Shown here: one piece after another, positions 1 to 64,000 of the stretch
Numbering within the stretch: the first letter of the stretch is position 1
How the letters are laid out: every line of letters starts with the position of its first letter
From: Streptantibioticus cattleyicolor NRRL 8057 = DSM 46488
Lineage (GTDB): Bacteria > Actinomycetota > Actinomycetes > Streptomycetales > Streptomycetaceae
NCBI RefSeq assembly: GCF_000240165.1
Contig: NC_017586.1
Coordinates: forward strand, 248,001 to 312,000
Reading direction: 5' to 3'
Length of the DNA stretch: 64,000 nt
Made by a program: the position numbers and the translations under genes
Notes under the pieces: generated by a model
Databases searched by the model: none
What the model saw: only the letters and a program-made list of their open reading frames with translations
Told to the model about the DNA's origin: nothing

Positions 1-321
1 CTCGGCGTAGGACTCGGCCAGTCCGACGGCCAGGTTGACCAGGGCGCCGCCGGAGGTCGAGCAGCACACGCCGAGCGTGCGGTGGACGCGGGCGTGGCCG
101 TCGGCCATGAAGGCGGCGCCGTCCTCGCGGCGGGCCAGCACCGAGGTGAGCCGGCCCCGGCCCAGGCGGTGGATCGCGTCGTGCAGGTGCTCGATGTTGG
201 CGCCGCTGACGCCGAAGACGTAGCGCAGACCCCAGTCGCGTAGCACCGTGACGGTCGCGTCGGCGACCGTGCGGGTGGCGGGGCCGGGCGGCGCCGCCTG
301 TGGTGTTGCTCCCCGTTTCAT
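1..321 (-). CDS. ThDP-dependent enzyme, N-terminal part (truncated by window edge)
   Basis: These are the first ~107 residues of a thiamine-diphosphate enzyme of the acetolactate synthase/pyruvate decarboxylase superfamily; the rest lies left of the window. The start of the pyrimidine-binding domain is visible: WGLRYVFGVSG, then ARREDGAAFMADGHAR, which carries the Glu that activates ThDP in this family, then STSGGALVNLAVGLAESYAE. The ATG at 321 has AAGGGG about 5 nt upstream. It is the last visible gene of the minus-strand operon that starts at 2672. ThDP enzymes beside KASIII-like enzymes suggest acyloin-type chemistry (inference); the missing C-terminal half would be needed to name a substrate. 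Confidence 0.8.
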   Translation of the reverse strand, partial: MKRGATPQAAPPGPATRTVADATVTVLRDWGLRYVFGVSGANIEHLHDAIHRLGRGRLTSVLARREDGAAFMADGHARVHRTLGVCCSTSGGALVNLAVGLAESYAE

Positions 322-404
322 CTTTCCCCTTGTCACTGCTCCCCCGTTGTCGCCGGCCGGGCCGGCCGTTCCCGTGCGCCGTCCCCGAGGTGGCGGCGTC
401 CCCG

Positions 405-1433
405 TCATCGGTCCGCCCGCCAGCGGACGGTCATCGCGCTCACGAGGTCACCGCCGTTGGCGAAGGTCCCGAACGCGAGGACGTCGCCGTCCTCGACCAG
501 GCCGCGGTCGAGTGCGTCCGCGACGGTCACGGGGATGGAGCCGGCGAAGAGGTTTCCGTACTTCGCCAGCGTGTCGTGTGTCCGTGCCTCGTCGATGCCG
601 CAGCGTTTGCGCCATTCGGTGAGGAAGTCCTCGTTGGGTTGGTGGGTGATCAGAAGTGAGACGTCGTCGGTGGTCAGGCCGGCCTCGGCGAGGCTGGCGG
701 CGACCGCCTGCGGCACCAGGGCCATGGAGTTCTCGCGGATGGCGGCCAGGCGTTCCTTCGTGAAGTTGACCGTGATCGGTCCGCAGCCGCGTTCCCAGTA
801 GTTGCGGAACACCCCGTCGACCGGTTCGGGTTCGAAGCGCAGCAGGCCGTAGTTCTCGCCGTGCGAACGCTCGTAGGCCGACAGGATGCTGGGGCGGCCG
901 GGTGCCACCAGGGTGGCGGTGGCGCCGTCGCCCAGCACCCGGGAGCGCTTGGAGCGCTGGAACTCCGGCAGCCGGGAGACGAAGTTGGTGACCGTCAGGA
1001 CGATGATGTTGCGGTGGACGCCGGATTCGACGAACGCCTTGGCGGTGCGCAGCCCGGTCAGCCACGAGCAGCAGCTGGTGTCGAGCTGGAGCACGGTGGC
1101 GTGGGAGGCGCCGATCGCCGACTGGACGGCGGGGCCGATCCCCGGCCAGAAGGTGTCGTTGAATACGCAGTTGTAGATGATGAGGTCGACCTCGTCGGCG
1201 GCGAGCCGGGTGCGCCGCAGGAGTTTGGCGCAGGCCGCCGCCCCCAGTTCGGCGGAGCTGTGGTCGGGCGAGGCGAAGCGGCGCTCGGCGACGCCACGGA
1301 AGAACTCGTGGTCGCCGAGGTCGTCGTGGGCGCCCCGTGGACCGGCGTTGGAGACGACGCGTTCGGGCAAGTAGCTGACCACGTCGATGAGTTGGGCGTG
1401 GCGCCCGGTGTGGTCGTCGGGTTCCGTCGCCAT
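405..1433 (-). CDS. KASIII/FabH-like ketosynthase or acyltransferase
   Basis: The 342-residue protein has the thiolase fold of beta-ketoacyl-ACP synthase III. The catalytic Cys lies in LDTSCCSWLTG (about residue 115), the His in LLITHQPNEDF and the Asn in KYGNLFAGSIP, so the Cys-His-Asn triad is complete. FabH homologues in specialised metabolism either condense acyl-CoAs or transfer acyl groups to O or N (CerJ type). The active-site surroundings differ from housekeeping FabH, where the Cys is usually in a small-residue A/G context, and there is no acpP or fabF next to it. It starts 4 nt after the SRPBCC gene stops, so translation is probably coupled. A pathway role is inferred; the fold is certain. 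Confidence 0.85.
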   Translation of the reverse strand: MATEPDDHTGRHAQLIDVVSYLPERVVSNAGPRGAHDDLGDHEFFRGVAERRFASPDHSSAELGAAACAKLLRRTRLAADEVDLIIYNCVFNDTFWPGIGPAVQSAIGASHATVLQLDTSCCSWLTGLRTAKAFVESGVHRNIIVLTVTNFVSRLPEFQRSKRSRVLGDGATATLVAPGRPSILSAYERSHGENYGLLRFEPEPVDGVFRNYWERGCGPITVNFTKERLAAIRENSMALVPQAVAASLAEAGLTTDDVSLLITHQPNEDFLTEWRKRCGIDEARTHDTLAKYGNLFAGSIPVTVADALDRGLVEDGDVLAFGTFANGGDLVSAMTVRWRADR

Positions 1434-1437
1434 GGTG

Positions 1438-2139
1438 TCAGCCGTTCGCCGGGGCGCCGCCGAAGCGGTGTTCCAGGATGCGTTTGAGGTTGGCGGTCTC
1501 GATGCGGTGGATGGCGTCGAAGTTGGGCCAGATGTCGCCGACCCAGTAGCGGTCGGTGCGGGCCCGGCCTTCGGCGATGTAGTCGGGGACGTCGGTGACG
1601 GACCGGTCGTAGTAGGGGTGCTTGCAGTTGGTCCACAGCACGACGGTGCCGGGGCGGCGCAGCGTCCGGGTGGCGTCGATGAACGTGAAGTAGTAGCGCA
1701 TCCACAGTTCCTTGCCCTGGTCCCAGGCGCACGGGTAGAACACCAGCCCGTACTCGGGGCCCTTCATCACGTCGGCGCGGATGAAGATCTCGGTGTCGGG
1801 CTGGATGGCCTCGGTGCCCCGGTACAGGCCGCCGCCGACGTGGCGGAGGTCCCGGACGCTGAAGGTCCACTCCTCCATGGAGTGGACGTTGGCCGCGTAG
1901 TCGAAGACGACGTCGTACGGCACGTCGATGTACTCCCCCAGCGAGCAGTACTGGCCGAAGACCTCCTGGTGCGAGTAGGTCTCCTTGGTGCCTTCCGTCA
2001 TCAGGCGGTAGCACTCCTGCTGGCTGACCGTCTCGCTGCGCACCAGACCGGGGATGCCCGCCAGGTCGGAGCCGTCCAGCAGGTAGTTCTTCAGGTCGCC
2101 CGAGTCGTCCGCCCGGCGCGGGGTGGTGTTCGCGGTCAC
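1438..2139 (-). CDS. SRPBCC/START-like protein
   Basis: This 233-residue cytoplasmic protein has the look of the SRPBCC helix-grip fold, with an amphipathic start, VPYDVVFDYAANVHSMEEWTFSVRDL, and long strands through the middle ending in a C-terminal helix. The family includes polyketide aromatases/cyclases and lipid-binding proteins. The GTG start at 2139 has AAGGAGGT 7 nt upstream and overlaps the stop of the SnoaL-like gene by 4 nt (GTGA). Placement between a SnoaL-like protein and a KASIII enzyme suggests handling of a hydrophobic acyl or polyketide intermediate; this is inference. I cannot name a characterised orthologue. Confidence 0.6.
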   Translation of the reverse strand: MTANTTPRRADDSGDLKNYLLDGSDLAGIPGLVRSETVSQQECYRLMTEGTKETYSHQEVFGQYCSLGEYIDVPYDVVFDYAANVHSMEEWTFSVRDLRHVGGGLYRGTEAIQPDTEIFIRADVMKGPEYGLVFYPCAWDQGKELWMRYYFTFIDATRTLRRPGTVVLWTNCKHPYYDRSVTDVPDYIAEGRARTDRYWVGDIWPNFDAIHRIETANLKRILEHRFGGAPANG

Positions 2140-2672
2140 GCTCCGACCTCCTTGCGGAACTGGTCGATGTCCTCCCAGTGTTCGGTGGTGGAGATGAGGC
2201 CGTGGGTGATGGTGTGGGTCTCCTCGCCGCGGAAGCAGACGTACTTGTACGTCGCCGGGACGCCGGCGAACTCCGCGGAGTGGGTGCCGCAGTGCAGCAG
2301 CGAGACGTGGACGCGGTCGCCGCCGCGGCTGACGGCGGTGATGTTCTCGGTGAGGTCGGGGAAGACACTCCGGATCTCCCCGACGAGCTGTTCGGCACCG
2401 GCCACCCCGGTGCCCAGGCCCGGATGGGACGGGACGTCGGTCCAGTCCTGGTCGACCGCATCCGCCATCAAGCCGGCGTCCCCCGTGCTCAGGGCCGTGT
2501 AGAAGTAACCCACCGCGCTCCAGCCGTTGCCGGCGGCGTCCTGTGCCGCCATGGCCGGGTCACCGCCGGTGGCCGGCGCCGCCGTCGCCGCCACGGCGCC
2601 CGCGAACAGCAGCGTCGCGGCAGCCGCGGGCGCCACCAGCGCGCGTGGCGCCCATGATGATGTCCAGGTCAT
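2136..2672 (-). CDS. Secreted SnoaL-like (NTF2-fold) protein
   Basis: The 178-residue protein begins with MTWTSSW, a hydrophobic Ala-rich signal segment (about residues 10-32) and a probable cleavage after ATAAPA. The body (about 50-178) resembles SnoaL-like ester cyclases: VGYFYTALSTGDAGLMADAV, then DVPSHPGLGTGVAG and LISTTEHWEDIDQF. A longer frame starts at 2702, but the ATG at 2672 has GGGGGAGG 6-8 nt upstream and is preferred. SnoaL relatives are usually cytoplasmic, so an exported copy at the head of this operon is unusual; it may act on a product outside the membrane (inference). Confidence 0.65.
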   Translation of the reverse strand: MTWTSSWAPRALVAPAAAATLLFAGAVAATAAPATGGDPAMAAQDAAGNGWSAVGYFYTALSTGDAGLMADAVDQDWTDVPSHPGLGTGVAGAEQLVGEIRSVFPDLTENITAVSRGGDRVHVSLLHCGTHSAEFAGVPATYKYVCFRGEETHTITHGLISTTEHWEDIDQFRKEVGA

Positions 2673-2801
2673 CGAGAACCTCCCCCTGGGTTCGATGAAC
2701 AACTGATCACCATCTTCATCGAGCGGCCCGGGAGCCGTCGATGAGGATCCGGCCGGGATGACTTAGCAATCGTCCGGACGCGCGAAACGGTGACGGCCCG
2801 T

Positions 2802-3956
2802 TCACCCGAACAGCGAGGCGCCGAGCGGATGGTGATCGTCGAAGCCCGGGAGGATCAGGAAGGTCGCGCCGGCGGTCGTGGTGGTGAGGTCGAGGAGGGC
2901 GTCGGAGGTTTCCATCCGGGTGAGGGTGCTGGTGAACGTCCGGATGTCGTTCTGGAAGCTGATGAAGAGCAGGGCGGGGGCGGGGTCGGCGGTGCTGTAG
3001 GAGCGGCGGAGCATGAGGCCGACGCCCACGGCGTTGGCGTTGGCCCGGCGGACGTGGGCGTCGGCCGGGATGAGGTAGCGCCCGTCGGGTGTCTTGGCGC
3101 CGAGGACGGGGTCGGAGGTGATGGAGCCGCCGGACAGCGGGGTGCCGGTGGTCCGGCGGCGGCCGACGGCCGACTCCTGGGCGGAGACGGGCAGTTGGGC
3201 GAACCGGGACAGGTCGAGTTCCATGCGCCGCAGGACGGCGATCGTGCCCCCGGCGACGGGGGCCGGGCCGGGCAGCCACAGATGCCGTCGTTGCCGCTCG
3301 GCCGTGTGCGGGCCCACGATGCCGTCGATGAAGCCGAGTACGTTGCGTGGTGCGGTGAGGTCGTGGTCCACGGGAACGTCGGGGCCGCGGTGTCCGGACT
3401 GCCGCCAGCGTTCGTGGACGCGGTCACCGGCCTGGTCCAGGAGTGCGGCGGCGGCCACGGGGACGACCAGGGCGTCACCGGCGCAGATCTGGATCAGCAG
3501 GTCACCGCCGCGTGCCTGCGGGTCCATGCGCTCCCGGGAGAAGCCGGGCAGCTCCGTCGCGCCGGGCAAGGCGGGACCGGCCGCGCGTACCAGCCGGGGG
3601 CCCACCCCGATCGTCACCGTGAGGTCGCCGGGCGCCAGGCCCAGCAGTCGTGCGTCGGTCCCCGCGGTGAGGGCGCGGACGGTCCGGCCCAGGTCGGCCA
3701 GCAACGGCCCCGGCGCCACGGCGGGGCCCACGTCGGCGACGACGACCAGCAGGTTGCGCTGGGCCGGCCGCGGAGTCGTGATGCCGGCCTGGTGGCGGCC
3801 GGTGGCCGGCACCGGGGCGGCCGACGCCGGGGCGTCGGAGGGCGGGCCCGGCCGGGCGGGACGTGCTTCGCATCCGGCGGCCAGGCCGACGGCGGCCATG
3901 GCTCCGGCGGCATCCAGGAACGCCCGGCGTGACGGATGGTGATCGGCTCGGCGCAT
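2802..3956 (-). CDS. Tat-exported DyP-type haem peroxidase
   Basis: The 384-residue protein opens with a twin-arginine signal, SRRAFLDAAGAMAAVGLAAGC. Mature-domain motifs of DyP peroxidases follow: NVLGFIDG with the distal Asp (GxxDG), PADAHVRRANA with the proximal haem His, and MLRRS with the distal Arg. The family reduces H2O2 while oxidising dyes or phenols, and A-type members also act in iron uptake (EfeB). No efeO or efeU is adjacent. The long upstream extension of the frame to 4484 is antisense to the next gene and is rejected; MRRADHHPS at 3956 places the RR motif near the N-terminus as expected. A Cys after the signal (AAGCEAR) makes lipidation possible. Confidence 0.88.
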   Translation of the reverse strand: MRRADHHPSRRAFLDAAGAMAAVGLAAGCEARPARPGPPSDAPASAAPVPATGRHQAGITTPRPAQRNLLVVVADVGPAVAPGPLLADLGRTVRALTAGTDARLLGLAPGDLTVTIGVGPRLVRAAGPALPGATELPGFSRERMDPQARGGDLLIQICAGDALVVPVAAAALLDQAGDRVHERWRQSGHRGPDVPVDHDLTAPRNVLGFIDGIVGPHTAERQRRHLWLPGPAPVAGGTIAVLRRMELDLSRFAQLPVSAQESAVGRRRTTGTPLSGGSITSDPVLGAKTPDGRYLIPADAHVRRANANAVGVGLMLRRSYSTADPAPALLFISFQNDIRTFTSTLTRMETSDALLDLTTTTAGATFLILPGFDDHHPLGASLFG

Positions 3957-4059
3957 GGTGTGGAGGGTGCCACATCCGGCCCGCCGCGGGCGACCCCCGC
4001 CGTCGCGCCAACTTCCTTGAAGGCGCGTGGAGTTCGGCGTCGTCTGGGAGACTGGGATC

Positions 4060-5400
4060 ATGCCTCGTTCGGGTCTTCGCGCGCTGGTCGCGGTGTTGGG
4101 TGTGCTGGCCCTGGTGGCTGGCTGCGGTTCCGGCGACGGCGGATCGGGGAAGGGGCGGCGTCCGGCCGGGGCCGACGTGACGATCCGGGTGCCGGCCGAC
4201 GCCCCGACGATCTCCGCCGCGGTCTCCCTCGCGCACCCCGGTGACCTGGTGCTGGTCGCGCCGGGTGTGTACCACGAGTCGGTGCGGATCGGCACGGCCG
4301 ATGTCACCCTGCGCGGCGAGTCCCGGGACAAGGTGGTCATCGACGGGCGGCTGCGGCAGCCGAACGGCGTCGTCGTCGCGGCCCCCCGGGTGGCCGTGGA
4401 GAACCTGACCGTGGAGAACAACACGCAGAACGGCGTACTCGTCACCGGTTCCGCCGCGGCGGTCGCCGGATCGCCCGGCCGCACCGGCGGTTACGACACC
4501 GGTGACGAGCCCGTCACCTTCCTGAAGTCGTTCCTGGTCTCCTACGTGACCGCGACCCGCAACGGGCTGTACGGCATCTACGCGTTCTCCGCGCAGAACG
4601 GTGTCATCGAGCACTCCTACGCCTCCGGCGGGGCCGACTCCGGGATCTACGTCGGGCAGTGCAGGCCGTGCCGGATCGTCGTGCGGGACAACGTCGCCGA
4701 ACTCAACGCGGTCGGCTACGAAGGCACCAACGCCGGTGGCGAGATGTATGTCGTCGGCAACCGTCTCGTCGGCAACCGCGTCGGGCTCACCACCGACTCC
4801 GACCACCAGGAGAAGCTCGGCCCGCAGCGCGGCGCGGTCGTCGCCGGCAACCTGATCGCGGCCAACCAGCAGGCGGCCACGCCCGAACAGGCCGACGGCG
4901 GCTGGGGCATCGGCGTCGGGATCGACGGCGGCAGCGACAACGAGTTCACCCGCAACCGGATCACCGGCAACGTCACCGCCGGGCTGGTGCTGACCGCCAC
5001 CGCCGACATGCCGCCGGACACCAACCGGATCACGGAGAACACCTTCGCGTCCAACGGCGTCGACGTCGGCTGGACGTTCCCCACCGCCACCCGCGGCCGG
5101 GGCAACTGCCTGCGCGGGAACGAGCTGCGGACGACGGCGCCCGAGCGCCTCGCCGACGTGGCGTCCTGCCCGGCCTCGTCCGCGTCACCCTCGCCGTCCG
5201 GCACCTGGGCGAAGCCGGCGGCGCCCGGCGGTATCCCGTTCACGGACGTGGCCGCGCCCGGCGCGCAGCCGCAGTTCCCGCACGCCACGACCGCCGGTGC
5301 CACCACCGTCCCGGCCGTGCCCGCGCTGCCGGACACCACGGGCGTCACGGTGCCGCCGGTGTCGCTGCTCGCCGACGGCGCGCGGGTGCCGGTCCGTTGA
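4060..5400 (+). CDS. Right-handed beta-helix lipoprotein (NosD-like)
   Basis: This 446-residue protein starts at ATG 4060 (MPRSGLRAL) and has a lipoprotein signal with lipobox LVAGC at about residue 24. The body starts with PADAPTISAAVSLAHPGDLVLVAPGVY, the usual opening of parallel beta-helix proteins, and continues in repeating coils with Asn and Gly ladders (AVENLTVENNTQNGVLV, NGLYGIYAFSAQNGVIEHSYASGG, GNLIAANQQ, NRITGNVTAGLVL). The C-terminal ~70 residues are Pro/Ala-rich and probably unstructured. Relatives include NosD-type periplasmic proteins and pectate-lyase-like carbohydrate enzymes; no catalytic set can be pinned down here. It is divergent from the DyP gene. Confidence 0.8.
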   Translation: MPRSGLRALVAVLGVLALVAGCGSGDGGSGKGRRPAGADVTIRVPADAPTISAAVSLAHPGDLVLVAPGVYHESVRIGTADVTLRGESRDKVVIDGRLRQPNGVVVAAPRVAVENLTVENNTQNGVLVTGSAAAVAGSPGRTGGYDTGDEPVTFLKSFLVSYVTATRNGLYGIYAFSAQNGVIEHSYASGGADSGIYVGQCRPCRIVVRDNVAELNAVGYEGTNAGGEMYVVGNRLVGNRVGLTTDSDHQEKLGPQRGAVVAGNLIAANQQAATPEQADGGWGIGVGIDGGSDNEFTRNRITGNVTAGLVLTATADMPPDTNRITENTFASNGVDVGWTFPTATRGRGNCLRGNELRTTAPERLADVASCPASSASPSPSGTWAKPAAPGGIPFTDVAAPGAQPQFPHATTAGATTVPAVPALPDTTGVTVPPVSLLADGARVPVR

Positions 5401-5407
5401 GCGGCGG

Positions 5408-6187
5408 CTACCGGGTCGGGGTGGTTCCGGGGACCGGGCGCACCGGGACGTACCGGTGGGTGTCGAAGTCGATGACCACCGGTTGCGGCTCGGAGGCGAC
5501 GGTGGCCTGGACCCGGTACATGGTGCCGTCCGCGCCGATCCAGTAGCGCACGGTGCCGGAGGTACCGGCCTTGGTACGGGCGTCGGGCCCGGTCATGACG
5601 TCCGCCTGGTGGCCGCGTACCTCGGCCCGCCCGGTCCAGGCGGCGCCGTTCTGCGGCAGGAGTTCGGCGTTGTCGGGGCGGTCGCTGCCGAGTCCGAGCG
5701 CGATCGCCAGCGAGCTGTCCAGGGAGCTGCCGGCGGTCCGCAGCGGACGGCCGTACCAGCCGGAGGCGGGCGGTGCCGCCGGTGCGGTGGCGGGGGCGTC
5801 CGGCATGGGGCGGACCAGCACGGTGGTGGAGGTCCACTCGATCAGTCCGTCGCTGGACGTGTCGCGTCCGGTGCCGTGCACCACGCCGTAGCCGCGTTTG
5901 CCGCGGTAGTCGATGGAGCCGCTGATCACCAGCGTGCCGGCGGTCCCCGGCACGCTGATCGTCATCGCCCGTCCTCCCGCCTGGTAGTTGCGGAACCGTG
6001 TGATCGCCAGCCGGTCGGCCTCGTCCGGGGTCAGCGCGCGCCGACCCGCGTGGCCGTCACCGTTGCCGAGGATGACGACGGCGGCCACCGCGGCAGCCGC
6101 GACACCGACGGCGGCTGCCGCCCAGCGTGGTCGCGGCCACCGGCGCCGTTCCGTCGTGCCCCGTGGAAGACCTCCGCGTAATCTCAT
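5408..6187 (-). CDS. Membrane-anchored protein of unknown function
   Basis: I do not recognise a family. The 259-residue protein has a basic N-terminus, one transmembrane segment (about residues 22-45, WAAAAVGVAAAAVAAVVILG) and an extracytoplasmic domain of about 210 residues. The domain has alternating strands (TISVPGTAGTLVISGSIDYRGKRGYGVVHG; VRYWIGADGTMYRVQATV), which resembles LppX/LprG-like lipid-binding folds, but this is only a shape match. The ATG at 6187 is used; a GTG three codons upstream is possible and no clear RBS decides. It converges with the beta-helix gene, with 7 nt between stops. Confidence 0.6.
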   Translation of the reverse strand: MRLRGGLPRGTTERRRWPRPRWAAAAVGVAAAAVAAVVILGNGDGHAGRRALTPDEADRLAITRFRNYQAGGRAMTISVPGTAGTLVISGSIDYRGKRGYGVVHGTGRDTSSDGLIEWTSTTVLVRPMPDAPATAPAAPPASGWYGRPLRTAGSSLDSSLAIALGLGSDRPDNAELLPQNGAAWTGRAEVRGHQADVMTGPDARTKAGTSGTVRYWIGADGTMYRVQATVASEPQPVVIDFDTHRYVPVRPVPGTTPTR

Positions 6188-6268
6188 CGTCCGCACGCGG
6201 CGCGATGCTAACAGGTCGGCGGCTCACCGCAGTTGGGAACGGAGGCGTTGTCGCGACATGACGGGACG

Positions 6269-7836
6269 TCACCTCAACGGCACGTCGAGTTCCGACGGCG
6301 AGCCGGGCCGGGAGGTGAAGGTCACCGTGCTGCCGAGGGGTGAGGCGCTGGCGTAGAGGGGGTCCTGGGTGTCGATGACGACGGCCAGCCGGTGGCCGGC
6401 GGGGAGGTCGTAGGCCGTGGCGTACAGGGCGAGGTCGAGGGGGAAGGGGTGGCCCGGGGGACGGTGGGACCAGGTTCGGGGGGCGTGGGTGACGAGGGCG
6501 CCGAGGCCGAGGGGGTTGACGTCGTAGAGGTAGGCGATCGCCGTGCCGTCCGGGGCGGAGGAGGTGACCGTGGTGTGCAGGCGGGGTATGCCGCGGATGT
6601 GCTGGGTGGTGGCGTAGACGGGTGACTGCCACACCGCGGCGGCGGTGGCCGGCAGCAGGGGGATCTCGGCGAGCGGTGGTACGCCGGTGACCTGGTCGAG
6701 CAGGCCGGAGACCTCGATGGTGCCGGCGTCGGCTCCGGAGTCGAGGCCGCCGGTGACGGTCCGCGGTTCGGCCAGCGGGAGGCGCCGGGTGCGCGTGCTG
6801 ATGTCACGCCAGTGCGCGTACTGCTCCTGGCGGCCGGAACGCAGCACGGTGAGCCGGACCGGGAGGCCGGTGTCGTCGGGGGCGCCCTTGAGGTGGTGGT
6901 CGAACCATCCCAGCGCGGTGGACCAGGCGGGGCCGGGCAGGCCGAACAGGCTCCCCGCCTCCTGGGTGGCGTGGTCGCCGGGGCGCATCACGAGGCGTTT
7001 GGGGACGGTCAGCCGCTGGTAGAAGGCGGTGATCTGGCTGGAGTTGAAGATGCTGTCGCCCCAGGCGTTCTGCAGCAGGACGGCGGTGCCGTGGGCGTTG
7101 ATGCGGTCCGCGTAGGTCGACGGCGACCTGGTGCGGGCCCAGGCGCGCAGGCCCGGTATGTCGCGGTCGGCGAAGAGGTCGGAGACGGCGTTCCGCAGCG
7201 GCGGGCCGGGGCGGCCGGCGGGGAGCCGGATCGCGGTGAGGCCGGCCGCCGCCTGGAGGTGGCGGGTGTCGGCGCCGTCGAGCGAGTCGGTGAGGTCGCC
7301 CCAGCCGCTCATCGCGGCGACCGCCTTGAGCCGTGGTTCGAACGCGGCGCCCATCAGCGTGAGACCGGCGCCGAGGGAGAGCCCCATCATGCCGAGCCGC
7401 CCAGGGTCGGCCGGGGTGTGGGCGAGGGTCCAGTCGGTGACCGTGGAGATGTCGGCCACGTCCTTGGCTCCGGCGACGTCGACCTCGCCGCCGGAGAGCC
7501 AGAAGCCGCGCACCGTGTAGGTGACGGCGACGTAGCCCTCGGCGGCGAGGCGGCGGCCCTCCATGACGTATTCCAGGTCCGGCTGGCCCCAGGCGGCGGG
7601 CTGGACGACCGCCGGATAGCGGCCCCGTGCGTCCGCCCCGGGGGTACCGGGGCGGGGGTGAACACGTCGGCCTTGAGGACGATTCCGTCCTTCGCCGTGA
7701 TGTCGGCCGTACGGAAGACGGGAGCGGCGGCCCGCGCGGCGGGTGCGGTGACGGTGACGGTCGCCGCGGCCAGGGCCAGCGCGGCGGCGCCCGCCGTACG
7801 GCGGGGCAGGCTCGCGCGGCGTGGGGTTCGGGTCAT
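6269..7836 (-). pseudogene. S15-type X-Pro dipeptidyl-peptidase-like hydrolase, frameshifted
   Basis: An exported CocE/X-Pro dipeptidyl-peptidase family alpha/beta hydrolase, about 520 residues if intact. The N-terminus (MTRTPRRASLPRRTAG, signal peptide to ARAAAPVFRTADITAKDGI) is in one frame from 7836. From about 7638 the family continues in the -1 frame (GRYPAVVQPAAWGQPDLEY). The nucleophile sits in GLSLGAG, with candidate Asp in NAWGDSIFN and His in RPGDHATQE, followed by the C-terminal jelly-roll (about 330-520). Adding one G to the run at 7636-7639 restores a single frame reading PPGADARGRYPAVV. This is either a real recent inactivation or a base-call error in a homopolymer. Confidence 0.8.
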
Positions 7837-7938
7837 GACCGGCAGCGTAGGAGGGGCGGCGTCCGGCGCGGCAGGTGATCACCAGCCAAAGTTACCGACG
7901 GGTAGAAACCGGCCAGGCGCCGCCGCACGTACCGGTCC

Positions 7939-8643
7939 TCACGGCTCGGCGGGCAGTTGCTCCGGTACCGGGCGGATGACGGCGTACCCCTGGCGCGGCG
8001 AAGCGGCCAGCGCGCACCGGCCGGAGAAGACGACATCGGCCAGCGGAATCCGGCGGTGGTAGAAGCACAGGGAGGAGCCCACCTCGAAGATGTCGGCCGA
8101 GGCGACGAAGAACGGCAGTTCCTCGACGAGGTAGCGGACGCCCTGGTCGATCTGGGCCGGCCCGGGTTCCTGGTCGGGGCGCCGGGCGAGCAGCGCCTCC
8201 CGGCTCATGGCGCGGCAGGTGCGTCGCAGACCGGCGTCCACCCGCAACGCCGCCTCGCACTGCGCGAGAACACGCTGGTAGACGGGGTGACCGGCGAGGT
8301 CGGACATCATGTGGTGTCCGTCGGCGGGGCGCCGACCGCCCGCATCGTGCCAGGCCCGCAGCACCCGGTTACGCAACACGTTGGTCTCGCCGCGCACTTT
8401 CACCGAGGCCCGCTGCGGGGTGTATCCCAGGGCTTCGTAGGTGTGCGTCAGCGCGGTGTCGGGGATCACCACGTCGATGCGGCGGAACCCCTCGGTCAGC
8501 CAGACCAGCAGCTCGGTCAGCAGCGACGTCCGGAAATAGCTGTTACCGGGGCTCACCCCGAGGACGACGTGGTCCCTGTTGTGAACCACCACGCGGCAGG
8601 TTTCCGTCAACGGTTCCACGGAGAAGGACGTTCGATGCAGCAC
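7939..8643 (-). CDS. tRNA-dependent cyclodipeptide synthase (NYH type)
   Basis: The 234-residue protein matches AlbC-family cyclodipeptide synthases, which make diketopiperazines from two aminoacyl-tRNAs. The signature GVSPGNSYF holds the acyl-accepting Ser31 and Asn34; YLVEELPFF supplies Tyr171 and Glu175; SSLCFYHRRIPL supplies Tyr195 and His196. These equal AlbC Ser37, Asn40, Tyr178, Glu182, Tyr202 and His203 with a constant offset of 6-7, so it is the NYH subfamily. The GTG at 8643 fits the AlbC N-terminus; an ATG at 8706 would add 21 residues. No cyclodipeptide oxidase, P450 or methyltransferase lies beside it; neighbours are the broken S15 hydrolase and a ctaD fragment. Which dipeptide it makes cannot be read from sequence. 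Confidence 0.92.
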   Translation of the reverse strand: MLHRTSFSVEPLTETCRVVVHNRDHVVLGVSPGNSYFRTSLLTELLVWLTEGFRRIDVVIPDTALTHTYEALGYTPQRASVKVRGETNVLRNRVLRAWHDAGGRRPADGHHMMSDLAGHPVYQRVLAQCEAALRVDAGLRRTCRAMSREALLARRPDQEPGPAQIDQGVRYLVEELPFFVASADIFEVGSSLCFYHRRIPLADVVFSGRCALAASPRQGYAVIRPVPEQLPAEP

Positions 8644-8802
8644 GCCTGGACCTACCTCTCCTCGTGCCCGCCCGCCGAACACGGCGGGCTGCCAAGGTGA
8701 TGGCATGCGGATACCTCGAGGCGTTATGTCCCTCTCAGCGTATCCGGTGGTCGCCCGCCACGCCGACACGAACGCGACGCCGGGCATCCGCGCGGGGTGT
8801 CG

Positions 8803-8845
8803 AACGGGGCCGTTCGGCCCGCGGCGGACGCCGAACGGCCCTGGC
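8803..8845. repeat. Inverted repeat upstream of the cyclodipeptide synthase
   Basis: GGGCCGTTCGGC and GCCGAACGGCCC form two arms of about 12 nt separated by about 11 nt, some 160 nt upstream of the CDPS start. It could be an operator or a transcript hairpin; nothing in the sequence decides. The surrounding 8650-8950 shows no supportable gene. Confidence 0.4.
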
Positions 8846-8958
8846 CGCCACGCCGGGCGCGTCCCGGTGTGGACAAGGCAGCGATACGGCGGGTGGACGG
8901 TGGTGAGCGGCGTCCCGCCGCGGGTGAGGGGGCGCGGCGGGCGGGCCGGGGTTCCTGG

Positions 8959-9122
8959 GTGGAGTGGCTGACCACCACGGCCGGGGCTCCAGGTCCTGTC
9001 CGACGAGCAGTTCAACCAGGCGTTCACCACGCATGGTTCGGTGATGCTGCTGCTCCTGGCGATGCCCCCGCAAGGCGCCGCCGACTTCGGCTGGTTCGCC
9101 TACGCCCCGCTCTCCGGCGCTC
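8959..9122 (+). pseudogene. Decayed fragment of cytochrome c oxidase subunit I
   Basis: Three short pieces align in order with the intact CtaD at 28336. VEWLTTT matches the N-terminal [10 protein letters not shown]. After a deletion and a frame change comes [20 protein letters not shown], matching [20 protein letters not shown]. After a second, in-frame deletion [17 protein letters not shown] matches [17 protein letters not shown]. About 30 codons are missing at the first gap and about 45 at the second. No start or stop frames it as a gene. It looks like the relic of a third ctaD copy or of a duplication that decayed by internal deletions. Confidence 0.8.
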
Positions 9123-9152
9123 GTTCGCGGGTCGGGCGGGTCCGGCCGGGGG

Positions 9153-9842
9153 TCAGGGGCGGGTGGGCGGAGGTGCGGGGTGGGTGCGGGTGGCGATGAC
9201 GGCGGCCTGGACGCGGCGTTCGACGCCGAGTTTGGCCAGCAGGCGGGAGATGTGGTTCTTGACGGTCTTCTCGGCGAGGTAGAGGCGTCTGCCGATGTCG
9301 CGGTTGGTCAGCCCCTCGCCGATGAGCAGCAGGATCTCGCGTTCGCGTGCGGTCAGGTCCGCGAGGGCGTCCGGCTGCCTGGGGGTGTTGTCACCGCGCA
9401 GCCGGGCCATCAGGCGGGTGGTGGCGTCGGGGTCGAGCGTCGAGCGGCCGGAGGCGACCGTGCGCACCGCGCGAACCAGGTCGGTGCCGCTGATCTGCTT
9501 GAGCACGTATCCGCCCGCGCCGGCCATGACCGCGTCCAGCAACGCCTCCTCGTCGTCGAAGGAGGTCAGGATCAAGCAGGCCAACCCCGGTACTCGCGAG
9601 CGCAGTTCGCGGCAGACGGTCACCCCGTCACCGTCGGGCAGGCGCACGTCCAGCACCGCGACGTCGGGGCGCAGCGCCGGCACCCTGGCCAGTGCCTGCT
9701 CGGCGGTGCCGGCCTCCCCGACCACGGCCAGACCCGGTTCGCACTCCAGCAGGTCGCGCACCCCGCGCCGTACCACCTCGTGGTCGTCGAGCAGGAAGAC
9801 CCGTACCGGTCCCCGTTCGCCCGAAGCCGTGGCGTCCGTCAT
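9153..9842 (-). CDS. devR: DevR/DosR-like NarL-family response regulator
   Basis: The 229-residue protein has a receiver domain (about 12-130) with phospho-acceptor Asp65 in [13 protein letters not shown] and Lys in [10 protein letters not shown] LuxR-type helix-turn-helix follows (about 160-225: [40 protein letters not shown]). Spacing and sequence fit DevR/DosR (OsdR in Streptomyces), the hypoxia and nitric-oxide dormancy regulator. The ATG at 9842 has GGGAGGGAG upstream; the frame extends to 9881 but without a better site. It is divergent from the sensor kinase gene at 10122, and the region between them holds two DevR-box-like sequences, which suggests autoregulation. Confidence 0.85.
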
Positions 9843-9933
9843 GGCTCCCTCCCCTGATCGTCGGCGGCCCGCCGCCATCACACCACATCACCGCGAACCG
9901 CCACGCCGCCGCACACCGGACGGATCCGCGCAT

Positions 9934-9970
9934 GGGCCCAACGTCCCCTGGGACCAGGGACGTTCGGCCC
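9934..9970. promoter_or_regulatory. Two divergent DevR/DosR boxes
   Basis: On the plus strand GGGACGTTCGGCCC lies at 9957-9970. On the minus strand GGGACGTTGGGCCC lies at 9934-9947. Both match the core of the mycobacterial DosR box (GGGACTTTnGGCCCT, from general knowledge) and are arranged back to back, one facing each of the divergent regulator and sensor genes. Confidence 0.75.
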
Positions 9971-10121
9971 TTGCCCGCGATGGGCGACGCGCTCCTGCGG
10001 ACGCGGCCGACCGGTCACCCGGTCTGTTCCGCGCCCCCTCCCCCGGCCGCCCGGAGCCTCCCCGCGCTCGGGCATACTTCCCGGCGGAGACCGATCGGTG
10101 AGGCGCGGGAGGGGCGGCGGC

Positions 10122-11858
10122 ATGGCCGGCGACGACACGCTCGGCGCGGAGCGGAGGCGGCCCGCGGCGCCCCAACTACGGCTGGACGTCCTCCTCGACG
10201 CCTTGCAGCAGCACGTGGAACGGGTACGGGGCACCCGCGACCAGGTGCAGGCACTGCTGGACTCGGTGCTGGCCATCGGTTCCGACCTGGATCTGGAGAC
10301 GGTGCTGCGGCAGATCGTGCAGTCCGCCGTCGACCTGGTCGACGCCCGGTACGGGGCGCTGGGCGTGCTGGGCGAGGAGGGCCGGATCCGCCGGTTCATC
10401 ACCGTGGGCATGGACGAGGGGACCATCGCCGCGATCGGCCCGTACCCGCGCGGTGAGGGCATCCTGGGGCTGCTGATCCGCGACCCGCGACCGCTGCGCC
10501 TGCCCGATCTCACCCGGCATCCCGACTCCGTCGGCTTCCCCCCGGGCCATCCGCCGATGCGCGGCTTCCTCGGCGTTCCGGTCCGGGTACGCGACCAGGT
10601 CTTCGGCAACCTGTACCTGACCGACAAACGCGGTACCGAGGGGTTCGACGCGGACGACGAGGCGGTGCTGCGCACCCTGGCCGCCGCGGCGAGCGTGGCC
10701 ATCGACAACGCCCGGCTGTACGAGGACGCCCGGCGCCGTCAGCGGTGGCTGGCGGCCGGCGCCGAGCTGACCCGCTCACTGCTCTCCGGCACCGAGGTGC
10801 ACCAAGGGCTGGGCACACTGACGCAGACGGTGCGCGAGATGGCCGGCGCCGACCTGGCCACCCTGGCCGTTCCCGTCGAGGGCACCGGTGACCTGGTGGT
10901 CGAGGCGGCGGCGGGCGAGCAGGCGGAGCGGGTACGCGGACTGGCGCTGCCCGCCGCGACGTTGGCCGCCGAGGTGTACCGCACGGGAGAGCCGGTCAGC
11001 AGTGACACGGTGTCGGCCGATCCGCGCTCCCGGGCGGGCGGCAGCGCCTCGCGCATCGAGCTGGGCCCGGCGTTCTTCGTTCCGCTGGGCAGCGGGGACG
11101 ACATCCGCGGGGTGCTGCACATCGCCAGGGTGGCCAGCGGTCAGCCGTTCGGCGACGCGGTGCTGGAGATGATCACCGGGTTCGCCGGGCAGGCGGCCCT
11201 GGCGCTGAAACCGGCCGAACACCGGCGTGCCGCCGAGCGGTTGATGGTCCTCGACGACCGCGACCGGATCGCCCGCGACCTGCACGACCTGGCGATCCAG
11301 CGCCTCTTCGCGTCCGGGCTGAGCCTCCAGGCGGTCCACGGCCGGCTCGCCGACCGCCCCGAGGCGGCGGAGCGGGTGCGGCGGGTGGTGGACGACCTCG
11401 ACGACACCATCAAGGTCATCCGCTCGACCATCTACTCCCTGCACGAACACCGGCACGGTGACGGCACCGGGCCGCGCGCACGGCTGCTCGCCGAGGTGGA
11501 CGCCGCCGCCGGGACGCTGGGGTTCACCCCGTCGCTGCGGATGACGGGGCTGCTGGACACCCTGGTGCCGGACGCCCTGGCCGGGCATCTGACAGCGGTG
11601 GCGCGCGAGGCGCTGGCCAACGCGGCGCGGCATTCCGGCGCCACCACGGTGGAGGTGTCCGCCGCGGTGGCGGACGGGCGGCTGACCTTGGTGGTGTCCG
11701 ACGACGGCCGCGGCATCGACCCGTCCGCCACCCGCCGCAGCGGTCTGGCCAACCTCCGTTCCCGCGCGGAGGATTGCGGCGGCACCTTCCGGGTCGGCCC
11801 CGGACGGTCCCGGGGGACGCGGCTGGAGTGGAGCGTGCCGCTGCCCGCCGACGGCTGA
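10122..11858 (+). CDS. devS: DevS/DosT-like GAF-GAF sensor histidine kinase
   Basis: The 578-residue soluble protein has GAF-A (about 45-200), GAF-B (about 215-365), a HisKA_3 dimerisation domain with phospho-His388 in RIARDLHDLAIQRL, and a HATPase domain with LANAARHSGA (N box) and SDDGRGI (G box). GAF-A contains GFPPGHPPMRGFLGVPVR; the His (residue 143) aligns with the haem ligand of mycobacterial DosS/DosT, so this is probably a haem-based O2/NO/CO sensor. The ATG at 10122 follows GGGAGGGG; an upstream GTG at 10098 is less likely. Divergent to the response regulator; together they form a complete two-component pair. Confidence 0.88.
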   Translation: MAGDDTLGAERRRPAAPQLRLDVLLDALQQHVERVRGTRDQVQALLDSVLAIGSDLDLETVLRQIVQSAVDLVDARYGALGVLGEEGRIRRFITVGMDEGTIAAIGPYPRGEGILGLLIRDPRPLRLPDLTRHPDSVGFPPGHPPMRGFLGVPVRVRDQVFGNLYLTDKRGTEGFDADDEAVLRTLAAAASVAIDNARLYEDARRRQRWLAAGAELTRSLLSGTEVHQGLGTLTQTVREMAGADLATLAVPVEGTGDLVVEAAAGEQAERVRGLALPAATLAAEVYRTGEPVSSDTVSADPRSRAGGSASRIELGPAFFVPLGSGDDIRGVLHIARVASGQPFGDAVLEMITGFAGQAALALKPAEHRRAAERLMVLDDRDRIARDLHDLAIQRLFASGLSLQAVHGRLADRPEAAERVRRVVDDLDDTIKVIRSTIYSLHEHRHGDGTGPRARLLAEVDAAAGTLGFTPSLRMTGLLDTLVPDALAGHLTAVAREALANAARHSGATTVEVSAAVADGRLTLVVSDDGRGIDPSATRRSGLANLRSRAEDCGGTFRVGPGRSRGTRLEWSVPLPADG

Positions 11859-11859
11859 G

Positions 11860-12516
11860 CTACCGGCGGGGCGTGCCGTCCCAGCGCCAGGTGGTGAGGC
11901 GGGGGCGGCCGGGGAGTTCGCCCCGGCCGGTGGCCCACAGCAGGGTGGGCCAGGGGTCGGTGGTGCGGGGCGCGTCCGGGAAGAGGCGGGCGAGCACCCG
12001 GGCGCACACACCGGCGGGCGGGTTCCAGCCGAGCCCGAGCCCTTGGGCCAGGTCGTAGGTGTGGACCAGGGTCTCCACGATCCCCATCGCGGCGAAGCCC
12101 TCGGGGTCGGAGACGCCGAAGACGTGGTAGGCACGCACCCGCGGCGGCCTCGTCCGCACCATGGCGGCCAGCAGCGCGCCGCTCGCCTCCAGCACCCGCA
12201 GCAGTCCGGCGGGGCCGGCCGCCCGGTCCGCGTGCACGGCGTTCGCCGGGCCCCCGGGCCGCCGACTCTCCCAGACGAAGGGCACCTCGCCGTCCAACGG
12301 CGGCTCCTGCGGGCCGAGTTGGGCGGCGTAGGCGAAGAGGTCGTCGGCGAGGTGCTCGACCGTCTCCCAGCAGTCCCACTCCAGCGAACCCGCCTCGCGG
12401 TCCCACGCCTCCGGCGGCGCCTCACGCAGCGCCGCCACCGCGAGGCGCACGACGAGGTCGAGGTCGTCCGCGGTGACGGGGGCCGGGGCGGCGTCGGGCT
12501 CAGCTGATCTGGACAT
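11860..12516 (-). CDS. DinB-like/maleylpyruvate isomerase N-terminal family protein
   Basis: The 218-residue protein resembles the mycothiol-dependent maleylpyruvate isomerase N-terminal/DinB helical-bundle family. It has an N-terminal helix LVVRLAVAALREAP, then WDCWETVEHLADDLFAYAAQL, where a His in the second helix (ETVEHLADD) is the usual first metal ligand, and later GIVETLVHTYDLAQGLG with a second His. Such proteins often use mycothiol or bind a metal in actinobacteria, but the substrate is unknown. The ATG at 12516 gives the expected N-terminus; the longer frame to 12813 covers the copper promoter and is rejected. It converges with the sensor kinase gene. Confidence 0.65.
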   Translation of the reverse strand: MSRSAEPDAAPAPVTADDLDLVVRLAVAALREAPPEAWDREAGSLEWDCWETVEHLADDLFAYAAQLGPQEPPLDGEVPFVWESRRPGGPANAVHADRAAGPAGLLRVLEASGALLAAMVRTRPPRVRAYHVFGVSDPEGFAAMGIVETLVHTYDLAQGLGLGWNPPAGVCARVLARLFPDAPRTTDPWPTLLWATGRGELPGRPRLTTWRWDGTPRR

Positions 12517-12629
12517 GGCATGACCGTATCGCAGCGGCAAGAGGCTGTTTCCTGCCGTCCCGCCGTCGAGGGCTGCGCCGGGCGGGACGGCGCTCCCGCC
12601 CACGCCGGACCGGGAATCACTTGCGTGCA

Positions 12630-12678
12630 TTACCCCCCGGGGGTATAAAAGTGAGCACCGGATACCCCCTGCGGGTAT
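12630..12678. promoter_or_regulatory. Two CsoR-type copper operators
   Basis: TACCCCCCGGGGGTATA (about 12631-12646) and ATACCCCCTGCGGGTAT (12662-12678) are two GC-rich dyads of the TATACCC...GGGTATA type bound by the Cu(I) repressor CsoR. They lie just upstream of the copper chaperone gene, 16-17 nt apart, and probably overlap its promoter. csoR itself is not in the window. Confidence 0.8.
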
Positions 12679-12702
12679 AGTGACCACGAGATGGAGAAGA
12701 CG

Positions 12703-12981
12703 ATGTCCTGCTGCACGCCCGACGGAAGCTGCCACTCCGCCCCGGCCACCGTCCCGGCCCCCGCCGGAGCGTGGACCGTGAGCTACGCGGTGTCCGGCAT
12801 GACCTGCGAGCACTGCCGTGCCGCGGTGACCCGGGAGGTCTCGGCGGTGCCGGGGGTCCGTGACGTGGCGGTGGACCTGGTGGCCGGTACGGTCACCGTC
12901 ACCGCCGCCGACGGGCCCGACGACGCGCGGGTGCGTGCCGCCGTCGAGGAAGCCGGTTACGAGCTGACCGGCCGTGTGTGA
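12703..12981 (+). CDS. copZ: Copper chaperone (CopZ-like, HMA domain)
   Basis: The 92-residue protein is one heavy-metal-associated domain after a short Cys/His-rich lead (MSCCTPDGSCH). The metal site is GMTCEHC (CxxC plus preceding Met), followed by PGVRDVAVDLVAGTVTV and a C-terminal helix ending in EEAGYEL, the standard ferredoxin-like order. It carries Cu(I) in the cytoplasm to the P-type ATPase. The ATG at 12703 has GGAGA upstream; an in-frame ATG four codons earlier has a poorer site. It is 42 nt upstream of copA and sits behind the CsoR-type operators. The extra N-terminal CC...C residues might bind additional metal. Confidence 0.9.
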   Translation: MSCCTPDGSCHSAPATVPAPAGAWTVSYAVSGMTCEHCRAAVTREVSAVPGVRDVAVDLVAGTVTVTAADGPDDARVRAAVEEAGYELTGRV

Positions 12982-13023
12982 GACCGACGGGTCCGACCCA
13001 GTCCACAGCCAAGGGAGCAGTCG

Positions 13024-15312
<2,289 letters not shown>

Positions 15313-15321
15313 CCACGGAAC

Positions 15322-15364
15322 GGCGAGGGGCCACCCCGGATGCCGTCCGGGGTGGCCCCTCGCC
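15322..15364. terminator. Strong hairpin terminator
   Basis: Arms of 18 nt (15322-15339 and 15347-15364) pair perfectly around a 7-nt loop: GGCGAGGGGCCACCCCGG and its complement. It sits between copA and the convergent transporter gene and can serve both directions. There is no U-tract, as is common in Streptomyces. Confidence 0.85.
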
Positions 15365-15378
15365 GTGTCCGGGCCGTC

Positions 15379-17034
15379 TCACCGCCCCAGGGCGACCTCG
15401 ACGATCCTGACGATCACCAGGACCATCGCTATGAGCAGGTAGGTCCGCAGGGCACCCATGCCGATCTTGCGGGCGGTGGACATGACCGGCTTGGGCAGCG
15501 TCTCCAGCGGCGGCATCCGCCAGCCTTCCCGGCCGGTGCGGTCGACCGGACGGGACGCCAGCGTCCAGCCGCGCCGACGGCGCCGGGCCTCCGCGTAGCC
15601 GATGGCGACCACGCCGGCGATTCCGCAGGCGGCCATGATGTCGAGGATGGTGTTCGCGGAGATGTCGGGGAAGAGGACGGCGGCGGTGAGGATGACCGAC
15701 AAGGTGACCAGGACGCCGACGACCGCGGAGGTGAAGGCGTTGGTCTTCGGGCCGTTGGCCCACGGGCCCAGGACCGCTTTGTCGTTGCAGAGCAGGAGCA
15801 GGAAGACCGAGGCGGACGGCAGCAGGACGCCGGCGAGGGTCTGGACGCCTTCGGTGAGCAGGCCGAGCGGGGAGCCGGGGATCAGCACGATCGTGGCGGC
15901 GGCGGCCACGAGTGCGGCGTAGACGGTGTAGAAGCCCTTGGCGCCGCCGACACCGCGGTGCAAGGAGTGCTTCAGGCCCAGGACGTCTCCGATGGCGTAG
16001 GCGGTGGACAGGGAGACGGCGAAGGCGCCGATGATGGAGGCGTCCAGCAGTGCGATGGCGAAGAGGACTCCGGCCAGTTTGCCGGCGTGGGCGGCCAGTC
16101 CGTGGGCGATGCCGGCGGCGTCGGTGAAGTGGCCCTGGCCGCCGGTGCCGGCGAAGGTGGCGGCGGTGAAGCCCATCATGGCCGCGGCGCCGATCACCAC
16201 CACGGCGATGCCGATCCACAGGTCGGCCTTCTCGTACTTCATGAAGCGCGGTGTGATGCGCTTGTCGATGACGTAGGACTGCTGGAAGAACAGCTGCCAG
16301 GGTGCCACCGTGGTGCCCACGATGCCGATGATCAGCAGCATCACCGTGGCCAGCTGGCCGGAGCCGCCCGGCATGCCGGGGACCACGAAGTCGTGGACCA
16401 TCGTGGAGGTGGCCGGGTGGGCCATGAAGTAGATCGGCACCAGCAGCAGCGAGGCCGCGCACAGTGCGATGGCCACCCGCTCGAAACGCTGGAAGGAGCC
16501 GGTGAAGGCCGAGGCGATGATGATGGCGGCGGCCAGGACCACCGCGGCCACCTTGGGCAGCCCGAGGTATCCGGCGGCCAGGGTGATCCCGATGAACTCG
16601 GTCACCAGGGTCAGGGCGTTGAGCAGGAACAGGTCGATGACGCTGAAGGCGCCCCAGAACTTCCCGAAGCGTTCCAGGATCAGCCGGGCGTGGCCGACGC
16701 CGGTGACCGCGCCGAGGCGCAGGACCATCTCCTGGTTGACGTAGAGCACGGGGATCAGCAGCAGCAGTGTCCACAGCAGGTGGGTGCCGTAGTTCTGGCC
16801 GGCCTGGCCGTAGGTGGCGAACGCGCCGGCGTCGTTGTCGCCGACCATCACGATCAGTCCGGGGCCGACGATCGCCAGCAGCGTCTTGAGTTTCGCGGTC
16901 AGGCCGGTGCGCGGTGCGGTGTCGTCGAGGCGGATGGTGCCCAGTGCTCCGCGGATGTCGCCGACGTGCGCGTCGTCGAGTACCGCCGTGGCGCGGGGGG
17001 TTTCCACCGGGGTGGCCGTGGTGGTGTGGGTCAT
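15379..17034 (-). CDS. NRAMP-related metal transporter, probably Mg2+ (NRMT-like)
   Basis: The 551-residue protein has about 11 transmembrane helices and the NRAMP layout. Two metal-site motifs deviate. Helix 1 reads MVGDNDAGAFATYGQAG, not the DPGN of Mn/Fe NRAMPs. Helix 6 reads TTVAPWQLFFQQS, not MPHN; the metal-binding Met is missing. Such changes are known in the NRAMP-related Mg2+ transporter branch. The M-box upstream (Mg2+ riboswitch) supports magnesium. Start at ATG 17034, with GGGAGG 6 nt before it; an in-frame extension to 17151 exists. The basic C-terminal tail (about 470-551) has a further transmembrane stretch. Specificity is inferred. Confidence 0.85.
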   Translation of the reverse strand: MTHTTTATPVETPRATAVLDDAHVGDIRGALGTIRLDDTAPRTGLTAKLKTLLAIVGPGLIVMVGDNDAGAFATYGQAGQNYGTHLLWTLLLLIPVLYVNQEMVLRLGAVTGVGHARLILERFGKFWGAFSVIDLFLLNALTLVTEFIGITLAAGYLGLPKVAAVVLAAAIIIASAFTGSFQRFERVAIALCAASLLLVPIYFMAHPATSTMVHDFVVPGMPGGSGQLATVMLLIIGIVGTTVAPWQLFFQQSYVIDKRITPRFMKYEKADLWIGIAVVVIGAAAMMGFTAATFAGTGGQGHFTDAAGIAHGLAAHAGKLAGVLFAIALLDASIIGAFAVSLSTAYAIGDVLGLKHSLHRGVGGAKGFYTVYAALVAAAATIVLIPGSPLGLLTEGVQTLAGVLLPSASVFLLLLCNDKAVLGPWANGPKTNAFTSAVVGVLVTLSVILTAAVLFPDISANTILDIMAACGIAGVVAIGYAEARRRRRGWTLASRPVDRTGREGWRMPPLETLPKPVMSTARKIGMGALRTYLLIAMVLVIVRIVEVALGR

Positions 17035-17194
17035 GGCGTACCTCCCGTACCCCCGGGAGGGGGCGGACAGGGGGCACGCAGCAGCCATCCCCCCTGCGCG
17101 GAGGCGCAGGACGGCGGCCCGCGGCGGCACAAGGGCCGTGCGGGTGCGCACACAGGGGTCGCGGGGCCGGCGAGGGGCCGCGCAGGGAGGATGG

Positions 17195-17269
17195 TTACCG
17201 CGTGCCGGAAGAATGCGAGGACAAGCGGGGATGGGGCCGATGATGGCCCGGACTGCTACTGCAATCCAT
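17195..17269 (-). CDS. Possible 24-residue leader peptide
   Basis: Between the M-box and the transporter an ATG at 17269 follows GGAGG by 8 nt and opens a 24-codon frame that stops at 17195. The product is Ser/His/Pro-rich (starts MDCSSSPGHHRPHPR). The RBS is better than that of most ORFs of this size and the position, just after the riboswitch, fits a translated leader that could add Mg2+- or proline-sensing control. No conservation data were available, so it may be chance. Confidence 0.4.
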   Translation of the reverse strand: MDCSSSPGHHRPHPRLSSHSSGTR

Positions 17270-17374
17270 GTCTGTCGCCTCCTTCCGGCCGGGACGCGAC
17301 CGTGCGCGTCGTCATCGACTCGGCAAGGAGCGGCCGGTCCCGCATCAACGCGGCCGGCTCACCCCAACTCGTCA

Positions 17375-17535
17375 GAGCTTTGGCACTCCACGGCGTGATC
17401 CCCGTACCGGGGAAGCCACTTGGGGTCACCCCTTAGGCCGGGGAGACCTGTCCTGACCCTGGGCGTCTCTCGACGTCGTGGGGTCAGTGGCCTGTGTCCG
17501 TGCAGACGCCTCACCGAACGAGGTGCCTCTTCAAA
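17375..17535 (-). ncRNA. M-box (ykoK) Mg2+ riboswitch
   Basis: Read on the minus strand, the region has the hallmarks of an actinobacterial M-box: TTCGGTGAGGCGTCTGCACG, then GACGTCGAGAGACGCC followed by CAGGGTCAGG, then GGTGACCCC and a closing stem in which GGCAC (17527-17523) pairs with GTGCC (17386-17382). M-box RNAs fold with Mg2+ and shut off magnesium transporter genes. It lies upstream of the NRAMP-like transporter. A downstream hairpin (GCCGG...CCGGC at about 17330-17360) could be the expression platform. Assigned from remembered consensus; a covariance-model search would settle it. Confidence 0.75.
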
Positions 17536-17543
17536 CCTCCACG

Positions 17544-17574
17544 AGTGTAGCCCGACACTTGCGCGTCGACGCAA
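17544..17574 (-). promoter_or_regulatory. Candidate promoter of the M-box transcript
   Basis: On the minus strand TTGCGT (17574-17569) and TACACT (17549-17544) are spaced 19 nt, just upstream of the riboswitch 5' end. The spacing is slightly long, so this is tentative. Confidence 0.4.
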
Positions 17575-17701
17575 CTCCTTGGCGGACTCTTGACACATCG
17601 GGAACGAAGCCGTGGGGCGCACCGCCGATCGGCGGACGCCACCCCGGTCACCCGGCGCGCGCCCGGCGCCCGGATCCGGACCGCGGATACGTTGGCTCCC
17701 C

Positions 17702-18535
17702 ATGGAACCCCTCCGTGTGCCGGGGCCGGGGCGACGCGCCCGCCGGCTGCCCGTGCTCCTCGCGCTCCTGGCCCTGACGGTGACGCCGGCCCCGGTACGG
17801 GCGACGGCCGTCCCGGACGACTGTCGGCGGCCGGTGGCCCAACCGGCGGCGCCTACGGGGATGTCGGGCGCGGTCAACCGCAGGATCGCCACCTCCGAGC
17901 GCGTGGTGGCGCTGACGTTCAACGCGGCGTGGGACGACAGCGGGGTGCCCGAGGTGCTCGGGGTGCTGCGGCGGCACAAGGCACCGGCCACGTTCTTCAT
18001 GACCGGACGGTTCGCCGAACGCCACCCGGCGGCGGCACGGGCGATCGCCGCCGAGCACGGCGTAGCCAGCCATTCGTACCGTCACCCCGATTTCGCCGGG
18101 CTGACCCGTCAGGAGGCGTGCCGGGAGGTGCGGCGGGCGGACCGGGCGATCCGCCGGGCGACCGGTGCGGTGCCGCTGCCGTTCTTCCGCTTCCCGTACA
18201 GCTCCGTGCCGCCCGAACGGCTCGCGGACGTCAACGCGTTGGGCTTCGCGGACGTGGAGTACTCCGCCGACACCAACGGCTACCTCGGGGAGCGCGGCGG
18301 GATGACGGTCGCCAAGGCGGTCTCGCGGGCCCTCGACGCGCTCGGCCCGGGGGAGATCGTCCAGATGCACGTCGGGGCAGGCGACGGCGGCCCGGGGCTG
18401 GACGCGCCCGCGTTGCCGCTGATCATCGACACGGTACGGGCCCGTGGCTACCGCGTCGTCGACCTGCGGGCGCTGCTCAAACCGCCGCTTCCAGGGCGAG
18501 GACCGCGAACGTGGCCAGCCAGTGGTCGCCGGTGA
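17702..18535 (+). CDS. Secreted polysaccharide deacetylase-like protein (altered motif 1)
   Basis: The 277-residue protein has a signal peptide (about residues 14-38, ending VRATA) and a NodB-homology domain. Motif 1 reads ALTFNAAWDD: the first Asp, usually the catalytic base, is Asn. Motif 2 is SHSYRHPDF (the zinc His pair is present) and motif 3 is FFRFPYS. The C-terminal GEIVQMHVG matches the motif around the catalytic His. The altered motif may change or reduce activity; a similar TFN form exists in some actinobacterial members. Start at ATG 17702; an upstream frame to 17612 lacks support. Its last 59 nt overlap the convergent DUF2891 gene. Confidence 0.8.
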   Translation: MEPLRVPGPGRRARRLPVLLALLALTVTPAPVRATAVPDDCRRPVAQPAAPTGMSGAVNRRIATSERVVALTFNAAWDDSGVPEVLGVLRRHKAPATFFMTGRFAERHPAAARAIAAEHGVASHSYRHPDFAGLTRQEACREVRRADRAIRRATGAVPLPFFRFPYSSVPPERLADVNALGFADVEYSADTNGYLGERGGMTVAKAVSRALDALGPGEIVQMHVGAGDGGPGLDAPALPLIIDTVRARGYRVVDLRALLKPPLPGRGPRTWPASGRR

Positions 18536-19505
18536 AGTCACCGGTGGCGGTGTGCGGCAGGGCGGCGGACAGGTGGGCGGTGGCCGCGTCGGCGAGGACG
18601 GCGGTGCGGGGGTCACCGGGCGGGAGCGCGGCGGCGAGGGAGCGCAGCGCGGCGGCCCGGCTGAGGGAGAGGCCGACCAGATGGCCGATCTGCGGGTCGG
18701 CGGGGTCGGTGACGGTGGGCGGGGTGAGCAGGGACGACGGGGTGCCGGGGGCGAGCGCGGGCAGGAAGCGGGACAGCCAGCGCGCGAGGTCGCCGGAGGG
18801 CAGCACCCGGCGCACCGTGTCGGCCTCGGTGAGCGCGGGCGACAGGAAGTCCTGGCCGGAGGGTTCCCAGTGCGCGGGGGCGTCGTGGTCGTCGGCGAAC
18901 CAGCGCAGGACGGTGTCGGTCACGGTGGCGGCCAGCCGTGGGCGGTCGAGCACCGGGGCGCTGTCGAGGACCAGGCCGAGGGCGAAGGCGCTGTTGGTGT
19001 GGGTGCCGTGCCGGACCGGGTAGGCGGCCTTGGCCAGCCAGCCGCACAGCAGTTCCGCGACGGTGTCGGCGGCCGGTTCCAGCGCGTCGGCCCAGCGTTC
19101 CCCGGCCGGGCCGAGCCGTCGGCACTCGGCGGTGAGCGCCAGCAGCCAGGCCCAGCCGTAGGGGCGCTCGAACGACGGGTTGGCGCGCAGGTACGCGGCT
19201 TCGGTGGCGAGCCGGTCGGCGGTGAGGTGCCGGTCGAGCACGGCGGTGGCCGGTGCGGTCTCGACGTGGTCGTGGTAGCGGCGTAGCAGCCGGACCAGCA
19301 GCCAGTGCATGTGCACCGAGGAGTGCCAGTCGTAGGAGCCGCAGAAGGCGGGGTGGTGGTGGCTCGGCGGGAGCAGGTCGTCGGGGCCGGTGAGCAGGTG
19401 GGCCGGGGCGTAGGGGTAGGGGCGGGTGACGTTGGCGGCGGCGAGCCGGGCGAAGTCGGCCGCGCGGCGGGCGAGTTCAGCGGATCGCGGCTGGTCCGGG
19501 GTCAA
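18477..19505 (-). CDS. DUF2891 family protein
   Basis: The 342-residue cytoplasmic protein fits DUF2891. It is rich in helices, with HHHPAFCGSYDWHSSVHMHW near the start, RPYGWAWLLAL, HTNSAFAL and CGWLAKAAYPVRHG, a layout like alpha/alpha-barrel enzymes with conserved His and Asp/Glu. The start is a TTG at 19505 with GGAG 8 nt upstream, overlapping the pcp stop by 4 nt (TTGA). It is the fourth gene of the DUF969-DUF979-pcp operon, so a role in pyroglutamyl-peptide or 5-oxoproline metabolism is likely, although no activity is established. Confidence 0.75.
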   Translation of the reverse strand: MTPDQPRSAELARRAADFARLAAANVTRPYPYAPAHLLTGPDDLLPPSHHHPAFCGSYDWHSSVHMHWLLVRLLRRYHDHVETAPATAVLDRHLTADRLATEAAYLRANPSFERPYGWAWLLALTAECRRLGPAGERWADALEPAADTVAELLCGWLAKAAYPVRHGTHTNSAFALGLVLDSAPVLDRPRLAATVTDTVLRWFADDHDAPAHWEPSGQDFLSPALTEADTVRRVLPSGDLARWLSRFLPALAPGTPSSLLTPPTVTDPADPQIGHLVGLSLSRAAALRSLAAALPPGDPRTAVLADAATAHLSAALPHTATGDFTGDHWLATFAVLALEAAV

Positions 19506-20146
19506 TGGGTGGCTCCTTCCGCGACGCGCAGGTCGGTGCGGGTGTGGACGGCGGCCGGCAGCAGGGCGCGCAGCGCCCGCGCCACCGTCGGCACCGGCAT
19601 CGACGGCTCCGCGCGGTCGACGACCTGCTCGGGCGCGTAGGGGACGTGGACGAACCCGCCGCGCAGCGTGGGCCGTTCGGTGGCGATCAGATGGGCCAGC
19701 CCGTAGAAGACGTGGTTGCACAGGTACGTACCGGCGGTCTGGGAGACGGCGGCCGGGATGCCTTCGGCACGTATCGCGGCGACGCACGCCTTGACCGGGA
19801 GCGGGGCGAAGTAGGCGGCGGGGCCGCCGGGGACGACCGGTTCGTCGATCGGCCGGCCTCCGGCGTTGTCGGGTATGCGCGCGTCGTCGATGTTGACCGC
19901 GACGCGTTCGACGGTGACCGCGCTGCGACCGCCCGCCTGGCCGACGCAGATCACCAGGTCGGGGTCGGTACGGGCGACGGCGGCGCGCAACTCGTCCAGG
20001 GCGGTGCCGAAGACGCAGGGCAGCCGCACGGCGGTGGTCTCCAGCCCGGCCGGCGGGTCGGCGGCGACCGCGGAGACGGCCTGCCAGGAGGGGTTGACGC
20101 TCTCGCCGCCGAAGGGTTCGAAGCCGGTGAGAAGGACGCGGGTCAT
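19502..20146 (-). CDS. pcp: Pyrrolidone-carboxylate peptidase
   Basis: The 214-residue C15 cysteine peptidase removes N-terminal pyroglutamate (5-oxoproline) from peptides. Visible features: MTRVLLTGFEPFGG at the start, the catalytic Glu region (VERVAVNIDDARIPDN), the nucleophile Cys in GTYLCNHVFYGL and the His in GGFVHVPYAPEQ, all in the usual order and spacing. It releases 5-oxoproline that the divergent PxpABC enzyme can open to glutamate. It lies 11 nt after the DUF979 gene. Confidence 0.95.
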   Translation of the reverse strand: MTRVLLTGFEPFGGESVNPSWQAVSAVAADPPAGLETTAVRLPCVFGTALDELRAAVARTDPDLVICVGQAGGRSAVTVERVAVNIDDARIPDNAGGRPIDEPVVPGGPAAYFAPLPVKACVAAIRAEGIPAAVSQTAGTYLCNHVFYGLAHLIATERPTLRGGFVHVPYAPEQVVDRAEPSMPVPTVARALRALLPAAVHTRTDLRVAEGATH

Positions 20147-20157
20147 GGGGTCCCCTT

Positions 20158-21126
20158 CTAGAAGGCGAAGAGCGCGATGATGGCGATGTTGCACACCAGC
20201 AGCGCCCCGGCGGTGGGAATCTGGGCCTTGATCGGCCCGTACTGGTCCTTCAGCTCCAGCAGGGCGGCGGGCACCAGGTTGAAGTTGGCCGCCATGGGGG
20301 TGACCAGGGTGCCGCAGAAGCCGGCCAGCATGCCGACGGCGAGGACGACGGGGACGTTGCCGTGCATCTGCTGGATGAGGACGGGCCAGCCGATGGCGGC
20401 GGTCATCACCGGGAAGGCGGCGAAGGCGTTGCCCATGACGATGGTGAAGACGGCCATGCCGACGCAGTAGACGACGACCGCGACGAACCGCTGGCCGTGC
20501 GGGAGGACCCCCTCGGTGATCTTGCCGACCTGGGTGCCGACGCCGGCCACCTGGAAGATCGAGCCGAGGACCGCGAGGAGCTGCGGCAGCAGCAGCGCCC
20601 ACCCCATGGACTCCAGCAGTCCGCGTCCGGCGTGCAGGGGGACGGCGGGGTTGCGTTCGCGTACCACCACCATGCCGACGACGAGGGCGGCCACCGCGCC
20701 GAAGCCGAGGCCGAGGATGGTCTCGCTGCCCGGTTCCAGCAGGTGGCTGCCGCCGATGCTCCAGTGCTTGACCAGCGAGGCGCACAGCACGGCGACGACC
20801 GGGATGGTCAGCGCCGGGACGAAGAGCCGGTTGCCGAGCCGGGCCGCGGAGGCGGTGCGCTGCTCGGGGGTGGTGGTACGGGGGGTGCCGCGCCCGGTGA
20901 GTCCGAACCCGGCCAGGCAGATCATGACCAGGACGGCGGCGCCGAGCGGTTCGGCCGGGGCGGACTTCTTCACCACCCAGGTGCCGTAGCAGAACGACAG
21001 GCCGAGCAGCCCCCAGAAGCCGGCGGAGCCGAAGCGCTTGGGGTTGGTGCGGTCGAAGGCCATCTGGACGGCCATGGCGACGAAGACGGCTCCGACGAGC
21101 CAGTAGAACCACTCGACCTTGATCAC
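20158..21126 (-). CDS. DUF979 membrane protein, likely transporter half
   Basis: The 322-residue protein has about nine hydrophobic helices (WFYWLVGAVFVAMAVQMAF at the start, IPTAGALLVCNIAIIALFAF at the end) and matches DUF979. DUF979 and DUF969 are nearly always adjacent and are found with Pcp and 5-oxoprolinase genes, so the pair is proposed to import 5-oxoproline or pyroglutamyl peptides. The start is GTG 21126, overlapping the DUF969 stop by 4 nt. The much longer frame to 22026 is not real. Confidence 0.85.
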   Translation of the reverse strand: MIKVEWFYWLVGAVFVAMAVQMAFDRTNPKRFGSAGFWGLLGLSFCYGTWVVKKSAPAEPLGAAVLVMICLAGFGLTGRGTPRTTTPEQRTASAARLGNRLFVPALTIPVVAVLCASLVKHWSIGGSHLLEPGSETILGLGFGAVAALVVGMVVVRERNPAVPLHAGRGLLESMGWALLLPQLLAVLGSIFQVAGVGTQVGKITEGVLPHGQRFVAVVVYCVGMAVFTIVMGNAFAAFPVMTAAIGWPVLIQQMHGNVPVVLAVGMLAGFCGTLVTPMAANFNLVPAALLELKDQYGPIKAQIPTAGALLVCNIAIIALFAF

Positions 21127-21848
21127 TTGGCCTCCTCCGGGGTGGTGCGGCGGGCCGCGGTGGTCTGCGTCGCGGAGGCGGCGGCCAGCTGGCGTTCGAG
21201 GGTGCGGTCGAGCCGCAGCAGCCGGGCGCCGTGGATGAGGAAGGCGCACACGGCGGTCGGCGCGGCCCACAACGCGAGCTGCATCGGCTCCAGATGCGTG
21301 TGGTAGGTGGTGTTGACGAACCCGGTGATGAGCAGGATGGAGCCGACCGCGAGGAAGCAGTCCTCGCCGAAGAAGACCCCGACGGTGTCGGCGCTGGAGC
21401 TGTAGGAGCGGATGCGTTCGACGATCCGTTCCGGCAGCGGTCCGTGGCGTCGTTCGGCGGCGGCCTCGGCCATCGGCGCCACCATGGGGCGGACGCTCTG
21501 CGCGGGGCCGCCGATGTTGGTCAGGCCGACGGCGGCGGTCAGCTGGCGCAGCAGCAGGTACAGGGCGAGGAACCGGCCGGTGGTCAGCTTGCCGAGCCGG
21601 CCGATCAGGGTGCGGGCCTGCTCCTGGAGGCCGCCGCGTTCCAGCAGGCCGATGACGGGGAGGGTGATCACGAAGATGGTCACCGACCGGCTGGAGGCGA
21701 AGCCGTCGCCGAAGGCGGCGAGCACCGCGCGCGGCGACAGGCCGCCGAGCAGCGCGGTGACCACACCGGCCACGCCGACCACCAGGAGGGGATGGCGTTT
21801 GGCGGCGAACCCGAGGATCACCACCAGGACGCCGAGCAGAACGATCAT
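21123..21848 (-). CDS. DUF969 membrane protein, likely transporter half
   Basis: The 241-residue protein has about six transmembrane segments and matches DUF969: MIVLLGVLVVILGFAAKRHPLLVV, TNIGGPAQSVRPMVAPM, and a helix pair near the end. It is the first gene of the minus-strand operon that continues with DUF979, pcp and DUF2891. A candidate GntR operator lies 85 nt upstream. Role as an import component for 5-oxoproline is inferred from context. Confidence 0.85.
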   Translation of the reverse strand: MIVLLGVLVVILGFAAKRHPLLVVGVAGVVTALLGGLSPRAVLAAFGDGFASSRSVTIFVITLPVIGLLERGGLQEQARTLIGRLGKLTTGRFLALYLLLRQLTAAVGLTNIGGPAQSVRPMVAPMAEAAAERRHGPLPERIVERIRSYSSSADTVGVFFGEDCFLAVGSILLITGFVNTTYHTHLEPMQLALWAAPTAVCAFLIHGARLLRLDRTLERQLAAASATQTTAARRTTPEEAK

Positions 21849-21932
21849 GGGTCCGCCTTCCGTGCGCAGGACCCCACGGACGTGAGGAGATCAGGACCTC
21901 ACCGACGTGAGGGGATGCGGGGAGGCTAGATG

Positions 21933-21953
21933 CTTGTTCAACAATTCCACAAG
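21933..21953. promoter_or_regulatory. Candidate GntR operator upstream of the DUF969 operon
   Basis: Read on the minus strand, the 21-nt site starts CTTGTGG and ends GTTGAACAAG. It shares 17 of 21 positions with the site at 22850-22870, including an identical GTTGAACAA core, and has inverted CTTGT/ACAAG ends. Placement before the transporter operon suits the nearby GntR regulator. Confidence 0.6.
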
Positions 21954-22054
21954 AGGTTGAACCGGCCTGCTGTGTTTCCGCACCCCTTGTCGCCCCGCCG
22001 CGCCGTTCGGTGACCGGCGCCCGCACCTGCCGGCGGCGTGACCGCCGGAACGCC

Positions 22055-22771
22055 TCAGACGCTCCCCACGCGCTGCGCGTAGGCGCCCGCCAACTGCGCC
22101 AGCGAATCCTCCAGATACGCCGCGAGCAGCCGTTCCGCCTCGGCCGGGTCGCCCGCCTCCAGCGCCTCCAGGATGTGCCGGTTGCGGACCAGGTAGGGCT
22201 CGTGGAAGCGGCGCGGGTCGTCCATCACGTGGAAGACCAGGCGCAGCTCGGCGAGGACGGCGCGCATCAGCTCGTCGGTGCGCGGGCTGCCGGCCAGCGC
22301 GGCCAGCGCCTGGTGGAACCGGATGTTCGCGGTCGACAGCTCCTGCCAGGCCCGTTCGCGCGCGGCCCGCTCCCCCGCGGTGACGGCGGCCTCCACCGCG
22401 TCGAGCCGGTACGGCGGGGCGCCCAGGCCGCGTACGGCGGCGCATTCGACCAGTTGCCGCACGCGGTAGATGTCGGCGAGGTCCTCGACGGTCACCACGC
22501 GGACGAAGACGCCGCGGTTGAGCCGGTGGACCAGCAGCCGCTCCCGGGTGAGCAGGCGGAACGCCTCCCGCAGGGTGTTGCGGGAGACCCCGAGGGTGCC
22601 CCCGATGGCCTCCTCGGAGAGGCGGACGCCGGGCGGCAGGTCGCCCTCGGCGATCCGGTCGCGCAGGATGTCCGCCACCCGCTCCGCGGTGCTGGTGCGG
22701 CCCAGCAGCCCCCGGTCCGCCCCGAGTGCGGTCAGGTCGATGCCGTCCCGGACGACCCCGTGTACCACCAT
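22055..22771 (-). CDS. GntR/FadR-subfamily regulator
   Basis: The 238-residue protein has an N-terminal winged helix (about 28-95: TSTAERVADILRDRIAEGDL, LGVSRNTLREAFRLLTRERLLVH) and an all-helical FCD ligand domain (about 105-225) with the metal-site residues of that family: Asp/Glu in the first helix, RFHQALAALAG and EPYLVRNRHILEAL. FCD regulators bind small carboxylates. It lies between the divergent DUF969 operon and pxpABC, so 5-oxoproline or a related acid is the likely effector. Two related 21-nt sites flank it. Confidence 0.85.
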   Translation of the reverse strand: MVVHGVVRDGIDLTALGADRGLLGRTSTAERVADILRDRIAEGDLPPGVRLSEEAIGGTLGVSRNTLREAFRLLTRERLLVHRLNRGVFVRVVTVEDLADIYRVRQLVECAAVRGLGAPPYRLDAVEAAVTAGERAARERAWQELSTANIRFHQALAALAGSPRTDELMRAVLAELRLVFHVMDDPRRFHEPYLVRNRHILEALEAGDPAEAERLLAAYLEDSLAQLAGAYAQRVGSV

Positions 22772-22849
22772 GCGCGCTCGTCTCCCCTTCTCCGGCCGTC
22801 ACGGCCCGCTCGAAGTCAATCCCAGATCGCGGAAAGAGACAACGCTCCC

Positions 22850-22870
22850 CTTGTCGGATCGTTGAACAAT
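22850..22870. promoter_or_regulatory. Candidate GntR operator between gntR and pxpA
   Basis: The site starts CTTGTCGGATC and ends GTTGAACAAT on the plus strand, matching the 21933-21953 site at 17 of 21 positions. It lies 58 nt before pxpA and 79 nt before the regulator start, so it could control both divergently. Confidence 0.6.
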
Positions 22871-22927
22871 CGCCTACCGTGAGGCGCCACCCGGCCCGCA
22901 TCTCAACGGAAACGGAGACGGACGGAC

Positions 22928-23776
22928 ATGACCGACACGGACCACCGGCCCGCGGCCGACCCTGCGACCGGCACCGTCGCCGCCGAGGACACCACCGCCC
23001 CGGACACCACCGTCTCCGCGCCCGTCGTCGACCTCAACGCCGACCTCGGCGAGGGGTTCGGCCGCTGGCGGCTCACCGACGACGAGGCCCTGCTGTCCGT
23101 GGTGACCAGCGCCAACGTCGCCTGCGGCTACCACGGCGGCGACCCGGCGACGATGCGCCGGGTCTGCGAGGGGGCCGCCGCGCACGGGGTGGCCATCGGC
23201 GCCCAGGTCTCCTACCGGGACCTGGCCGGCTTCGGCCGCCGCACGATGGACGTCCCCCCCGACGAACTGGCCGCCGAAGTCGCCTACCAGATCGGCGCGT
23301 TGCAGGTCTTCGCCCGCGCCGCCGGAAGCGCCGTGCGGTACGTCAAACCGCACGGCGCGCTGTACAACCGCTGCGTCCACGACGACGAGCAGGCCAGGGC
23401 GGTGGTCGAGGGGGTACGCCTGGCCGGCCCCGGACTGCCGGTGCTCGGGCTGCCCGGGTCACGGCTGCACGCTGCGGCGCGGGAGGCCGGACTCCCGGTC
23501 GTCGCCGAGGCGTTCGCCGACCGCGCGTACACCGCCGCCGGAACCCTGGTGCCGCGCCGCGAACCCGGTGCCGTGGTGCACGACCCGGACCTCGTGGTGG
23601 CCCGCGCCCTCGGGCTCGCCCGGGACCGCCGGGTGGTCTCCGCCGACGGCACGCCGGTGGAGGTGGCGGCGCGCTCGCTGTGTCTGCACGGCGACACCCC
23701 GGGCGCCGCCGCCCTGGCCCGCCGGGTCCGCGCCGCGCTGGAGGCCGCGGGGGTGCGGCTGGGGGCGTTCGCATGA
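22928..23776 (+). CDS. pxpA: 5-oxoprolinase subunit A (LamB/YcsF family)
   Basis: The 282-residue protein has the LamB/YcsF signature: VVDLNADLGEGFGRW, TSANVACGYHGGDPATM, GAQVSYRDLAGFGRR, YVKPHGALYN and LCLHGDTPGA. PxpA, B and C together convert 5-oxoproline to glutamate with ATP. The N-terminus carries about 33 extra residues (Thr/Asp/Ala-rich) before the conserved start, more than most homologues. The stop overlaps pxpB by 4 nt. Confidence 0.93.
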   Translation: MTDTDHRPAADPATGTVAAEDTTAPDTTVSAPVVDLNADLGEGFGRWRLTDDEALLSVVTSANVACGYHGGDPATMRRVCEGAAAHGVAIGAQVSYRDLAGFGRRTMDVPPDELAAEVAYQIGALQVFARAAGSAVRYVKPHGALYNRCVHDDEQARAVVEGVRLAGPGLPVLGLPGSRLHAAAREAGLPVVAEAFADRAYTAAGTLVPRREPGAVVHDPDLVVARALGLARDRRVVSADGTPVEVAARSLCLHGDTPGAAALARRVRAALEAAGVRLGAFA

Positions 23777-24399
23777 CGCTGCGGTGCCTGCCGGTCGGCG
23801 AGGACGCCCTGCTCGTCGAGGCCGGCAGCGGCGAGGAGACCGAAGCGCTCCACGCCGAACTGCTGCGCCGCGCCGCCGCGGGGACGCTCCCCGAGATACG
23901 CGACATCGTGCCGGCCGCCCGCACCGTGCTCCTTTCCGGACTGGCCGAACCACGCGCGCTGGCCGGCGAGTTGACCACCTGGACGATCCCGCCGCCGGAC
24001 CGGGGGGCGAGCGCGCTGGTGGAGATCCCGGTGCGCTACGACGGCCCCGATCTGGAGGAGGTGGCCCGGATGTGGGGGTGCTCCCGGCAGGAGGCGGTAC
24101 GGATCCACTCCGGCACCGAGTTCCGGGTGGCCTTCTGCGGCTTCGCGCCGGGCTTCGCCTACCTCACCGGGCTCCCGGAGCGCTACCACCCGCCACGCCG
24201 GGCGACCCCGCGCACCAGTGTGCCCGCCGGATCGGTCGCGCTGGCCGGACCGTACACCGGCGTCTACCCCCGTTCCTCGCCCGGCGGCTGGCAGTTGCTG
24301 GGCCGTACGGACGCGGTGCTGTGGGACGCCGGGCGCGACCCGGCGGCGTTGCTGGCGCCGGGCAGCCGGGTGCGGTTCGTCCCCGAGGAGGCGCGGTGA
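23773..24399 (+). CDS. pxpB: 5-oxoprolinase subunit B
   Basis: The 208-residue protein is the KipI/PxpB subunit. Visible landmarks are LPVGEDALLVEAG near the start, VEIPVRYDGPDLEEVA, FCGFAPGFAYLTGLP, and RTSVPAGSVALAGPYTGVYP with SPGGWQLLGRT near the end. It pairs with PxpC to form the ATP-dependent part of 5-oxoprolinase. ATG 23773 overlaps the pxpA stop (ATGA) and its own stop overlaps pxpC (GTGA), so the three genes are translationally coupled. Confidence 0.93.
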   Translation: MTLRCLPVGEDALLVEAGSGEETEALHAELLRRAAAGTLPEIRDIVPAARTVLLSGLAEPRALAGELTTWTIPPPDRGASALVEIPVRYDGPDLEEVARMWGCSRQEAVRIHSGTEFRVAFCGFAPGFAYLTGLPERYHPPRRATPRTSVPAGSVALAGPYTGVYPRSSPGGWQLLGRTDAVLWDAGRDPAALLAPGSRVRFVPEEAR

Positions 24400-25259
24400 G
24401 CGGGCCGGCGTGCACCGTGGTCCGCGCCGGGCTGCTCACCACGGTGCAGGATCTGGGGCGGCCCGGCCACGCCCACCTCGGGGTGCCGCACTCCGGCGCC
24501 CTCGACCGGCCCGCGCACCGGCTCGCCAACCGCCTCGTCGGCAACCTGGAGGACGCCGCGACGCTGGAGACGACGCTCACCGGCTGCGCGCTGCGGGTGC
24601 ACCGCGCCGCCGTGGTGGCGGTCACCGGCGCGCCCTGCCCGGTCACCGTCGACGGCCGCCCGGCCCCCTGGGGCGCCGCGGTACGGGTGCCGGCCGGCGC
24701 CGTGCTGGAGGTCGGCCGGGCCACGGCCGGCGTCCGCAGCCATGTCGCCTTCGGCGGCGGGATCGACGTCGTCCCCGTGCTCGGCAGCCGCTCCACCGAC
24801 GTGCTCTCCGGACTGGGCCCGGCCCCGCTGCGCGACGGTGACGTGCTGCCGCTCGGCGCCTGTCACGCCGCTCCGCCGCCGGTGGACTGCGTTCCGCAGC
24901 CCGGTCCGGCTCCGGAACTGGTGCTCCCGGTGCTGCTCGGTCCACGCCACGACTGGTTCGCCGCCGCCGCGCTGCGCACCCTGGCGGCGGGCGGATACCG
25001 CGTCTCGGCGGCGAGCAACCGCATCGGCCTGCGCACCGAGGGACCGGCGCTGGAACGCTCCCGGGACGGCGAACTGCCCAGCGAGGGCATGGTGTTGGGG
25101 GCCATCCAAGTACCCCCCGACGGCCGCCCGGTACTCTTCCTCGCCGACCACCCCACCACCGGCGGCTACCCCGTGATTGGCGTCGTCCCCCGCCGCCACC
25201 TCCCCGCCGCCGCCCAGGCGGCCCCGGGCACCCCGGTCCGCTTCACACCGGCCGGCTGA
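24396..25259 (+). CDS. pxpC: 5-oxoprolinase subunit C
   Basis: The 287-residue protein belongs to the KipA/PxpC (biotin-dependent carboxyltransferase-like) family: TVVRAGLLTTVQDLGRPGHAHLGVPHSGALD, HVAFGGGIDV, SRSTDVLSGLG, SASNRIGLRTEG, LPSEGMVLGAIQVP and LADHPTTGGYPVIGVV. It completes the PxpABC set. The GTG start overlaps pxpB. No clear terminator follows; the next 435 nt have no supported gene. Confidence 0.93.
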   Translation: MSGPACTVVRAGLLTTVQDLGRPGHAHLGVPHSGALDRPAHRLANRLVGNLEDAATLETTLTGCALRVHRAAVVAVTGAPCPVTVDGRPAPWGAAVRVPAGAVLEVGRATAGVRSHVAFGGGIDVVPVLGSRSTDVLSGLGPAPLRDGDVLPLGACHAAPPPVDCVPQPGPAPELVLPVLLGPRHDWFAAAALRTLAAGGYRVSAASNRIGLRTEGPALERSRDGELPSEGMVLGAIQVPPDGRPVLFLADHPTTGGYPVIGVVPRRHLPAAAQAAPGTPVRFTPAG

Positions 25260-25694
25260 CCCGACCGCCGCGCCGCGCGATCGTCCGGCGGAGGCGTCCG
25301 GCCGGCCCGCGGGCTCCGCGACGCCCGCTTCGTCGCCACACCCGGAGAGCGGCGGGACGACCCGGTGGCGCGGCTGCGCGGATGCCCGGGGAACGCGGGG
25401 CCCTCGGTGGAACGCCGTGCGGCGGGCCGGCCTCACGGTGACCGGACGGACACGGCGCGTCGGGGGCCGGGCGGACCGGGAGATCCGCCGGGGGGACATC
25501 CGGTGCTGGTGCGGCGTAACGTCGGTAGGGCGCCGTGGCGGTGCGCGTGGTCGGCCGTGTGCCGGGCGGACGGGACCGCCGCGGGGGCGTCCGGCGTCCG
25601 GGGACCACCGCCCGGTGGCCGCCGGATCCGGGGCCCGGCGGCGCGCGTCCCGCCCGGTCGCGTGCCTGTCGTCGCGGACGGTGAGGTGGTCACG
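25260..25694. other. Intergenic stretch without a supported gene
   Basis: This 435-nt GC-rich stretch lies between pxpC and the SpoIIE phosphatase. Reading frames cross it in several directions, but their products are Arg/Pro/Gly-rich and without family character. It presumably holds the phosphatase promoter. If the phosphatase starts earlier than assigned, part of it could be coding. Confidence 0.5.
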
Positions 25695-27863
25695 GTGCCC
25701 GACCCGCACATCCGAGATCCGGCGCCCGGCCTGGCCGGGACGCTCTTCGGCGCCCCGGCTCCCGCCGCGGCGCCGCTCGACGCCCTCGCCGACGCGCTGC
25801 GCGACGGCACCGGGGAACTGTCCGCGCACGTCTCCGCGCTCTACGTGCTGCCGGCCGGCGGCACCGTGCTGGAACTGCTGATGATCAACGGGCTGCCGCC
25901 GGAGTTCGTCAGCGGCTGGGAACACATCAGTCTGCCGACCCCGCTGCCGGTGGCCGACGCGGCACGCGAGGGCCGGCTGATCTGGGTGGGCGACGAGCAG
26001 GAGATGGCCCGGCGCTACCCCCGGGTCGCGGTGGCGCTGCCGTACGACTTCCGGCTGGCCGCCACGCCCCTGACCGCCGACGGCGTCACCCACGGTTCGA
26101 TGTTCGTGGCCTGGCCGGCCCGCCACCCCCGGCTCCTGGCCGAGCGGGAACGGGAGCGGCTGGAGGCGCTCGCCGGTGAGCTGGCCGGTCTGCTGGCCCG
26201 TACCCGGCCACCGGTACGCGCCGGCGAACCGCTGGTGGTGCTGCCCGAGACCGGTCCCCCGGGTTCCGAGGTGGCGCTGCTGGAGTTGCTGGAGCGGCTG
26301 CCGGACGGCAAGTGCGCCCTCGATCTGCGCGGCCGGGTGGTGTACGCCACGCCGTGCGCCGCCAAGCTGCTGGACGTTCCGGCCGAGCAGTTGCTGGGCC
26401 GCCGTCCCTGGCGGGTGCTGCCGTGGCTGCGGGACCCGGCGTACGAGGACCGCTACCGGGCCGCCCTGGTCAGCCGGGAGCCCACGTCGTTCGTGGCGTT
26501 CCGGCCGCCGGATCAGTGGCTGGCGTTCCAGCTCTACCCGGGCCCCACCGGGCTGACGGTACGCATCACCGCGGCCGAGGCGGCCCAGGGCGATCTGCCG
26601 GGACCGGCCCCCGCCCCTCCCCCGGCGGAGCCGGCCGCCGGCATGCCCACCCGGGCCGGCGCGCTGTACCACATCCTGCATCTGGCCACCGCGCTCACCG
26701 AGGCGGTCGGGGTGCAGGACGTGGTGCGGCTGGTCGCCGACCAGATAGCGCCGGCCTTCGGCGGCCAGGCGGTGGCGCTGCTGGTGGCCGAGGGCGGGCG
26801 GCTGCGCAACATCGGTCACCGGGGCTATCCGCCGGGCGTGGTGGAACGGATCGACGGCACGCCGCTGACCCGGCAGACCCCCGGGGTGCAGGCGCTGACC
26901 TCCGGGGTGCCGGCGTTCTTCGAGTCGCGGGAGGAGCTGGAGCGGGTCTACCCGGTCCGCCCCGAGGTGCAGGACACCATGGCGGCGTGGGCGTATCTGC
27001 CGCTGGTCGCCTCCGGACGGCTGGTGGGCACCTGCGTGCTGGCGTTCGCCCGGCCGCACCGGTTCACCGTGGACGAGCGCGCGGTGCTCACCTCGGTGGG
27101 CGGGCTGATCGCGCAGGCGCTGGACCGGGCCCGGGTCTACGACGCCAAGCTGGAGCTGGCGCACGGGCTCCAGGAGTCGCTGCTGCCGCACGCCCTGCCG
27201 CTGCTGCCCGGGCTGGAGACCGCCGCGCGTTATCTGCCCGGCACCGAAGGGATGGACATCGGCGGTGACTTCTACGACGTCATCCGGGTCGATCGGCATC
27301 ACGCCGGTGCCGTCATCGGTGACGTGCAGGGGCACAACGTGCGCGCCGCCGCTCTGATGGGGCAGATACGCACCTCGGTGCACGCCTTCGCCAAGGCCGG
27401 GGCGCCGCCGGACATGGTGCTGGCCCGCACCAACCAGCTCATGGCCTATCTGGACACCGGGCTGCTGGCGAGTTGCGCCTACCTCCGGCTCGATCTGAAC
27501 CGGCGGCGGGCCGCGCTGGCGGTGGCGGGCCATCCCCGGCCGCTGGTGCGCGACCCGCGGGGCCAGGTACGGCTGCTGGACGCCCCCGGCGGGCTGCTGC
27601 TGGGCGTGGTGGCGGACACCGGCTACCCGGTGACCCGGCTGCCGCTGCCGGCCGGGACCACGGTGGCGCTGTACACCGACGGCCTGGTCGAGGGGCCCGG
27701 GGTCGACCTGGACGAGTCGGTGGCGGCCCTCGCCGACCAGCTCGCCCGGCACGGCGCCGGTCCGCTGGAGACCGTGGCCGACGCCCTGGTCGCCCACGCC
27801 GAGCGGGCCAAGCACCGTACCGACGACACCGCGCTGCTGTTGCTGCGTTCGGTGCCCCGGTGA
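25695..27863 (+). CDS. GAF/PAS-linked SpoIIE-type protein phosphatase
   Basis: About 722 residues. An N-terminal GAF-like domain (LYVLPAGGTVLELLMINGLPPE) is followed by a PAS-like segment (GKCALDLRGRVVYATPCAAKLLDVPAEQLLG), a second GAF (about 330-480, LATALTEAVGVQDVVRLVADQIAP) and a PP2C/SpoIIE domain (about 490-722: LQESLLPHALPLLPGLE, GGDFYDVI, GDVQGHN, YTDGLVEG, DDTALL). The metal-binding Asp residues are present. Such proteins dephosphorylate anti-anti-sigma factors. The start is uncertain: the GTG at 25695 has GAGG 8-9 nt upstream, and conserved sequence begins soon after it; GTG 25662 is an alternative. Confidence 0.88.
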   Translation: MPDPHIRDPAPGLAGTLFGAPAPAAAPLDALADALRDGTGELSAHVSALYVLPAGGTVLELLMINGLPPEFVSGWEHISLPTPLPVADAAREGRLIWVGDEQEMARRYPRVAVALPYDFRLAATPLTADGVTHGSMFVAWPARHPRLLAERERERLEALAGELAGLLARTRPPVRAGEPLVVLPETGPPGSEVALLELLERLPDGKCALDLRGRVVYATPCAAKLLDVPAEQLLGRRPWRVLPWLRDPAYEDRYRAALVSREPTSFVAFRPPDQWLAFQLYPGPTGLTVRITAAEAAQGDLPGPAPAPPPAEPAAGMPTRAGALYHILHLATALTEAVGVQDVVRLVADQIAPAFGGQAVALLVAEGGRLRNIGHRGYPPGVVERIDGTPLTRQTPGVQALTSGVPAFFESREELERVYPVRPEVQDTMAAWAYLPLVASGRLVGTCVLAFARPHRFTVDERAVLTSVGGLIAQALDRARVYDAKLELAHGLQESLLPHALPLLPGLETAARYLPGTEGMDIGGDFYDVIRVDRHHAGAVIGDVQGHNVRAAALMGQIRTSVHAFAKAGAPPDMVLARTNQLMAYLDTGLLASCAYLRLDLNRRRAALAVAGHPRPLVRDPRGQVRLLDAPGGLLLGVVADTGYPVTRLPLPAGTTVALYTDGLVEGPGVDLDESVAALADQLARHGAGPLETVADALVAHAERAKHRTDDTALLLLRSVPR

Positions 27864-27920
27864 AGGCTTCGATGCGGATATGACGGGTAATCGTCAGGCG
27901 CACCACCTGGAGGAAAAGCG

Positions 27921-28091
27921 ATGAGCGACACCACCCCTTCCCAGGCCGAGGGCGAACGGGACGACGAGTGGACCGGGGCCGACCCCCGCTCCCGCTCCGC
28001 CCGGCTCGACGACCCGGGGCCGCCGCGTACCACCCCGTCCCAGGCCGAGGGTGAGCGTGACGACGAGGACGAAGGCTTGACCGGACGCTGA
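27921..28091 (+). CDS. 56-residue acidic protein with an internal repeat
   Basis: An ATG at 27921 with GGAGGA upstream opens a 56-codon frame. The product contains TTPSQAEGERDDE twice (about residues 4-16 and 37-49), separated by an Arg/Asp/Pro-rich linker, and ends LTGR. It is highly charged and probably disordered. I do not recognise a function. A good RBS and the exact 13-residue duplication argue that it is translated. It sits 57 nt after the phosphatase gene. Confidence 0.65.
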   Translation: MSDTTPSQAEGERDDEWTGADPRSRSARLDDPGPPRTTPSQAEGERDDEDEGLTGR

Positions 28092-28335
28092 CCGCCGGTC
28101 ACCGCCGCACCACGTCAACCCCGCCGCCCCGGCCGGCCCTCTTACGGGCGATTCCGCTGTGCCGTACCGCCCCCGGTGACGGTTGTGCCATTCACCCGCT
28201 TACCGCACCCGCGTTCCGTATTCCGCCGTGTGCCGTATGACGCGCGGAGGGACCAGGGTGACGGGCGAAGCGGGCATTTGCATGCCATCGTGTCGATCAC
28301 GTCCACAAGTGACGGTAGACGCGAGGAGAGTCGCA

Positions 28336-30090
28336 GTGAGTACGACCGACACCCCGGGGGCCACCGCGCCGGCTTCGCCGACCCGTGTGGCGCGGCCGAT
28401 CGGCGGCAAGAAAGTGGTGGGGTGGCTCACCACCACCGACCATAAGACAATCGGCACGCTCTACCTGGTGACATCGTTCGCTTTCTTCTGTGTCGGCGGC
28501 ATCATGGCTCTGCTCATGCGCGCCGAACTCGCCCGCCCTGGCTTGCAGATCATGAACAACGAGCAGTTCAACCAGGCGTTCACCATGCACGGCACGATCA
28601 TGCTGCTGATGTTCGCCACCCCGTTGTTCGCCGGTTTCACCAACTGGATCATGCCGTTGCAGATCGGCGCCCCGGACGTCGCCTTTCCCCGGCTGAACAT
28701 GTTCGCCTACTGGCTCTACCTGTTCGGCTCGTTGATCGCGGTCGGCGGTTTCCTCACCCCGCAGGGCGCCGCCGACTTCGGGTGGTTCGCCTACTCCCCG
28801 CTGACCGACGCGGTGCGCACCCCGCAGATCGGCGGCGACATGTGGATCATGGGGCTGGGCATGTCCGGGTTCGGCACGATCCTCGGCGCGGTCAACTTCA
28901 TCACCACCATCATCTGCATGCGGGCGCCGGGCATGACGATGTTCCGGATGCCGATCTTCGTGTGGAACGTGCTGCTCACCTCGGTGCTGGTACTGCTGGC
29001 CTTCCCAGTGCTGGCCGGGGCGCTGCTGGCGCTGGAGGCGGACCGCAAGTTCGGCGCCCACGTCTTCGACCCGGCCAACGGGGGCCCGCTGCTGTGGCAG
29101 CACCTGTTCTGGTTCTTCGGCCACCCCGAGGTGTACATCATCGCGCTGCCGTTCTTCGGCATCGTCACCGAGGTGATCCCGGTATTCGCCCGCAAGCCGA
29201 TCTTCGGTTACATCGGTCTGGTGGGCGCCACGATCAGCATCGCCGGCCTCTCGGTCTCGGTGTGGGCCCATCACATGTTCGTGACCGGCGGCGTGCTGCT
29301 GCCGTTCTTCTCGTTCATGACGTTCCTGATCGCGGTGCCCACGGGGGTGAAGTTCTTCAACTGGATCGGCACGATGTGGAAGGGGTCGATCACCCTGGAG
29401 ACCCCGATGCTCTGGTCCGTCGGGTTTCTGGTGACCTTTCTCTTCGGTGGTCTGACCGGTGTCATCCTGGCGTCGCCGCCGATGGACTTCCACGTCTCCG
29501 ACTCGTATTTCGTGGTGGCCCACTTCCATTACGTGGTGTTCGGCACCGTGGTGTTCGCCATGTTCGCCGGGTTCCATTTCTGGTGGCCCAAGTGGACCGG
29601 GAAGATGCTGGACGAGCGGCTCGGCAAGATGACGTTCTGGACGCTTTTCGTCGGCTTCCACGGCACGTTCCTGGTGCAGCACTGGCTGGGCGTCATCGGT
29701 ATGCCGCGGCGTTATCCGGACTATCTGGCCGCGGACGGTTTCACCCTGCTGAACACGGTCTCCACGATCAGTTCGTTCCTGCTCGGGCTCTCCCTGCTGC
29801 CGTTCTTCTACAACATCTGGAAGACCGCGAAGTACGCGCCGATGGTCGAGGTGGACGACCCGTGGGGGTACGGCCGGTCGCTGGAGTGGGCGACCTCCTG
29901 CCCGCCGCCGCGCCACAACTTCCTCACGCTGCCGCGGATCCGTTCCGAATCCCCCGCGTTCGACCTGCACCACCCGGCCGTCGCCGCGCCGGACAAGCTG
30001 GCCGGGGCGCACGCCGGGCGGCCCGCGGTCACCGGTGAGGACCCGGGCGAGGGCGGCGGCCAGGGCGGCCCCGAGGGGACGCGGCGGTGA
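28336..30090 (+). CDS. ctaD: Cytochrome c oxidase subunit I (first ctaD copy)
   Basis: The 584-residue protein is a haem-copper oxidase subunit I with 12 transmembrane helices. Landmarks: [23 protein letters not shown] (low-spin haem His), WFFGHPEVY (CuB His and cross-linked Tyr), VWAHHMF (two CuB His), and HFHYVVFG (haem a3 and haem a ligands). The GTG at 28336 follows GAGGAG by 7 nt. It is an orphan: no ctaC, ctaE or qcr genes lie nearby, so it would need subunits made elsewhere. The overlapping downstream gene (GTGA) suggests a dedicated partner. A second complete copy lies at 41437. Confidence 0.95.
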
Positions 30091-30581
30091 CCCCGCCTCC
30101 GCTGCCCCGCCCCACCCGGGCCCCGGCCGAGCGGCGGGCGAAGGGAACCTCGGCACGCCGGTGGCTCCGCCGGGAACGCACGTCCGGCCCCGAGGAGGCC
30201 CCGGCCGGGGCGGTACGCCGGTTCCTCGCCCGCGAGGGGGTGCGCCGCCGGGAGTGTGCCAAGGGGATCAACGACGTCGAGGGCTATCTGCTGTGGCAGG
30301 CCGAGGCGGCCTCCGCCGCGGCCGGGGCGGAGGTCTTCGCGGACCGGCTGCCATGGCTCACCAGCGCCCAGCGCGAAGAGGTGGTCCGCGTCTACACCGA
30401 CGACCGGCTGGAACTCTCCCGGGCGGTGCTGGAGCGCATCGCCGACCGCGCACGCTCCCTGCAACGCGAGTACGGCGAACGGTACCGGCTGCTGCGGATC
30501 CGGCTGCTGGGCGGCTACCTCGCCGCGGCGGCGGGCGCGGCGGCCGTGCTGCTGGCGCTGGGCCGGCCGGGACACCCTTAG
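30087..30581 (+). CDS. Protein of unknown function coupled to ctaD
   Basis: I do not recognise a family. The 164-residue protein has a Pro/Arg-rich start, a helical middle ([65 protein letters not shown]) that looks coiled-coil-like, and one C-terminal transmembrane helix ([20 protein letters not shown]). Its GTG start overlaps the ctaD stop by 4 nt. A tail-anchored helical partner or assembly factor for this oxidase subunit is a reasonable guess. Confidence 0.65.
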
Positions 30582-30629
30582 GCCGTGCGGTCGGCGGCCG
30601 AGCCCGCTCCTGGGACGGCGCCGGCGCGG

Positions 30630-31256
30630 TCATTCGGCACGCAGCAGGGCGTCGAGTTCGGCGGCGTTGAGCGCCTGGGCGTAGACCTTGGTGCCGGGCT
30701 GGTGCTTGCGCCCGCCCTGGCTGAGGGTGCCGGCGTCGACCGCGTCGAAGCCGATGTCCCGGATGAGGCCGGCCACCACCGCCTTGGCCTCCTCGTCGCT
30801 GCCGGAGACGGGGATCGCCAGGCGTCCGGGGTCGCCCTTGGGACGGCCGCCGTCGCGCAGTGTCGCGGCCGGCAGGGTGTTGAACGCCTTGACGAGGTTG
30901 GCCTCGGTGTGGGCCTTGATCTTCTCGCTGGAGGTGGTGGTGTCCTCGTCGAGGTCGGGGTCGTGGCCGTCGCGCTCGGGGTAGTAGTTGCAGGTGTCGA
31001 CGACCACCTTGCCGCGCAGCGGTTCGGCGGGCAGTTCACGGTGGCGGCCGTAGGGGATGCTCACCACGACGGCCTCGCCGGACGCGGCGGCCTCGGCGGC
31101 GGTGACCGCGCGGACCGGGCCGCCGATCTCCTGCACCAGCCCGGTGAGCGTCTGTGGGCCGCGCGAGTTGCTGAGCAGCACCTCGTACCCCACCCGGGCG
31201 AAGCGCCGGGCCAGGGCGGAGCCGATGTTCCCGGCGCCGATGATCCCGATCCGCAT
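30630..31256 (-). CDS. NADPH-dependent F420 reductase-like protein
   Basis: The 208-residue protein starts with a Rossmann motif, MRIGIIGAGNIGSALARRFARVGYEV, followed by LSNSRGPQTL (the Arg/Ser after strand 2 favour NADP) and AVVVSIPYGRH, VVVDTCNYYPERDGH and LVKAFNTLPA. This pattern belongs to the F420H2:NADP oxidoreductase/F420-binding family. F420-dependent redox fits an actinobacterium. Start at ATG 31256 with AAGGGGAAGAG upstream. Divergent from the YbdK-like gene. Confidence 0.8.
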   Translation of the reverse strand: MRIGIIGAGNIGSALARRFARVGYEVLLSNSRGPQTLTGLVQEIGGPVRAVTAAEAAASGEAVVVSIPYGRHRELPAEPLRGKVVVDTCNYYPERDGHDPDLDEDTTTSSEKIKAHTEANLVKAFNTLPAATLRDGGRPKGDPGRLAIPVSGSDEEAKAVVAGLIRDIGFDAVDAGTLSQGGRKHQPGTKVYAQALNAAELDALLRAE

Positions 31257-31380
31257 CTGCTCTTCCCCTTCCGTCTGCCGGTGGCCGCCGAGGGGACGGC
31301 CGGGTGCCGGTCCGTCCCGACCGGGTACCCGGATCCGGTCGTTCCCACCTGGCCGGAGCCGACACGAGAGGCGGTGGTCC

Positions 31381-32472
31381 ATGCGGAGCGTGGGTGTGGA
31401 GGAGGAACTGCTCCTGGTGGATCCCGGCAGCGGCAAGGTGACCGCGGTGGCCGGGCAGGTGTTGGCCAGGAGCGGCAGCCGTACCGGGCCGCGACCGCCG
31501 TCCCTGGCCCCGGAGATCCAGCGCGAGCAGGTCGAGGTGGCCACCTGTCCGTGCACCACCCTGGAGGAGCTGGCCGGGCAGATCCGGCAGGGTCGGGCCA
31601 CCGCGTCCGAGCAGGCGCGGCGGGCCGGGGCGGAGGTGGCCGCGCTGGCCACCGCACCGCTGCCGGCCGACCCCTCGCTCACCGGTGAGCCCCGTTACCG
31701 CCGGATGGCCGAGGAGTTCGGGCTCACCGCGCAGCAGCAGCTCACCTGCGGCTGCCACATCCACGTCGAGGTGACCGATCCGGAGGAGGGCGTGGCGGTG
31801 CTGGACCGGATCCGGCCGTGGCTGCCGCCGCTGGTGGCGCTGAGCGCCAACTCCCCTTACTGGCAAGGGTGCGACAGCCATTACGACAGCTTCCGGTACC
31901 AGGCGTGGGGGCGGTGGCCGACGGCGGGGCCGACGGAGTTGTTCGGCTCGGCGGCGGCCTACCGGGAGGTGGTCGCGGCGATGCTGGCCACCGGCACCAT
32001 CCTGGACGAGGGCATGGTGTACTTCGACGCCCGGCTCTCCCGCCGGTATCCGACGGTGGAGGTGCGGGTGGCCGACGTCTGCCTGGAGGCGGCGGACACC
32101 GTGCTGCTGGCGGCGCTGGTACGGGGGCTGGTGGAGACCGCCTCCCGGGCGTGGCGGGCCGGGCAGCCGGCGGATCCGGTGCCGGTGCCGGTGCTGCGCC
32201 TGGCGGGGTGGCGGGCCAGCCGGTCCGGGATCACCGGCACGCTGCTGCATCCGCGGACCCATGTGCCGGCCCCGGCCGGTGCCGTGCTGGACGACGTGGT
32301 CTGCCATCTCGCTCCCGTGCTGGCCGACCAGGGCGAGTTGGCGGCCGTGGACACCGCCCTGGCACGGTTGCGGGCGCGCGGCAACGGGGCCCGGGCGCAG
32401 CGGGCCCGGCACTCCGTGAGCGGTTCGCTGGCCGACACCGTGCGGTACGCGGTGGAGCGCACGCTTAGCTGA
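31381..32472 (+). CDS. YbdK-type carboxylate-amine ligase (GCS2 family)
   Basis: The 363-residue protein has the glutamate-cysteine ligase type 2 fold: SVGVEEELLLVDP at the N-terminus (metal-binding Glu residues), EIQREQVEVAT, LTCGCHIHVEV, ALSANSPYWQG and FDARLSRRYPTVEVRVADVC. YbdK relatives have weak glutamate-cysteine ligase activity, and some actinobacterial forms make other gamma-glutamyl amides. The start is ATG 31381. It is divergent from the F420-like gene and next to redox and dormancy-type genes. Confidence 0.88.
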   Translation: MRSVGVEEELLLVDPGSGKVTAVAGQVLARSGSRTGPRPPSLAPEIQREQVEVATCPCTTLEELAGQIRQGRATASEQARRAGAEVAALATAPLPADPSLTGEPRYRRMAEEFGLTAQQQLTCGCHIHVEVTDPEEGVAVLDRIRPWLPPLVALSANSPYWQGCDSHYDSFRYQAWGRWPTAGPTELFGSAAAYREVVAAMLATGTILDEGMVYFDARLSRRYPTVEVRVADVCLEAADTVLLAALVRGLVETASRAWRAGQPADPVPVPVLRLAGWRASRSGITGTLLHPRTHVPAPAGAVLDDVVCHLAPVLADQGELAAVDTALARLRARGNGARAQRARHSVSGSLADTVRYAVERTLS

Positions 32473-32488
32473 CGCCGGCCCGGGGGTG

Positions 32489-33541
32489 TCAAGGGGTGGG
32501 TACGGGTTCGGGGTGGCCGGCCGCGACCACCGCCTCGACGGCTTCGCGGGCGGCGGCCTCGACCAGCGCGACGCCGGCGCCCTGGGTGGCGTTGCCGCTG
32601 GAGACCACGGCGACCAGCAGGGTGTGGCCGGCGTGGCGGACGCGGCCGATGCTGTTGATGTCCCACAGCCCGGTGGTGCTCCGTTGCAGCCAGCCGTTCT
32701 TCAGGGCGCTGGCCGTGCGGTCGTCGGCGGCGGCGGAGACCCCCCAGCGCTGGCTGGGGTCGATGTGCGCCATGAGTTCGCGCAGGTAGCCGCGGGAGTC
32801 CTCGTTGAGCGGCGAGGTGTCGCCGAACACCGCGCGCAGCAGGTCGAGTTGGCCGGTCGCCGTGGTCTGGGTGAGCCCCCACAGGTCGTCCTGGTCGCCG
32901 CGGACGCCGGTGACGCCGAGTTCCCCGTTGCCGGCGTCGAGTCCGTCGGCGCCGCCGATCCGGCGCCACAGCGCGGTGGCGGCGGCGTTGTCGGACTGGC
33001 GGACCATGACGGCGGCGTAGTCGCGTTCGGCGTCGGTCAGGCCGCGGTGGGCCTGCTGGGCGCGGAGCAGCAGGGTGGCCAGGATGTCGATCTTGACGAT
33101 GCTGGCGGTGTCGAAGTAGCCGTCGCCGAGGCCGCCGCTGTTGCCGGTGGTCAGGTCGTGGACCGCGACCGCCCACCGGGCGCCGTGCGCGGGCACCGCG
33201 TCGGCCACCGCGGACAGGTCGACCCGGGTGTCGCGGACCTCCTTCGCCACCCCGGCGGAACGTTTCTCCGCCGCCGTGTCACGCGGGTTGGCGGGCCGGG
33301 GACGGGGACCGGGGGCGGAGGCGGCGGGGCGCGGTACGGCGGGCGGCCGGGCGCCGCGCGCGGCCGTGCCGGCCACGGCACGCGGACCGGCGGCGTGCCG
33401 GACGCGCGGATGGATCAGGTCGGCCACCACGGCGTACGCCAGCAGGACCGTGGCCACCAGGGCGCAGGCCCGCAGACACGGCAGCACCGTCGTGCGCAGC
33501 GCCGACCGGCGGCTCGGCTCGGCAGGCACCCGCTCGTCCAT
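32489..33541 (-). CDS. Membrane-anchored class A beta-lactamase-like serine hydrolase
   Basis: The 350-residue protein has one N-terminal transmembrane segment (about residues 20-42), a Pro/Ala-rich linker (to about 90) and a penicillin-recognising domain with SIVK (SxxK), SDN and KNG motifs. The KNG in place of KTG and the lack of an obvious class A ERETELN segment suggest a peptidoglycan-related or unknown hydrolase rather than a true beta-lactamase. It converges with the YbdK-like gene, 16 nt apart. Confidence 0.82.
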   Translation of the reverse strand: MDERVPAEPSRRSALRTTVLPCLRACALVATVLLAYAVVADLIHPRVRHAAGPRAVAGTAARGARPPAVPRPAASAPGPRPRPANPRDTAAEKRSAGVAKEVRDTRVDLSAVADAVPAHGARWAVAVHDLTTGNSGGLGDGYFDTASIVKIDILATLLLRAQQAHRGLTDAERDYAAVMVRQSDNAAATALWRRIGGADGLDAGNGELGVTGVRGDQDDLWGLTQTTATGQLDLLRAVFGDTSPLNEDSRGYLRELMAHIDPSQRWGVSAAADDRTASALKNGWLQRSTTGLWDINSIGRVRHAGHTLLVAVVSSGNATQGAGVALVEAAAREAVEAVVAAGHPEPVPTP

Positions 33542-33773
33542 GCCCTCGGACGCTAGGGCGCGGTACGCCGCGTACCGGGCCGGCCGGGGTGCGGCACGCC
33601 GGGAATTGCCCCGGAAGGGCGCCGCCGGGTGACCCCGACGGTCCCCGATAGCGGTTCCGGGCGGTGGTGCCTACGGTGGACGTGGAAGTACATGTCGCAT
33701 CGATCCGGCACGCGTTCGCCGTCCGGGGCGTGCCGGGCGGGCACGCGACGCCGACCGATCCAAGGAGGACCCC

Positions 33774-34208
33774 ATGACGACCGCGCGCGACATCATGCAC
33801 GCAGGGGCGCAGTGTGTCGGGGAGAACCAGACGCTGCTGGACGCGGCCCGGATGATGCGGGATCAGGAGGTCGGTTCGCTGCCGATCTGCGGCGAGGACG
33901 ACCGGCTCAAGGGCGTGGTCACCGACCGCGACATCGTGGTGCACTGCCTCGCCGAGGGCGGCGACCCGTCGCGGGTGAAGGCGAAGGAGTTCGCCAGTCA
34001 CATCCACGCCGTCTCCGCCGACGACGACATCGGCACCGTCCTCCGCAAGATGCAGGAACACAAGATCCGCCGGCTGCCGGTGATCGACAACGGACGGCTG
34101 TGCGGCATGATCAGCGAGGCCGACCTCGCCGTGGCCCACGCCCGCAAGAACGCGCTCTCCGACAAGGAACTCGCGAGCTTCGTCGACCAGATCTACGCCA
34201 CCACCTGA
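33774..34208 (+). CDS. CBS-domain pair protein (Hrp1-like)
   Basis: The 144-residue protein is a tandem CBS pair: TARDIMHAGAQCVGENQTLLDAARMMRDQEVGSLPIC, GVVTDRDIVVHCL, and a second CBS from about residue 72 (VSADDDIGTVLRKMQEHKIRRLPVID, GMISEADLA). It closely resembles the hypoxic response protein Hrp1 (Rv2626c) of the DosR regulon. AAGGAGG stands 5-7 nt before ATG 33774. A partial DevR-like sequence (GGGACCGTCGGGG on the minus strand, 33633-33645) is too weak to claim. Confidence 0.88.
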   Translation: MTTARDIMHAGAQCVGENQTLLDAARMMRDQEVGSLPICGEDDRLKGVVTDRDIVVHCLAEGGDPSRVKAKEFASHIHAVSADDDIGTVLRKMQEHKIRRLPVIDNGRLCGMISEADLAVAHARKNALSDKELASFVDQIYATT

Positions 34209-34225
34209 CCCCCGCTCCCCCGTTC

Positions 34226-34264
34226 GCCGGCCGCGCCGCCCCGCACCGGGTGTCCGCGGCCGGC
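34226..34264. terminator. Hairpin terminator after the CBS gene
   Basis: GCCGGCCGCG (34226-34235) and CGCGGCCGGC (34255-34264) form a 10-bp stem with a 19-nt loop between the CBS gene and the PolX-type gene. Confidence 0.6.
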
Positions 34265-34314
34265 GCCACGACCGCGGACCCCGGCCAGGTGCGGCGCGGA
34301 ACTAGACTGGGGGC

Positions 34315-36036
34315 ATGGCACGGCCCAACGAGGAGATCGCCGGGCTGATCCAGGAGTACGCCGACCTGCTCTCCGTCACCGGGGGCGATGCCTTCAAGGC
34401 ACGCGCCTACGAGAAGGCGGCCCGCGCCCTCGGCGGCCACCACGCCGACGTCTCCCGGCTCGACGTGAGGCAACTGCGGGAGATCCCCGGGGTCGGGGCG
34501 TCGATCGCCGAGAAGGTCGCCGAGTACTTCCGCACCGGTCACATCCCCGCCCTCGACGAACGGCGCACCCGGATCCCGTCCGGCGTACGGGAGTTGATCC
34601 GCATCCCCACGCTCGGCCCCAAGAAGGCCATGGCGCTCCACGAGGACCTGGGCATCGCCTCGGTCGACCAGCTCTCCGCCGCCCTCGACGCCGGAAGGCT
34701 CCACGGGCTCAAGGGGTTCGGCCCGAAGACCGAGGAGAACCTGCGGCACGGCATCACGCTGCTGCGGCAGGCCGGCGGCCGGATCCCGCTCGACCAGGCG
34801 CTGCAGACCGCCGAGGACGTGGTGGCCGCGCTGAGCGCCGTCCCCGGGTGCGTGCGCTGCGCGTACGCCGGTTCGCTGCGCAGGATGCGGGAGACCATCG
34901 GGGACGTGGACGTGCTGGTGGCCGCGGAGGACTCGGCGCCGTTCATGACGGCCTTCACCGAACTGCCGTGCGCGGCCGAGGTGATCGCGCACGGCGGCAC
35001 CAAGAGTTCGCTGCGCACCGCCGAGGGCGTCCAGGTCGATCTGCGGGTGCTGCCACCCGCGGCGTGGGGTGCGGGGTTGCAGTACTTCACCGGGTCCAAG
35101 GCGCACAACATCGGGCTGCGGACCATCGCCGTCCGGCACGGTCTGAAGCTCTCCGAGTACGGGCTCTTCGACGCCGACAGCGGTGAACTGGTCGTCTCCG
35201 AGACCGAGGAGGAGGTCTACGCCCGGCTCGGGCTGCCGTGGATCCCGCCGCCGATGCGGGAGGACCGCGGGGAGATCGCCGCCGCACTCGCCGGTGAGCT
35301 GCCCGATCCGGTGACCGAGGCCGACCTGCGCGGCGATCTGCACACCCACACCGACCTCACCGACGGCCTGGCTCCGCTGGAGGACATGGTGACCGCCGCC
35401 GCGGCCCGCGGCTACGCCTACTACGCGGTCACCGACCACGCCCCGGATCTGTACATGCAGCAGATGACGGCGGAGAAGGCACTGGCCCAGCGGGAACGGG
35501 TGCGCGCCCTGGACCGGCGCCACCGCGGCATGCGGGTGCTGCACGGCACCGAACTCAACATCGGCCCGGACGGCGAGGTGGACTGGCCGGACGACTTCCT
35601 GGCCGGGTTCGACCTGTGCGTGGCCTCGATCCACTCCCACTTCCAGCTCGACCGGGCGGCGCAGACCCGGCGGCTGATCCGGGCCGCGGAGAACCCGCAC
35701 GTCGACATCATCGGCCACCCCACCACCCGGCACCTGGGCCGGCGGCCCGGCATCGACGCCGACCTGGAGGCGGTCTACGCCGCCTGCGCCCGCACCGGCA
35801 CCGCCCTGGAGGTCAACGGGCAGCCGGAACGCCTCGACCTGTGCGACGAGGACATCCGGGCGGCCCGCGGGCACGGCGTGCGGTTCGCCGTCGACAGCGA
35901 CGCCCACACCCCCGTCCACCTGCCCTACGTGCGCTACGCCGTGGGCACCGCGCAACGCGGCTGGCTCACCGCCGACGAGGTGGTCAACACCTGGCCGCTG
36001 CGCAAGCTGAAGAGTTTCCTGCGCACGGCGGGGTGA
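34315..36036 (+). CDS. PolX-type DNA polymerase/PHP-domain protein
   Basis: The 573-residue protein has the family X order: an N-terminal helix-hairpin-helix region (IPGVGASIAEKVAEYF, IPTLGPKKAMALHEDLG, LKGFGPKTEENL), a nucleotidyltransferase palm with AYAGSLRRMRETIGDVDVLV (catalytic Asp pair) and VQVDLRVLPP, then a C-terminal PHP domain (about 335-573) with HTHTDLTDG, TDHAPDL, SIHSHFQL, GHPTTR and DSDAHTP metal ligands. Family members fill gaps in DNA repair and have 3'-5' exonuclease activity. Length is normal. ATG 34315. Confidence 0.93.
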   Translation: MARPNEEIAGLIQEYADLLSVTGGDAFKARAYEKAARALGGHHADVSRLDVRQLREIPGVGASIAEKVAEYFRTGHIPALDERRTRIPSGVRELIRIPTLGPKKAMALHEDLGIASVDQLSAALDAGRLHGLKGFGPKTEENLRHGITLLRQAGGRIPLDQALQTAEDVVAALSAVPGCVRCAYAGSLRRMRETIGDVDVLVAAEDSAPFMTAFTELPCAAEVIAHGGTKSSLRTAEGVQVDLRVLPPAAWGAGLQYFTGSKAHNIGLRTIAVRHGLKLSEYGLFDADSGELVVSETEEEVYARLGLPWIPPPMREDRGEIAAALAGELPDPVTEADLRGDLHTHTDLTDGLAPLEDMVTAAAARGYAYYAVTDHAPDLYMQQMTAEKALAQRERVRALDRRHRGMRVLHGTELNIGPDGEVDWPDDFLAGFDLCVASIHSHFQLDRAAQTRRLIRAAENPHVDIIGHPTTRHLGRRPGIDADLEAVYAACARTGTALEVNGQPERLDLCDEDIRAARGHGVRFAVDSDAHTPVHLPYVRYAVGTAQRGWLTADEVVNTWPLRKLKSFLRTAG

Positions 36037-36045
36037 GGCGCGCAC

Positions 36046-36082
36046 CGCCCGGCCGCCGCACCCCGGGGACGGCGGCCGGGCG
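36046..36082. terminator. Bidirectional hairpin terminator
   Basis: CGCCCGGCCGCCG (36046-36058) pairs with CGGCGGCCGGGCG (36070-36082), a 13-bp stem with an 11-nt loop, between the convergent PolX-type and Rv2629-like genes. Confidence 0.75.
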
Positions 36083-36094
36083 GACGGCGTGGTG

Positions 36095-37255
36095 TCACGC
36101 GGCCACCGGGGTCAGGCTCCAGCGCAGCGCGGCGCCGATGCCGCCGGAGGGCCCGGGCAGCTCGGCGGGGACCAGTAGCGCCTCAGCGTCGGTGGCCGCG
36201 GCGCATCGCATCAGCGCGTCGTCGGCGCCCACCGTGATCGGCTCCCGTACCCCCATCGACCGCAGTTCGGAGCGTTGCACCCCGATCTGCTCGGGTTCCG
36301 GTCCGATCCACACCTGGCGGCGCAGATCGGGTCCGTCCGCCCGCAGCAGCAAGGTGCCCACCTGGTGGCGGCGGACCGCGTCGACCACCGCGGGGACCCC
36401 GTCGGCGGCCATCCCGGGGCTGCTGCCGGGGCCGAAGACACCGTGCTCGCCGGGGCGGCCCCGGCCGGCGTGGAACACGTCGAGGACCGCGCTCAGCCGG
36501 CGCCGGGCGAACTCGGCGCGGGCGCGCTCGATCTCCTCGTCGAGCTGCGGGTTGGACGCCCCGGGGGCGCGGGTGCCGTTCTCCACCTCGACGGTGACGT
36601 TGCGCAGCGGTTCGGGGAGGCGTTCGCGTACCGCGGCGCGTTCCCCGGGTTCGCCGACGAGCACGAGCATCCGCGCGTCGCACCGCGGGAACCGTTCGGC
36701 GAGTTCACCGGCGATGATCTCGGCGGTTCTGGACCACTGGTTCTGCACCTTGTTGCGGTAGTGCCACTCGTACCGGTCGGCGGGGATGCTGCGGTGGCCG
36801 CGGCCCTGCCAGGCGGCCCCCTCGGCGTGGCCGGTGGGTTCCCTGCGGTGGCCGTCGCGCCGTTCGAGGTCGGCGCCGGAGTGGTCGATGTAGGCGACCA
36901 GGCATGGCGGTTCGTCGCCGCGCCAGGACAGCAGCGGGGTGGTGCGGGGCAGCGGCGCCCAGCAGACCTCGGCGAGCGGCGGGGCGACCACCAGCGGTAC
37001 GTCGAGGACGACCTGGCCGGCGGTGGCGAACAGCGCGCGGCCCGGCGGCGCCCCGGAGACGGGTTCGGCGGCGAGCCGGTCGAGGACGGCGCCCCGGGTA
37101 CGGGCGTCGCAGCCCTGCTCGGCGAGGGTCGCCCCCACCGAACGCACCCGCAGCTCGTACTGCTTGGCGGCGTCCTCGGTGTTGCGTGAGGTGTCCAGAT
37201 GCACCGACGCCCACGGTCCGGGGCGGTCGAGCGGTTTGAGGAAAGCGAGTTCCAT
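36095..37255 (-). CDS. Rv2629-like (baeRF family) protein
   Basis: The 386-residue protein resembles the bacterial eRF1-like/Vms1-type family represented by mycobacterial Rv2629. Visible segments: FLKPLDRPGPWASVHLDTSRNTEDA at the start, HYRNKVQNQWSRTAEIIAGELAERF, ARMLVLVGEPGERAAVRERLP, and a C-terminal L7Ae-like part (VPAVVDAVRRHQVGTLLLR, DALMRCAAATDAEALLVP). Rv2629 is in the DosR regulon; a role on stalled ribosomes or peptidyl-tRNA is proposed for the superfamily but not shown here. Divergent from the DUF1876 gene. Confidence 0.8.
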   Translation of the reverse strand: MELAFLKPLDRPGPWASVHLDTSRNTEDAAKQYELRVRSVGATLAEQGCDARTRGAVLDRLAAEPVSGAPPGRALFATAGQVVLDVPLVVAPPLAEVCWAPLPRTTPLLSWRGDEPPCLVAYIDHSGADLERRDGHRREPTGHAEGAAWQGRGHRSIPADRYEWHYRNKVQNQWSRTAEIIAGELAERFPRCDARMLVLVGEPGERAAVRERLPEPLRNVTVEVENGTRAPGASNPQLDEEIERARAEFARRRLSAVLDVFHAGRGRPGEHGVFGPGSSPGMAADGVPAVVDAVRRHQVGTLLLRADGPDLRRQVWIGPEPEQIGVQRSELRSMGVREPITVGADDALMRCAAATDAEALLVPAELPGPSGGIGAALRWSLTPVAA

Positions 37256-37420
37256 TGGTCTCCCCCAGTGTCGGGGATCTGTGACCGCGATCGGTGATCA
37301 CGGCCGGGAAACGCGAGTACCCGGCGGATGCCGACCGTCTACCCGCATCGCCGAGGTGGACACCTGCGCTTTGCCCGGGTACGCCGGGCGACGCACCCTG
37401 GAAGGACACGGAGGAAGGTG

Positions 37421-37699
37421 ATGGCCATGAAGGCACTCCTCGAATGGCACATCGACCTGGGATTCCAGGAGATCGGCCACCGGGACACCCGCACCGCGGT
37501 GTCGCTGCGGCTGCCCGACAACACCGAACTGCACGCCGAGGGGCACGCCAGGAAGCATCCCGACGACCCGAGGCAGACACAGGTCGGCGAGGAGCTGGCG
37601 GCGGCCCGGGCGCTCAACGAGCTGGCCCGGCAGCTGCTGGCGAAGGCGGCCGACGACATCGAGCACGCCACCCACATCCCGGCGCATCCGACGATGTGA
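37421..37699 (+). CDS. DUF1876 (Rv1738-like) small protein
   Basis: The 92-residue protein reads MAMKALLEWHIDLGFQEIG, TRTAVSLRLPDNTELHAEGHARKHPDDP and VGEELAAARALNELARQLL, which is the DUF1876/dsRBD-like family. The mycobacterial member Rv1738 is strongly induced by DosR and structurally resembles ribosome hibernation factors. GGAGG stands 7 nt before ATG 37421; a second ATG two codons later is possible. It is divergent from the Rv2629-like gene, sharing a 165-nt promoter region. Confidence 0.88.
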   Translation: MAMKALLEWHIDLGFQEIGHRDTRTAVSLRLPDNTELHAEGHARKHPDDPRQTQVGEELAAARALNELARQLLAKAADDIEHATHIPAHPTM

Positions 37700-37714
37700 G
37701 CGCCGGGGCCGGTC

Positions 37715-37936
37715 TCAGCCGGTGGTCCCCGCCGGGTCGTCGCCGGGCGCCGGCCAGTGGTCGCCGCCCTCCCAGACGACCTGTGCCGGATCGTCCAGGT
37801 CGACCTCCCACTCGGCGGCCAGCCGCGCCAGTTCGGCGCGGCTGCGTACCCTGCGGTAACGCTCGTCGGGGAGCATCACGAGCCGGTAGGGGCTGTGTCC
37901 GTCCCACGCCTGGACGACGTAGGGGTGGCCGGTCAT
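37715..37936 (-). CDS. 73-residue conserved-looking small protein
   Basis: Starts MTGHPYVVQAWDGHSPYRLV and contains RYRRVRSRAELARLAAEWEVDLDD, a compact sequence with alternating strands and one helix, ending in a Pro/Gly-rich tail. I do not recognise a named family. The ATG at 37936 overlaps the stop of the PRTase fusion gene by 4 nt (ATGA), so it is translated with it. The overlapping longer frame to 38722 is a shadow. Confidence 0.6.
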   Translation of the reverse strand: MTGHPYVVQAWDGHSPYRLVMLPDERYRRVRSRAELARLAAEWEVDLDDPAQVVWEGGDHWPAPGDDPAGTTG

Positions 37937-39249
37937 GGTGCGCCGGTCCCGGCGGGGTGGGCGGTGAACCAGCCGCGGGCGAGCGCGGCGACCGTCTCCA
38001 GCGCGCCGGGCTCCTCGAACAGGTGGGTGGCGCCGGGCACGATCTCCAGTCGGCTGGGGCAGGTCAGTGACTGCTGGGCGCGCCGGTTGAGTTCGAGCAC
38101 CACGGTGTCGGCGCCGCCGACGACGAGCAGGGTGGGTGCCTGGACGCGGGCGAGCAGGTCGTCGCCGGTCAGGTCGGGGCGTCCGCCGCGGCAGACGACG
38201 GCGGCGGTGCGCGGGTCGCCGGCCGCGGCGGTGAGCGCGGCGGCGGCGCCGGTGCTGGCCCCGAAGTAGCCCACCGCGAGGTGCTCTCCGCCGGGCAGGC
38301 CGCGCAGCCAGTCGGTGGCGCCGGTGAGCCTGCGGGCCAGCAGGGGGATGTCGAAGACGTTGTCGCGGTCGGCCGCCTCGCGCGGGGTGAGCAGGTCGAA
38401 CAGCAGGGTGCCGAGCCCCGCGTCGGCCAGCGCGTCGGCGACCGCGCGGTTGCGCGGGCTGCGTCTGCTGCTGCCGGCGCCGTGCGCGAACATCACCACC
38501 AGGCGGGCGCCCTCGGGCACCCGCAGGTCGCCGGTGAGGCGGACGTCGTCGACCGGAACCGCCACCTCGCCCAGCGGCAGTACGGGTGTGCCGGGGGCAT
38601 CGGGCCGCCGGGGGTGTTCGGCGGCCCGTCGCAACAAGGCGGTGACCTCCTCGTCGGTGGTCTGCGCGAAGTCGCGGTACCACTCCCCCACCGCGAAGAA
38701 CACCGCCGGGGTGAAGACACACACCAGGTCGTCCACCTGGGAGCGCAGTTCGTCCACGGCGCCGGTCGCCGCCACCGGCACCGCAAGCACCACCCGGGAG
38801 GCGCCCTGGGCCCTGGCGACCTGGCAGGCGGCGGCAGCGGTGGCGCCGGTGGCCACGCCGTCGTCGACCACGACAGCGGTGCGCCCGGTCAGCGGGACGC
38901 GTTCGCGGCCGGCCCGGTAGCGTTCGGCGCGGCGGGCGAGTTCGGCCTGTTCCGACTCCTCGACGGCGGCGATGTCACGGGGGGCGAGACCGCCGCGGCG
39001 CACGATGTCCTCGTGGACCACCCGGGCGCCGCCTTCGCCGATGGCGCCGAAGGCGAGTTCGGGCTGGTAGGGGACGCCGAGTTTGCGCACCACGATGACG
39101 TCGAGGGGGGCCTGGAGTTCCCGGGCCACCTGGTAGGCGACGGGTATGCCGCCCCGGGGCAGGCCGAGCACCACGGGGTTCTCCGCGCGCAGTGGGCGCA
39201 GCCGTTCGGCGAGGCGCCTTCCGGCGCCGGCGCGGTCGTTGAAGAGCAC
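37933..39249 (-). CDS. Phosphoribosyltransferase-dienelactone hydrolase-like fusion (Rv0571c-like)
   Basis: The 438-residue protein joins a phosphoribosyltransferase domain (about 1-205; LFNDRAGAGRRLAERL, VVLGLPRGGIPVAYQVA, PRPP motif VVVDDGVATGATAAA) to an alpha/beta hydrolase (about 225-438; LVVMFAHGAGSSRRSPRN, GYFGASTGAAAALTAA with the nucleophile Ser, TLLVVGGADTVV, GATHLFEEPGALE with the His). The same fusion is Rv0571c in Mycobacterium, a DosR-regulon gene. The start is GTG 39249 with GGAGGTGA 6-8 nt upstream; the frame to 39432 is rejected. Confidence 0.88.
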   Translation of the reverse strand: MLFNDRAGAGRRLAERLRPLRAENPVVLGLPRGGIPVAYQVARELQAPLDVIVVRKLGVPYQPELAFGAIGEGGARVVHEDIVRRGGLAPRDIAAVEESEQAELARRAERYRAGRERVPLTGRTAVVVDDGVATGATAAAACQVARAQGASRVVLAVPVAATGAVDELRSQVDDLVCVFTPAVFFAVGEWYRDFAQTTDEEVTALLRRAAEHPRRPDAPGTPVLPLGEVAVPVDDVRLTGDLRVPEGARLVVMFAHGAGSSRRSPRNRAVADALADAGLGTLLFDLLTPREAADRDNVFDIPLLARRLTGATDWLRGLPGGEHLAVGYFGASTGAAAALTAAAGDPRTAAVVCRGGRPDLTGDDLLARVQAPTLLVVGGADTVVLELNRRAQQSLTCPSRLEIVPGATHLFEEPGALETVAALARGWFTAHPAGTGAP

Positions 39250-39444
39250 GGTGCGTTCACCTCCGGCTCCATGGGGTGAGGGAGCCCGCCTTCCGGCTCC
39301 CTTCCGCCTTAACTCCGCGGGTGGCCATGCGCAAGTCGGGGTGGCCGGTACGGGGCGGGCGGCGCCGCGTAAGGTGTCCCCGGCCGGCCGTGGCGGCACC
39401 GGCCGGGTCCAGCGAAGCCGCCGGTGAGCCAAGGGAAGACAGCG

Positions 39445-40329
39445 ATGCGGGGACGGATGGCGCCGGGGCGCCGGACGGCGCTGGCCGTGATGGCCGGCGG
39501 GCTACTGGCGGGTTGCGCGGGCACCGGCCGGACGGCGACGGCATCGCCCGCCGCCGTTCCCGCCACCCGGACGCCACCGCCGACGCCGTCGCCCTCCGCG
39601 TCCGCCTCCGCGCCGGCGTTGCCCACCCGGGCCGGCATCGTCGCCCGCTACGGGCGGATGCACCCGGTCACCTGGGGGTTCGACGCCCCGGGGGTGGTGT
39701 CCCGGCTGCCGTCGGCGGCCTCCGGCGCGCTGGCGCTGACCTTCGACGCGTGCGGCGGACCGGGCGGGGCCGGGTACGACGCCCGGCTGATCGGGATCCT
39801 GCGGCACCACCAGGTCCCGGCGACGCTCTTCATCAACTCCCGCTGGATCGACGCCAATCCGGAGGTCTTCCGGTCGCTCGCCGCCGATCCGCTCTTCGAG
39901 ATCGGCAACCACGGCACCCGCCACCGCCCGCTGTCGGTGACCGGCCGCTCGGCGTACCACATCCCCGGCACCCGCAACGCGGGCGAGGTCTACGACGAGG
40001 TGGCCGGCAACCACGTCAAGCTCACCAAGCTGCTGGGGCGTCCGCCGCGGTTCTTCCGTTCCGGCACCGCCTACTGCGACGACGTGGCGGCCCGGATCGT
40101 GGTGGCGCTGGGCGAGCGGTTCGTGAACTTCTCGGTCAACGGGGACGGCGGGGCCACGTTCACCCCGGCGCAGGTGGACCGTACGGTGGCGGCGGCGCCG
40201 GCCGGGTCGATCGTGATCAGCCACATGAACCATCCGCACGGCGGTACGGCCGAGGGGTACGCCCGGGCGCTGCCGAGACTGCTGGGCGCCGGCCACCGCT
40301 TCGTGCGTCTGTCGGACGTGCTGCGGTAG
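39445..40329 (+). CDS. Polysaccharide deacetylase lipoprotein
   Basis: The 294-residue protein has a lipoprotein signal with lipobox LLAGC, a Pro/Ser/Thr linker and a NodB domain. Motif 1 is LTFDACGGPGG (one catalytic Asp kept), motif 2 is GNHGTRHRP and motif 3 FFRSGTAYCD, with IVISHMNHP near the end. This variant occurs in a known actinobacterial subgroup. Start ATG 39445 with AAGGGAAG upstream; GTG 39424 is also in frame. A cell-wall polymer is the likely substrate. Confidence 0.85.
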   Translation: MRGRMAPGRRTALAVMAGGLLAGCAGTGRTATASPAAVPATRTPPPTPSPSASASAPALPTRAGIVARYGRMHPVTWGFDAPGVVSRLPSAASGALALTFDACGGPGGAGYDARLIGILRHHQVPATLFINSRWIDANPEVFRSLAADPLFEIGNHGTRHRPLSVTGRSAYHIPGTRNAGEVYDEVAGNHVKLTKLLGRPPRFFRSGTAYCDDVAARIVVALGERFVNFSVNGDGGATFTPAQVDRTVAAAPAGSIVISHMNHPHGGTAEGYARALPRLLGAGHRFVRLSDVLR

Positions 40330-40408
40330 CGGACGGGTCGGGGACCGCACCGCGCGGTGCGTGGGAGGGGAGCGGGGGCACTGCGCGGTGCGGCGCCGGG
40401 GGCGGTGG

Positions 40409-40873
40409 TCAGGAGCAGTGGGTGATTCCGTCGCCCGTCCGGTTCCACGAGCAGGTGTCGATCCGCGTGTGGTGGGCGTTGCGCAGTGTCGCGGTGTCAC
40501 CGTTCCACCGCCACACGTAACCGCGCGAGCCGAGGTAGATGTTGGCCCCGGAGTCGTGTCCGCGGCCGGAGTAGATCCACACCGAGGCGCCGGGGCGCAG
40601 CCGGTGTTCCGGCAGGACGAAGTGGCGGCGGTCGTGGCGTTCGTCCAGCGTCCAGCCGCGCAGATCCACGGTGTAGTGGCGGTCGTTGGTGAGCTTGACC
40701 CATTGGCCGTTGACGCCGCGGTCGTCCAGGGGGCGGTAACGGATCTGGTCGAAGTGGACGTTGCCGTGCTGCCGGGCAGGCGGGGCGGCGTCGGCGGCCA
40801 CCGGGACGGCGGCGGAGGTGACGGCGACGGCCACGGTGGCGACGGCGGTGCCCAGGGCGCGGAGAAGACGCAT
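40409..40873 (-). CDS. Secreted lamin-tail (LTD) domain protein
   Basis: The 154-residue protein has a signal peptide (RLLRALGTAVATVAVAVTSA, cleaved near ADAAPP) and one lamin-tail domain: VHFDQIRYRPLDDRGVNGQWVKLTND, VDLRGWTLDERHDR, HFVLPEHRLRPGASVWIYSG, WRWNGDTATLRNAHHTRIDTC. It ends with two Cys that may pair. LTD domains in secreted bacterial proteins are thought to bind partners or membranes; nuclease domains often accompany them but not here. Confidence 0.82.
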   Translation of the reverse strand: MRLLRALGTAVATVAVAVTSAAVPVAADAAPPARQHGNVHFDQIRYRPLDDRGVNGQWVKLTNDRHYTVDLRGWTLDERHDRRHFVLPEHRLRPGASVWIYSGRGHDSGANIYLGSRGYVWRWNGDTATLRNAHHTRIDTCSWNRTGDGITHCS

Positions 40874-41050
40874 GGCTGGCTCCTTTGCTGTGATGAGCCG
40901 GGCGTGCGGAACCGCACGTCACTTCAGCAAAGCACCGGCCGGACGGCACCGCATGTACCCGTTCGGGGGAAAGCGGCGCGCGGGCCGGGGCGTCCGCGCT
41001 GCCGTGTGCCCCCGTGCGCCGCGCCGAACGTCCCGGCGCCACCGGCGCGT

Positions 41051-41440
41051 TCAGTCGTCGCGTCCGGCGTACTGGAGGACGAGGCCGGCCACCCCGCCGC
41101 CGAGGAGTCCGAGGCCGATGAGGAAGAGCCACAGCCCGAAGACGAGGCCGACGGCGAGCACGGCCGCGCCGAGTGCGGCCAGTACGGGGAAGGCGCTGCG
41201 GGGTGCGAAGAAGCCCAGCGGCCCGGCGCGTTCGGCGATGCGGGCGTCCCGGCGGTCCTCCGGCCGAGCGCCGGTTCTGCGGTGGGCGACGGTGAGGAAG
41301 AAGGTGATCAGCGTGGCCATCAGGAAGGAGACGGTGAGCGCGGCGATGCCGGCCGGCTCGTGCGAGAAGACGGCGTAGACGACGTCGGCCACCAGGAAGA
41401 AGGCGGCGACGCCGGCGAAGAGGCAGGTCTCGGTCTTCAT
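41051..41440 (-). CDS. ctaF: Cytochrome c oxidase subunit IV (CtaF)
   Basis: The 129-residue protein has four transmembrane helices: [50 protein letters not shown], and a pair near the end ([30 protein letters not shown]). It matches actinobacterial CtaF. The ATG at 41440 overlaps the ctaD stop by 4 nt, so the two are co-translated. ctaF usually follows ctaC-ctaD; here ctaC is missing. Confidence 0.85.
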
Positions 41441-43158
41441 CGGCCCGCTCCGCCGAGGGTGTCGGGGGTCGGTTCGGCGGTGCCCCGTGCGTCTGGCGGC
41501 AGTTGGAGGGTGTCCGGGTGGTGCAGGTCGAAGGCGGGCGAGTCGGAACGGATGCGCGGCAGCGTGTGGAAGTTGTGGCGCGGCGGCGGGCACGAGGTGG
41601 CCCACTCCAGGGAACGTCCGAAGCCCCACGGGTCGTCCACCTCGACCTTGGGCGCGTGGCGGGCGGTCTTCCACACGTTGTACAGGAACGGCAGCGTGGA
41701 GGCGCCCAGCAGGAAGGCACCGATCGAGGAGATGGTGTTGAGCAGCGTGAAGCCGTCGGCCGCCAGGTAGTCGGCGTACCGGCGCGGCATGCCTTCCTCG
41801 CCGAGCCAGTGCATCACCAGGAACGTCGTCTGGAAGCCGGTGAAGAGCGTCCAGAAGTGGATCTTCCCCAGGCGTTCGTCGAGCATCTTCCCGGTCCACT
41901 TGGGCCACCAGAAGTAGAAGCCGCCGAACATCGCGAAGACCACGGTGCCGAAGAGCACGTAGTGCAGGTGGGCCACGATGAAGTAGGTGTCGGTGACGTG
42001 GAGGTCGAGCGGTGGTGAGGCGATGAGGACGCCGCTGAGTCCGCCGAGCAGGAAGGTGACCATGAAGCCGGTGGCCCACAGCATCGGGGTCTCGAAGGAG
42101 AGGCTGCCGTGCCACATGGTGCCGATCCAGTTGAAGAACTTCACGCCCGTGGGCACCGCGATGAGAAAGGACATCAGTGAGAAGAACGGCAGCAGCACCA
42201 TGCCGGTGGCGAACATGTGGTGGGCCCACACGGTGGCCGACAGCATGGTGATGGCGATGGTGGCGCCGACCATCCCGACGTAGCCGAAGACGGGCTTGCG
42301 GCTGAAGACCGGCACGATCTCGGTGACCACCCCGAAGAACGGCAGCGCGACGATGTACACCTCGGGGTGGCCGAAGAACCAGAACAGGTGCTGCCACAGG
42401 ATGGCCCCGCCGTTGGCCGCGTCGAAGACATGGGCACCGAACTTCCGGTCCGCCTCCAGGGCGAGCAGCGCGGCGGTGAGCACCGGGAACGCCAGCAGCG
42501 CCAGGATCGAGGTGAACAGCACGTTCCAGGTGAAGATCGGCATCCGGAACATCGTCATGCCCGGCGCCCGCAGGCACACGATGGTGGTGATGAAGTTGAC
42601 CGCGCCGAGGGTGGTGCTCAGACCGGCCACCACCAGCCCCATCACCCACAGGTCGCCCCCGGAGCCGGGCGAGCGCACCGCGTCGGTCAGCGGGGAGTAG
42701 GCGAACCAGCCGAAGGCGGCGGCGCCGCCGGGCACCAGGAAGCCGGAGACCGCGATGACCCCGCCGAACAGGAAGAGCCAGTAGGTCATCGCGTTGAGCC
42801 GGGGGAAGGCGACGTCCGGCGCGCCGATCTGCAACGGCATCACCGCGTTGGCGAACCCTGCGAACATCGGGGTGGCGAAGAGCAGCATCATCACGGTGCC
42901 GTGCATGGTGAACAGCTGGTTGTACTGCTCGGTGGTGACGATCTGGAGCCCGGGACGCGCCAGTTCGGCCCGCATCAGCATCGCCATGACGCCGGCCAGC
43001 AGGAAGAAGCCGAACGCGGTGGTGAGGTAGAGGTTGCCGATCGTCTTGTGATCGGTGGTGGTCAGCCAGGTCCGCAATCGGACGCCGAACCGGGCCCGGC
43101 GGTCGGTGGCCGGTTCCCGCACCGGCTCCCCCGGTGTGCTGCCCGCACGCTGTGGCAT
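41437..43158 (-). CDS. ctaD: Cytochrome c oxidase subunit I (second ctaD copy)
   Basis: The 573-residue protein has the same haem and copper ligands as the 28-kb copy: [24 protein letters not shown] and HLHYVLFG. It is clearly different in sequence, for example [14 protein letters not shown] instead of [14 protein letters not shown]. Start ATG 43158 with GGGGAGGGG upstream. It leads a two-gene operon with ctaF and is divergent from nsrR, with an NsrR-like site 173 nt upstream. That suggests an oxidase isoform made when nitric oxide is present (inference). Confidence 0.95.
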
Positions 43159-43330
43159 CGCCCCTCCCCGCACGCCTGCCGTCCCTCCTGGCCACCGCTG
43201 GGCACCGGTCCGTGGCGCCGCCGTTCGGCGCCGACGCCGGCATCCGTGTTGCCGCTACCGAGGGGGTCAAACAACCCCGCTGCGCGTACCGGTCGGCCGG
43301 TTGTGATCCCCCGCACTTACCCGCGGTTTT

Positions 43331-43353
43331 ATTTGGTATCCGAAATTCGCATT
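43331..43353. promoter_or_regulatory. Candidate NsrR operator (nsrR/ctaD-ctaF)
   Basis: On the minus strand the 23-nt site contains GCGAATTTC and GGATACCAAAT. It agrees with the hmp site (43917-43939) at 17 of 23 positions, sharing CGAAT, TC and GATACCA in the same register. It lies 15 nt before the nsrR start, ideal for autorepression, and faces the divergent ctaD-ctaF operon. Confidence 0.65.
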
Positions 43354-43368
43354 AGTTACCGTTCATAC

Positions 43369-43812
43369 GTGCGACTGACCAAAAGCACCGACCTGGCACT
43401 GCGGATCGCCATGCGACTCGCCGTGGCGGACGAGCGGACCGCGCCGACCACCCGCGAGGTGGCCGACGCCGTCGGCGCGCCCTACACGCACGCCGCCAAG
43501 GTCGTGACCCGGTTGCAGCACCTCGGCGTGGTCGAGGCGCGACGCGGCCGGGGCGGCGGGCTCACCCTGACCTCCACCGGGCGCACCGGTTCGGTCGGAC
43601 GGCTCGTCCGCGAGCTGGAGGGGGTGGGCGACGTGGTCGGCTGCGAGGACGATCCGCCCTGCCCGCTGCGGTCGGCGTGCCGGCTGCGCGGTGCGCTGCG
43701 CGACGCCCAGGAGGCGTTCTACGCCGCGCTCGACCCGGTGACGATCGAGGACCTGGTGGCGGCGCCGACCGGCCCGGTGCTCGTGGGGCTGCCGCTGCGC
43801 GCCCCGGACTGA
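43369..43812 (+). CDS. nsrR: Rrf2-family nitric oxide sensor
   Basis: The 147-residue protein has an Rrf2 winged helix (TREVADAVGAPYTHAAKVVTRLQHLGVVEARRGRGGG) and three cluster Cys at 92, 98 and 104 (GCEDDPPCPLRSAC), the exact spacing of Streptomyces NsrR. Asp8, the fourth ligand in the known structure, is also present (KSTDLALR). The [4Fe-4S] form binds DNA and loses it on NO exposure. The GTG at 43369 gives a length one residue short of the S. coelicolor protein. Upstream frame extensions into the ctaD gene are rejected. Confidence 0.93.
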   Translation: MRLTKSTDLALRIAMRLAVADERTAPTTREVADAVGAPYTHAAKVVTRLQHLGVVEARRGRGGGLTLTSTGRTGSVGRLVRELEGVGDVVGCEDDPPCPLRSACRLRGALRDAQEAFYAALDPVTIEDLVAAPTGPVLVGLPLRAPD

Positions 43813-43916
43813 ACCGCCCGGTCCCTCCACCCGGAAGAAACCACGTGGTGGCGCCACGGCGCCCCCGCATGCCCTGACGGCTGCCGTGCCCCCGCCCGGC
43901 CGGCCGCACACCGTTG

Positions 43917-43939
43917 AAGACGAATCTCAGATACCAGTT
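43917..43939. promoter_or_regulatory. Candidate NsrR operator (hmp)
   Basis: AAGACGAATCTCAGATACCA followed by GTT is an 11-1-11 imperfect dyad (7 of 11 arm positions pair). It closely resembles the S. coelicolor hmpA operator as I recall it. It ends 12 nt before the hmp start, so bound NsrR would block transcription. Confidence 0.7.
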
Positions 43940-43950
43940 TGGAGTCGGTG

Positions 43951-45138
43951 ATGCTGTCCGAGAGCTCGGCCGCTACCGTCCGTGCCACCCTGCCCGCCGT
44001 GGGTGCCGCCATCGGTGAGATCACCACGGTCTTCTACGACCGTCTGTTCGAGGCCCACCCCGAACTCCTGCGGGACCTGTTCAACCGCGGCAACCAGGCC
44101 AACGGCTCCCAGAAGCAGGCGCTGGCCGGGTCGATCGCCGCCTTCGCCGGGGCCCTGCTGGAGCGGCCGGACGAGCGTCCCGACGCCATGCTCGGCCGGA
44201 TCGCCCACAAGCACGCCTCGCTGGGCATCACCCGCGACCAGTACAAGGTCGTCCACACCCACCTGTTCGCCGCCATCGCGCAGGTGCTCGGCGAAGCGGT
44301 GACCCCGGAGGTCGCCGCGGCCTGGGACGAGGTCTACTGGCTGATGGCCAACGCGCTGGCCGCCATCGAGGAGCGGCTGTACGCCGAGGCCGGCGCCGCG
44401 GACGGCGACACCTGGCGGGAGTACCGGGTGGAGTCCCGCCACCGCGAGACCGACGACGTCCTCACCTTCGTGGTGCGCCCGACGGACGGCGCGGCGGTGC
44501 CGTCGTTCCGCCCCGGCCAGTACGTGTCGGTGCGGGTGGAACTGGCGGACGGCGCGCGGCAGATACGCCAGTACAGCCTGTCCGGCGCGCCGGAGGGCGC
44601 GTTGCGGTTCACCGTGAAGAACGTCGGCGGCACCCCGGCGGGCGAGGTCTCGCGCCACCTGCACGAGCGGGTTCGCGAGGGTGATGTGATCCCGGTGAGC
44701 GCCCCCTTCGGTGACGTGTTCCTGGAGGACGGCGACGCGCCGCTGCTGCTCGCCTCGGCCGGCATCGGCTGCACCCCGATGATCGGCATGCTGACCCACC
44801 TGGCGGCCACCGGCTCGCGCCGCCCGGTGACCGTCGTGCACGCCGACCGCGCCCCGCGTACCCACGCCCTGCGGGCCGAGCTGGACAGCCTGGTGGCACG
44901 GCTGCCGCAGACCGACGCACACGTGTGGTACGAGGAGCCGCAGGGTCCGTGGCCCGCCGAGCGCACCGGTCTGCTCGACCTGTCCACCGTGGAGATCCCC
45001 GCGGGCACCACCGCCTACCTGTGCGGCCCGCTGCCGTTCCTGCGCGCCGCCCGCGCCCAGCTGCTGGCGGCCGGCGTGGCGGCGGCCGACATCCACTACG
45101 AGGTCTTCGGCCCCGACCTGTGGCTGGCCCAGGGCTGA
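43951..45138 (+). CDS. hmp: Flavohaemoprotein (NO dioxygenase)
   Basis: The 395-residue protein has a globin domain (about 1-135) with Tyr in TTVFYDRLFEAHPELL and proximal His in IAHKHASLGI, then an FAD domain (about 150-255, FRPGQYVSVRV, RQYSLSGAP) and an NAD domain (about 260-395, LLASAGIGCTPMIGML, YLCGPLPFL). It oxidises NO to nitrate with NADH or NADPH. ATG 43951 has GGAG 6 nt upstream. A candidate NsrR operator overlaps its promoter. Confidence 0.96.
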   Translation: MLSESSAATVRATLPAVGAAIGEITTVFYDRLFEAHPELLRDLFNRGNQANGSQKQALAGSIAAFAGALLERPDERPDAMLGRIAHKHASLGITRDQYKVVHTHLFAAIAQVLGEAVTPEVAAAWDEVYWLMANALAAIEERLYAEAGAADGDTWREYRVESRHRETDDVLTFVVRPTDGAAVPSFRPGQYVSVRVELADGARQIRQYSLSGAPEGALRFTVKNVGGTPAGEVSRHLHERVREGDVIPVSAPFGDVFLEDGDAPLLLASAGIGCTPMIGMLTHLAATGSRRPVTVVHADRAPRTHALRAELDSLVARLPQTDAHVWYEEPQGPWPAERTGLLDLSTVEIPAGTTAYLCGPLPFLRAARAQLLAAGVAAADIHYEVFGPDLWLAQG

Positions 45139-45181
45139 CCCCCGGGCACCGCGGGCGCCGCGGCACGGCATGATGGGGGCC

Positions 45182-45574
45182 ATGGGCACCCGGCCGGTTC
45201 TCGTCTACGACGGTGACTGCGGTTTCTGCACCAGCGCGGCCCGCTTCGCCGAACGGCGGGTGCGTCCGCGCTGCGCGGTCACCGCGTGGCAGGACGCCGA
45301 TCTGGCGGCGCTCGGCGTCACCCGGCAGCGCGCCGAGTACGAGGTGTTGTGGGTGACGCCGGCCGGCCGGGTGTACGGGGGCGCGGCAGCGGTGGCCAAG
45401 GCGCTGCTCAGCGCGGGACGCGGCTGGGCGGTGCCGGGCGCCGTACTGGAGCTGCCCGGGGTGCGCCGGGTGGCCGGAGCCGGCTACCGGTGGGTCGCCC
45501 GCAACCGGGCGAGGCTGCCGGGGGCCACGGCGGCCTGCGCTCTGCCCGCCGACCGTCGGCCCGGCGCGCGGTGA
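45182..45574 (+). CDS. DCC/DUF393 thiol-disulphide oxidoreductase family protein
   Basis: The 130-residue protein has LVYDGDCGFCTSAARF, the DxDCxxC signature of the DUF393 family, followed by AVTAWQDADLAALGV and VYGGAAAVAKAL. Some members act in disulphide or redox chemistry, but no specific role is known. Start ATG 45182; an in-frame ATG at 45170 is possible. It lies 43 nt after hmp in the same direction. Confidence 0.85.
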   Translation: MGTRPVLVYDGDCGFCTSAARFAERRVRPRCAVTAWQDADLAALGVTRQRAEYEVLWVTPAGRVYGGAAAVAKALLSAGRGWAVPGAVLELPGVRRVAGAGYRWVARNRARLPGATAACALPADRRPGAR

Positions 45575-45604
45575 CCGGTCGGCGTTCCGGGCCCGGACAT
45601 GGAA

Positions 45605-45632
45605 GAAGGCGGTCACCGAGGTGACCGCCTTC
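45605..45632. terminator. Bidirectional terminator
   Basis: GAAGGCGGTCACC, 2-3 nt loop, then GGTGACCGCCTTC: a nearly perfect stem of about 12 bp between the convergent DUF393 and DUF2637 genes. Confidence 0.8.
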
Positions 45633-45711
45633 CGCCGTGCCCGGGGTACCGGTGACCGGCAGGGGTAACGGGGACATCACCGGCATCCCTCCGCGTGCTG
45701 CCGCTGTGCGG

Positions 45712-46584
45712 TCATGGCCGCGGCCCCGAGTGCCGGGGGCGGGGTACGGCGTGCCGGGGCGGCGTGGTCAGGGTGATCTGACGGACGAGCTGGTGGAAGG
45801 AGACCAGCGCGGTGACCGGCGGCAGTCCGGCGACCGCGACCCCGACCACCGTCCGCGTGGTGTGGGCCACGCACAGGTAGACCGCGATCGCCGAGAAGAG
45901 CACCACCACGGCCCAGGAGTGCGCCGCGCGCCTGCGGTGCACCGCCGCCCGCAGGATGGACAACGACGCCACCAGCCACGGCCCGTAGACCAGCAGCGGC
46001 CACCAGCCGGCGAGTCCGTGCGAATGGCCCGGCGCGGCGAGCCGGCGCAGCGGGTCGTAGGCCATCACCCCGCCGAGGACGCTCACCATCGCCACGATGA
46101 CCGCGGTGGTCGCCGCCATCAGCAGGCTGAGCAGTCCGACCCACGGCACCCGCACCGCCCGCAGCGCGTTCCGCAGCCGTGCGGCCCACCAGCGGCGCCG
46201 GTGCCGCCGGGCGTACGGCTGCACGGGGGTGGTGTGCTCCGGGGCCGGCTCCTCGACGGGGGCCTCGGGCACGGCCGCCGCCTGGAGGAGCTGGTCGAGG
46301 TCGTCGTCGAACTCCCAGCGCCCGTCCCCGCGTTCGAACTCCCCGAACTCGCCCTGCTCCGCCTCGGGATGGGGGACGGTGACGGGGTGGACCGTCGCGT
46401 CGTGGTGGTGGACCTCGGCGGCGAGCGGATCCATGCCGTGGGTGTCGATGCCGTACCCGTCGGTGTCGTAGCCGCCGGGCGGATAGGACTCGACCGGGTA
46501 GCCGGAGGCGTCGAAGACATGCGTCCCGTAGTGCTGCGCCTCCGCGTCGACTCCGTCCTCGTGCGCCGACCAGTAACCCCTCAT
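45712..46584 (-). CDS. DUF2637 membrane protein with long acidic N-terminus
   Basis: The 290-residue protein has an acidic Tyr/Gly/Asp/His-rich N-terminal region (about 1-120), then a DUF2637-like membrane domain with four helices (VPWVGLLSLLMAATTAVIVAMV, GWWPLLVYGPWLVASLSILRAAVHRR, WAVVVLFSAIAVYLCVAH, VVGVAVAGLPPVTALVSF). DUF2637 proteins are common in Streptomyces chromosomes and plasmids; function unknown. The ATG at 46584 overlaps the stop of the upstream 63-residue ORF by 4 nt. Confidence 0.75.
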   Translation of the reverse strand: MRGYWSAHEDGVDAEAQHYGTHVFDASGYPVESYPPGGYDTDGYGIDTHGMDPLAAEVHHHDATVHPVTVPHPEAEQGEFGEFERGDGRWEFDDDLDQLLQAAAVPEAPVEEPAPEHTTPVQPYARRHRRRWWAARLRNALRAVRVPWVGLLSLLMAATTAVIVAMVSVLGGVMAYDPLRRLAAPGHSHGLAGWWPLLVYGPWLVASLSILRAAVHRRRAAHSWAVVVLFSAIAVYLCVAHTTRTVVGVAVAGLPPVTALVSFHQLVRQITLTTPPRHAVPRPRHSGPRP

Positions 46585-46772
46585 CGCCACACCGCCGCCC
46601 GGGTCGCCAGGCCGCAGCGGCGCAGGAAGCCGTCGCGGGCCTCGGTCTCGATCCGGTCGAGCACGCCGAGGAAGTCCGCCAGCAGATCGGAGCAGTTGGG
46701 ACCGGTATCCCGCTCTTCCGCTTGGTGGACGGGGGTTTCCGGAATCGGGCCGGCCGGATTCGTCGTCGTCAT
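46581..46772 (-). CDS. 63-residue small protein upstream of the DUF2637 gene
   Basis: The product has a Thr/Pro/Asn start, a helical middle (CSDLLADFLGVLDRIETEARDGFLRRCG) and ends AVWR. No family is recognised. The ATG at 46772 has GAGGG just upstream (spacing is tight). The ATGA overlap with the DUF2637 gene supports translation as one unit. Confidence 0.55.
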   Translation of the reverse strand: MTTTNPAGPIPETPVHQAEERDTGPNCSDLLADFLGVLDRIETEARDGFLRRCGLATRAAVWR

Positions 46773-47155
46773 GCCCTCACAAACGAGACAACTTTGAGCG
46801 AGATACGCCAACTTGATCCTGTTATCCGTTTCTTGACCACGTTCGTGGTCAACCGTCGTAGTAAATAAGGAAATCACAGTCCGAGGTGGCACCGCCGAGA
46901 CGTCACACGACCACCCGGGGACGGCCGACCGGCATCCCCGCGGCACGAGCACCCCGACCGCACGGCGAGCGGCCCGCAGCGCCATCCCCACCTCCCGTTG
47001 AAACCCCCTCCGACCTGCGCGGATTGGGCTTCCGGGGGACATCGGATGCCTGGATGGAGCAGCCCGGACGGCGTTCGCCGCGACAGGCGGCCGGGGCCGA
47101 CTTAGCGTCAGTCATGTCCGATCTATCCGCTCCACCCCATTCGAGGAGTTCGATC
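46773..47155. other. Divergent intergenic region
   Basis: This 383-nt gap separates the divergent small-protein and secreted-protein genes. Apart from the palindrome at 46833-46852 it shows only GC-rich sequence without a supported ORF. Its first 130 nt, upstream of the minus-strand genes, are unusually AT-rich for the window, which suits a promoter. Confidence 0.5.
46833..46852. promoter_or_regulatory. Perfect 9-bp-arm palindrome, operator-like
   Basis: TTGACCACG and CGTGGTCAA flank a 2-nt spacer. It lies 61 nt upstream of the 63-residue ORF in an AT-richer promoter region. The regulator is unknown. Confidence 0.55.
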
Positions 47156-47545
47156 GTGAAGAAGACTCTTGCCAGGGGGGCCGCCGTGGCCTTCCTGTCT
47201 GCCGCGGCGCTCGTCCCGCTGACCGGGGCCGCGCAGGCAACCCCCGTTCACTCGACCTCGGCCGCGGTTTCCTCGTGGGACGACGACCACGGCTACGGCC
47301 GTGACCGCGACCGTGACCACGGGCGTCACCACCACCGCCACCACTGCCGTCACCGTGACTACGACGACGACTACGGCTACGGCTGGGGCGGTCGCTGGGA
47401 CGACGAAGACGACTACGGCTGGGACCGCTGCGGCTGCCACCGCGACCGTGACGACTACGGCCGTGGCCACTGGGGCGGCGGCAACGGCTTCGCCGGCAGC
47501 GGCTGGGGCGGCGGCGGCCTGCTCGGCCTCGGCGGCCTCCTGTAG
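47156..47545 (+). CDS. Secreted His/Asp/Tyr/Gly-rich protein
   Basis: The 129-residue protein has a signal peptide (KKTLARGAAVAFLSAAALVPLTGAAQA) and a low-complexity mature part. It contains a His cluster (HHHRHHCRH), repeated Asp-Asp-Tyr-Gly and Trp-Asp units, three Cys and a Gly-rich tail (GGGNGFAGSGWGGGGLLGLGG). Such composition suggests metal binding or a self-assembling surface protein; no family is recognised. GTG 47156 has GAGGAG 8 nt upstream. The longer frame upstream is rejected. Confidence 0.7.
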   Translation: MKKTLARGAAVAFLSAAALVPLTGAAQATPVHSTSAAVSSWDDDHGYGRDRDRDHGRHHHRHHCRHRDYDDDYGYGWGGRWDDEDDYGWDRCGCHRDRDDYGRGHWGGGNGFAGSGWGGGGLLGLGGLL

Positions 47546-47792
47546 TACCTGACGCCCGCGACCGCGAGGCGCGGGCCGCTCCACACCATGTCCGTCGAGG
47601 CGGCCACGGCGATCACGCCGAGGCCGCCTTGACGGCTGCCCGGGGCGTGGCTGCGCCCGCGCCGGGTGATTTCCGGCCGACCACGCCCCGGCGGCGTTGA
47701 CACCCGGTCCGGCGAGCAGTGCAATGCCCCGGGACCCGGAGGCACCGCCGGGCCCGCTGCCGCGGTTGCCCGTCCGCCGCCTGGAGGCGCTG

Positions 47793-48860
47793 ATGCGTGG
47801 TCGTCGTCCGTCCGGTCCCGGGGTACGCGGACCGGCCTCCCGGCGCGTGCGGACGACGGCGGGTGCCGTGCCGCTCGCGCTCTCCGTCCTCGCCGCGCTG
47901 CTCACCCTGCTGATGTCCGGCGCACCGGCCGCGCGGGCGGCCGAGCCCACCCACCGGCGGGCCGAGGTGGTCGCCGAACACCGGGTGGGGCCACGCGAGG
48001 TGGACCTCGATGTCGCCTCCCCGGCGCTCGCGGCGACCGTACCGGTACGGCTGCTCACCCCGGACGGCTGGCGGTCCGGCGCCCACCGGCACTGGCCGAC
48101 GCTGTGGCTGCTGCACGGCTGCTGCGGCGACTACACCAGCTGGACGGCGTACACCGACGTCGCCTCGCTGCCCGAACTGCGCCGCGTCCTGGTGGTGATG
48201 CCCGAGGCGGGCCGCACCGGGTTCTACAGCGACTGGTGGAACCACGGCGCCGGCGGCGCGCCCGGCTGGGAGACCTTCCACCTGCGCGAACTGCGCCCGC
48301 TGCTGGAGCGCTCCTACGGCGCCGGGTCCGACCGGGCGGTGGCCGGGCTGTCGATGGGCGGCTTCGGCGCGCTGTCGTACGCCGGACGCCACCCGGGGAT
48401 GTTCCGCGCCGCCGCCTCGTTCAGCGGGGTCGCCGATCCGCTGCTCGCCCCGGACGGGCCGCGCAACCTGCTCGACATCGTGCGCGGCCAGGACGCCGAC
48501 CCGTACGCGCTGTGGGGCGACCCGGTGGCCCAGCGCCACCTGTGGGCCGCCCACGACCCGTACGACCTCGCGGGCGCGCTGCGCCGGATCCCGGTCTTCC
48601 TCTCCTGCGGCGACGGTACCGCCGGCCCGCTCGATCCGCCGGGCGCCGCCACCCCGGACGAGAAGCTCTACCTCGCCGAGAGCCGTCATCTGGCCGACCG
48701 GCTGCGGCAGTTGGGCGACCGGCGGCTCGTCACCGACTTCTACGGCGCCGGCACCCACCGCTGGCCGTACTGGCAGCGGGAGTTGCACCGGGCGCTGCCG
48801 GTGCTGCTGCGCGCGCTGCGGGTGCCGGTGCCGCCGGAGCCGGGCGTCACCCCTGGGTGA
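47793..48860 (+). CDS. Secreted esterase of the antigen 85/esterase D type
   Basis: The 355-residue protein has a long N-terminal signal region (to about AARAAEP, residue 50), then an alpha/beta hydrolase with WPTLWLLHGCCGDYTSW (oxyanion loop), VVMPEAGRTGFYSDWWN, AVAGLSMGGFGALSYA (nucleophile Ser in GLSMGG) and GAGTHRWPYW (catalytic His). This matches the antigen 85-like/tributyrin esterase family. Start ATG 47793 with GGAGG upstream; the frame to 47697 is possible. The last 14 nt overlap the convergent SRPBCC gene. Confidence 0.85.
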   Translation: MRGRRPSGPGVRGPASRRVRTTAGAVPLALSVLAALLTLLMSGAPAARAAEPTHRRAEVVAEHRVGPREVDLDVASPALAATVPVRLLTPDGWRSGAHRHWPTLWLLHGCCGDYTSWTAYTDVASLPELRRVLVVMPEAGRTGFYSDWWNHGAGGAPGWETFHLRELRPLLERSYGAGSDRAVAGLSMGGFGALSYAGRHPGMFRAAASFSGVADPLLAPDGPRNLLDIVRGQDADPYALWGDPVAQRHLWAAHDPYDLAGALRRIPVFLSCGDGTAGPLDPPGAATPDEKLYLAESRHLADRLRQLGDRRLVTDFYGAGTHRWPYWQRELHRALPVLLRALRVPVPPEPGVTPG

Positions 48861-49248
48861 GCGCGTCCAGGCCGCTGACCTGGAAGGCGGAGATCACCTC
48901 ACCGGCCTCCGCCTCGGTGGTGCCGCGCGGGGCGAACTCGGAGGTCCACTCCACGACGCAGGCGTGGTCGCCGTCGGAGGCGACGCTCAGCGCCGACCGG
49001 TAGTTGCGCACCGGGATGGGGCCCGGCTCGTCCATCCGGTAGCGGTAGTAGCACTCCCCCGCCTCCACCAGCGTCTCGATCAGCTCGCCGCCGTCCGCCA
49101 GCACGATCCGCCGGGCCTCCCGCTCCGGCACCCGGACGACGTCGGCGACCCCGGGCACCCAGGTGTGCAGGGCGTAGAAGTCGCCGATCCGCTTCCACAT
49201 CTGCTCCGCCGGGACCGTGTACCGCCGCCGCCTGCTGATGGTGACCAT
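48847..49248 (-). CDS. SRPBCC family protein
   Basis: The 133-residue protein starts MVTISRRRRYTVPAEQMWKRIGDFYALHTWVPGV, the standard opening of polyketide-cyclase/dehydrase-type SRPBCC proteins, and continues with VVRVPEREARRIVLADGGELIETL and ACVVEWTSEFAPRG. Function is unknown; many bind hydrophobic ligands. Start ATG 49248 with AAGGG upstream. Confidence 0.8.
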   Translation of the reverse strand: MVTISRRRRYTVPAEQMWKRIGDFYALHTWVPGVADVVRVPEREARRIVLADGGELIETLVEAGECYYRYRMDEPGPIPVRNYRSALSVASDGDHACVVEWTSEFAPRGTTEAEAGEVISAFQVSGLDALTQG

Positions 49249-49407
49249 GGGTGCCCTTCCGTCCGTGCCGCCGGTCCGTGGCACGGCCGCGTCCGGCCGG
49301 AGCACCTGTCGTCAACCCCCCGGGCGGCTGCGGCGAGTTGCCACAGCCGATCAGATTAGGACGCGCGGCCGGTGACAGCCACCCTCCGGGGGCACCGGTT
49401 GTCCCGC

Positions 49408-50505
49408 TCACCCGCGCCCCGTGCGGCACAGCGCCAGCACGGCGACGTCGTCGGCGAGCCGCCCGCCGGTGTGGCGGTCGACGTCCGCCAGCAGCGCGTC
49501 CAGCAGGGCGTCCGGATCGGCGGCGGGCAACGCGGCCAGCCGCTCCGCGAGCGGGTAGAAACGCCCGCCGGCGTCGCGCGCCTCGGAGACCCCGTCGGTG
49601 TACAGCAGCAGCGTCCCGCCGTCCGGCAGCGCCAGCGGACGTGCCCGGTAACCGCCCCCGGCGAGGGTGAGCAGGGCCAGCGGCGGAGCGTGCCCGGGCG
49701 GCTCCACCTCGCTCACCCGGCCGTCGCGACGCAGCATCGGCGGCGGATGGCCGCAGTTGACCACCACCACCGGCGCGTCGTCCAACGGCACCGTCACCAG
49801 CACCGCGGTGACGAAGTCCTCGCACACCGGGCGGCGCACCAGGGCGGCGTCGATCCGGCCGGCCACCACCGCGAGGTCCGGCTCGGCCCGCGCCGCCTCC
49901 CGGTAGACACCGAGCACGTCGGCGGCGGTCTCCACGGCCGGCAGCCCCTTACCCTGGACGTCGCCGAGGAGCAGCCGCACCCCGTACGGGGTCGTCATCG
50001 CCTCGTACACGTCCCCGCCGATCCGGGCCTCCGCCGCGGCAGCCCGGTAACGCACCGCGATCCGCACCCGTCCGATCCGTGACGCCACCGGACGCAGCAG
50101 CGCCCGCTGGGCCGCCTCGGCCACGTTGCGCACATCGGTCAGCTCGCGTTCCCGCGCGGCGACCAGCGCGACGGTCGCCGCGCTGGTGACGGTGACCGCG
50201 AGCACCGTCGCGGCGGAGGTGGCGTGCACCACCGTGGCGACGTCCGGGTTGTCCACCGCCAGCGCCCCCACCAGCAGGACGCTGACCGCCCCGGCGAGGA
50301 GGGGCACCAGCACCCGGCGGGTGCCGGTGCTCGCCAGCACCGGAACCGCCGCCAGCAACGGCGACAGCGTCGACCGGGGCCCGGTGAGCACATCGGTCAC
50401 CACCGCGGCGGCGACCACCCCGTACGCCCCCAGCACGGCGACCCGCGCCCGCCGCGACAGCCGCACCGGCGGCACCCGCCCCGGTACGTCCCTGGACCCG
50501 TCCAT
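49408..50505 (-). CDS. Membrane-anchored SpoIIE-type phosphatase
   Basis: The 365-residue protein has about three to four N-terminal transmembrane helices (about residues 20-110) and a PP2C/SpoIIE domain (about 135-365): AQRALLRPVASRIG, ARIGGDVYEAM, LLLGDVQGKGLPAVETA, VVNCGHPPPMLRRDG, LLLYTDGVSEARD and LADDVAVLALC. The metal-binding Asp residues are in place. It probably regulates an anti-sigma factor cascade from the membrane. Start ATG 50505. Confidence 0.92.
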   Translation of the reverse strand: MDGSRDVPGRVPPVRLSRRARVAVLGAYGVVAAAVVTDVLTGPRSTLSPLLAAVPVLASTGTRRVLVPLLAGAVSVLLVGALAVDNPDVATVVHATSAATVLAVTVTSAATVALVAARERELTDVRNVAEAAQRALLRPVASRIGRVRIAVRYRAAAAEARIGGDVYEAMTTPYGVRLLLGDVQGKGLPAVETAADVLGVYREAARAEPDLAVVAGRIDAALVRRPVCEDFVTAVLVTVPLDDAPVVVVNCGHPPPMLRRDGRVSEVEPPGHAPPLALLTLAGGGYRARPLALPDGGTLLLYTDGVSEARDAGGRFYPLAERLAALPAADPDALLDALLADVDRHTGGRLADDVAVLALCRTGRG

Positions 50506-50529
50506 CCCCTACCTCCCGAAGGGGGCCCC

Positions 50530-50876
50530 TCCTTTCAGCATGCGCTCCCGGAACCCCGGCCGGGCGAGGCGGGAAGGCTGCCGGGACGGATCCGGTGGGC
50601 CTGGGGGGCTGGGGGGATGGGAGGGAGGGGTGCGGGGCGGATCCCGGGGCCCGGGAGGGCTGGGTGCGGGAGGAGGGGTACGGGACGGATCCGAGGCCCC
50701 CGGGGTGGCTGGCGGGATGGGAGGGCACAGCGCGCCGGGGGCTGGGGGGATGGGAGGAGAGGAGGCGGGGCGGTCCCGTGGCTCGGGCAGGCCCGGGGCG
50801 CGGGAGAGAGGGCGTCCGGGACGGTCCCGTGGCCCGGGCAGCGGGCGGCGGGCGGGGGGACGGGGGTGCGAAACGT
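50530..50876. repeat. G-rich low-complexity intergenic stretch
   Basis: About 350 nt of plus-strand G-rich sequence with loosely repeated words (GGGACGG, GGTCCCGTGG, GGGGGATGGGAGG). Similar G-rich sequence continues on the far side of the IS element (51740-51910), so the element appears inserted into this stretch. No supported gene. Confidence 0.55.
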
Positions 50877-51736
50877 CTAACACGTCATCTCATTTGGCGA
50901 GTCGGCGGTAGCAGATGAGGGTGCAGGCGAGGCTGGTGAAGGCGAGGAAGTGCTCGGCTTTGCGTTCGTAGCGGCGGTGGAGTCGGCGGCAGCCGGCGAG
51001 CCACGCCATGGTCCGTTCGATGGTCCAGCGATGTCGACCGAGTCGTTGTGAGTTATCGATGCCCTTACGCGCGATGCGGTGCTGGATGCCTCGCTGGGCC
51101 AGCCATTGCCGCAGGTGACGGTAGTCGTATCCCTTGTCGCCGTAGAGCTTGGCGGGCCTTCGCCGACGGGGGCCGCGGCGGGAGCGGATCGGGGGTATGC
51201 CCTTCACGAGCGGGGCCAGGGCCTGGCTGTCGTGGACGTTGGCGCCGGAGATCCCGACGGACAGGGGCAGACCGGTCCGCTCGGTGATCAGATGGATCTT
51301 CGAGCCGTACTTGCCCCGGTCGACAGGATTCGGACCTGTCAGGTCCCCCTTTTCAGGGCCCGCATGTTGACCGAATCGATCGCGCACCGCGACCAGTCCA
51401 GGTCGCCGCGGGAGCCGAGTTCGTCGAGGACCAGGCGGTGGAGCTTGGCCCACACCCGGGCCTTCGTCCATTCGGTGAAGCGGCGGTGGGCCGTCGCGCC
51501 GGACGGGCCGAATGAAGCCGTCGGCAACTGCTGCCACGTGCAGCCCGAGGTCGCCACGAACACAATCGCGGCCAGCACCTCACGGTCACCGTGACGACGC
51601 CGACCGCCACCTTGCGGCCGCGACGGCGCCTCCGGCACCACCCGCTGGAACAGCTCCCACAGCTCATCCGGCACCAGCCGCTCAACGATCCCCGCCACGG
51701 CAGCAGCCTACCCAACCAAATGAGGTGACTTGTAAG
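50877..51736. mobile_element. IS5-family insertion sequence, complete
   Basis: An 860-nt element bounded by imperfect 21-nt inverted repeats (50877-50897 and 51716-51736; 18 of 21 match, sharing GTCA.CTCATTTGG). It encodes a two-frame DDE transposase joined by a -1 frameshift. Both ends and both reading frames look intact. I could not identify a clear target-site duplication. The transposase stop codon lies inside the left repeat. Confidence 0.85.
50890..51698 (-). CDS. IS5-family transposase made by -1 frameshifting
   Basis: The first frame (51698 to 51339, 119 residues; MAGIVERLVPDELWELFQRV, then WSRCAIDSVNMRALKRGT) carries the first catalytic Asp. The second frame (-1 relative) carries LYGDKGYDYRHL (second Asp) and WTIERTMAWLAG (Glu) and ends at 50890. 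The frames overlap at AAAAGGGGG (minus strand, 51353-51345), a plausible slippery site. The fused protein would be about 268 residues with a DUF4096-like N-terminus and DDE_Tnp_1 core. Confidence 0.85.
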
Positions 51737-51922
51737 GACTGCTCGCGGCCTTGTCCGGGGTCCGGTCGGGCTCGGGCGTGGGAAGGAGGAGGGCGGGGGG
51801 CGATCCCGGGGGCCGGGGACGAAGGGGCCGGACGATCTGGAGGCTCGGGGGACGGGGGGCGTTCACTCGGATGGGTGTGTGTCGGTGGGGGGTCGTAGGG
51901 TCGGGGCGGAGAGGGAGGAAGG

Positions 51923-52588
51923 GTGGGGCGAGCGGAGTTGACGCGGGCGCAGCGGGAGGCACTGGTCGGGGCGGATCCGGTGACGGGGCTGCTGGGCGGG
52001 GCGGAGCGGGTACGGGAGGCGCTGGCCGCGCGGGGGCTGGCGGTACGCCATCCACGGCCGCCGCACCGGCACTATCTGACCCCGGCCGGCCGGGAGCGCA
52101 GCGCCGCCCTGCTCGCACCGGGTCCGGAGCACGAGCCGGAGCCGGAGCCGTCCCCGGAACCCCCCTCCCCCGGTGTCTTCGCCGCCCGCACCGGCGACGA
52201 GTCCGACCCGCCCTCCCCCGACCGGCCCCGCCACGTCGCCAGCGCCTGGCAAGGGCTGTGCGAACTCCGCCGGATGACCGGCCGCGCGCCCGGCCTCCCG
52301 TGCCCCTGGGAACGCGCCCACCTCGTCCCCGCCGCGGCCCTCGCCCTCGAGGCGGCCGGGCTCCCGCCCTCCGTCCGTTCGCCCGACGGCCACCCCTCGG
52401 CGGAGGGGTACCGCGTCACTGAGACGGCGCAGTCGGACGCGGTGCGGGTGGGGTGGGAGCCGACGGGGTCGGTGGCGGAGTTGCGGGCGTGCGAGGTGGC
52501 GCTGGAGGGCGCCGGTTGGCACGTGACGTTTCACCCCGCCCACCCGCCCGGTCGCCCGTATGTGCTGGCGTCGCCGCGCCGCCTCTGA
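51923..52588 (+). CDS. Protein of unknown function
   Basis: The 221-residue protein starts at GTG 51923 with GGAGG upstream. The first ~60 residues (ELTRAQREALVGADPVTGLLGGAERVREALAARGLA, LTPAGRERSAALL) look like a winged-helix segment; the middle is Pro/Glu-rich and the C-terminal ~110 residues (HVASAWQGLCELRRMTG, VAELRACEVALEGAGWHVTFH) may form a small alpha/beta domain. No named family is recognised. It lies directly downstream of the IS element. Confidence 0.6.
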   Translation: MGRAELTRAQREALVGADPVTGLLGGAERVREALAARGLAVRHPRPPHRHYLTPAGRERSAALLAPGPEHEPEPEPSPEPPSPGVFAARTGDESDPPSPDRPRHVASAWQGLCELRRMTGRAPGLPCPWERAHLVPAAALALEAAGLPPSVRSPDGHPSAEGYRVTETAQSDAVRVGWEPTGSVAELRACEVALEGAGWHVTFHPAHPPGRPYVLASPRRL

Positions 52589-52600
52589 CGCTTCGCTCGC

Positions 52601-52630
52601 GCGGGTTCGCTCGCGCTGGCGGTCAGCCAT
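52601..52630. repeat. Outer inverted repeat, left copy
   Basis: A 30-nt sequence beginning GCGGGTTCGCTCGCGCTGGC is repeated inverted at 53184-53213 with one mismatch. The two copies bracket the large palindrome. Confidence 0.8.
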
Positions 52631-52770
52631 GACGTGGTGGCCGGTTCACCCGTTTCAGGATGCCGGGGTTGCCCCCCAGCGGCCCCTGCCCGGTGGGTGG
52701 TTGGGGTGGGTTTTGGTTTGGTTCGGCACCGGGTGGGTTCGCCTATTGCCGGTGCGGGGTCGGGGGCGCG

Positions 52771-53054
52771 CCGGGGTGACTCCTCGCTCCACGTTTCGCT
52801 CCAAGGTTGCGCCCGCCCCGCTGGGTCGCTGCGGGGACACCCCCGGCACACCCCCTTGCGCCGTCGCGCGGGTGCCTCTCTTCGCGGGGGAGGGTGAGTA
52901 AGGAGGTTGGGGTCACCCCGATCTCCTTTCTCACCCACCCCGTGCCGCAGCGCGGAACGATGCAGAACGGGGGCGTGCAGGGGTGTCCCCGCAGCGGACC
53001 CAGCGGGGCGGGGGAAAGCCGACAACGAAACGGGGAGCGAGGAGTCACCCCGGA
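52771..53054. repeat. ~285-nt imperfect palindrome
   Basis: The left arm from 52771 (CCGGGGTGACTCCTCGCTCC...) matches the reverse complement of the right arm ending at 53054 through most of its length, with small indels. The centre is GGGGTCACCCC at 52909-52919, so there is almost no loop. Conserved blocks include GCCCGCCCCGCTGGGT and GCTGCGGGGACACCCC. Transcribed, it would form one long hairpin. Confidence 0.8.
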
Positions 53055-53072
53055 GGGCCCCCGGAAACCCAG

Positions 53073-53174
53073 GCAGACAGTGCGCATCCCGCGCTGGACG
53101 AACACAGCCACGGGTGGGCGGGGGGAAACATCCGTGACGCCAGCCGCGACGAGAGCGGGGACCGGGCGCACCCC
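53073..53174. repeat. Direct repeat, copy 1
   Basis: About 102 nt, starting GCAGACAGTGCGCA and ending GGGCGCACCCC. Copy 2 at 53212-53312 has the same core (CAGCCACGGGTGGGCGGGG, CCGTGACGCCAGCC). The outer inverted repeat copy lies between them. Confidence 0.8.
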
Positions 53175-53183
53175 GGGGAGGTA

Positions 53184-53213
53184 ATGGCTGGCCGCCAGCG
53201 CGAGCGAACCCGC
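53184..53213. repeat. Outer inverted repeat, right copy
   Basis: Reverse complement of 52601-52630 with one mismatch (ATGGCTGGCCGCCAGCGCGA onward). Confidence 0.8.
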
Positions 53214-53312
53214 AGACAGTGCGCACCCCGCGCTATACGCGTACAGCCACGGGTGGGCGGGGGGAAACAATCCGTGACGCCAGCCACGACGAAAGGGAAA
53301 CGGGCGCACCCC
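53212..53312. repeat. Direct repeat, copy 2
   Basis: Second copy of the ~102-nt direct repeat, period about 139 nt, with scattered substitutions relative to 53073-53174. Confidence 0.8.
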
Positions 53313-53725
53313 GAAGATTCCACATGCAACTAGCCATAGCCTCAAAGGAGTTGGCGTCCGGCCAAAAATTCCTCGGGGCAACCCCGGACCCGTCCGGTAG
53401 ACGTCGAACGCCCCCCGCCCGGGAGGGTTTTCGCCGGCTCGGCGGCCGAAGGCACCCGTACCGTACGGAGCGGCCGGCGCCCGGCCGGGCCGCACCGCCG
53501 TGCCGGCCTCCCCGGAGGGGCAGCGCGTACCCGCGGACCCCCACTCCGGCACGGTTCGACATCGAAGAGTTCATCGTCGGATCAGTTCGGGAATATGTCC
53601 GGCGGGTGGGGCGAAACCGCAGGCCCGCCGCCTTCCGGGTGAACAATCACGCCATCGGGGTTACTGTCAGGTGTCGAAGGCCGTCGTTTCCCGAGCGGCG
53701 GCATCGCGATACGAGGAGGCACCTG

Positions 53726-53929
53726 ATGCTTACTCAGGAAACCGTGGAATTCCTCGGCACCACCACCGCGACCGATCAGGAAATGGGTACCGCGATCGCG
53801 TTGATGACCGAAGAGGAATCGGTCATCAGCGACGCGCCCGTGTGCCGGCCCGAGGCGACGGGTGCGCTGCTGCTCGGGCTGCTGATCAGCTGCTCCCCGA
53901 AGGAGCCCAAGGAACGCGACCGACGCTGA
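53726..53929 (+). CDS. 67-residue peptide, candidate RiPP precursor
   Basis: ATG 53726 follows AGGAGG by 5-6 nt, one of the best ribosome sites in the window. The 67-residue product has an acidic leader-like N-terminal half (MLTQETVEFLGTTTATDQEM, then LMTEEESVISDAP). The C-terminal half has two Cys (PVCRPEATGALLLGLLISCSP) around a short hydrophobic stretch and a basic tail ending KERDRR. There is no signal peptide. Size, acidic leader and Cys/Ser/Thr-bearing C-terminus resemble a ribosomally made peptide precursor, but no LanM, YcaO or radical SAM gene is adjacent. It leads an operon of two unknown proteins and a serine hydrolase. Confidence 0.7.
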   Translation: MLTQETVEFLGTTTATDQEMGTAIALMTEEESVISDAPVCRPEATGALLLGLLISCSPKEPKERDRR

Positions 53930-53999
53930 GAAGCCACCCACTCGGTGACCGACCCCCGACCGGTGCCCGGCATCGGTCGCTGACCGAAAGGTCGTACCG

Positions 54000-54707
54000 A
54001 TGTCATTCACTGACACCTCGCTGCACGAGGAGTACGCCGGGGCGGTCGAGTGGGTGGCCGGCCGTGTCCTCGGTGCCGTCACGGGCACCGAGGACACCGG
54101 CCCCACCGGCCCCGGGGCGTGGACGGACACGTACTCCTCCAAGGCTCTGCTCGCCGCGGTCCGGGTCGTCGGCCCGGATCTGGCCGCCGCCGCCGTGCTG
54201 GCGGGTGAGGCCCTGGACCCCGAGACCGCCGAGGTGGCCGCGGCGGCGTTGCGGGTCTTCCCCGGCGGGGACGCCGAGGCCGCCGTCACCCCGGAGCAGG
54301 CGTTGGTGGTGGCCTGGCGGGACTGGGGCACCGCCCGGCTGCTGGGCGACCCCTCGGCCCGGCCGCCGGATCGTTCCCCGTTGCCCGACCCGGCCCGCTG
54401 GCGGCCCTGGTCGGTGCGGCTGGGCCAGCTGTCCTGCCTCGCCCTGCCCGGGCTGCACGGCCCGGTCCACGACGAGGTGGTGCGCGACGCCGAGGCGCTG
54501 TGCCGGGGCGCGGCGCGAGCCATGATGCGGCGTGACACCCGGCTGGCGGCCCGGCTGGCCCGCTGGCTGGCCTGGCTCGAACTGCACGGCCTGACCGTCC
54601 CGTTGGAGGCCGGGCCGATGCTGCGGCAGCTCGCCTTCACCCACGGCGGCAGCGCGCGCACCGCGCTGGACGTCGCCATCGGACAGCGGCTCGCGACCAC
54701 GGAGTGA
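54000..54707 (+). CDS. Helical protein of unknown function in the peptide operon
   Basis: The 235-residue protein is predicted all-helical and Ala/Leu-rich. Visible segments: LHEEYAGAVEWVAGRVLGAV, SSKALLAAVRVVGPDLAAAAVLAGEAL, MMRRDTRLAARLARWLAWLELHG. No family or catalytic motif is recognised. It starts at ATG 54000 with GAAAGG upstream, 70 nt after the peptide gene, and ends 3 nt before the next gene. It could be a peptide-binding or modifying partner (inference). Confidence 0.65.
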   Translation: MSFTDTSLHEEYAGAVEWVAGRVLGAVTGTEDTGPTGPGAWTDTYSSKALLAAVRVVGPDLAAAAVLAGEALDPETAEVAAAALRVFPGGDAEAAVTPEQALVVAWRDWGTARLLGDPSARPPDRSPLPDPARWRPWSVRLGQLSCLALPGLHGPVHDEVVRDAEALCRGAARAMMRRDTRLAARLARWLAWLELHGLTVPLEAGPMLRQLAFTHGGSARTALDVAIGQRLATTE

Positions 54708-54710
54708 ACC

Positions 54711-55637
54711 ATGATCGAACCGCAGGTTCCGCGCCTGGCGCACCAGGTGGCCACCCGTGCCCTGACCTGGCTGCACGCCAACCGTGAACTGGGCGCGCTG
54801 CCCCCCGACGTCACCATCGACCTGGCCGACCCCGACAACGCCTACAAGCCGCTCGGCGAGACCGCGCTGGCCGCCTCGCTGGTGCTGCGGGAGAACGTGG
54901 CGGGACCGCGGCAGACCCAACTCGCCGCCGAGCTACTGGAGTTCTGCTGGCAGCAGCTGCGCGGAGGCGATCTGCTGTACGAGCGTCAGCTGCGTCACTC
55001 GCTGCTCACCGACCCGCTGGAGACGTACGCGCACTTCGCGCGGGCCGGTTACCGGCACGCGCCGATGGAGGAGTTGCTGGCCGGGCTGACCCGGTTGCGG
55101 GCGGCGCGGGCGGTGGAGTGCGTGCCCAACCGCAAGCTCGCGGTGGCCAACGCGCGGCGGGTGGTGGGCCTGGAGGAGGACACCGACTGGGACGCGCTGA
55201 CCGACGCCACCTGGCTGGGGGCGACCCCGGAGCCGTGGGCGGTGGACTGGATGACCGGCTACGACGTGACCCACACGGTCTTCCACCTGACCGACTGGGG
55301 GGCGCGCCCGGAGGGGCTGCCGCAGCGGTTGCGCGGTTATGTGCGCACCTGGCTGCCGGTGTGGGTGGACGTCTGGCAGGAGGTCTGCCAGTGGGACCTG
55401 ATGGCCGAGCTGCTGATCGTGGACAGCGCGTGCGGTGAGCCGGTGTGCGGCATCGGCCCGTGGGAGCAGCTGGCGCGGGTGCAGCACGAGGACGGGCTGA
55501 CCCCCAGGGACGCCGATCCGGTCGAGGAGGACCCGGAGATCCGGTACAAGGACCACCAGCACCCGGCCGTGGTGGCGGTGATCGCCGGGACCGTCGCCCT
55601 GTCGCGTTCCCTGGACACCGGGGTGCGGACGGGGTGA
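54711..55637 (+). CDS. DUF6895-like helical protein
   Basis: The 308-residue protein is helical with an alpha/alpha-barrel look. Blocks: LAHQVATRALTWLHANREL, LGETALAASLVLREN, LLYERQLRHSLLTDPLETYAHFARAGY and TGYDVTHTVFHLTDWGARPEGLP, where YDVTHTVFHLTDWG resembles the signature I associate with DUF6895. A conserved His/Asp set there could bind metal or substrate, but activity is unknown. ATG 54711 has GGAGTG upstream; its stop overlaps the serine hydrolase start by 4 nt (GTGA). Confidence 0.65.
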   Translation: MIEPQVPRLAHQVATRALTWLHANRELGALPPDVTIDLADPDNAYKPLGETALAASLVLRENVAGPRQTQLAAELLEFCWQQLRGGDLLYERQLRHSLLTDPLETYAHFARAGYRHAPMEELLAGLTRLRAARAVECVPNRKLAVANARRVVGLEEDTDWDALTDATWLGATPEPWAVDWMTGYDVTHTVFHLTDWGARPEGLPQRLRGYVRTWLPVWVDVWQEVCQWDLMAELLIVDSACGEPVCGIGPWEQLARVQHEDGLTPRDADPVEEDPEIRYKDHQHPAVVAVIAGTVALSRSLDTGVRTG

Positions 55638-56701
55638 CCGCGGGGACCGGGCGCGCGGTGGTTCCGGGCGTGGCCGGCGATCCGGTGGCGGGCGGCCTCG
55701 TGGCGCTGTCCGCCACCGTTCCGCCCGAGGCGGCCGTGGTGCTGGCGACCGTGCGGGCGGGCGCGACGCGGGTGGACTGCAAGGGGCGTACCGGCTACGG
55801 CGGCGGGGCACCGGTGGACGCGGAGACGCCGTTCGAGATCGGGTCGCTGACGAAGACGTTCACCGCGCTGCTCCTGGCCGAGCTGGCGCAGCGCGGGGTG
55901 GTCCATCCGCACGAGCCGGTCGACGCCTTCCTGCCGCCGGGTTGCCGTCCCCGGGTGGCCGGGGGCGCCCCGATCACGTTGCTGCATCTGGCCACCCACA
56001 CCTCGGGGTTGCCGGGGCTGCCGCCGGGGCTGGTGCGGGAGGCGCTGCCGGTGTGGTTCAGCAATCCGTACGCCCGTTTCGAGGACGCGGATCTGCTGCG
56101 GGCGGCGGGCCGGACCCGGGTGCGGGAGGTGCCGGGCAGCCGGGTGCGGTATTCCAACTTCGGGGTGGCGCTGCTCGGCCGGCTGCTGTCCGGCCGTGTC
56201 GGCACGCGGTACGCGGAGCTGGTGGCCGGGCAGGTGTGCGTCCCGCTGGGGCTGACCGGGACGGGGTGCGCGGCGGCGCCGCGGGGCGCGGTGGGCCACC
56301 GGTACGGAAGGGCGTTGCCGCCGTGGCGGATGCCGGGGTTGCCGGGGGCCGGGGCGTTGCGTTCCACCGGGCGGGACCTTGCCCGTTATCTGGCGGCCCA
56401 TCTGTCGGCGGCGGGCGGCGCGGGGCCGCGCGGCCCGCTGGCCGGGGCGCTGCGGGACGTGGCGCGGCCCCGGCTGGTGCGCGGGCCGGGCGGCGACCGG
56501 CTGGCGCTGGTGTGGAACGTGCGGGAGACCCGGGCCGGGACGTTGTGTTTCCACTCCGGGGCCACCCGTGGTTTCACCGCCTTCATCGGGTTCGCCCCGG
56601 AGCGCGGGGTGGCGGTGGCGGCGCTGACCAACACCGCGCCGCGGTACGACGGAGGCTTCGTGCAGTGCGCGTACGGGCTGCTCGGTTCGCTCGCCGGGTG
56701 A
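55634..56701 (+). CDS. Cytoplasmic S12-type serine hydrolase in the peptide operon
   Basis: The 355-residue protein has the class C beta-lactamase/DD-peptidase motifs: GSLTKTF (SxxK), YSNFG (YxN) and HSGAT (HxG). Other landmarks are LLHLATHTSGLPGLP and GFTAFIGFAPERGVAVAALTN. There is no signal peptide or transmembrane segment, so it should stay in the cytoplasm, unlike cell-wall DD-peptidases. GTG 55634 overlaps the upstream gene. Cytoplasmic S12 enzymes hydrolyse or transfer esters, amides or D-peptides; processing of the 67-residue peptide is a testable idea. Confidence 0.9.
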   Translation: MTAGTGRAVVPGVAGDPVAGGLVALSATVPPEAAVVLATVRAGATRVDCKGRTGYGGGAPVDAETPFEIGSLTKTFTALLLAELAQRGVVHPHEPVDAFLPPGCRPRVAGGAPITLLHLATHTSGLPGLPPGLVREALPVWFSNPYARFEDADLLRAAGRTRVREVPGSRVRYSNFGVALLGRLLSGRVGTRYAELVAGQVCVPLGLTGTGCAAAPRGAVGHRYGRALPPWRMPGLPGAGALRSTGRDLARYLAAHLSAAGGAGPRGPLAGALRDVARPRLVRGPGGDRLALVWNVRETRAGTLCFHSGATRGFTAFIGFAPERGVAVAALTNTAPRYDGGFVQCAYGLLGSLAG

Positions 56702-56797
56702 GCCCTCGCGGGCCGGGGGCGCACGCGGGCGCATGAACCCGGGCGCCCGGGGCACGCGTACGGCTGTCCAGCCCGCGCAGCGTGCGAGGAGGTTTCC

Positions 56798-57241
56798 GTG
56801 AGTTCTCACGAGGTGGCCGTGCACACCACCGACACGACCCCGCTCTCCGTCCAGGTGACCGTGGCGGACGGGGAGCGGGCGGTGGTGCGGCTCGGCGGGT
56901 CCTTGGACGCGGAGTCGGCGGCGGCGCTCCATCTGCATCTGGCCAACCAGTTGCGCCACGGCCACCGGCATCTGGTGGTCGATCTGTCCGGGGTGCCGTT
57001 CATGGACTCCTCGGGGCTCAACGTCATCCTGCGGGCGATGCAGGAGGTGCGCCGGATGGACGGCGGGCTGTGCCTTGCCGCCGCCTCGGAGCAGGTGCGC
57101 CGGGTTCTGGACCTGACCGGGGTGTCGTTGCTGGCGCCGGCGCACGACACCGTGGAGGAGGCGCTGGCCGACGACTTCGACCCGCTGGCGCAGTCGCTGC
57201 TGGCGGAGTCGGCGCTGCGCGGCCCGGACACGTCCTCCTGA
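56798..57241 (+). CDS. STAS-domain anti-sigma factor antagonist
   Basis: The 147-residue protein has an STAS domain (about 15-115): VRLGGSLDAESAAALHLHLANQL, LVVDLSGVPFMDSSGLNVILRAM with the phosphorylatable Ser in DSSGL. It would sequester an anti-sigma factor when unphosphorylated, and SpoIIE-type phosphatases such as those at 25695 and 49408 act on such proteins. The start is GTG 56798 with GGAGG 5 nt upstream. The C-terminal ~30 residues are an acidic tail. Confidence 0.9.
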   Translation: MSSHEVAVHTTDTTPLSVQVTVADGERAVVRLGGSLDAESAAALHLHLANQLRHGHRHLVVDLSGVPFMDSSGLNVILRAMQEVRRMDGGLCLAAASEQVRRVLDLTGVSLLAPAHDTVEEALADDFDPLAQSLLAESALRGPDTSS

Positions 57242-57293
57242 CCGGTCCGCCCGGCGCGGGCCGGGGCGCGGGACAATGGTTGCGGGTGAGGCC

Positions 57294-58085
57294 ATGTCCG
57301 GCTGGACACGGGGTGCGGTGGCGGCGGCGCTGGCGGTGCTGGCGGCGGTCGTCGTGGTGGCGGTCGTGGTGCGTTCGGTGGCACCGGGGCCGGCGGCCGG
57401 GGTACGGGTGCGGGCGCGCGCGGTGCCCGCGGTGTCGGCGCCGGAGCCGGGGGTGCGTCCGCTGCGCCGGGTGGGCCGGACCGACTGCCGGGTGGCCCGG
57501 TGTGTCGCGCTCACCTTCGACGACGGCCCCTCGGCGTTGACCGGGGCGTTCCTGGACGAGTTGGAGGCGGAACGCGCCACGGCAACGTTCTTCCTGATCG
57601 GCGGGCACGTGGCGGAGCGCCCCGGGGTGGTGCGGCGGGAGTTCCGGCATGGTTTCGCCATCGGTGACCACACCGCGCACCATCCGGATCTGACCCGGCT
57701 GCCGCCTGCCCGGGTGCGGGCCGAGGTGGCGCTGGGGGCACGGCAGATCGCGCGGGTCACCGGGGTGCGTCCGAGGATGCTGCGGCCTCCGTTCGGCCGC
57801 CAGGACGCCACGGTGCGGGCGGCGGCGCGGATGCCGGTGATCGAGTACGACGTCACCTCGCTGGACTGGCGGCGGCACGGTGCGGCGGCGATCGAGCGGC
57901 GGGTGCTGGCCCGGGTGCGGCCGGGTTCGATCGTGCTACTGCACGACCGTTACCGCGGCACGCTGATCGCCGTGCCGCGGATCGTGGCGGCGTTGCGGGC
58001 GCGGGGTTACACCCTGGTGACCGTGCCGCAGTTGCTGGCGACGACCGGGATGCGGGCCGGGGCGGTGTACTTCCGGGGGCCGTGA
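57294..58085 (+). CDS. Polysaccharide deacetylase
   Basis: The 263-residue protein has an N-terminal transmembrane/signal anchor (about 8-35) and a full NodB domain: LTFDDGPS (catalytic Asp pair), GDHTAHHPDL (zinc His pair), RMLRPPFGRQD and GSIVLLHDRY. All catalytic motifs are present, unlike the copy at 17702. Start ATG 57294. Confidence 0.93.
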   Translation: MSGWTRGAVAAALAVLAAVVVVAVVVRSVAPGPAAGVRVRARAVPAVSAPEPGVRPLRRVGRTDCRVARCVALTFDDGPSALTGAFLDELEAERATATFFLIGGHVAERPGVVRREFRHGFAIGDHTAHHPDLTRLPPARVRAEVALGARQIARVTGVRPRMLRPPFGRQDATVRAAARMPVIEYDVTSLDWRRHGAAAIERRVLARVRPGSIVLLHDRYRGTLIAVPRIVAALRARGYTLVTVPQLLATTGMRAGAVYFRGP

Positions 58086-58156
58086 GGGGCGGTGATCGAC
58101 TTGCCGGTCGCGGGTGGTCGGGTGTGGCCTGGAGGGAGGGCAGGAAGGAGCTCGCG

Positions 58157-58564
58157 ATGACGCACACACTCCCCCGTCCCGCCAGGGAACGCGCAGCGCG
58201 CGGGGCGGCGCGCCCGCCGGTGAGGACCGGTTCGTGGCTGTGGCCGCTGGTGCTGGCCGTCTTCATCGGCGGCTACGCGCTCTTCCTTTACCACAACCAC
58301 GGCCACTCCCCCGAGGACTCGGGGCTGCGCGGCGCGGTGACGGCGATCGTGTTCGGCGTGTTGTGTTATCTGGCCGGCCGCTGGCACCACGGGCGCCGGG
58401 CGGAGCTGACCGCCGGGGTGTACGGCGCGGTCTTCGGCATCGGGCTGGGGTTCTTGCTGTTCCTGAGCGGGGAGACGTTGCTGCGGTCGTCGTTGGTGGG
58501 GTTCGCGCTGGGCGCGTCGATGGGGCTGTCGACGTACTACTTCGCGCACATGCGCGGCCGTTGA
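58157..58564 (+). CDS. Four-helix membrane protein of unknown function
   Basis: The 135-residue protein has four hydrophobic segments (LWPLVLAVFIGGYALFLYH, AVTAIVFGVLCYLAGRW, AGVYGAVFGIGLGFLLFLSG, SLVGFALGASMGLSTYYFAH) and a basic N-terminus. ATG 58157 has AAGGAG 7 nt upstream. No family is recognised. It converges with the glycosylase gene. Confidence 0.75.
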   Translation: MTHTLPRPARERAARGAARPPVRTGSWLWPLVLAVFIGGYALFLYHNHGHSPEDSGLRGAVTAIVFGVLCYLAGRWHHGRRAELTAGVYGAVFGIGLGFLLFLSGETLLRSSLVGFALGASMGLSTYYFAHMRGR

Positions 58565-58576
58565 CGCCCCGCGGGG

Positions 58577-59443
58577 TCACTTCAGCAGCCGGGAGAGCCT
58601 GCGGTCGGCGAGGGGCCGGCCGCCGGTCTGGCAGGTGGGGCAGTACTGGAGCGAGGAATCGGCGAAGGAGACCTCGCGGATGGTGTCGCCGCACGCCGGA
58701 CAGGGCTGCCCGGTGCGGCCGTGCACCCGCATGGTGCGTTTCTTCTCGGCCTTGAGGTCACCGGCGACCAGTCCCCGGGAGCGTTCGACGGCCTCGGTCA
58801 GCGTCCCGGTGACCGCCTGGTGGAGGCGGGCGGTCTCCTCGCCGGTGAGGTCGGCGGCGAGTTTGTACGGGGAGAGGCGGGCGGCGTGCAGCACTTCGTC
58901 GGAGTAGGCGTTGCCGATGCCGGCGATCACGCTCTGGTCGCGCAACACGCCCTTGATCCGGCGGCGTTCGCCCCGCAGCAGCCCGGTGAGGGCGTCGAGG
59001 GTGAAGGCGGGGTCGAACGGGTCGACGCCGAGCGAGGCGATGCCGGGGACCTCGCGGGGGTCGGTGACGCAGTGGACCGCGAGGCGCCTTTGGGTTCCGG
59101 CTTCGGTGAGGTCGAGCCCGCAGCCGGGCGGGTCGGCCAGCAGCAGGCGCAGCGCCAGCGGTCCCTTGCCCATCTTCGGCGGTGTGGTGGGCAGCCCCTC
59201 GCGCCACCGGACCCATCCGGCGCGGGCGAGGTGGACGACGAGGTGGAGGTCGCCCGCGGTGATGTCGAGGAACTTGCCGTGCCGCCGCACCGGGCCGAGG
59301 ATGCGTCCGTGCAGCGCGGTCAGCGGCGGGTCGTACGTCTTGAGCGCGCTGACCGCGACCGGGTAGATCCGGGACACGGTGTGCCCGTCGAGCTTGCCGG
59401 TGAGGAATCCGGCGAGGGCTTCGATCTCCGGGAGTTCCGGCAT
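58577..59443 (-). CDS. Fpg/Nei-family DNA glycosylase
   Basis: The 288-residue protein starts MPELPEIEALAGFL: Pro1 after Met removal is the nucleophile and Glu the catalytic acid of Fpg/Nei enzymes. It has the helix-two-turn-helix segment (IKGVLRDQSVIAGIGNAYSDEVL) and a C-terminal zinc finger (CPACG...CPTCQ). Lys in the MGKGPLAL region and the finger suit an AP lyase that excises oxidised bases. Length is normal. Confidence 0.95.
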   Translation of the reverse strand: MPELPEIEALAGFLTGKLDGHTVSRIYPVAVSALKTYDPPLTALHGRILGPVRRHGKFLDITAGDLHLVVHLARAGWVRWREGLPTTPPKMGKGPLALRLLLADPPGCGLDLTEAGTQRRLAVHCVTDPREVPGIASLGVDPFDPAFTLDALTGLLRGERRRIKGVLRDQSVIAGIGNAYSDEVLHAARLSPYKLAADLTGEETARLHQAVTGTLTEAVERSRGLVAGDLKAEKKRTMRVHGRTGQPCPACGDTIREVSFADSSLQYCPTCQTGGRPLADRRLSRLLK

Positions 59444-59482
59444 GGTTCCAGTGTGCCGTACCCGCCGGGTGGGGCGCGCCGG

Positions 59483-61018
59483 TCACCGGTCGCGGCGGGC
59501 CGCGGTGCGCACGCCGAGGGTCTCCTGGCGGAAGAAGGCGGGCCGGGCCAGGCGGCATCCGGCCATCAGCACCACGCCGAGCAGCAGGGATCCGATCCCG
59601 GTGACGAGGACGCCGCCGACGTCCCAGTGCGGCCACCACGGCAGCCGCCAGGTCGTGGTGCCGTATCCGGGGGCGGCGTAGACGACGCAGGCGTCGGCGA
59701 AGAAGTACGTCAGCAGCACGGCGCCGGTGCCGGGGAGCACGCCCTTGAGCCACAGGTCGCGCGGGCTTCGGGTGAGCACCGTGCGGTGGTAGCGCACGCA
59801 GGCGAAGCCGGTGAGGGCGTAGGTGAAGGCGATCACCAGGCCGATGGAGGAGATGGTGTCGGCGAGCACGTTGGCACTGGCCTTGGTCAGGGCGACGTAG
59901 AAGGCCACGGAGGCCACGCCCATGCAGACGGTGGACCATGTGGGGGTGGCGAAGCGGGGGTGGACACGGGCGAAGCGCGCGGGCAGGGCGCGGTGGGCGG
60001 CCATGGACAGCGTGGTGCGGGCGGTCGGCAGGATGGTGGTCAGGGTCGAGGCGGCGGCCGAGGTGAGCACCATCAGGATGAGCAGTTTGTCGAGGACGCG
60101 GCCGGCCCGTCCGGTGCCGAAGACCTCGTGGCCGAGGTTGGACAGGACGTCGGCGGAGTTGGCGGGGTCGGCCAGGCCGATGCCGTGGGTGCCGGTGCCG
60201 GCGAAGGACTGGGCGGCGGTGGTGACGGTGGCGTAGACGGCCAGGAGGAGCACGGTGGCGGTGACCGCGGCCCGGCCGGGGACGCGACCGCTGTCGGTGG
60301 TCTCCTCGTTGACCGACAGGCAGGTGTCCCATCCCCAGTAGATGAAGACCGAGATCAGCACGCCCTTGGTGAAGGCGCTCACCGAGCCGGTGCGGGTGGG
60401 GTCGAACCACGTCCAGCTCACCGGGGCGGAGCCGGGCGGCGCGCTGCCGCCGTACACCCGGGCGAGCGCGGCGCCGCCGAGCACCAGCAGGATGGCGACC
60501 TCCACGGTGAGCAGCACGGCTTGCAGCCGGGCGGAGACCTCGACGCCGACGTAGCACACCACCGTCATCACCACGATCCACACCACTCCGGCCGCCGTGA
60601 CCCAGGTGGTGTCGGCGGCCAGGCGGCGGGCGCCGACGAGCCGGAAGCCGTAGGCGCCGGCGATCTGCGCGAGGTTGGCCATGACGATGACGTCGGCGGC
60701 GATGATCCCCCAGCCGCCGAGCCAGCCGGTGCGCGGCCCGAAGGCGCGGGTGGCCCAGGTGAAGGTGGTGCCGCAGTCGGGTTCGGCGGCGTTGAGTTCC
60801 TTGTAGCCGTAGGCGATCAGGAACATGGGGACGAAGCCGAGCACCATCACCACCGGGGTGCGGTCGCCGACGGCGGCGGCCACGGTGCCGAGGGTGGCGG
60901 CCAGGCTGTAGGCGGGGGCGGCCGAGGCGAGGCCGATGGCGGTGCTGGCCAGCGGTCCGATGGCACCGGCCCGCAGCCCCTTGTCCGGTGCCGTGGTCGG
61001 GGCGGCGGGGTGGTCCAT
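59483..61018 (-). CDS. APC-superfamily amino acid permease
   Basis: The 511-residue protein has about 12 transmembrane helices. The first contains IGLASAAPAYSLAATLG, the unwound Gly-Ser/Ala-rich substrate site of APC transporters, and later VNEETTDSGRVPGRAAV follows helix 6 as usual in this subfamily. The substrate cannot be predicted. Start ATG 61018. It lies 39 nt upstream of the glycosylase gene in the same direction. Confidence 0.9.
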   Translation of the reverse strand: MDHPAAPTTAPDKGLRAGAIGPLASTAIGLASAAPAYSLAATLGTVAAAVGDRTPVVMVLGFVPMFLIAYGYKELNAAEPDCGTTFTWATRAFGPRTGWLGGWGIIAADVIVMANLAQIAGAYGFRLVGARRLAADTTWVTAAGVVWIVVMTVVCYVGVEVSARLQAVLLTVEVAILLVLGGAALARVYGGSAPPGSAPVSWTWFDPTRTGSVSAFTKGVLISVFIYWGWDTCLSVNEETTDSGRVPGRAAVTATVLLLAVYATVTTAAQSFAGTGTHGIGLADPANSADVLSNLGHEVFGTGRAGRVLDKLLILMVLTSAAASTLTTILPTARTTLSMAAHRALPARFARVHPRFATPTWSTVCMGVASVAFYVALTKASANVLADTISSIGLVIAFTYALTGFACVRYHRTVLTRSPRDLWLKGVLPGTGAVLLTYFFADACVVYAAPGYGTTTWRLPWWPHWDVGGVLVTGIGSLLLGVVLMAGCRLARPAFFRQETLGVRTAARRDR

Positions 61019-61162
61019 GTCGGTTGACGGTACGTCAGCGGGCGTGGTGTTTCCGCGGGTCCCGGGCGGTGTCCCCCCGATCGGCGCAGCATCGCTGGTG
61101 TGACTGACCGTCAGGTGTGAGGCTGGCCGTCAAGGATCCGTCCGGCGGTGAGGAGATGTCCG

Positions 61163-62272
61163 GTGTCCGGCAAGCACGCGGCCCCGCGTTCCCGTTCCTC
61201 CTGGCCGGCCGCGGGGGTGTTGTGTCTGGCCGGGGCGCTGGCCCTGGGGTGCGCGGGACCGTGCCCCGGTGGTGCCGCGCGGCGCGCGGGCGACCGGCTG
61301 TGGGTCGATCCGCACACCGACGCCCGGCGCACCTCGCGGGTGTGGACCGAGCGGGGCCGGGAGGACGACGCGGAGTTGCTGGGCCGGATGGCGGCGCAGC
61401 CCACCGCGGTGTGGCTGGGTGACCGTGATCCGCTGGAGCGGGCACGCGCGGTGACCCGGGCGGCGGCGCTGGAGGGCCGGGTGCCGGTGCTGGTGGCGTA
61501 CGACATCCCGCACCGGGACTGCGGCCAGTACTCCCGGGGCGGCGCGCCGGACGGGCGGGCGTACCGGCGGTGGATCCGCCGGCTGGCGGCCGGGGTGGGC
61601 GTCCGCCGGGCGATCGTGGTGCTGGAGCCGGACGCGGTGGCCCAGTGGGTGACCGGCTGCCCGGCCGCCGAGCGGGACGGGGAGAGCCGCCTCGCGCTGC
61701 TGGCGGACGCGGTGCGCACCCTCAAGGCGCTGCCGGCCACCTCGGTCTACCTCGACGCGGGCAACGCCGGCTGGGTGCCCGATCCGGCGCGGATCGCCCC
61801 GGCGTTGCGGGAGGCGGGGGTGGCGGAGGCCGACGGGTTCGCGCTCAACGTCTCCAACTTCCAGACGACGCGGGTGAGCCGGCGTTACGGGCGGCGGCTG
61901 TCGCGGCTGCTGGGCGGCGCCCACTACGTGATCGACACCAGCCGTAACGGCCGTGGCCCGGCCGACGGGCGCGGGGACGGTCCGGCGGCCGGCGAGGAGG
62001 GCTGGTGCAATCCGCCGGACCGGGCGCTGGGTGCCGCGCCCACCACCGACACCGGTGATCCGCTGATCGACGCCTATCTGTGGATCAAGGTGCCCGGCGA
62101 GTCCGACGGCGCCTGCCGGGGCGGTCCGCCGGCCGGGCAGTGGTGGTCGGAGTACGCGCTGGGGCTGGCCCGTGCGGCCCGGCACGGGGGGCGCCGGGCC
62201 GCTTCCGGGGGCGGGGGGTTCAGCTCACGTGCAGCCAGCGGGCCGCCGACGGGGTTCCCCGGGGGTCGGTGA
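61163..62272 (+). CDS. Glycoside hydrolase family 6 protein (cellulase-like)
   Basis: The 369-residue protein has a signal region (VLCLAGALALGC) and a GH6 domain: LWVDPHTDARR, VPVLVAYDIPHRDCGQYSRGG with the catalytic-site Asp, AIVVLEPDAVAQW, SVYLDAGNAGWV, GFALNVSNFQTT, YVIDTSRNGRGP, WCNPPDRALG and LWIKVPGESDG. It cleaves beta-1,4-glucan. GTG 61163 has GAGGAG 8 nt upstream; GTG 61148 is possible. In Streptomyces a GH6 protein is encoded with cslA and glxA for a hyphal-tip glucan. Its last 53 nt overlap the convergent glxA-like gene, and the final ~20 residues look non-conserved. Confidence 0.9.
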   Translation: MSGKHAAPRSRSSWPAAGVLCLAGALALGCAGPCPGGAARRAGDRLWVDPHTDARRTSRVWTERGREDDAELLGRMAAQPTAVWLGDRDPLERARAVTRAAALEGRVPVLVAYDIPHRDCGQYSRGGAPDGRAYRRWIRRLAAGVGVRRAIVVLEPDAVAQWVTGCPAAERDGESRLALLADAVRTLKALPATSVYLDAGNAGWVPDPARIAPALREAGVAEADGFALNVSNFQTTRVSRRYGRRLSRLLGGAHYVIDTSRNGRGPADGRGDGPAAGEEGWCNPPDRALGAAPTTDTGDPLIDAYLWIKVPGESDGACRGGPPAGQWWSEYALGLARAARHGGRRAASGGGGFSSRAASGPPTGFPGGR

Positions 62273-64000
62273 CGAAGACCATGTACCAGCCGGGCGGGAC
62301 CAGAGAGGGGTCGGCGGGCACGGTGACGGTGAGGGTGTCGCCGTGCCGGGCGACGGGCAGCGCGATGGAGCGCTGTTCGACGTCGGTGACGTGGGTGACG
62401 GCGCTGGGCCGCATCAGCCGGGCGGTGGCCACCGGGGTGGCGGCGGGCACCCGGAAGGCGGCGGTGGCTCCGCGATGCACCTCGGCCGGGCCGCCGGTGA
62501 GCCGCGGGCGGGTGCGGCCGTACAGGTAGGGCGGGGTGTAGACCTCGATGCGCTGTTCGAAGGCGGCGGGTTCGGTGTCGGCCTTGTCGGCGAAGAGCGG
62601 GTTGGAGCCGAAGACGGCGATCCGGCCGTCCGGGAGCAGCAGCGCCTCGGCGTGGTAGTCGCGGCCGACGGCGGGCGCGGCGGCCGGGTGGAAGACGCGG
62701 CGGGCGGGGTCGTAGAACTGGGCGCGCAGGATGTCGCTGGCCTCCTTGCCCCGGTAGTCGCGCGAGCCGCCGGTGGTGAAGACGTGGTCGTCGGGGGTGA
62801 GGACGGCGTTGAGGTAGCGGGTGCCTTCGGCGAGGGCGGGTCCGGGGCGGTAGGCGGGGTGCGCGGCGGTGAGGTCGACGGTGCCGGTGCGGGCGGTGGA
62901 GCGGTGGGATTCGCCGACCCCGCCGCCGCCGAGGATCATCACGGTCTGCCGCTGGGCCGGGGGCAGCAGCACGGAGGCGGAGGTCTCGGTCTGGTCGGCG
63001 TCGGGCAGCCCGGGGACGGGGGCGAAGGTGTTGGCGCGCGGGTTCCACACCCCGGGGGTACGTCCCTGGTCGGCGGGGCCGTAGCCGGCGTTGGAGCCGG
63101 AGTAGAAGAGGTTGCCGCCCTTGGTGAGGAAGAGCGCCGGGTAGGTGGGGAAGTAGCGTTTGGGCCCGGTGTGCCAGGTGCGGGTGCGCGGGTCGAAGAT
63201 CTCGTTGTCGCCGGGGATGATCTCGCCCATGTCGTCGAGTCCGGAGACGGCGAGCACGCGTCCGTCGGCCAGGGTGACCAGCGTGGGGTACCAGCGGGCC
63301 TGGGCCATCGGGTCGACGGGGACGTACCGTTCGGCGGTGGCGTCGAACTCGTACGCCTGCTTGATGCCCTGGAAGTCCTTCTTGTCGAGGCCGAGTTTGG
63401 TGGCCAGGCCGTAGTGGTTGCGGGCGTCGGCGCCGGTCAGGCCGGCGATGCGGTACTGGTCGGCGGTGTTGGCGATGCCGGCCTCGCCCTCGCGTACCGC
63501 TTCGACGTAGACGCGAGCCTCGCTGGCGGTGACGGTGACCTTGGCGGCGCGTCCGGTGCCGGTGACGTGTTTGACGCCCCGGGGCACCAGGACGGCGAAC
63601 TGCGAGCGGAACTCCTTGCCGCGGGTGCCGCGGAAGAGCGTGCCCTTGGGCAGCAGCCGGGGGTGGTCGGGGTCCTCGTTCTTGACCACCATGGCGCCGC
63701 CGGCCCGGTGGACGTCGCCGGCGAGCCTTTCGTAGCGTGCGGTGCCGCCGGCCACCAGCAGGTTGCCGTCGGGGAGTTGGGCGTGGCCCGCGCAGAACAT
63801 GTCCTTGGGGGTGGGGATCTCCTTGAAGGTGTTCCTGGCCGGGTCCCACAGCACGCTGCGGAAGGAGCCGGCCTTGAAGTTCTTCTCGTCGTTGCCGGAG
63901 CCGGCGATCAGCAGCACCTTGCCGGTGTGGAGCAGGGCGGCGTGGATGGCGTTGACGCGGTGGGCGGCGGGCACGGCGAGCAGGTCCCAGTGGCCGTAAC
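62220..64000 (-). CDS. glxA: GlxA-like copper radical oxidase (5' end outside window)
   Basis: At least 593 residues remain; the N-terminus lies beyond the right edge, where the frame continues as YGHWDLLAVPAAHRVNAIHAALL. Kelch-type propeller repeats follow, with FCAGHAQLPDG (the Cys that cross-links to a Tyr), RWYPTLVTLADG (Tyr), RDYHAEALLLPDGR (His ligand) and a C-terminal Ig-like domain (YTPPYLYGRTRPRL...WLHVS). This is the GlxA/galactose oxidase type, needed for cslA-dependent glycan at hyphal tips in Streptomyces. It converges with the GH6 gene. Confidence 0.9.
   Translation of the reverse strand, partial: YGHWDLLAVPAAHRVNAIHAALLHTGKVLLIAGSGNDEKNFKAGSFRSVLWDPARNTFKEIPTPKDMFCAGHAQLPDGNLLVAGGTARYERLAGDVHRAGGAMVVKNEDPDHPRLLPKGTLFRGTRGKEFRSQFAVLVPRGVKHVTGTGRAAKVTVTASEARVYVEAVREGEAGIANTADQYRIAGLTGADARNHYGLATKLGLDKKDFQGIKQAYEFDATAERYVPVDPMAQARWYPTLVTLADGRVLAVSGLDDMGEIIPGDNEIFDPRTRTWHTGPKRYFPTYPALFLTKGGNLFYSGSNAGYGPADQGRTPGVWNPRANTFAPVPGLPDADQTETSASVLLPPAQRQTVMILGGGGVGESHRSTARTGTVDLTAAHPAYRPGPALAEGTRYLNAVLTPDDHVFTTGGSRDYRGKEASDILRAQFYDPARRVFHPAAAPAVGRDYHAEALLLPDGRIAVFGSNPLFADKADTEPAAFEQRIEVYTPPYLYGRTRPRLTGGPAEVHRGATAAFRVPAATPVATARLMRPSAVTHVTDVEQRSIALPVARHGDTLTVTVPADPSLVPPGWYMVFVTDPRGTPSAARWLHVS

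Follow-up and report, generated by a model that had tools for sequence, protein, structure and literature searches.

A conserved leader ORF in Streptomycetaceae, found with and without the M-box riboswitch upstream of Mg2+-type transporter genes

The DNA analysed here is a window of 64 kb (64 000 nucleotides) from Streptantibioticus cattleyicolor. The gene at 15379..17034, on the minus strand, encodes an NRAMP-related (NRMT-type) transporter of 551 amino acids (Pfam Nramp, E 2.6e-77), and lies tail to tail with genes at 12691-15312 on the plus strand, which we take to encode a CopZ-like protein and a copper-type P-ATPase. The closest solved relative of the transporter was EleNRMT (7qia; 165.7 bits, E 1.4e-47), the next chain scoring 70.3 bits (E 1.2e-18). 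EleNRMT is a Mg2+ transporter, and the available part of its description gives DxxG together with TxxA/T as the NRMT signature (PMC8806188). EleNRMT and the present transporter share the replacement of methionine by alanine (TxxA), but the TM1 motif, DxxG in the former, was DxxA in 44/44 orthologues, all of which carried the motifs GDNDAGAF and GTTVAPWQL. The original prediction had proposed two altered metal motifs; the change of MPHN to APWQ is in register and stands, whereas DND lies two residues away from the position of DPGN, which is occupied by DAGA. As judged by sequence comparison, the transporter is nearer to NRMT than to MntH, and the proposed preference for Mg2+ is consistent with both the closest solved relative and the lost methionine.

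The leader and most of the transporter gene are present twice in the genome, at 15379-17578 of the window and at about 492865-494811 of G000:C1 (L084). The two copies are identical over about 1.95 kb, comprising 49 nt of upstream sequence, the aptamer and 1724 nt downstream, which suggests a recent duplication or conversion.

An M-box (ykoK) Mg2+ riboswitch aptamer was located at 17356..17529 on the minus strand with the RF00380 covariance model. This was the sole Rfam match on either strand of the whole 64 kb and covered the complete model (1-169 of 169), with a score of 131.8 bits (E 2.2e-29) against a gathering score of 44; the predicted M-box was thus confirmed by covariance-model search. 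A -10-like promoter hexamer, TACACT, is suggested by its position 14 nt ahead of the aptamer (17544..17549, minus strand), and TA...T hexamers were seen by eye, uncounted, at a similar site in many of 82 upstream regions. A search for sigma-70-type promoters gave no match, and GCAAGT, considered as an upstream operator, was present in just 8 of the 82 regions and was dropped. The arrangement of an M-box ahead of an NRMT gene is not in itself new; in the available part of a study on Clostridium, it accounts for the Mg2+ control of NRMT genes (PMC4072509).

The aptamer is followed by a leader ORF (uORF) of 24 codons, MDCSSSPGHHRPHPRLSSHSSGTR, ending in TAA at 17195..17269 on the minus strand, which was identified by ORF scan and by its conserved frame. 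It is preceded by the Shine-Dalgarno sequence AAGGAGG (17278..17284, minus strand), and the ORF with a strong ribosome binding site that had been predicted was therefore found at 17269-17195. The description of this leader as rich in Pro and His was not upheld, as the composition is chiefly Ser (7 Ser, 4 His, 3 Pro). With regard to the suggested ribosome stalling at Pro and His, conserved His is limited to position 9 and conserved Pro to positions 7 and 12.

To follow the uORF across genomes, M-box leaders were gathered from 54/150 genomes of the family and 26/394 genomes at class level in which there was a match, and further leaders came from 29/60 genomes of the genus of one PE/PPE-bearing match (taken as Mycobacterium). 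The program used to pick uORFs, which scored candidates higher if they had Ser-Pro close to the N-terminus, assigned a uORF to 146 of 158 entries, leaving 8 with none and 4 skipped as duplicates. Start codons were ATG, GTG or TTG alone, the search having admitted no others. Inspection of unassigned leaders showed that L027 and L041 have a uORF, that L072b is frameshifted and L099 interrupted by masked bases, and that L125 and L131 have AUU where the uORF start is expected; the mycobacterial M-box leaders L112 and L117 had no recognisable uORF on inspection.

Conservation of the leader across species, which had been put forward as a check, was evident, an in-frame uORF being kept across Streptomycetaceae. 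The 42 NRAMP-type leaders of this family with a called uORF gave the consensus MDxSSPGHxRP...SGTR, and the distance from ATG to stop was a multiple of three in 42/42, with lengths from 69 to 123 nt; the flanking spacers exhibited no frame bias (16/14/12 of 42 and 13/13/12 of 38). Codon usage in the core was almost invariant, with AGT in 41, CCG in 41, CCC in 42, CGG before the stop in 42 and TAA in 41 of the 42 leaders. Codons ending in A or T made up 24.7% of 1342 uORF codons compared with 3.3% of 21 680 transporter codons, and AGT was used for 136/343 Ser codons in uORFs compared with 0.4% in transporter genes. Several synonymous positions, with a rare-codon core of AGT CCG, were nearly fixed, and the nucleotides are therefore constrained besides the residues. 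Part of this core, AGTCCGGGCC...GGCCC inside codons 6-12 (17234..17254, minus strand), was recognised by conservation and may form a short hairpin, with weak covariation. The C-termini of the uORFs vary with the class of the downstream gene.

A covariance model of the uORF element (R1), built from 70 sequences and spanning the Shine-Dalgarno sequence and start codon, was matched within 300 nt of 72/84 M-boxes in 150 genomes. The genes behind an M-box and uORF were NRAMP, MgtC and CorA genes, MgtE_N+NRAMP operons, a VOC gene and genes for small uncharacterised proteins. The third M-box of the present genome (L085, G000:C1 1547430-1545791, minus strand) precedes a VOC-family gene and then mgtC, and its uORF is MDYGSSPSHHRPLPRVSSRSSGTR.

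R1 had 98 matches in the 150 genomes, 26 of them with no M-box within 300 nt upstream. An Rfam scan of the stretches around all 26 (L157-L181) detected no M-box, the first 12 also being searched permissively. Four were set aside, namely L168 (at a contig end, with the 3' end of an aptamer visible), L158 (a remnant) and L180 and L181 (weak scores). The 22 convincing M-box-free elements all lie before Mg2+-type genes: 11 CorA, 7 MgtE_N+NRAMP operons, 2 NRAMP, 1 MgtC and 1 VOC. By eye, just the last ~25 nt of the aptamer are left in L159 and L160 and a 5'-side fragment in L166, which suggests that the aptamer was lost rather than gained. A scan of named genomes for a pattern of the element gave 31 stretches, among them Kitasatospora species, a single Streptacidiphilus, a metagenome bin and strains deposited under Streptomyces.

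Occurrence differed between gene families. At MgtE_N operon loci the element was present in 10/10 and the M-box in 5/10, and the 55 NRAMP orthologues were divided into 44 with both, 2 with the element only (one being the contig-end case), 2 with the M-box only and 7 with neither. The element was found at only 4/17 CorA orthologues, which counts against reading the uORF as a gate, as do two M-box NRAMP loci that have no R1 match and the mycobacterial leaders L112 and L117, with their missing uORF. Since the uORF is retained without an aptamer before CorA, MgtC, MgtE_N+NRAMP and NRAMP genes, we infer that it functions independently of the aptamer, and it appears to be a separate control element. 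This retention also lends indirect support to the second layer of control that the original prediction had envisaged. The conserved Streptomycetaceae uORF, with or without an aptamer, is new here; in literature searches that covered few subscription papers, no listed title described this uORF outside mycobacteria.

A translated uORF behind an M-box has a precedent in Mycobacterium, and the available part of that report describes the Mtb pe20 M-box as controlling uORF2 translationally, with Rho termination (PMC12810186). The pe20/rv1535 uORF2 (Rv1805A) leaders described there resemble the present one in having an M-box, a short uORF with a strong Shine-Dalgarno sequence, a long leader and no intrinsic terminator, and the uORFs share Ser-Pro near the N-terminus, an AGTCC core and M-box-free relatives; the downstream genes differ, being PE/PPE genes or Rv1535 and not classical transporters (PMC12810186). 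In Streptomycetaceae and mycobacteria alike, most uORFs begin 66 to 114 nt downstream of the aptamer (extremes 43 and 156).

AGTCC occurred within the first 42 nt of 75/80 family uORFs and 51/53 mycobacterial uORFs, as well as in 4/4 and 3/3 from two other families and 0/6 from two further groups. It occurred in 0/123 downstream gene starts, and the window background was 127/5515; codon-shuffle controls reach 44%, so the test leans on the gene-start and window controls. Over 71 M-box loci from outside the family R1 gave 59 weak matches, of which 49 fell on the uORF, a target making up 1.3% of the space, although the Shine-Dalgarno sequence and start codon inside R1 may supply part of the mycobacterial signal. 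Strong R1 matches in 394 class-level genomes were confined to Streptomycetaceae, and the wider claim therefore rests on the weak matches and AGTCC. Homology between the Streptomycetaceae and mycobacterial peptide profiles was rejected at the protein level (hhalign probability 1.6%). A relationship to the mycobacterial uORF2 at the nucleotide level is likely on this sequence evidence; the uORF2 peptide is called mycobacteria-specific in the available text (PMC12810186), whereas a nucleotide-level relative is found here in other families.

The leader was also assessed for an expression platform. A search for intrinsic terminators from 16800-17800 found 0, against a shuffle mean of 0.2; the terminator platform of the B. 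subtilis or Clostridium type was thus not found at this locus, and it is no defining trait of the M-box aptamer itself. The pyrimidine-rich sequence CTCCTTGCCG (17321..17330, minus strand) is, by its shared position and by analogy with mycobacteria, a candidate anti-Shine-Dalgarno; such a stretch lies at a constant site in most leaders, with CTCCTT in 29/43. Complementarity between the two sites was 5.79 bp compared with 5.89 bp in dinucleotide shuffles, with 0/42 leaders in excess, and sequestration of the ribosome site by this pairing, having shown no gain over shuffles, is not supported. Hairpins within the uORF are a possibility that was weakly supported, with just 5 compensatory cells (equalled by 8/500 shuffles) and, against synonymous recoding, a mean z of -0.87 and p<0.05 in 2/52 sequences. 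No consensus structure was obtained with RNAalifold on 75 leaders. The hairpin predicted before the transporter corresponds to a long stem found by folding (17085..17194, minus strand), which begins immediately after the uORF stop and pairs 17194-17178 with 17101-17085 over 17 bp with one G-U pair.

We consider the chances about even that the aptamer determines whether the uORF is translated and that the uORF, as a common gate, controls transcription into the transporter gene. The mechanism is transferred from the Mtb pe20 M-box, as set out in the available part of that report (PMC12810186). With Mg2+ bound, the M-box would prevent translation of the leader ORF, upon which the leader would be terminated, probably by Rho as no intrinsic terminator is present; at low Mg2+ the aptamer would open, the uORF would be translated and RNA polymerase would reach the NRMT-type gene. 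The uORF would be the shared gate, working also where there is no aptamer. The coupling of aptamer to uORF, the part played by Rho, the direction of regulation and the Mg2+ response are all suggested by this analogy. The Mtb-type model is favoured by the lack of an intrinsic terminator, by the excess of C over G after the uORF and by the pyrimidine stretch at a constant place, and is disfavoured by the weak covariation and by Shine-Dalgarno complementarity no greater than in shuffles.

The proposed gate differs from related systems. In Clostridium acetobutylicum RF00380 also lies directly before an NRMT-type gene, and an MgtE_N partner gene is found there and in relatives of the present locus; the platform is an intrinsic terminator and the available part of the report mentions no uORF, whereas here there is a uORF and no terminator (PMC4072509). 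Enterobacterial mgtL and corL are uORFs that relay the Mg2+ state via translation (PMC11552253). They too are short ORFs in the leaders of Mg2+ transporter genes (corL precedes corA) and are linked to Rho, but as described in the accessible text they have no M-box, there is one uORF per gene and translation represses (PMC11552253). The present uORF is of one type before several gene families, and the opposite sign would be expected.

The next reading in order of likelihood is that the uORF is a plain shield against Rho, for which any short translated ORF would suffice, the sequence being kept for RNA structure around the start and stop. Conservation of synonymous positions fits this, as does a base content between uORF and gene (C 41.7%, G 31.5%) compatible with a Rho site, and the stem directly after the stop fits also, though it beat shuffles (p<=0.05) in only 10/42 leaders. 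The predicted structures are weakly supported, the frame survives length changes in multiples of three nucleotides and SPGH recurs ahead of unrelated genes, so that we regard a plain shield as rather unlikely. A small protein acting in trans, for instance on Mg2+ transporters as proposed for Rv1805A, seems less probable again. The uORF does occur ahead of genes from several transporter families, whether or not an M-box is present, and the available text on mycobacteria leans towards a role for the peptide and describes a paralogue that lacks an M-box (PMC12810186), but the product is short and hydrophilic, its C-termini differ by class of downstream gene, synonymous codons are conserved as much as residues, and a Mg2+-type gene was always near in cis in the 22 convincing cases. 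That an ordinary M-box switch acts alone, the uORF being an unimportant relic, would suffice for the Clostridium NRMT genes in the available account (PMC4072509) but is very unlikely here, as the uORF outlasts the aptamer in 22 loci and AGTCC separates family uORFs from downstream gene starts.

Beyond the common gate, it is conceivable but doubtful that Mg2+, or the translation stress caused by its shortage, is sensed by ribosomes on the SPGH uORF itself. The uORF would then be a portable cis-element shared by unrelated Mg2+ uptake genes in Streptomycetaceae and kin at the nucleotide level to mycobacterial M-box uORFs, and the M-box would be a further, dispensable layer. If control by one conserved uORF extends to CorA, MgtC, MgtE_N and NRAMP-type genes, whether or not a riboswitch accompanies it, the uORF would mark a high-GC actinobacterial Mg2+ regulon, and would suggest a function for Rv1805A, the role of which was left open by its discoverers. 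The contributions of aptamer and uORF are directly separable because matched natural leaders with and without the aptamer exist, and the rare-codon core lends itself to a simple codon-level test.

M-box-uORF leaders were also found before small proteins in L034, L036, L104, L118 and relatives, and these proteins had no match in Pfam or NCBIfam scans. They could be new Mg2+-stress proteins.

Follow-up and report, generated by a model that had tools for sequence, protein, structure and literature searches.

We propose that four adjacent genes in the window (the whole 64,000-nucleotide stretch of DNA analysed here) form a minimal RiPP pathway, in which a DUF6895 protein (P3) would epimerise residues in the core of a small precursor peptide, a helical protein (P2) would assist, and an S12 serine hydrolase (P4) would cut at the D-segment (Table 1). 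We infer every chemical step of this scheme and give it a probability of about 0.58. That the genes form a RiPP-type peptide-modification operon, as the earlier note had suggested, is strongly supported: the genes co-occur almost without exception, a leader-like motif is conserved and the core varies. No description of the four-gene pathway was found in the literature searched.

Table 1. Features of the four-gene cassette, in window positions
Feature	Position	Strand	Details
Precursor peptide gene	53726..53929	+	67 aa, ATG start; GAGGAGG ribosome-binding site just upstream
SDAPVCRPE leader-like motif, residues 35-43	53828..53854	+	Alignment of 53 precursors
Hydrophobic tract ATGALLLGLLISC, 13 residues between PE and SPK	53855..53893	+	
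Basic Pro/Lys tail SPKEPKERDRR, residues 57-67, conserved	53894..53926	+	
P2, helical partner, unnamed family, 235 aa	54000..54707	+	All-alpha model
P3, DUF6895 (PF21836), 308 aa, candidate peptide epimerase	54711..55637	+	Pfam match; (alpha/alpha)6 toroid model
P4, S12 (beta-lactamase/DD-peptidase family) serine hydrolase, 355 aa	55634..56701	+	GTG start; SxxK, YxN, HxG

The window precursor has an acidic leader half with an SDAP-VCR-PE motif, followed by the hydrophobic tract and the tail. The layout read earlier from the open reading frames held up throughout: the coordinates of the 67-residue peptide gene and its AGGAGG site were confirmed, as was the series of peptide, helical P2, DUF6895 protein and serine hydrolase (the last two by Pfam), and the last three genes are nearly contiguous, with 3 nt between P2 and P3 and a GTGA overlap of the P4 start with the P3 stop. 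A Pfam scan of ten flanking window proteins found no relation to known RiPP classes; these neighbours include an esterase, a polyketide-cyclase-like protein, a SpoIIE phosphatase, an IS4/5 transposase in two frames, a STAS protein, a polysaccharide deacetylase, a formamidopyrimidine-DNA glycosylase and an amino-acid permease. Lasso B (leader peptidase/RRE) and C (Asn-synthetase-like cyclase) genes are absent from the ten, and no lasso-type gene is found among the conserved neighbours of 64 related loci (type I, below). The window Pfam scans and the conserved-neighbour analysis place no LanB/C/M/KC/L or radical-SAM enzyme in the cassette, and PADLOC returns no defence-system match for it.

The cassette is common in Streptomycetaceae. 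Searches with P3 found DUF6895 in 208 of 395 sampled genomes of this family, and a P2 profile matched 201 of the 395, mostly the same ones. Close relatives of the window cassette, with a single DUF6895 gene (type I), make up about 73 loci. Because two genome collections were used, a few loci in the analysis are duplicates of each other, as are L003 (Streptacidiphilus jeojiense NRRL B-24555) and L079. At the 64 type I loci read in a flank comparison, the P2, P3 and P4 families are each present in 63, and nearly all of these loci also have a peptide of the shared design upstream. The gene order is precursor-P2-P3-P4, short stop/start overlaps are frequent, and no other neighbouring gene is comparably conserved. 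One type I locus (L038) is missing the S12 gene. A second large group (type II) has two adjacent DUF6895 genes and a related peptide, in the order precursor-P2-DUF6895-DUF6895-S12. Dozens of genomes have the peptide upstream of their P2/P3 orthologues, which makes it more than a chance occurrence, and a precursor or diverged candidate stands upstream of nearly every intact type I locus; the precursor patterns found no match at L164, L165, L183, L204, L208 and L209. Loss of the peptide with retention of the other three genes, which the earlier note had named as counting against its proposal, has no clear instance among the intact type I cassettes read.

Five genomes have P2 without DUF6895, and these appear to be broken remnants. 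At two loci (L149 and L150) the precursor and P2 outlast both enzymes, with P2 truncated in one of them; at two others (L147 and L148) P2 alone is recognised, with no recognised precursor; the match in the fifth genome is too fragmentary to read. In a thinly sampled set of 396 genomes from the phylum, no DUF6895 protein outside Streptomycetaceae passes the family cut-off, and DUF6895 therefore looks restricted to that family. The cassette is not accompanied by a transporter or regulator of its own, in contrast to most secreted RiPPs, which is a point against the proposed pathway. Given the lack of an exporter, the product may work within the cell or rely on a general transporter.

Type I precursors share the design ...SDAPxYxPE-[L/G/A tract]-SPKxPK. 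The 53 distinct peptides align readily, with a variable N-terminus, the motif E(A)xxSDAPxYxPE, the tract (52% Leu, 17% Gly, 16% Ala) and SPKxPKxK; a conserved leader-like motif and a variable core, the two things to look for in such an alignment, are both seen. Type II peptides read ...DLEAALDPAExDGVFRDSREC-[tract]-SPPTPRPKKG. The window peptide has no family match in Pfam, and the tail sequences were not found in the literature searched. Coding constraint on the gene, which had been called for as a check, is evident: the median dN/dS is 0.21 over 66 pairs and the ratio is below 0.5 in 91% of them, indicating that the precursor gene is real and constrained.

P3 matches PF21836 over residues 15-293 with E=3.7e-81 (273.1 bits; cut-off 23.8). 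The earlier statement that no known RiPP maturase lies nearby is outdated, since a paper cited in PMC13352647 (ref. 371; ACS Catal 2026, 16, 1757) speaks in its title of an epimerase of the DUF6895 family that takes part in modifying lasso peptides. A single paper in the literature searched names DUF6895. We also find DUF6895 in several RiPP cluster types, of lanthipeptide, sactipeptide-type and NHLP-export kinds. It occurs with LanB, LanC, an ABC transporter and a gallidermin/FDLD-type precursor at L136, near LanB at L137, and beside an NHLP ABC1/ABC2 exporter pair at L116; at L133 two copies flank a radical-SAM protein, together with an MFS transporter, a prolyl oligopeptidase and an aroma-sacti domain protein, and similar clusters occur at L134, L135 and L138. 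Across every context, virtually all of the DUF6895 proteins compared share six residues (K46, T187, H188, D195, D229 and Q258).

The P3 model (pLDDT 94) is an all-helical (alpha/alpha)6 toroid without strands. VIA-align matches it to squalene-hopene cyclase (Z 16.7, rmsd 3.7 A, 251 residues) and cellobiose 2-epimerase (Z 16.6, 3.8 A, 276 residues), both scoring higher than is given for chance matches between helical proteins. Foldseek gave no match for the model at E<=0.001, and no solved structure proved to be a sequence relative of DUF6895. Since many different reactions are carried out on toroid folds, the fold is no demonstration of epimerisation. The P2 model is likewise all-alpha and without strands (pLDDT 92.7), and neither P2 nor its 54 homologues match Pfam. 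We rejected the idea that P2 is a paralogue of DUF6895 that has diverged, as comparing the profiles gave a probability of 0.1%; its fold has a best Foldseek E of 0.23 and VIA Z of at most 9.2, inside the noise for helical proteins. Because the P2 and P3 models contain no strands, neither looks like an RRE, a PqqD-like winged helix with strands; many RiPP classes have none.

P4 matches PF00144 over residues 35-337 of its 355 (E=4.3e-51, 174.5 bits), and its motifs S71xxK74, Y173xN175 and H307xG309 show little or no variation across 84 homologues. Neither hydropathy nor inspection reveals an N-terminal signal segment, in agreement with the cytoplasmic location assigned to the enzyme before. The S12 family is mostly D-stereospecific (PMC2651629); class C beta-lactamases score best in the P4 profile, and specificity of P4 for D-peptides is therefore a family-level inference. 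In types I and II no maturation protease other than the S12 enzyme travels with the genes; alternatives do occur elsewhere (a C39 exporter-peptidase at L116, the prolyl oligopeptidase at L133). The earlier note had P4 either cleaving or acylating the peptide: hydrolysis is still plausible, and acylation has no specific support.

Put together, these observations suggest a short route. SDAP...PE would be the recognition motif of the precursor, followed first by a core of Leu/Gly/Ala and then by a basic SPxxPK tail. At least one core residue would be turned into its D form by the DUF6895 toroid, with acid-base catalysis by His/Asp around H188, D195 and D229 as the probable means; with a core of Leu/Gly/Ala, the backbone alpha-carbon is the natural target. 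P2, a near-obligate partner, perhaps binds the precursor. The cytoplasmic S12 hydrolase would then recognise the D-configured segment and cut there, freeing the core from leader and/or tail, a role suggested by the D-stereospecificity of its family and by its occurrence in cassettes that include no other maturation protease. On the simplest account, the epimerase would mark the core and the S12 enzyme would cut at the mark.

The lengths of the tract bear on what the mark might be. Between PE and SP, the type I tract is 7, 9, 11, 13 or 15 residues long in all but two peptides (14 at L076, 12 at L086), and the type II tract (REC to SP) is always 12 or 14. This register was first noticed in part of the data and then tested on an enlarged set, with the leader and tail of the same peptides as controls. 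By parsimony on the DUF6895 tree of 77 type I loci, 13 of 15 tract length changes are even, compared with 3/19 in the leader and 4/15 in the tail, or 7/34 for these together (p = 2e-5, Fisher's exact test, tract versus leader plus tail). Even changes number 11/14 on the P2 tree, 12/14 on the P4/S12 tree and 12/14 with the window left out; of the two type II changes counted, the one contributed by L139, which has a truncated DUF6895, is to be disregarded. Tract length thus changes almost only in two-residue steps, pointing to an extended strand between two anchors or to processing of alternate residues, such as alternating D/L residues. A tentative elaboration, which we consider possible and well short of probable, is that the products are gramicidin-like short peptides of alternating L and D residues: DUF6895 would epimerise every second tract residue, so that the tract could grow or shrink only by two, and a D-stereospecific S12 peptidase would free the finished segment.

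Other readings of the cassette turn on what the two enzymes do. DUF6895 might carry out some other chemistry, for example lyase- or hydrolase-like reactions typical of toroid folds, if the lasso epimerase were unrepresentative of the window's branch. Cyclases, GH105 hydrolases, polysaccharide lyases and epimerases do share this fold at similar Z, and H192, E233 and H284, invariant in types I and II, look replaced in the DUF6895 proteins of radical-SAM clusters. However, K46, H188, D195, D229 and Q258 form a core set kept in nearly every context, and the tract side chains are nearly all Leu/Gly/Ala, which leaves the backbone alpha-carbon as the obvious target; we consider a different chemistry unlikely. 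P4 might instead act as a cyclase, forming an acyl-enzyme at a D-residue, expelling the SPxxPK tail and linking that residue to a free N-terminus to give a head-to-tail macrocycle. There is precedent in the PBP-type thioesterases, stand-alone serine enzymes whose reaction connects the L-residue at the N-terminus with the D-residue at the C-terminus (PMC11735501), and the conserved tail would fit a leaving follower. Against this, P4 ends just after PF00144 without the C-terminal lipocalin-like domain of those enzymes, on which ground we rejected it as a PBP-type thioesterase and hold cyclisation to be less likely than cutting; moreover, its profile resembles beta-lactamases and DD-peptidases, and an extra leader protease would be required. 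Cyclisation by P4 thus seems to us distinctly unlikely.

It could also be supposed that the peptide stays unmodified, as a small membrane or signalling peptide encoded beside three enzymes in a linked but unrelated operon, and a Leu-rich tract in a cassette without a transporter might suggest as much. Yet 7-15 residues would make a short membrane span, an alpha-helical membrane peptide gives no reason for a two-residue register, P2, P3 and P4 almost always follow the precursor, and DUF6895 recurs in several RiPP cluster types, all of which make this very improbable. Chemistry centred on cysteine (a disulfide, a thioether or acylation, involving Cys40 and Cys56) was suggested by the cysteine pair around the hydrophobic stretch. 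The pair is real in the window peptide but is not conserved across the family: only 7 of 60 precursors have a Cys in any position, and no type I tract apart from the window's own contains one. We accordingly rejected this reading, which has next to no chance of being right.

Epimerisation by DUF6895 followed by S12 cleavage, the reading we prefer, has partial parallels in known systems. The lasso pathway cited as containing a DUF6895 epimerase would have a member of the same Pfam family as P3 acting on a ribosomal precursor; the window differs, having no lasso B/C genes and pairing DUF6895 with P2 and an S12 enzyme. MslH, from the lasso peptide MS-271, uses non-radical acid/base epimerisation with His/Asp, as proposed for P3, but its fold is calcineurin-like, with Ca(II), and its target is the C-terminal Trp (PMC10406935), whereas DUF6895 is a predicted alpha/alpha toroid. 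Polytheonamide, a proteusin, has many D-residues in a ribosomal peptide (PMC5808125), to which the two-residue alternation is a possible likeness; PoyD, however, is a radical-SAM enzyme and the polytheonamide leader is nitrile-hydratase-like, and the window cassette has neither. Among serine enzymes, the PBP-type thioesterases SurE, PenA and Ulm16 are PBP-related and need a D-residue at the reaction site, but they act on NRPS-bound substrates. P4 shares its family and catalytic motifs with Pab87 and other D-stereospecific S12 peptidases, which hydrolyse D-containing peptides; Pab87 differs in being archaeal and octameric, with a lipocalin domain and no precursor peptide partner.

If the proposed pathway is correct, a ribosomal peptide pathway of four or five genes, undescribed in the literature searched, is present in about half of the Streptomycetaceae genomes sampled. 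It would combine a non-radical epimerase family that several RiPP classes share with a hydrolase of the cytoplasm whose likely specificity is for D-peptides. A function would be gained both for DUF6895 and for P2, a protein without any family. The two-residue register gives a directly testable prediction of which residues turn D, and, if the alternation of L and D residues is also true, these genes would represent a widespread ribosomal route, non-radical in its chemistry, to hydrophobic peptides with D/L alternation.

Several loci in other genomes place DUF6895, the candidate peptide epimerase, in other settings. At L133, L134, L135 and L138 a radical-SAM protein bearing a CNLGCGYC motif is encoded between two DUF6895 genes, and the cluster contains a second radical-SAM gene as well. 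It also encodes an MFS transporter, a glycosyltransferase-like protein, an aroma-sacti domain protein and a prolyl oligopeptidase. This cluster, to which L130 is related, appears to be undescribed; a possible 42-aa precursor in L130 ends C-terminally in EDWCVVNNSSAL.

Perhaps another setting is represented by L129, L131 and L132, where a DUF6895 domain makes up the N-terminal part of a 577–590-aa protein whose C-terminal half is unnamed; the gene for this protein is preceded by a conserved gene of 65–68 aa (e.g., RRALEFLQSSGLV...VAGYVLAWEKYVLVV). At L116 an NHLP ABC1/ABC2 exporter pair is encoded upstream of a DUF6895 gene; neither P2 (the helical partner protein) nor the S12 hydrolase is present, and no precursor was recognized at the locus.

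Mobile element by the cassette and divergent precursor candidate
Feature	Position	Strand	Context	Remarks
IS4/5-family transposase	window 50890-51698	minus	upstream of cassette	two overlapping frames
Divergent candidate precursor, L095	about 5116-5247		upstream of P2	core poly-glycine/leucine (LGGGGGWGGGGGGGLLLLSVGKPKK)

Class I lanthipeptide enzymes adjoin DUF6895 in L136 and L137, which suggests that D-residues are formed there without the dehydroalanine-reductase route.
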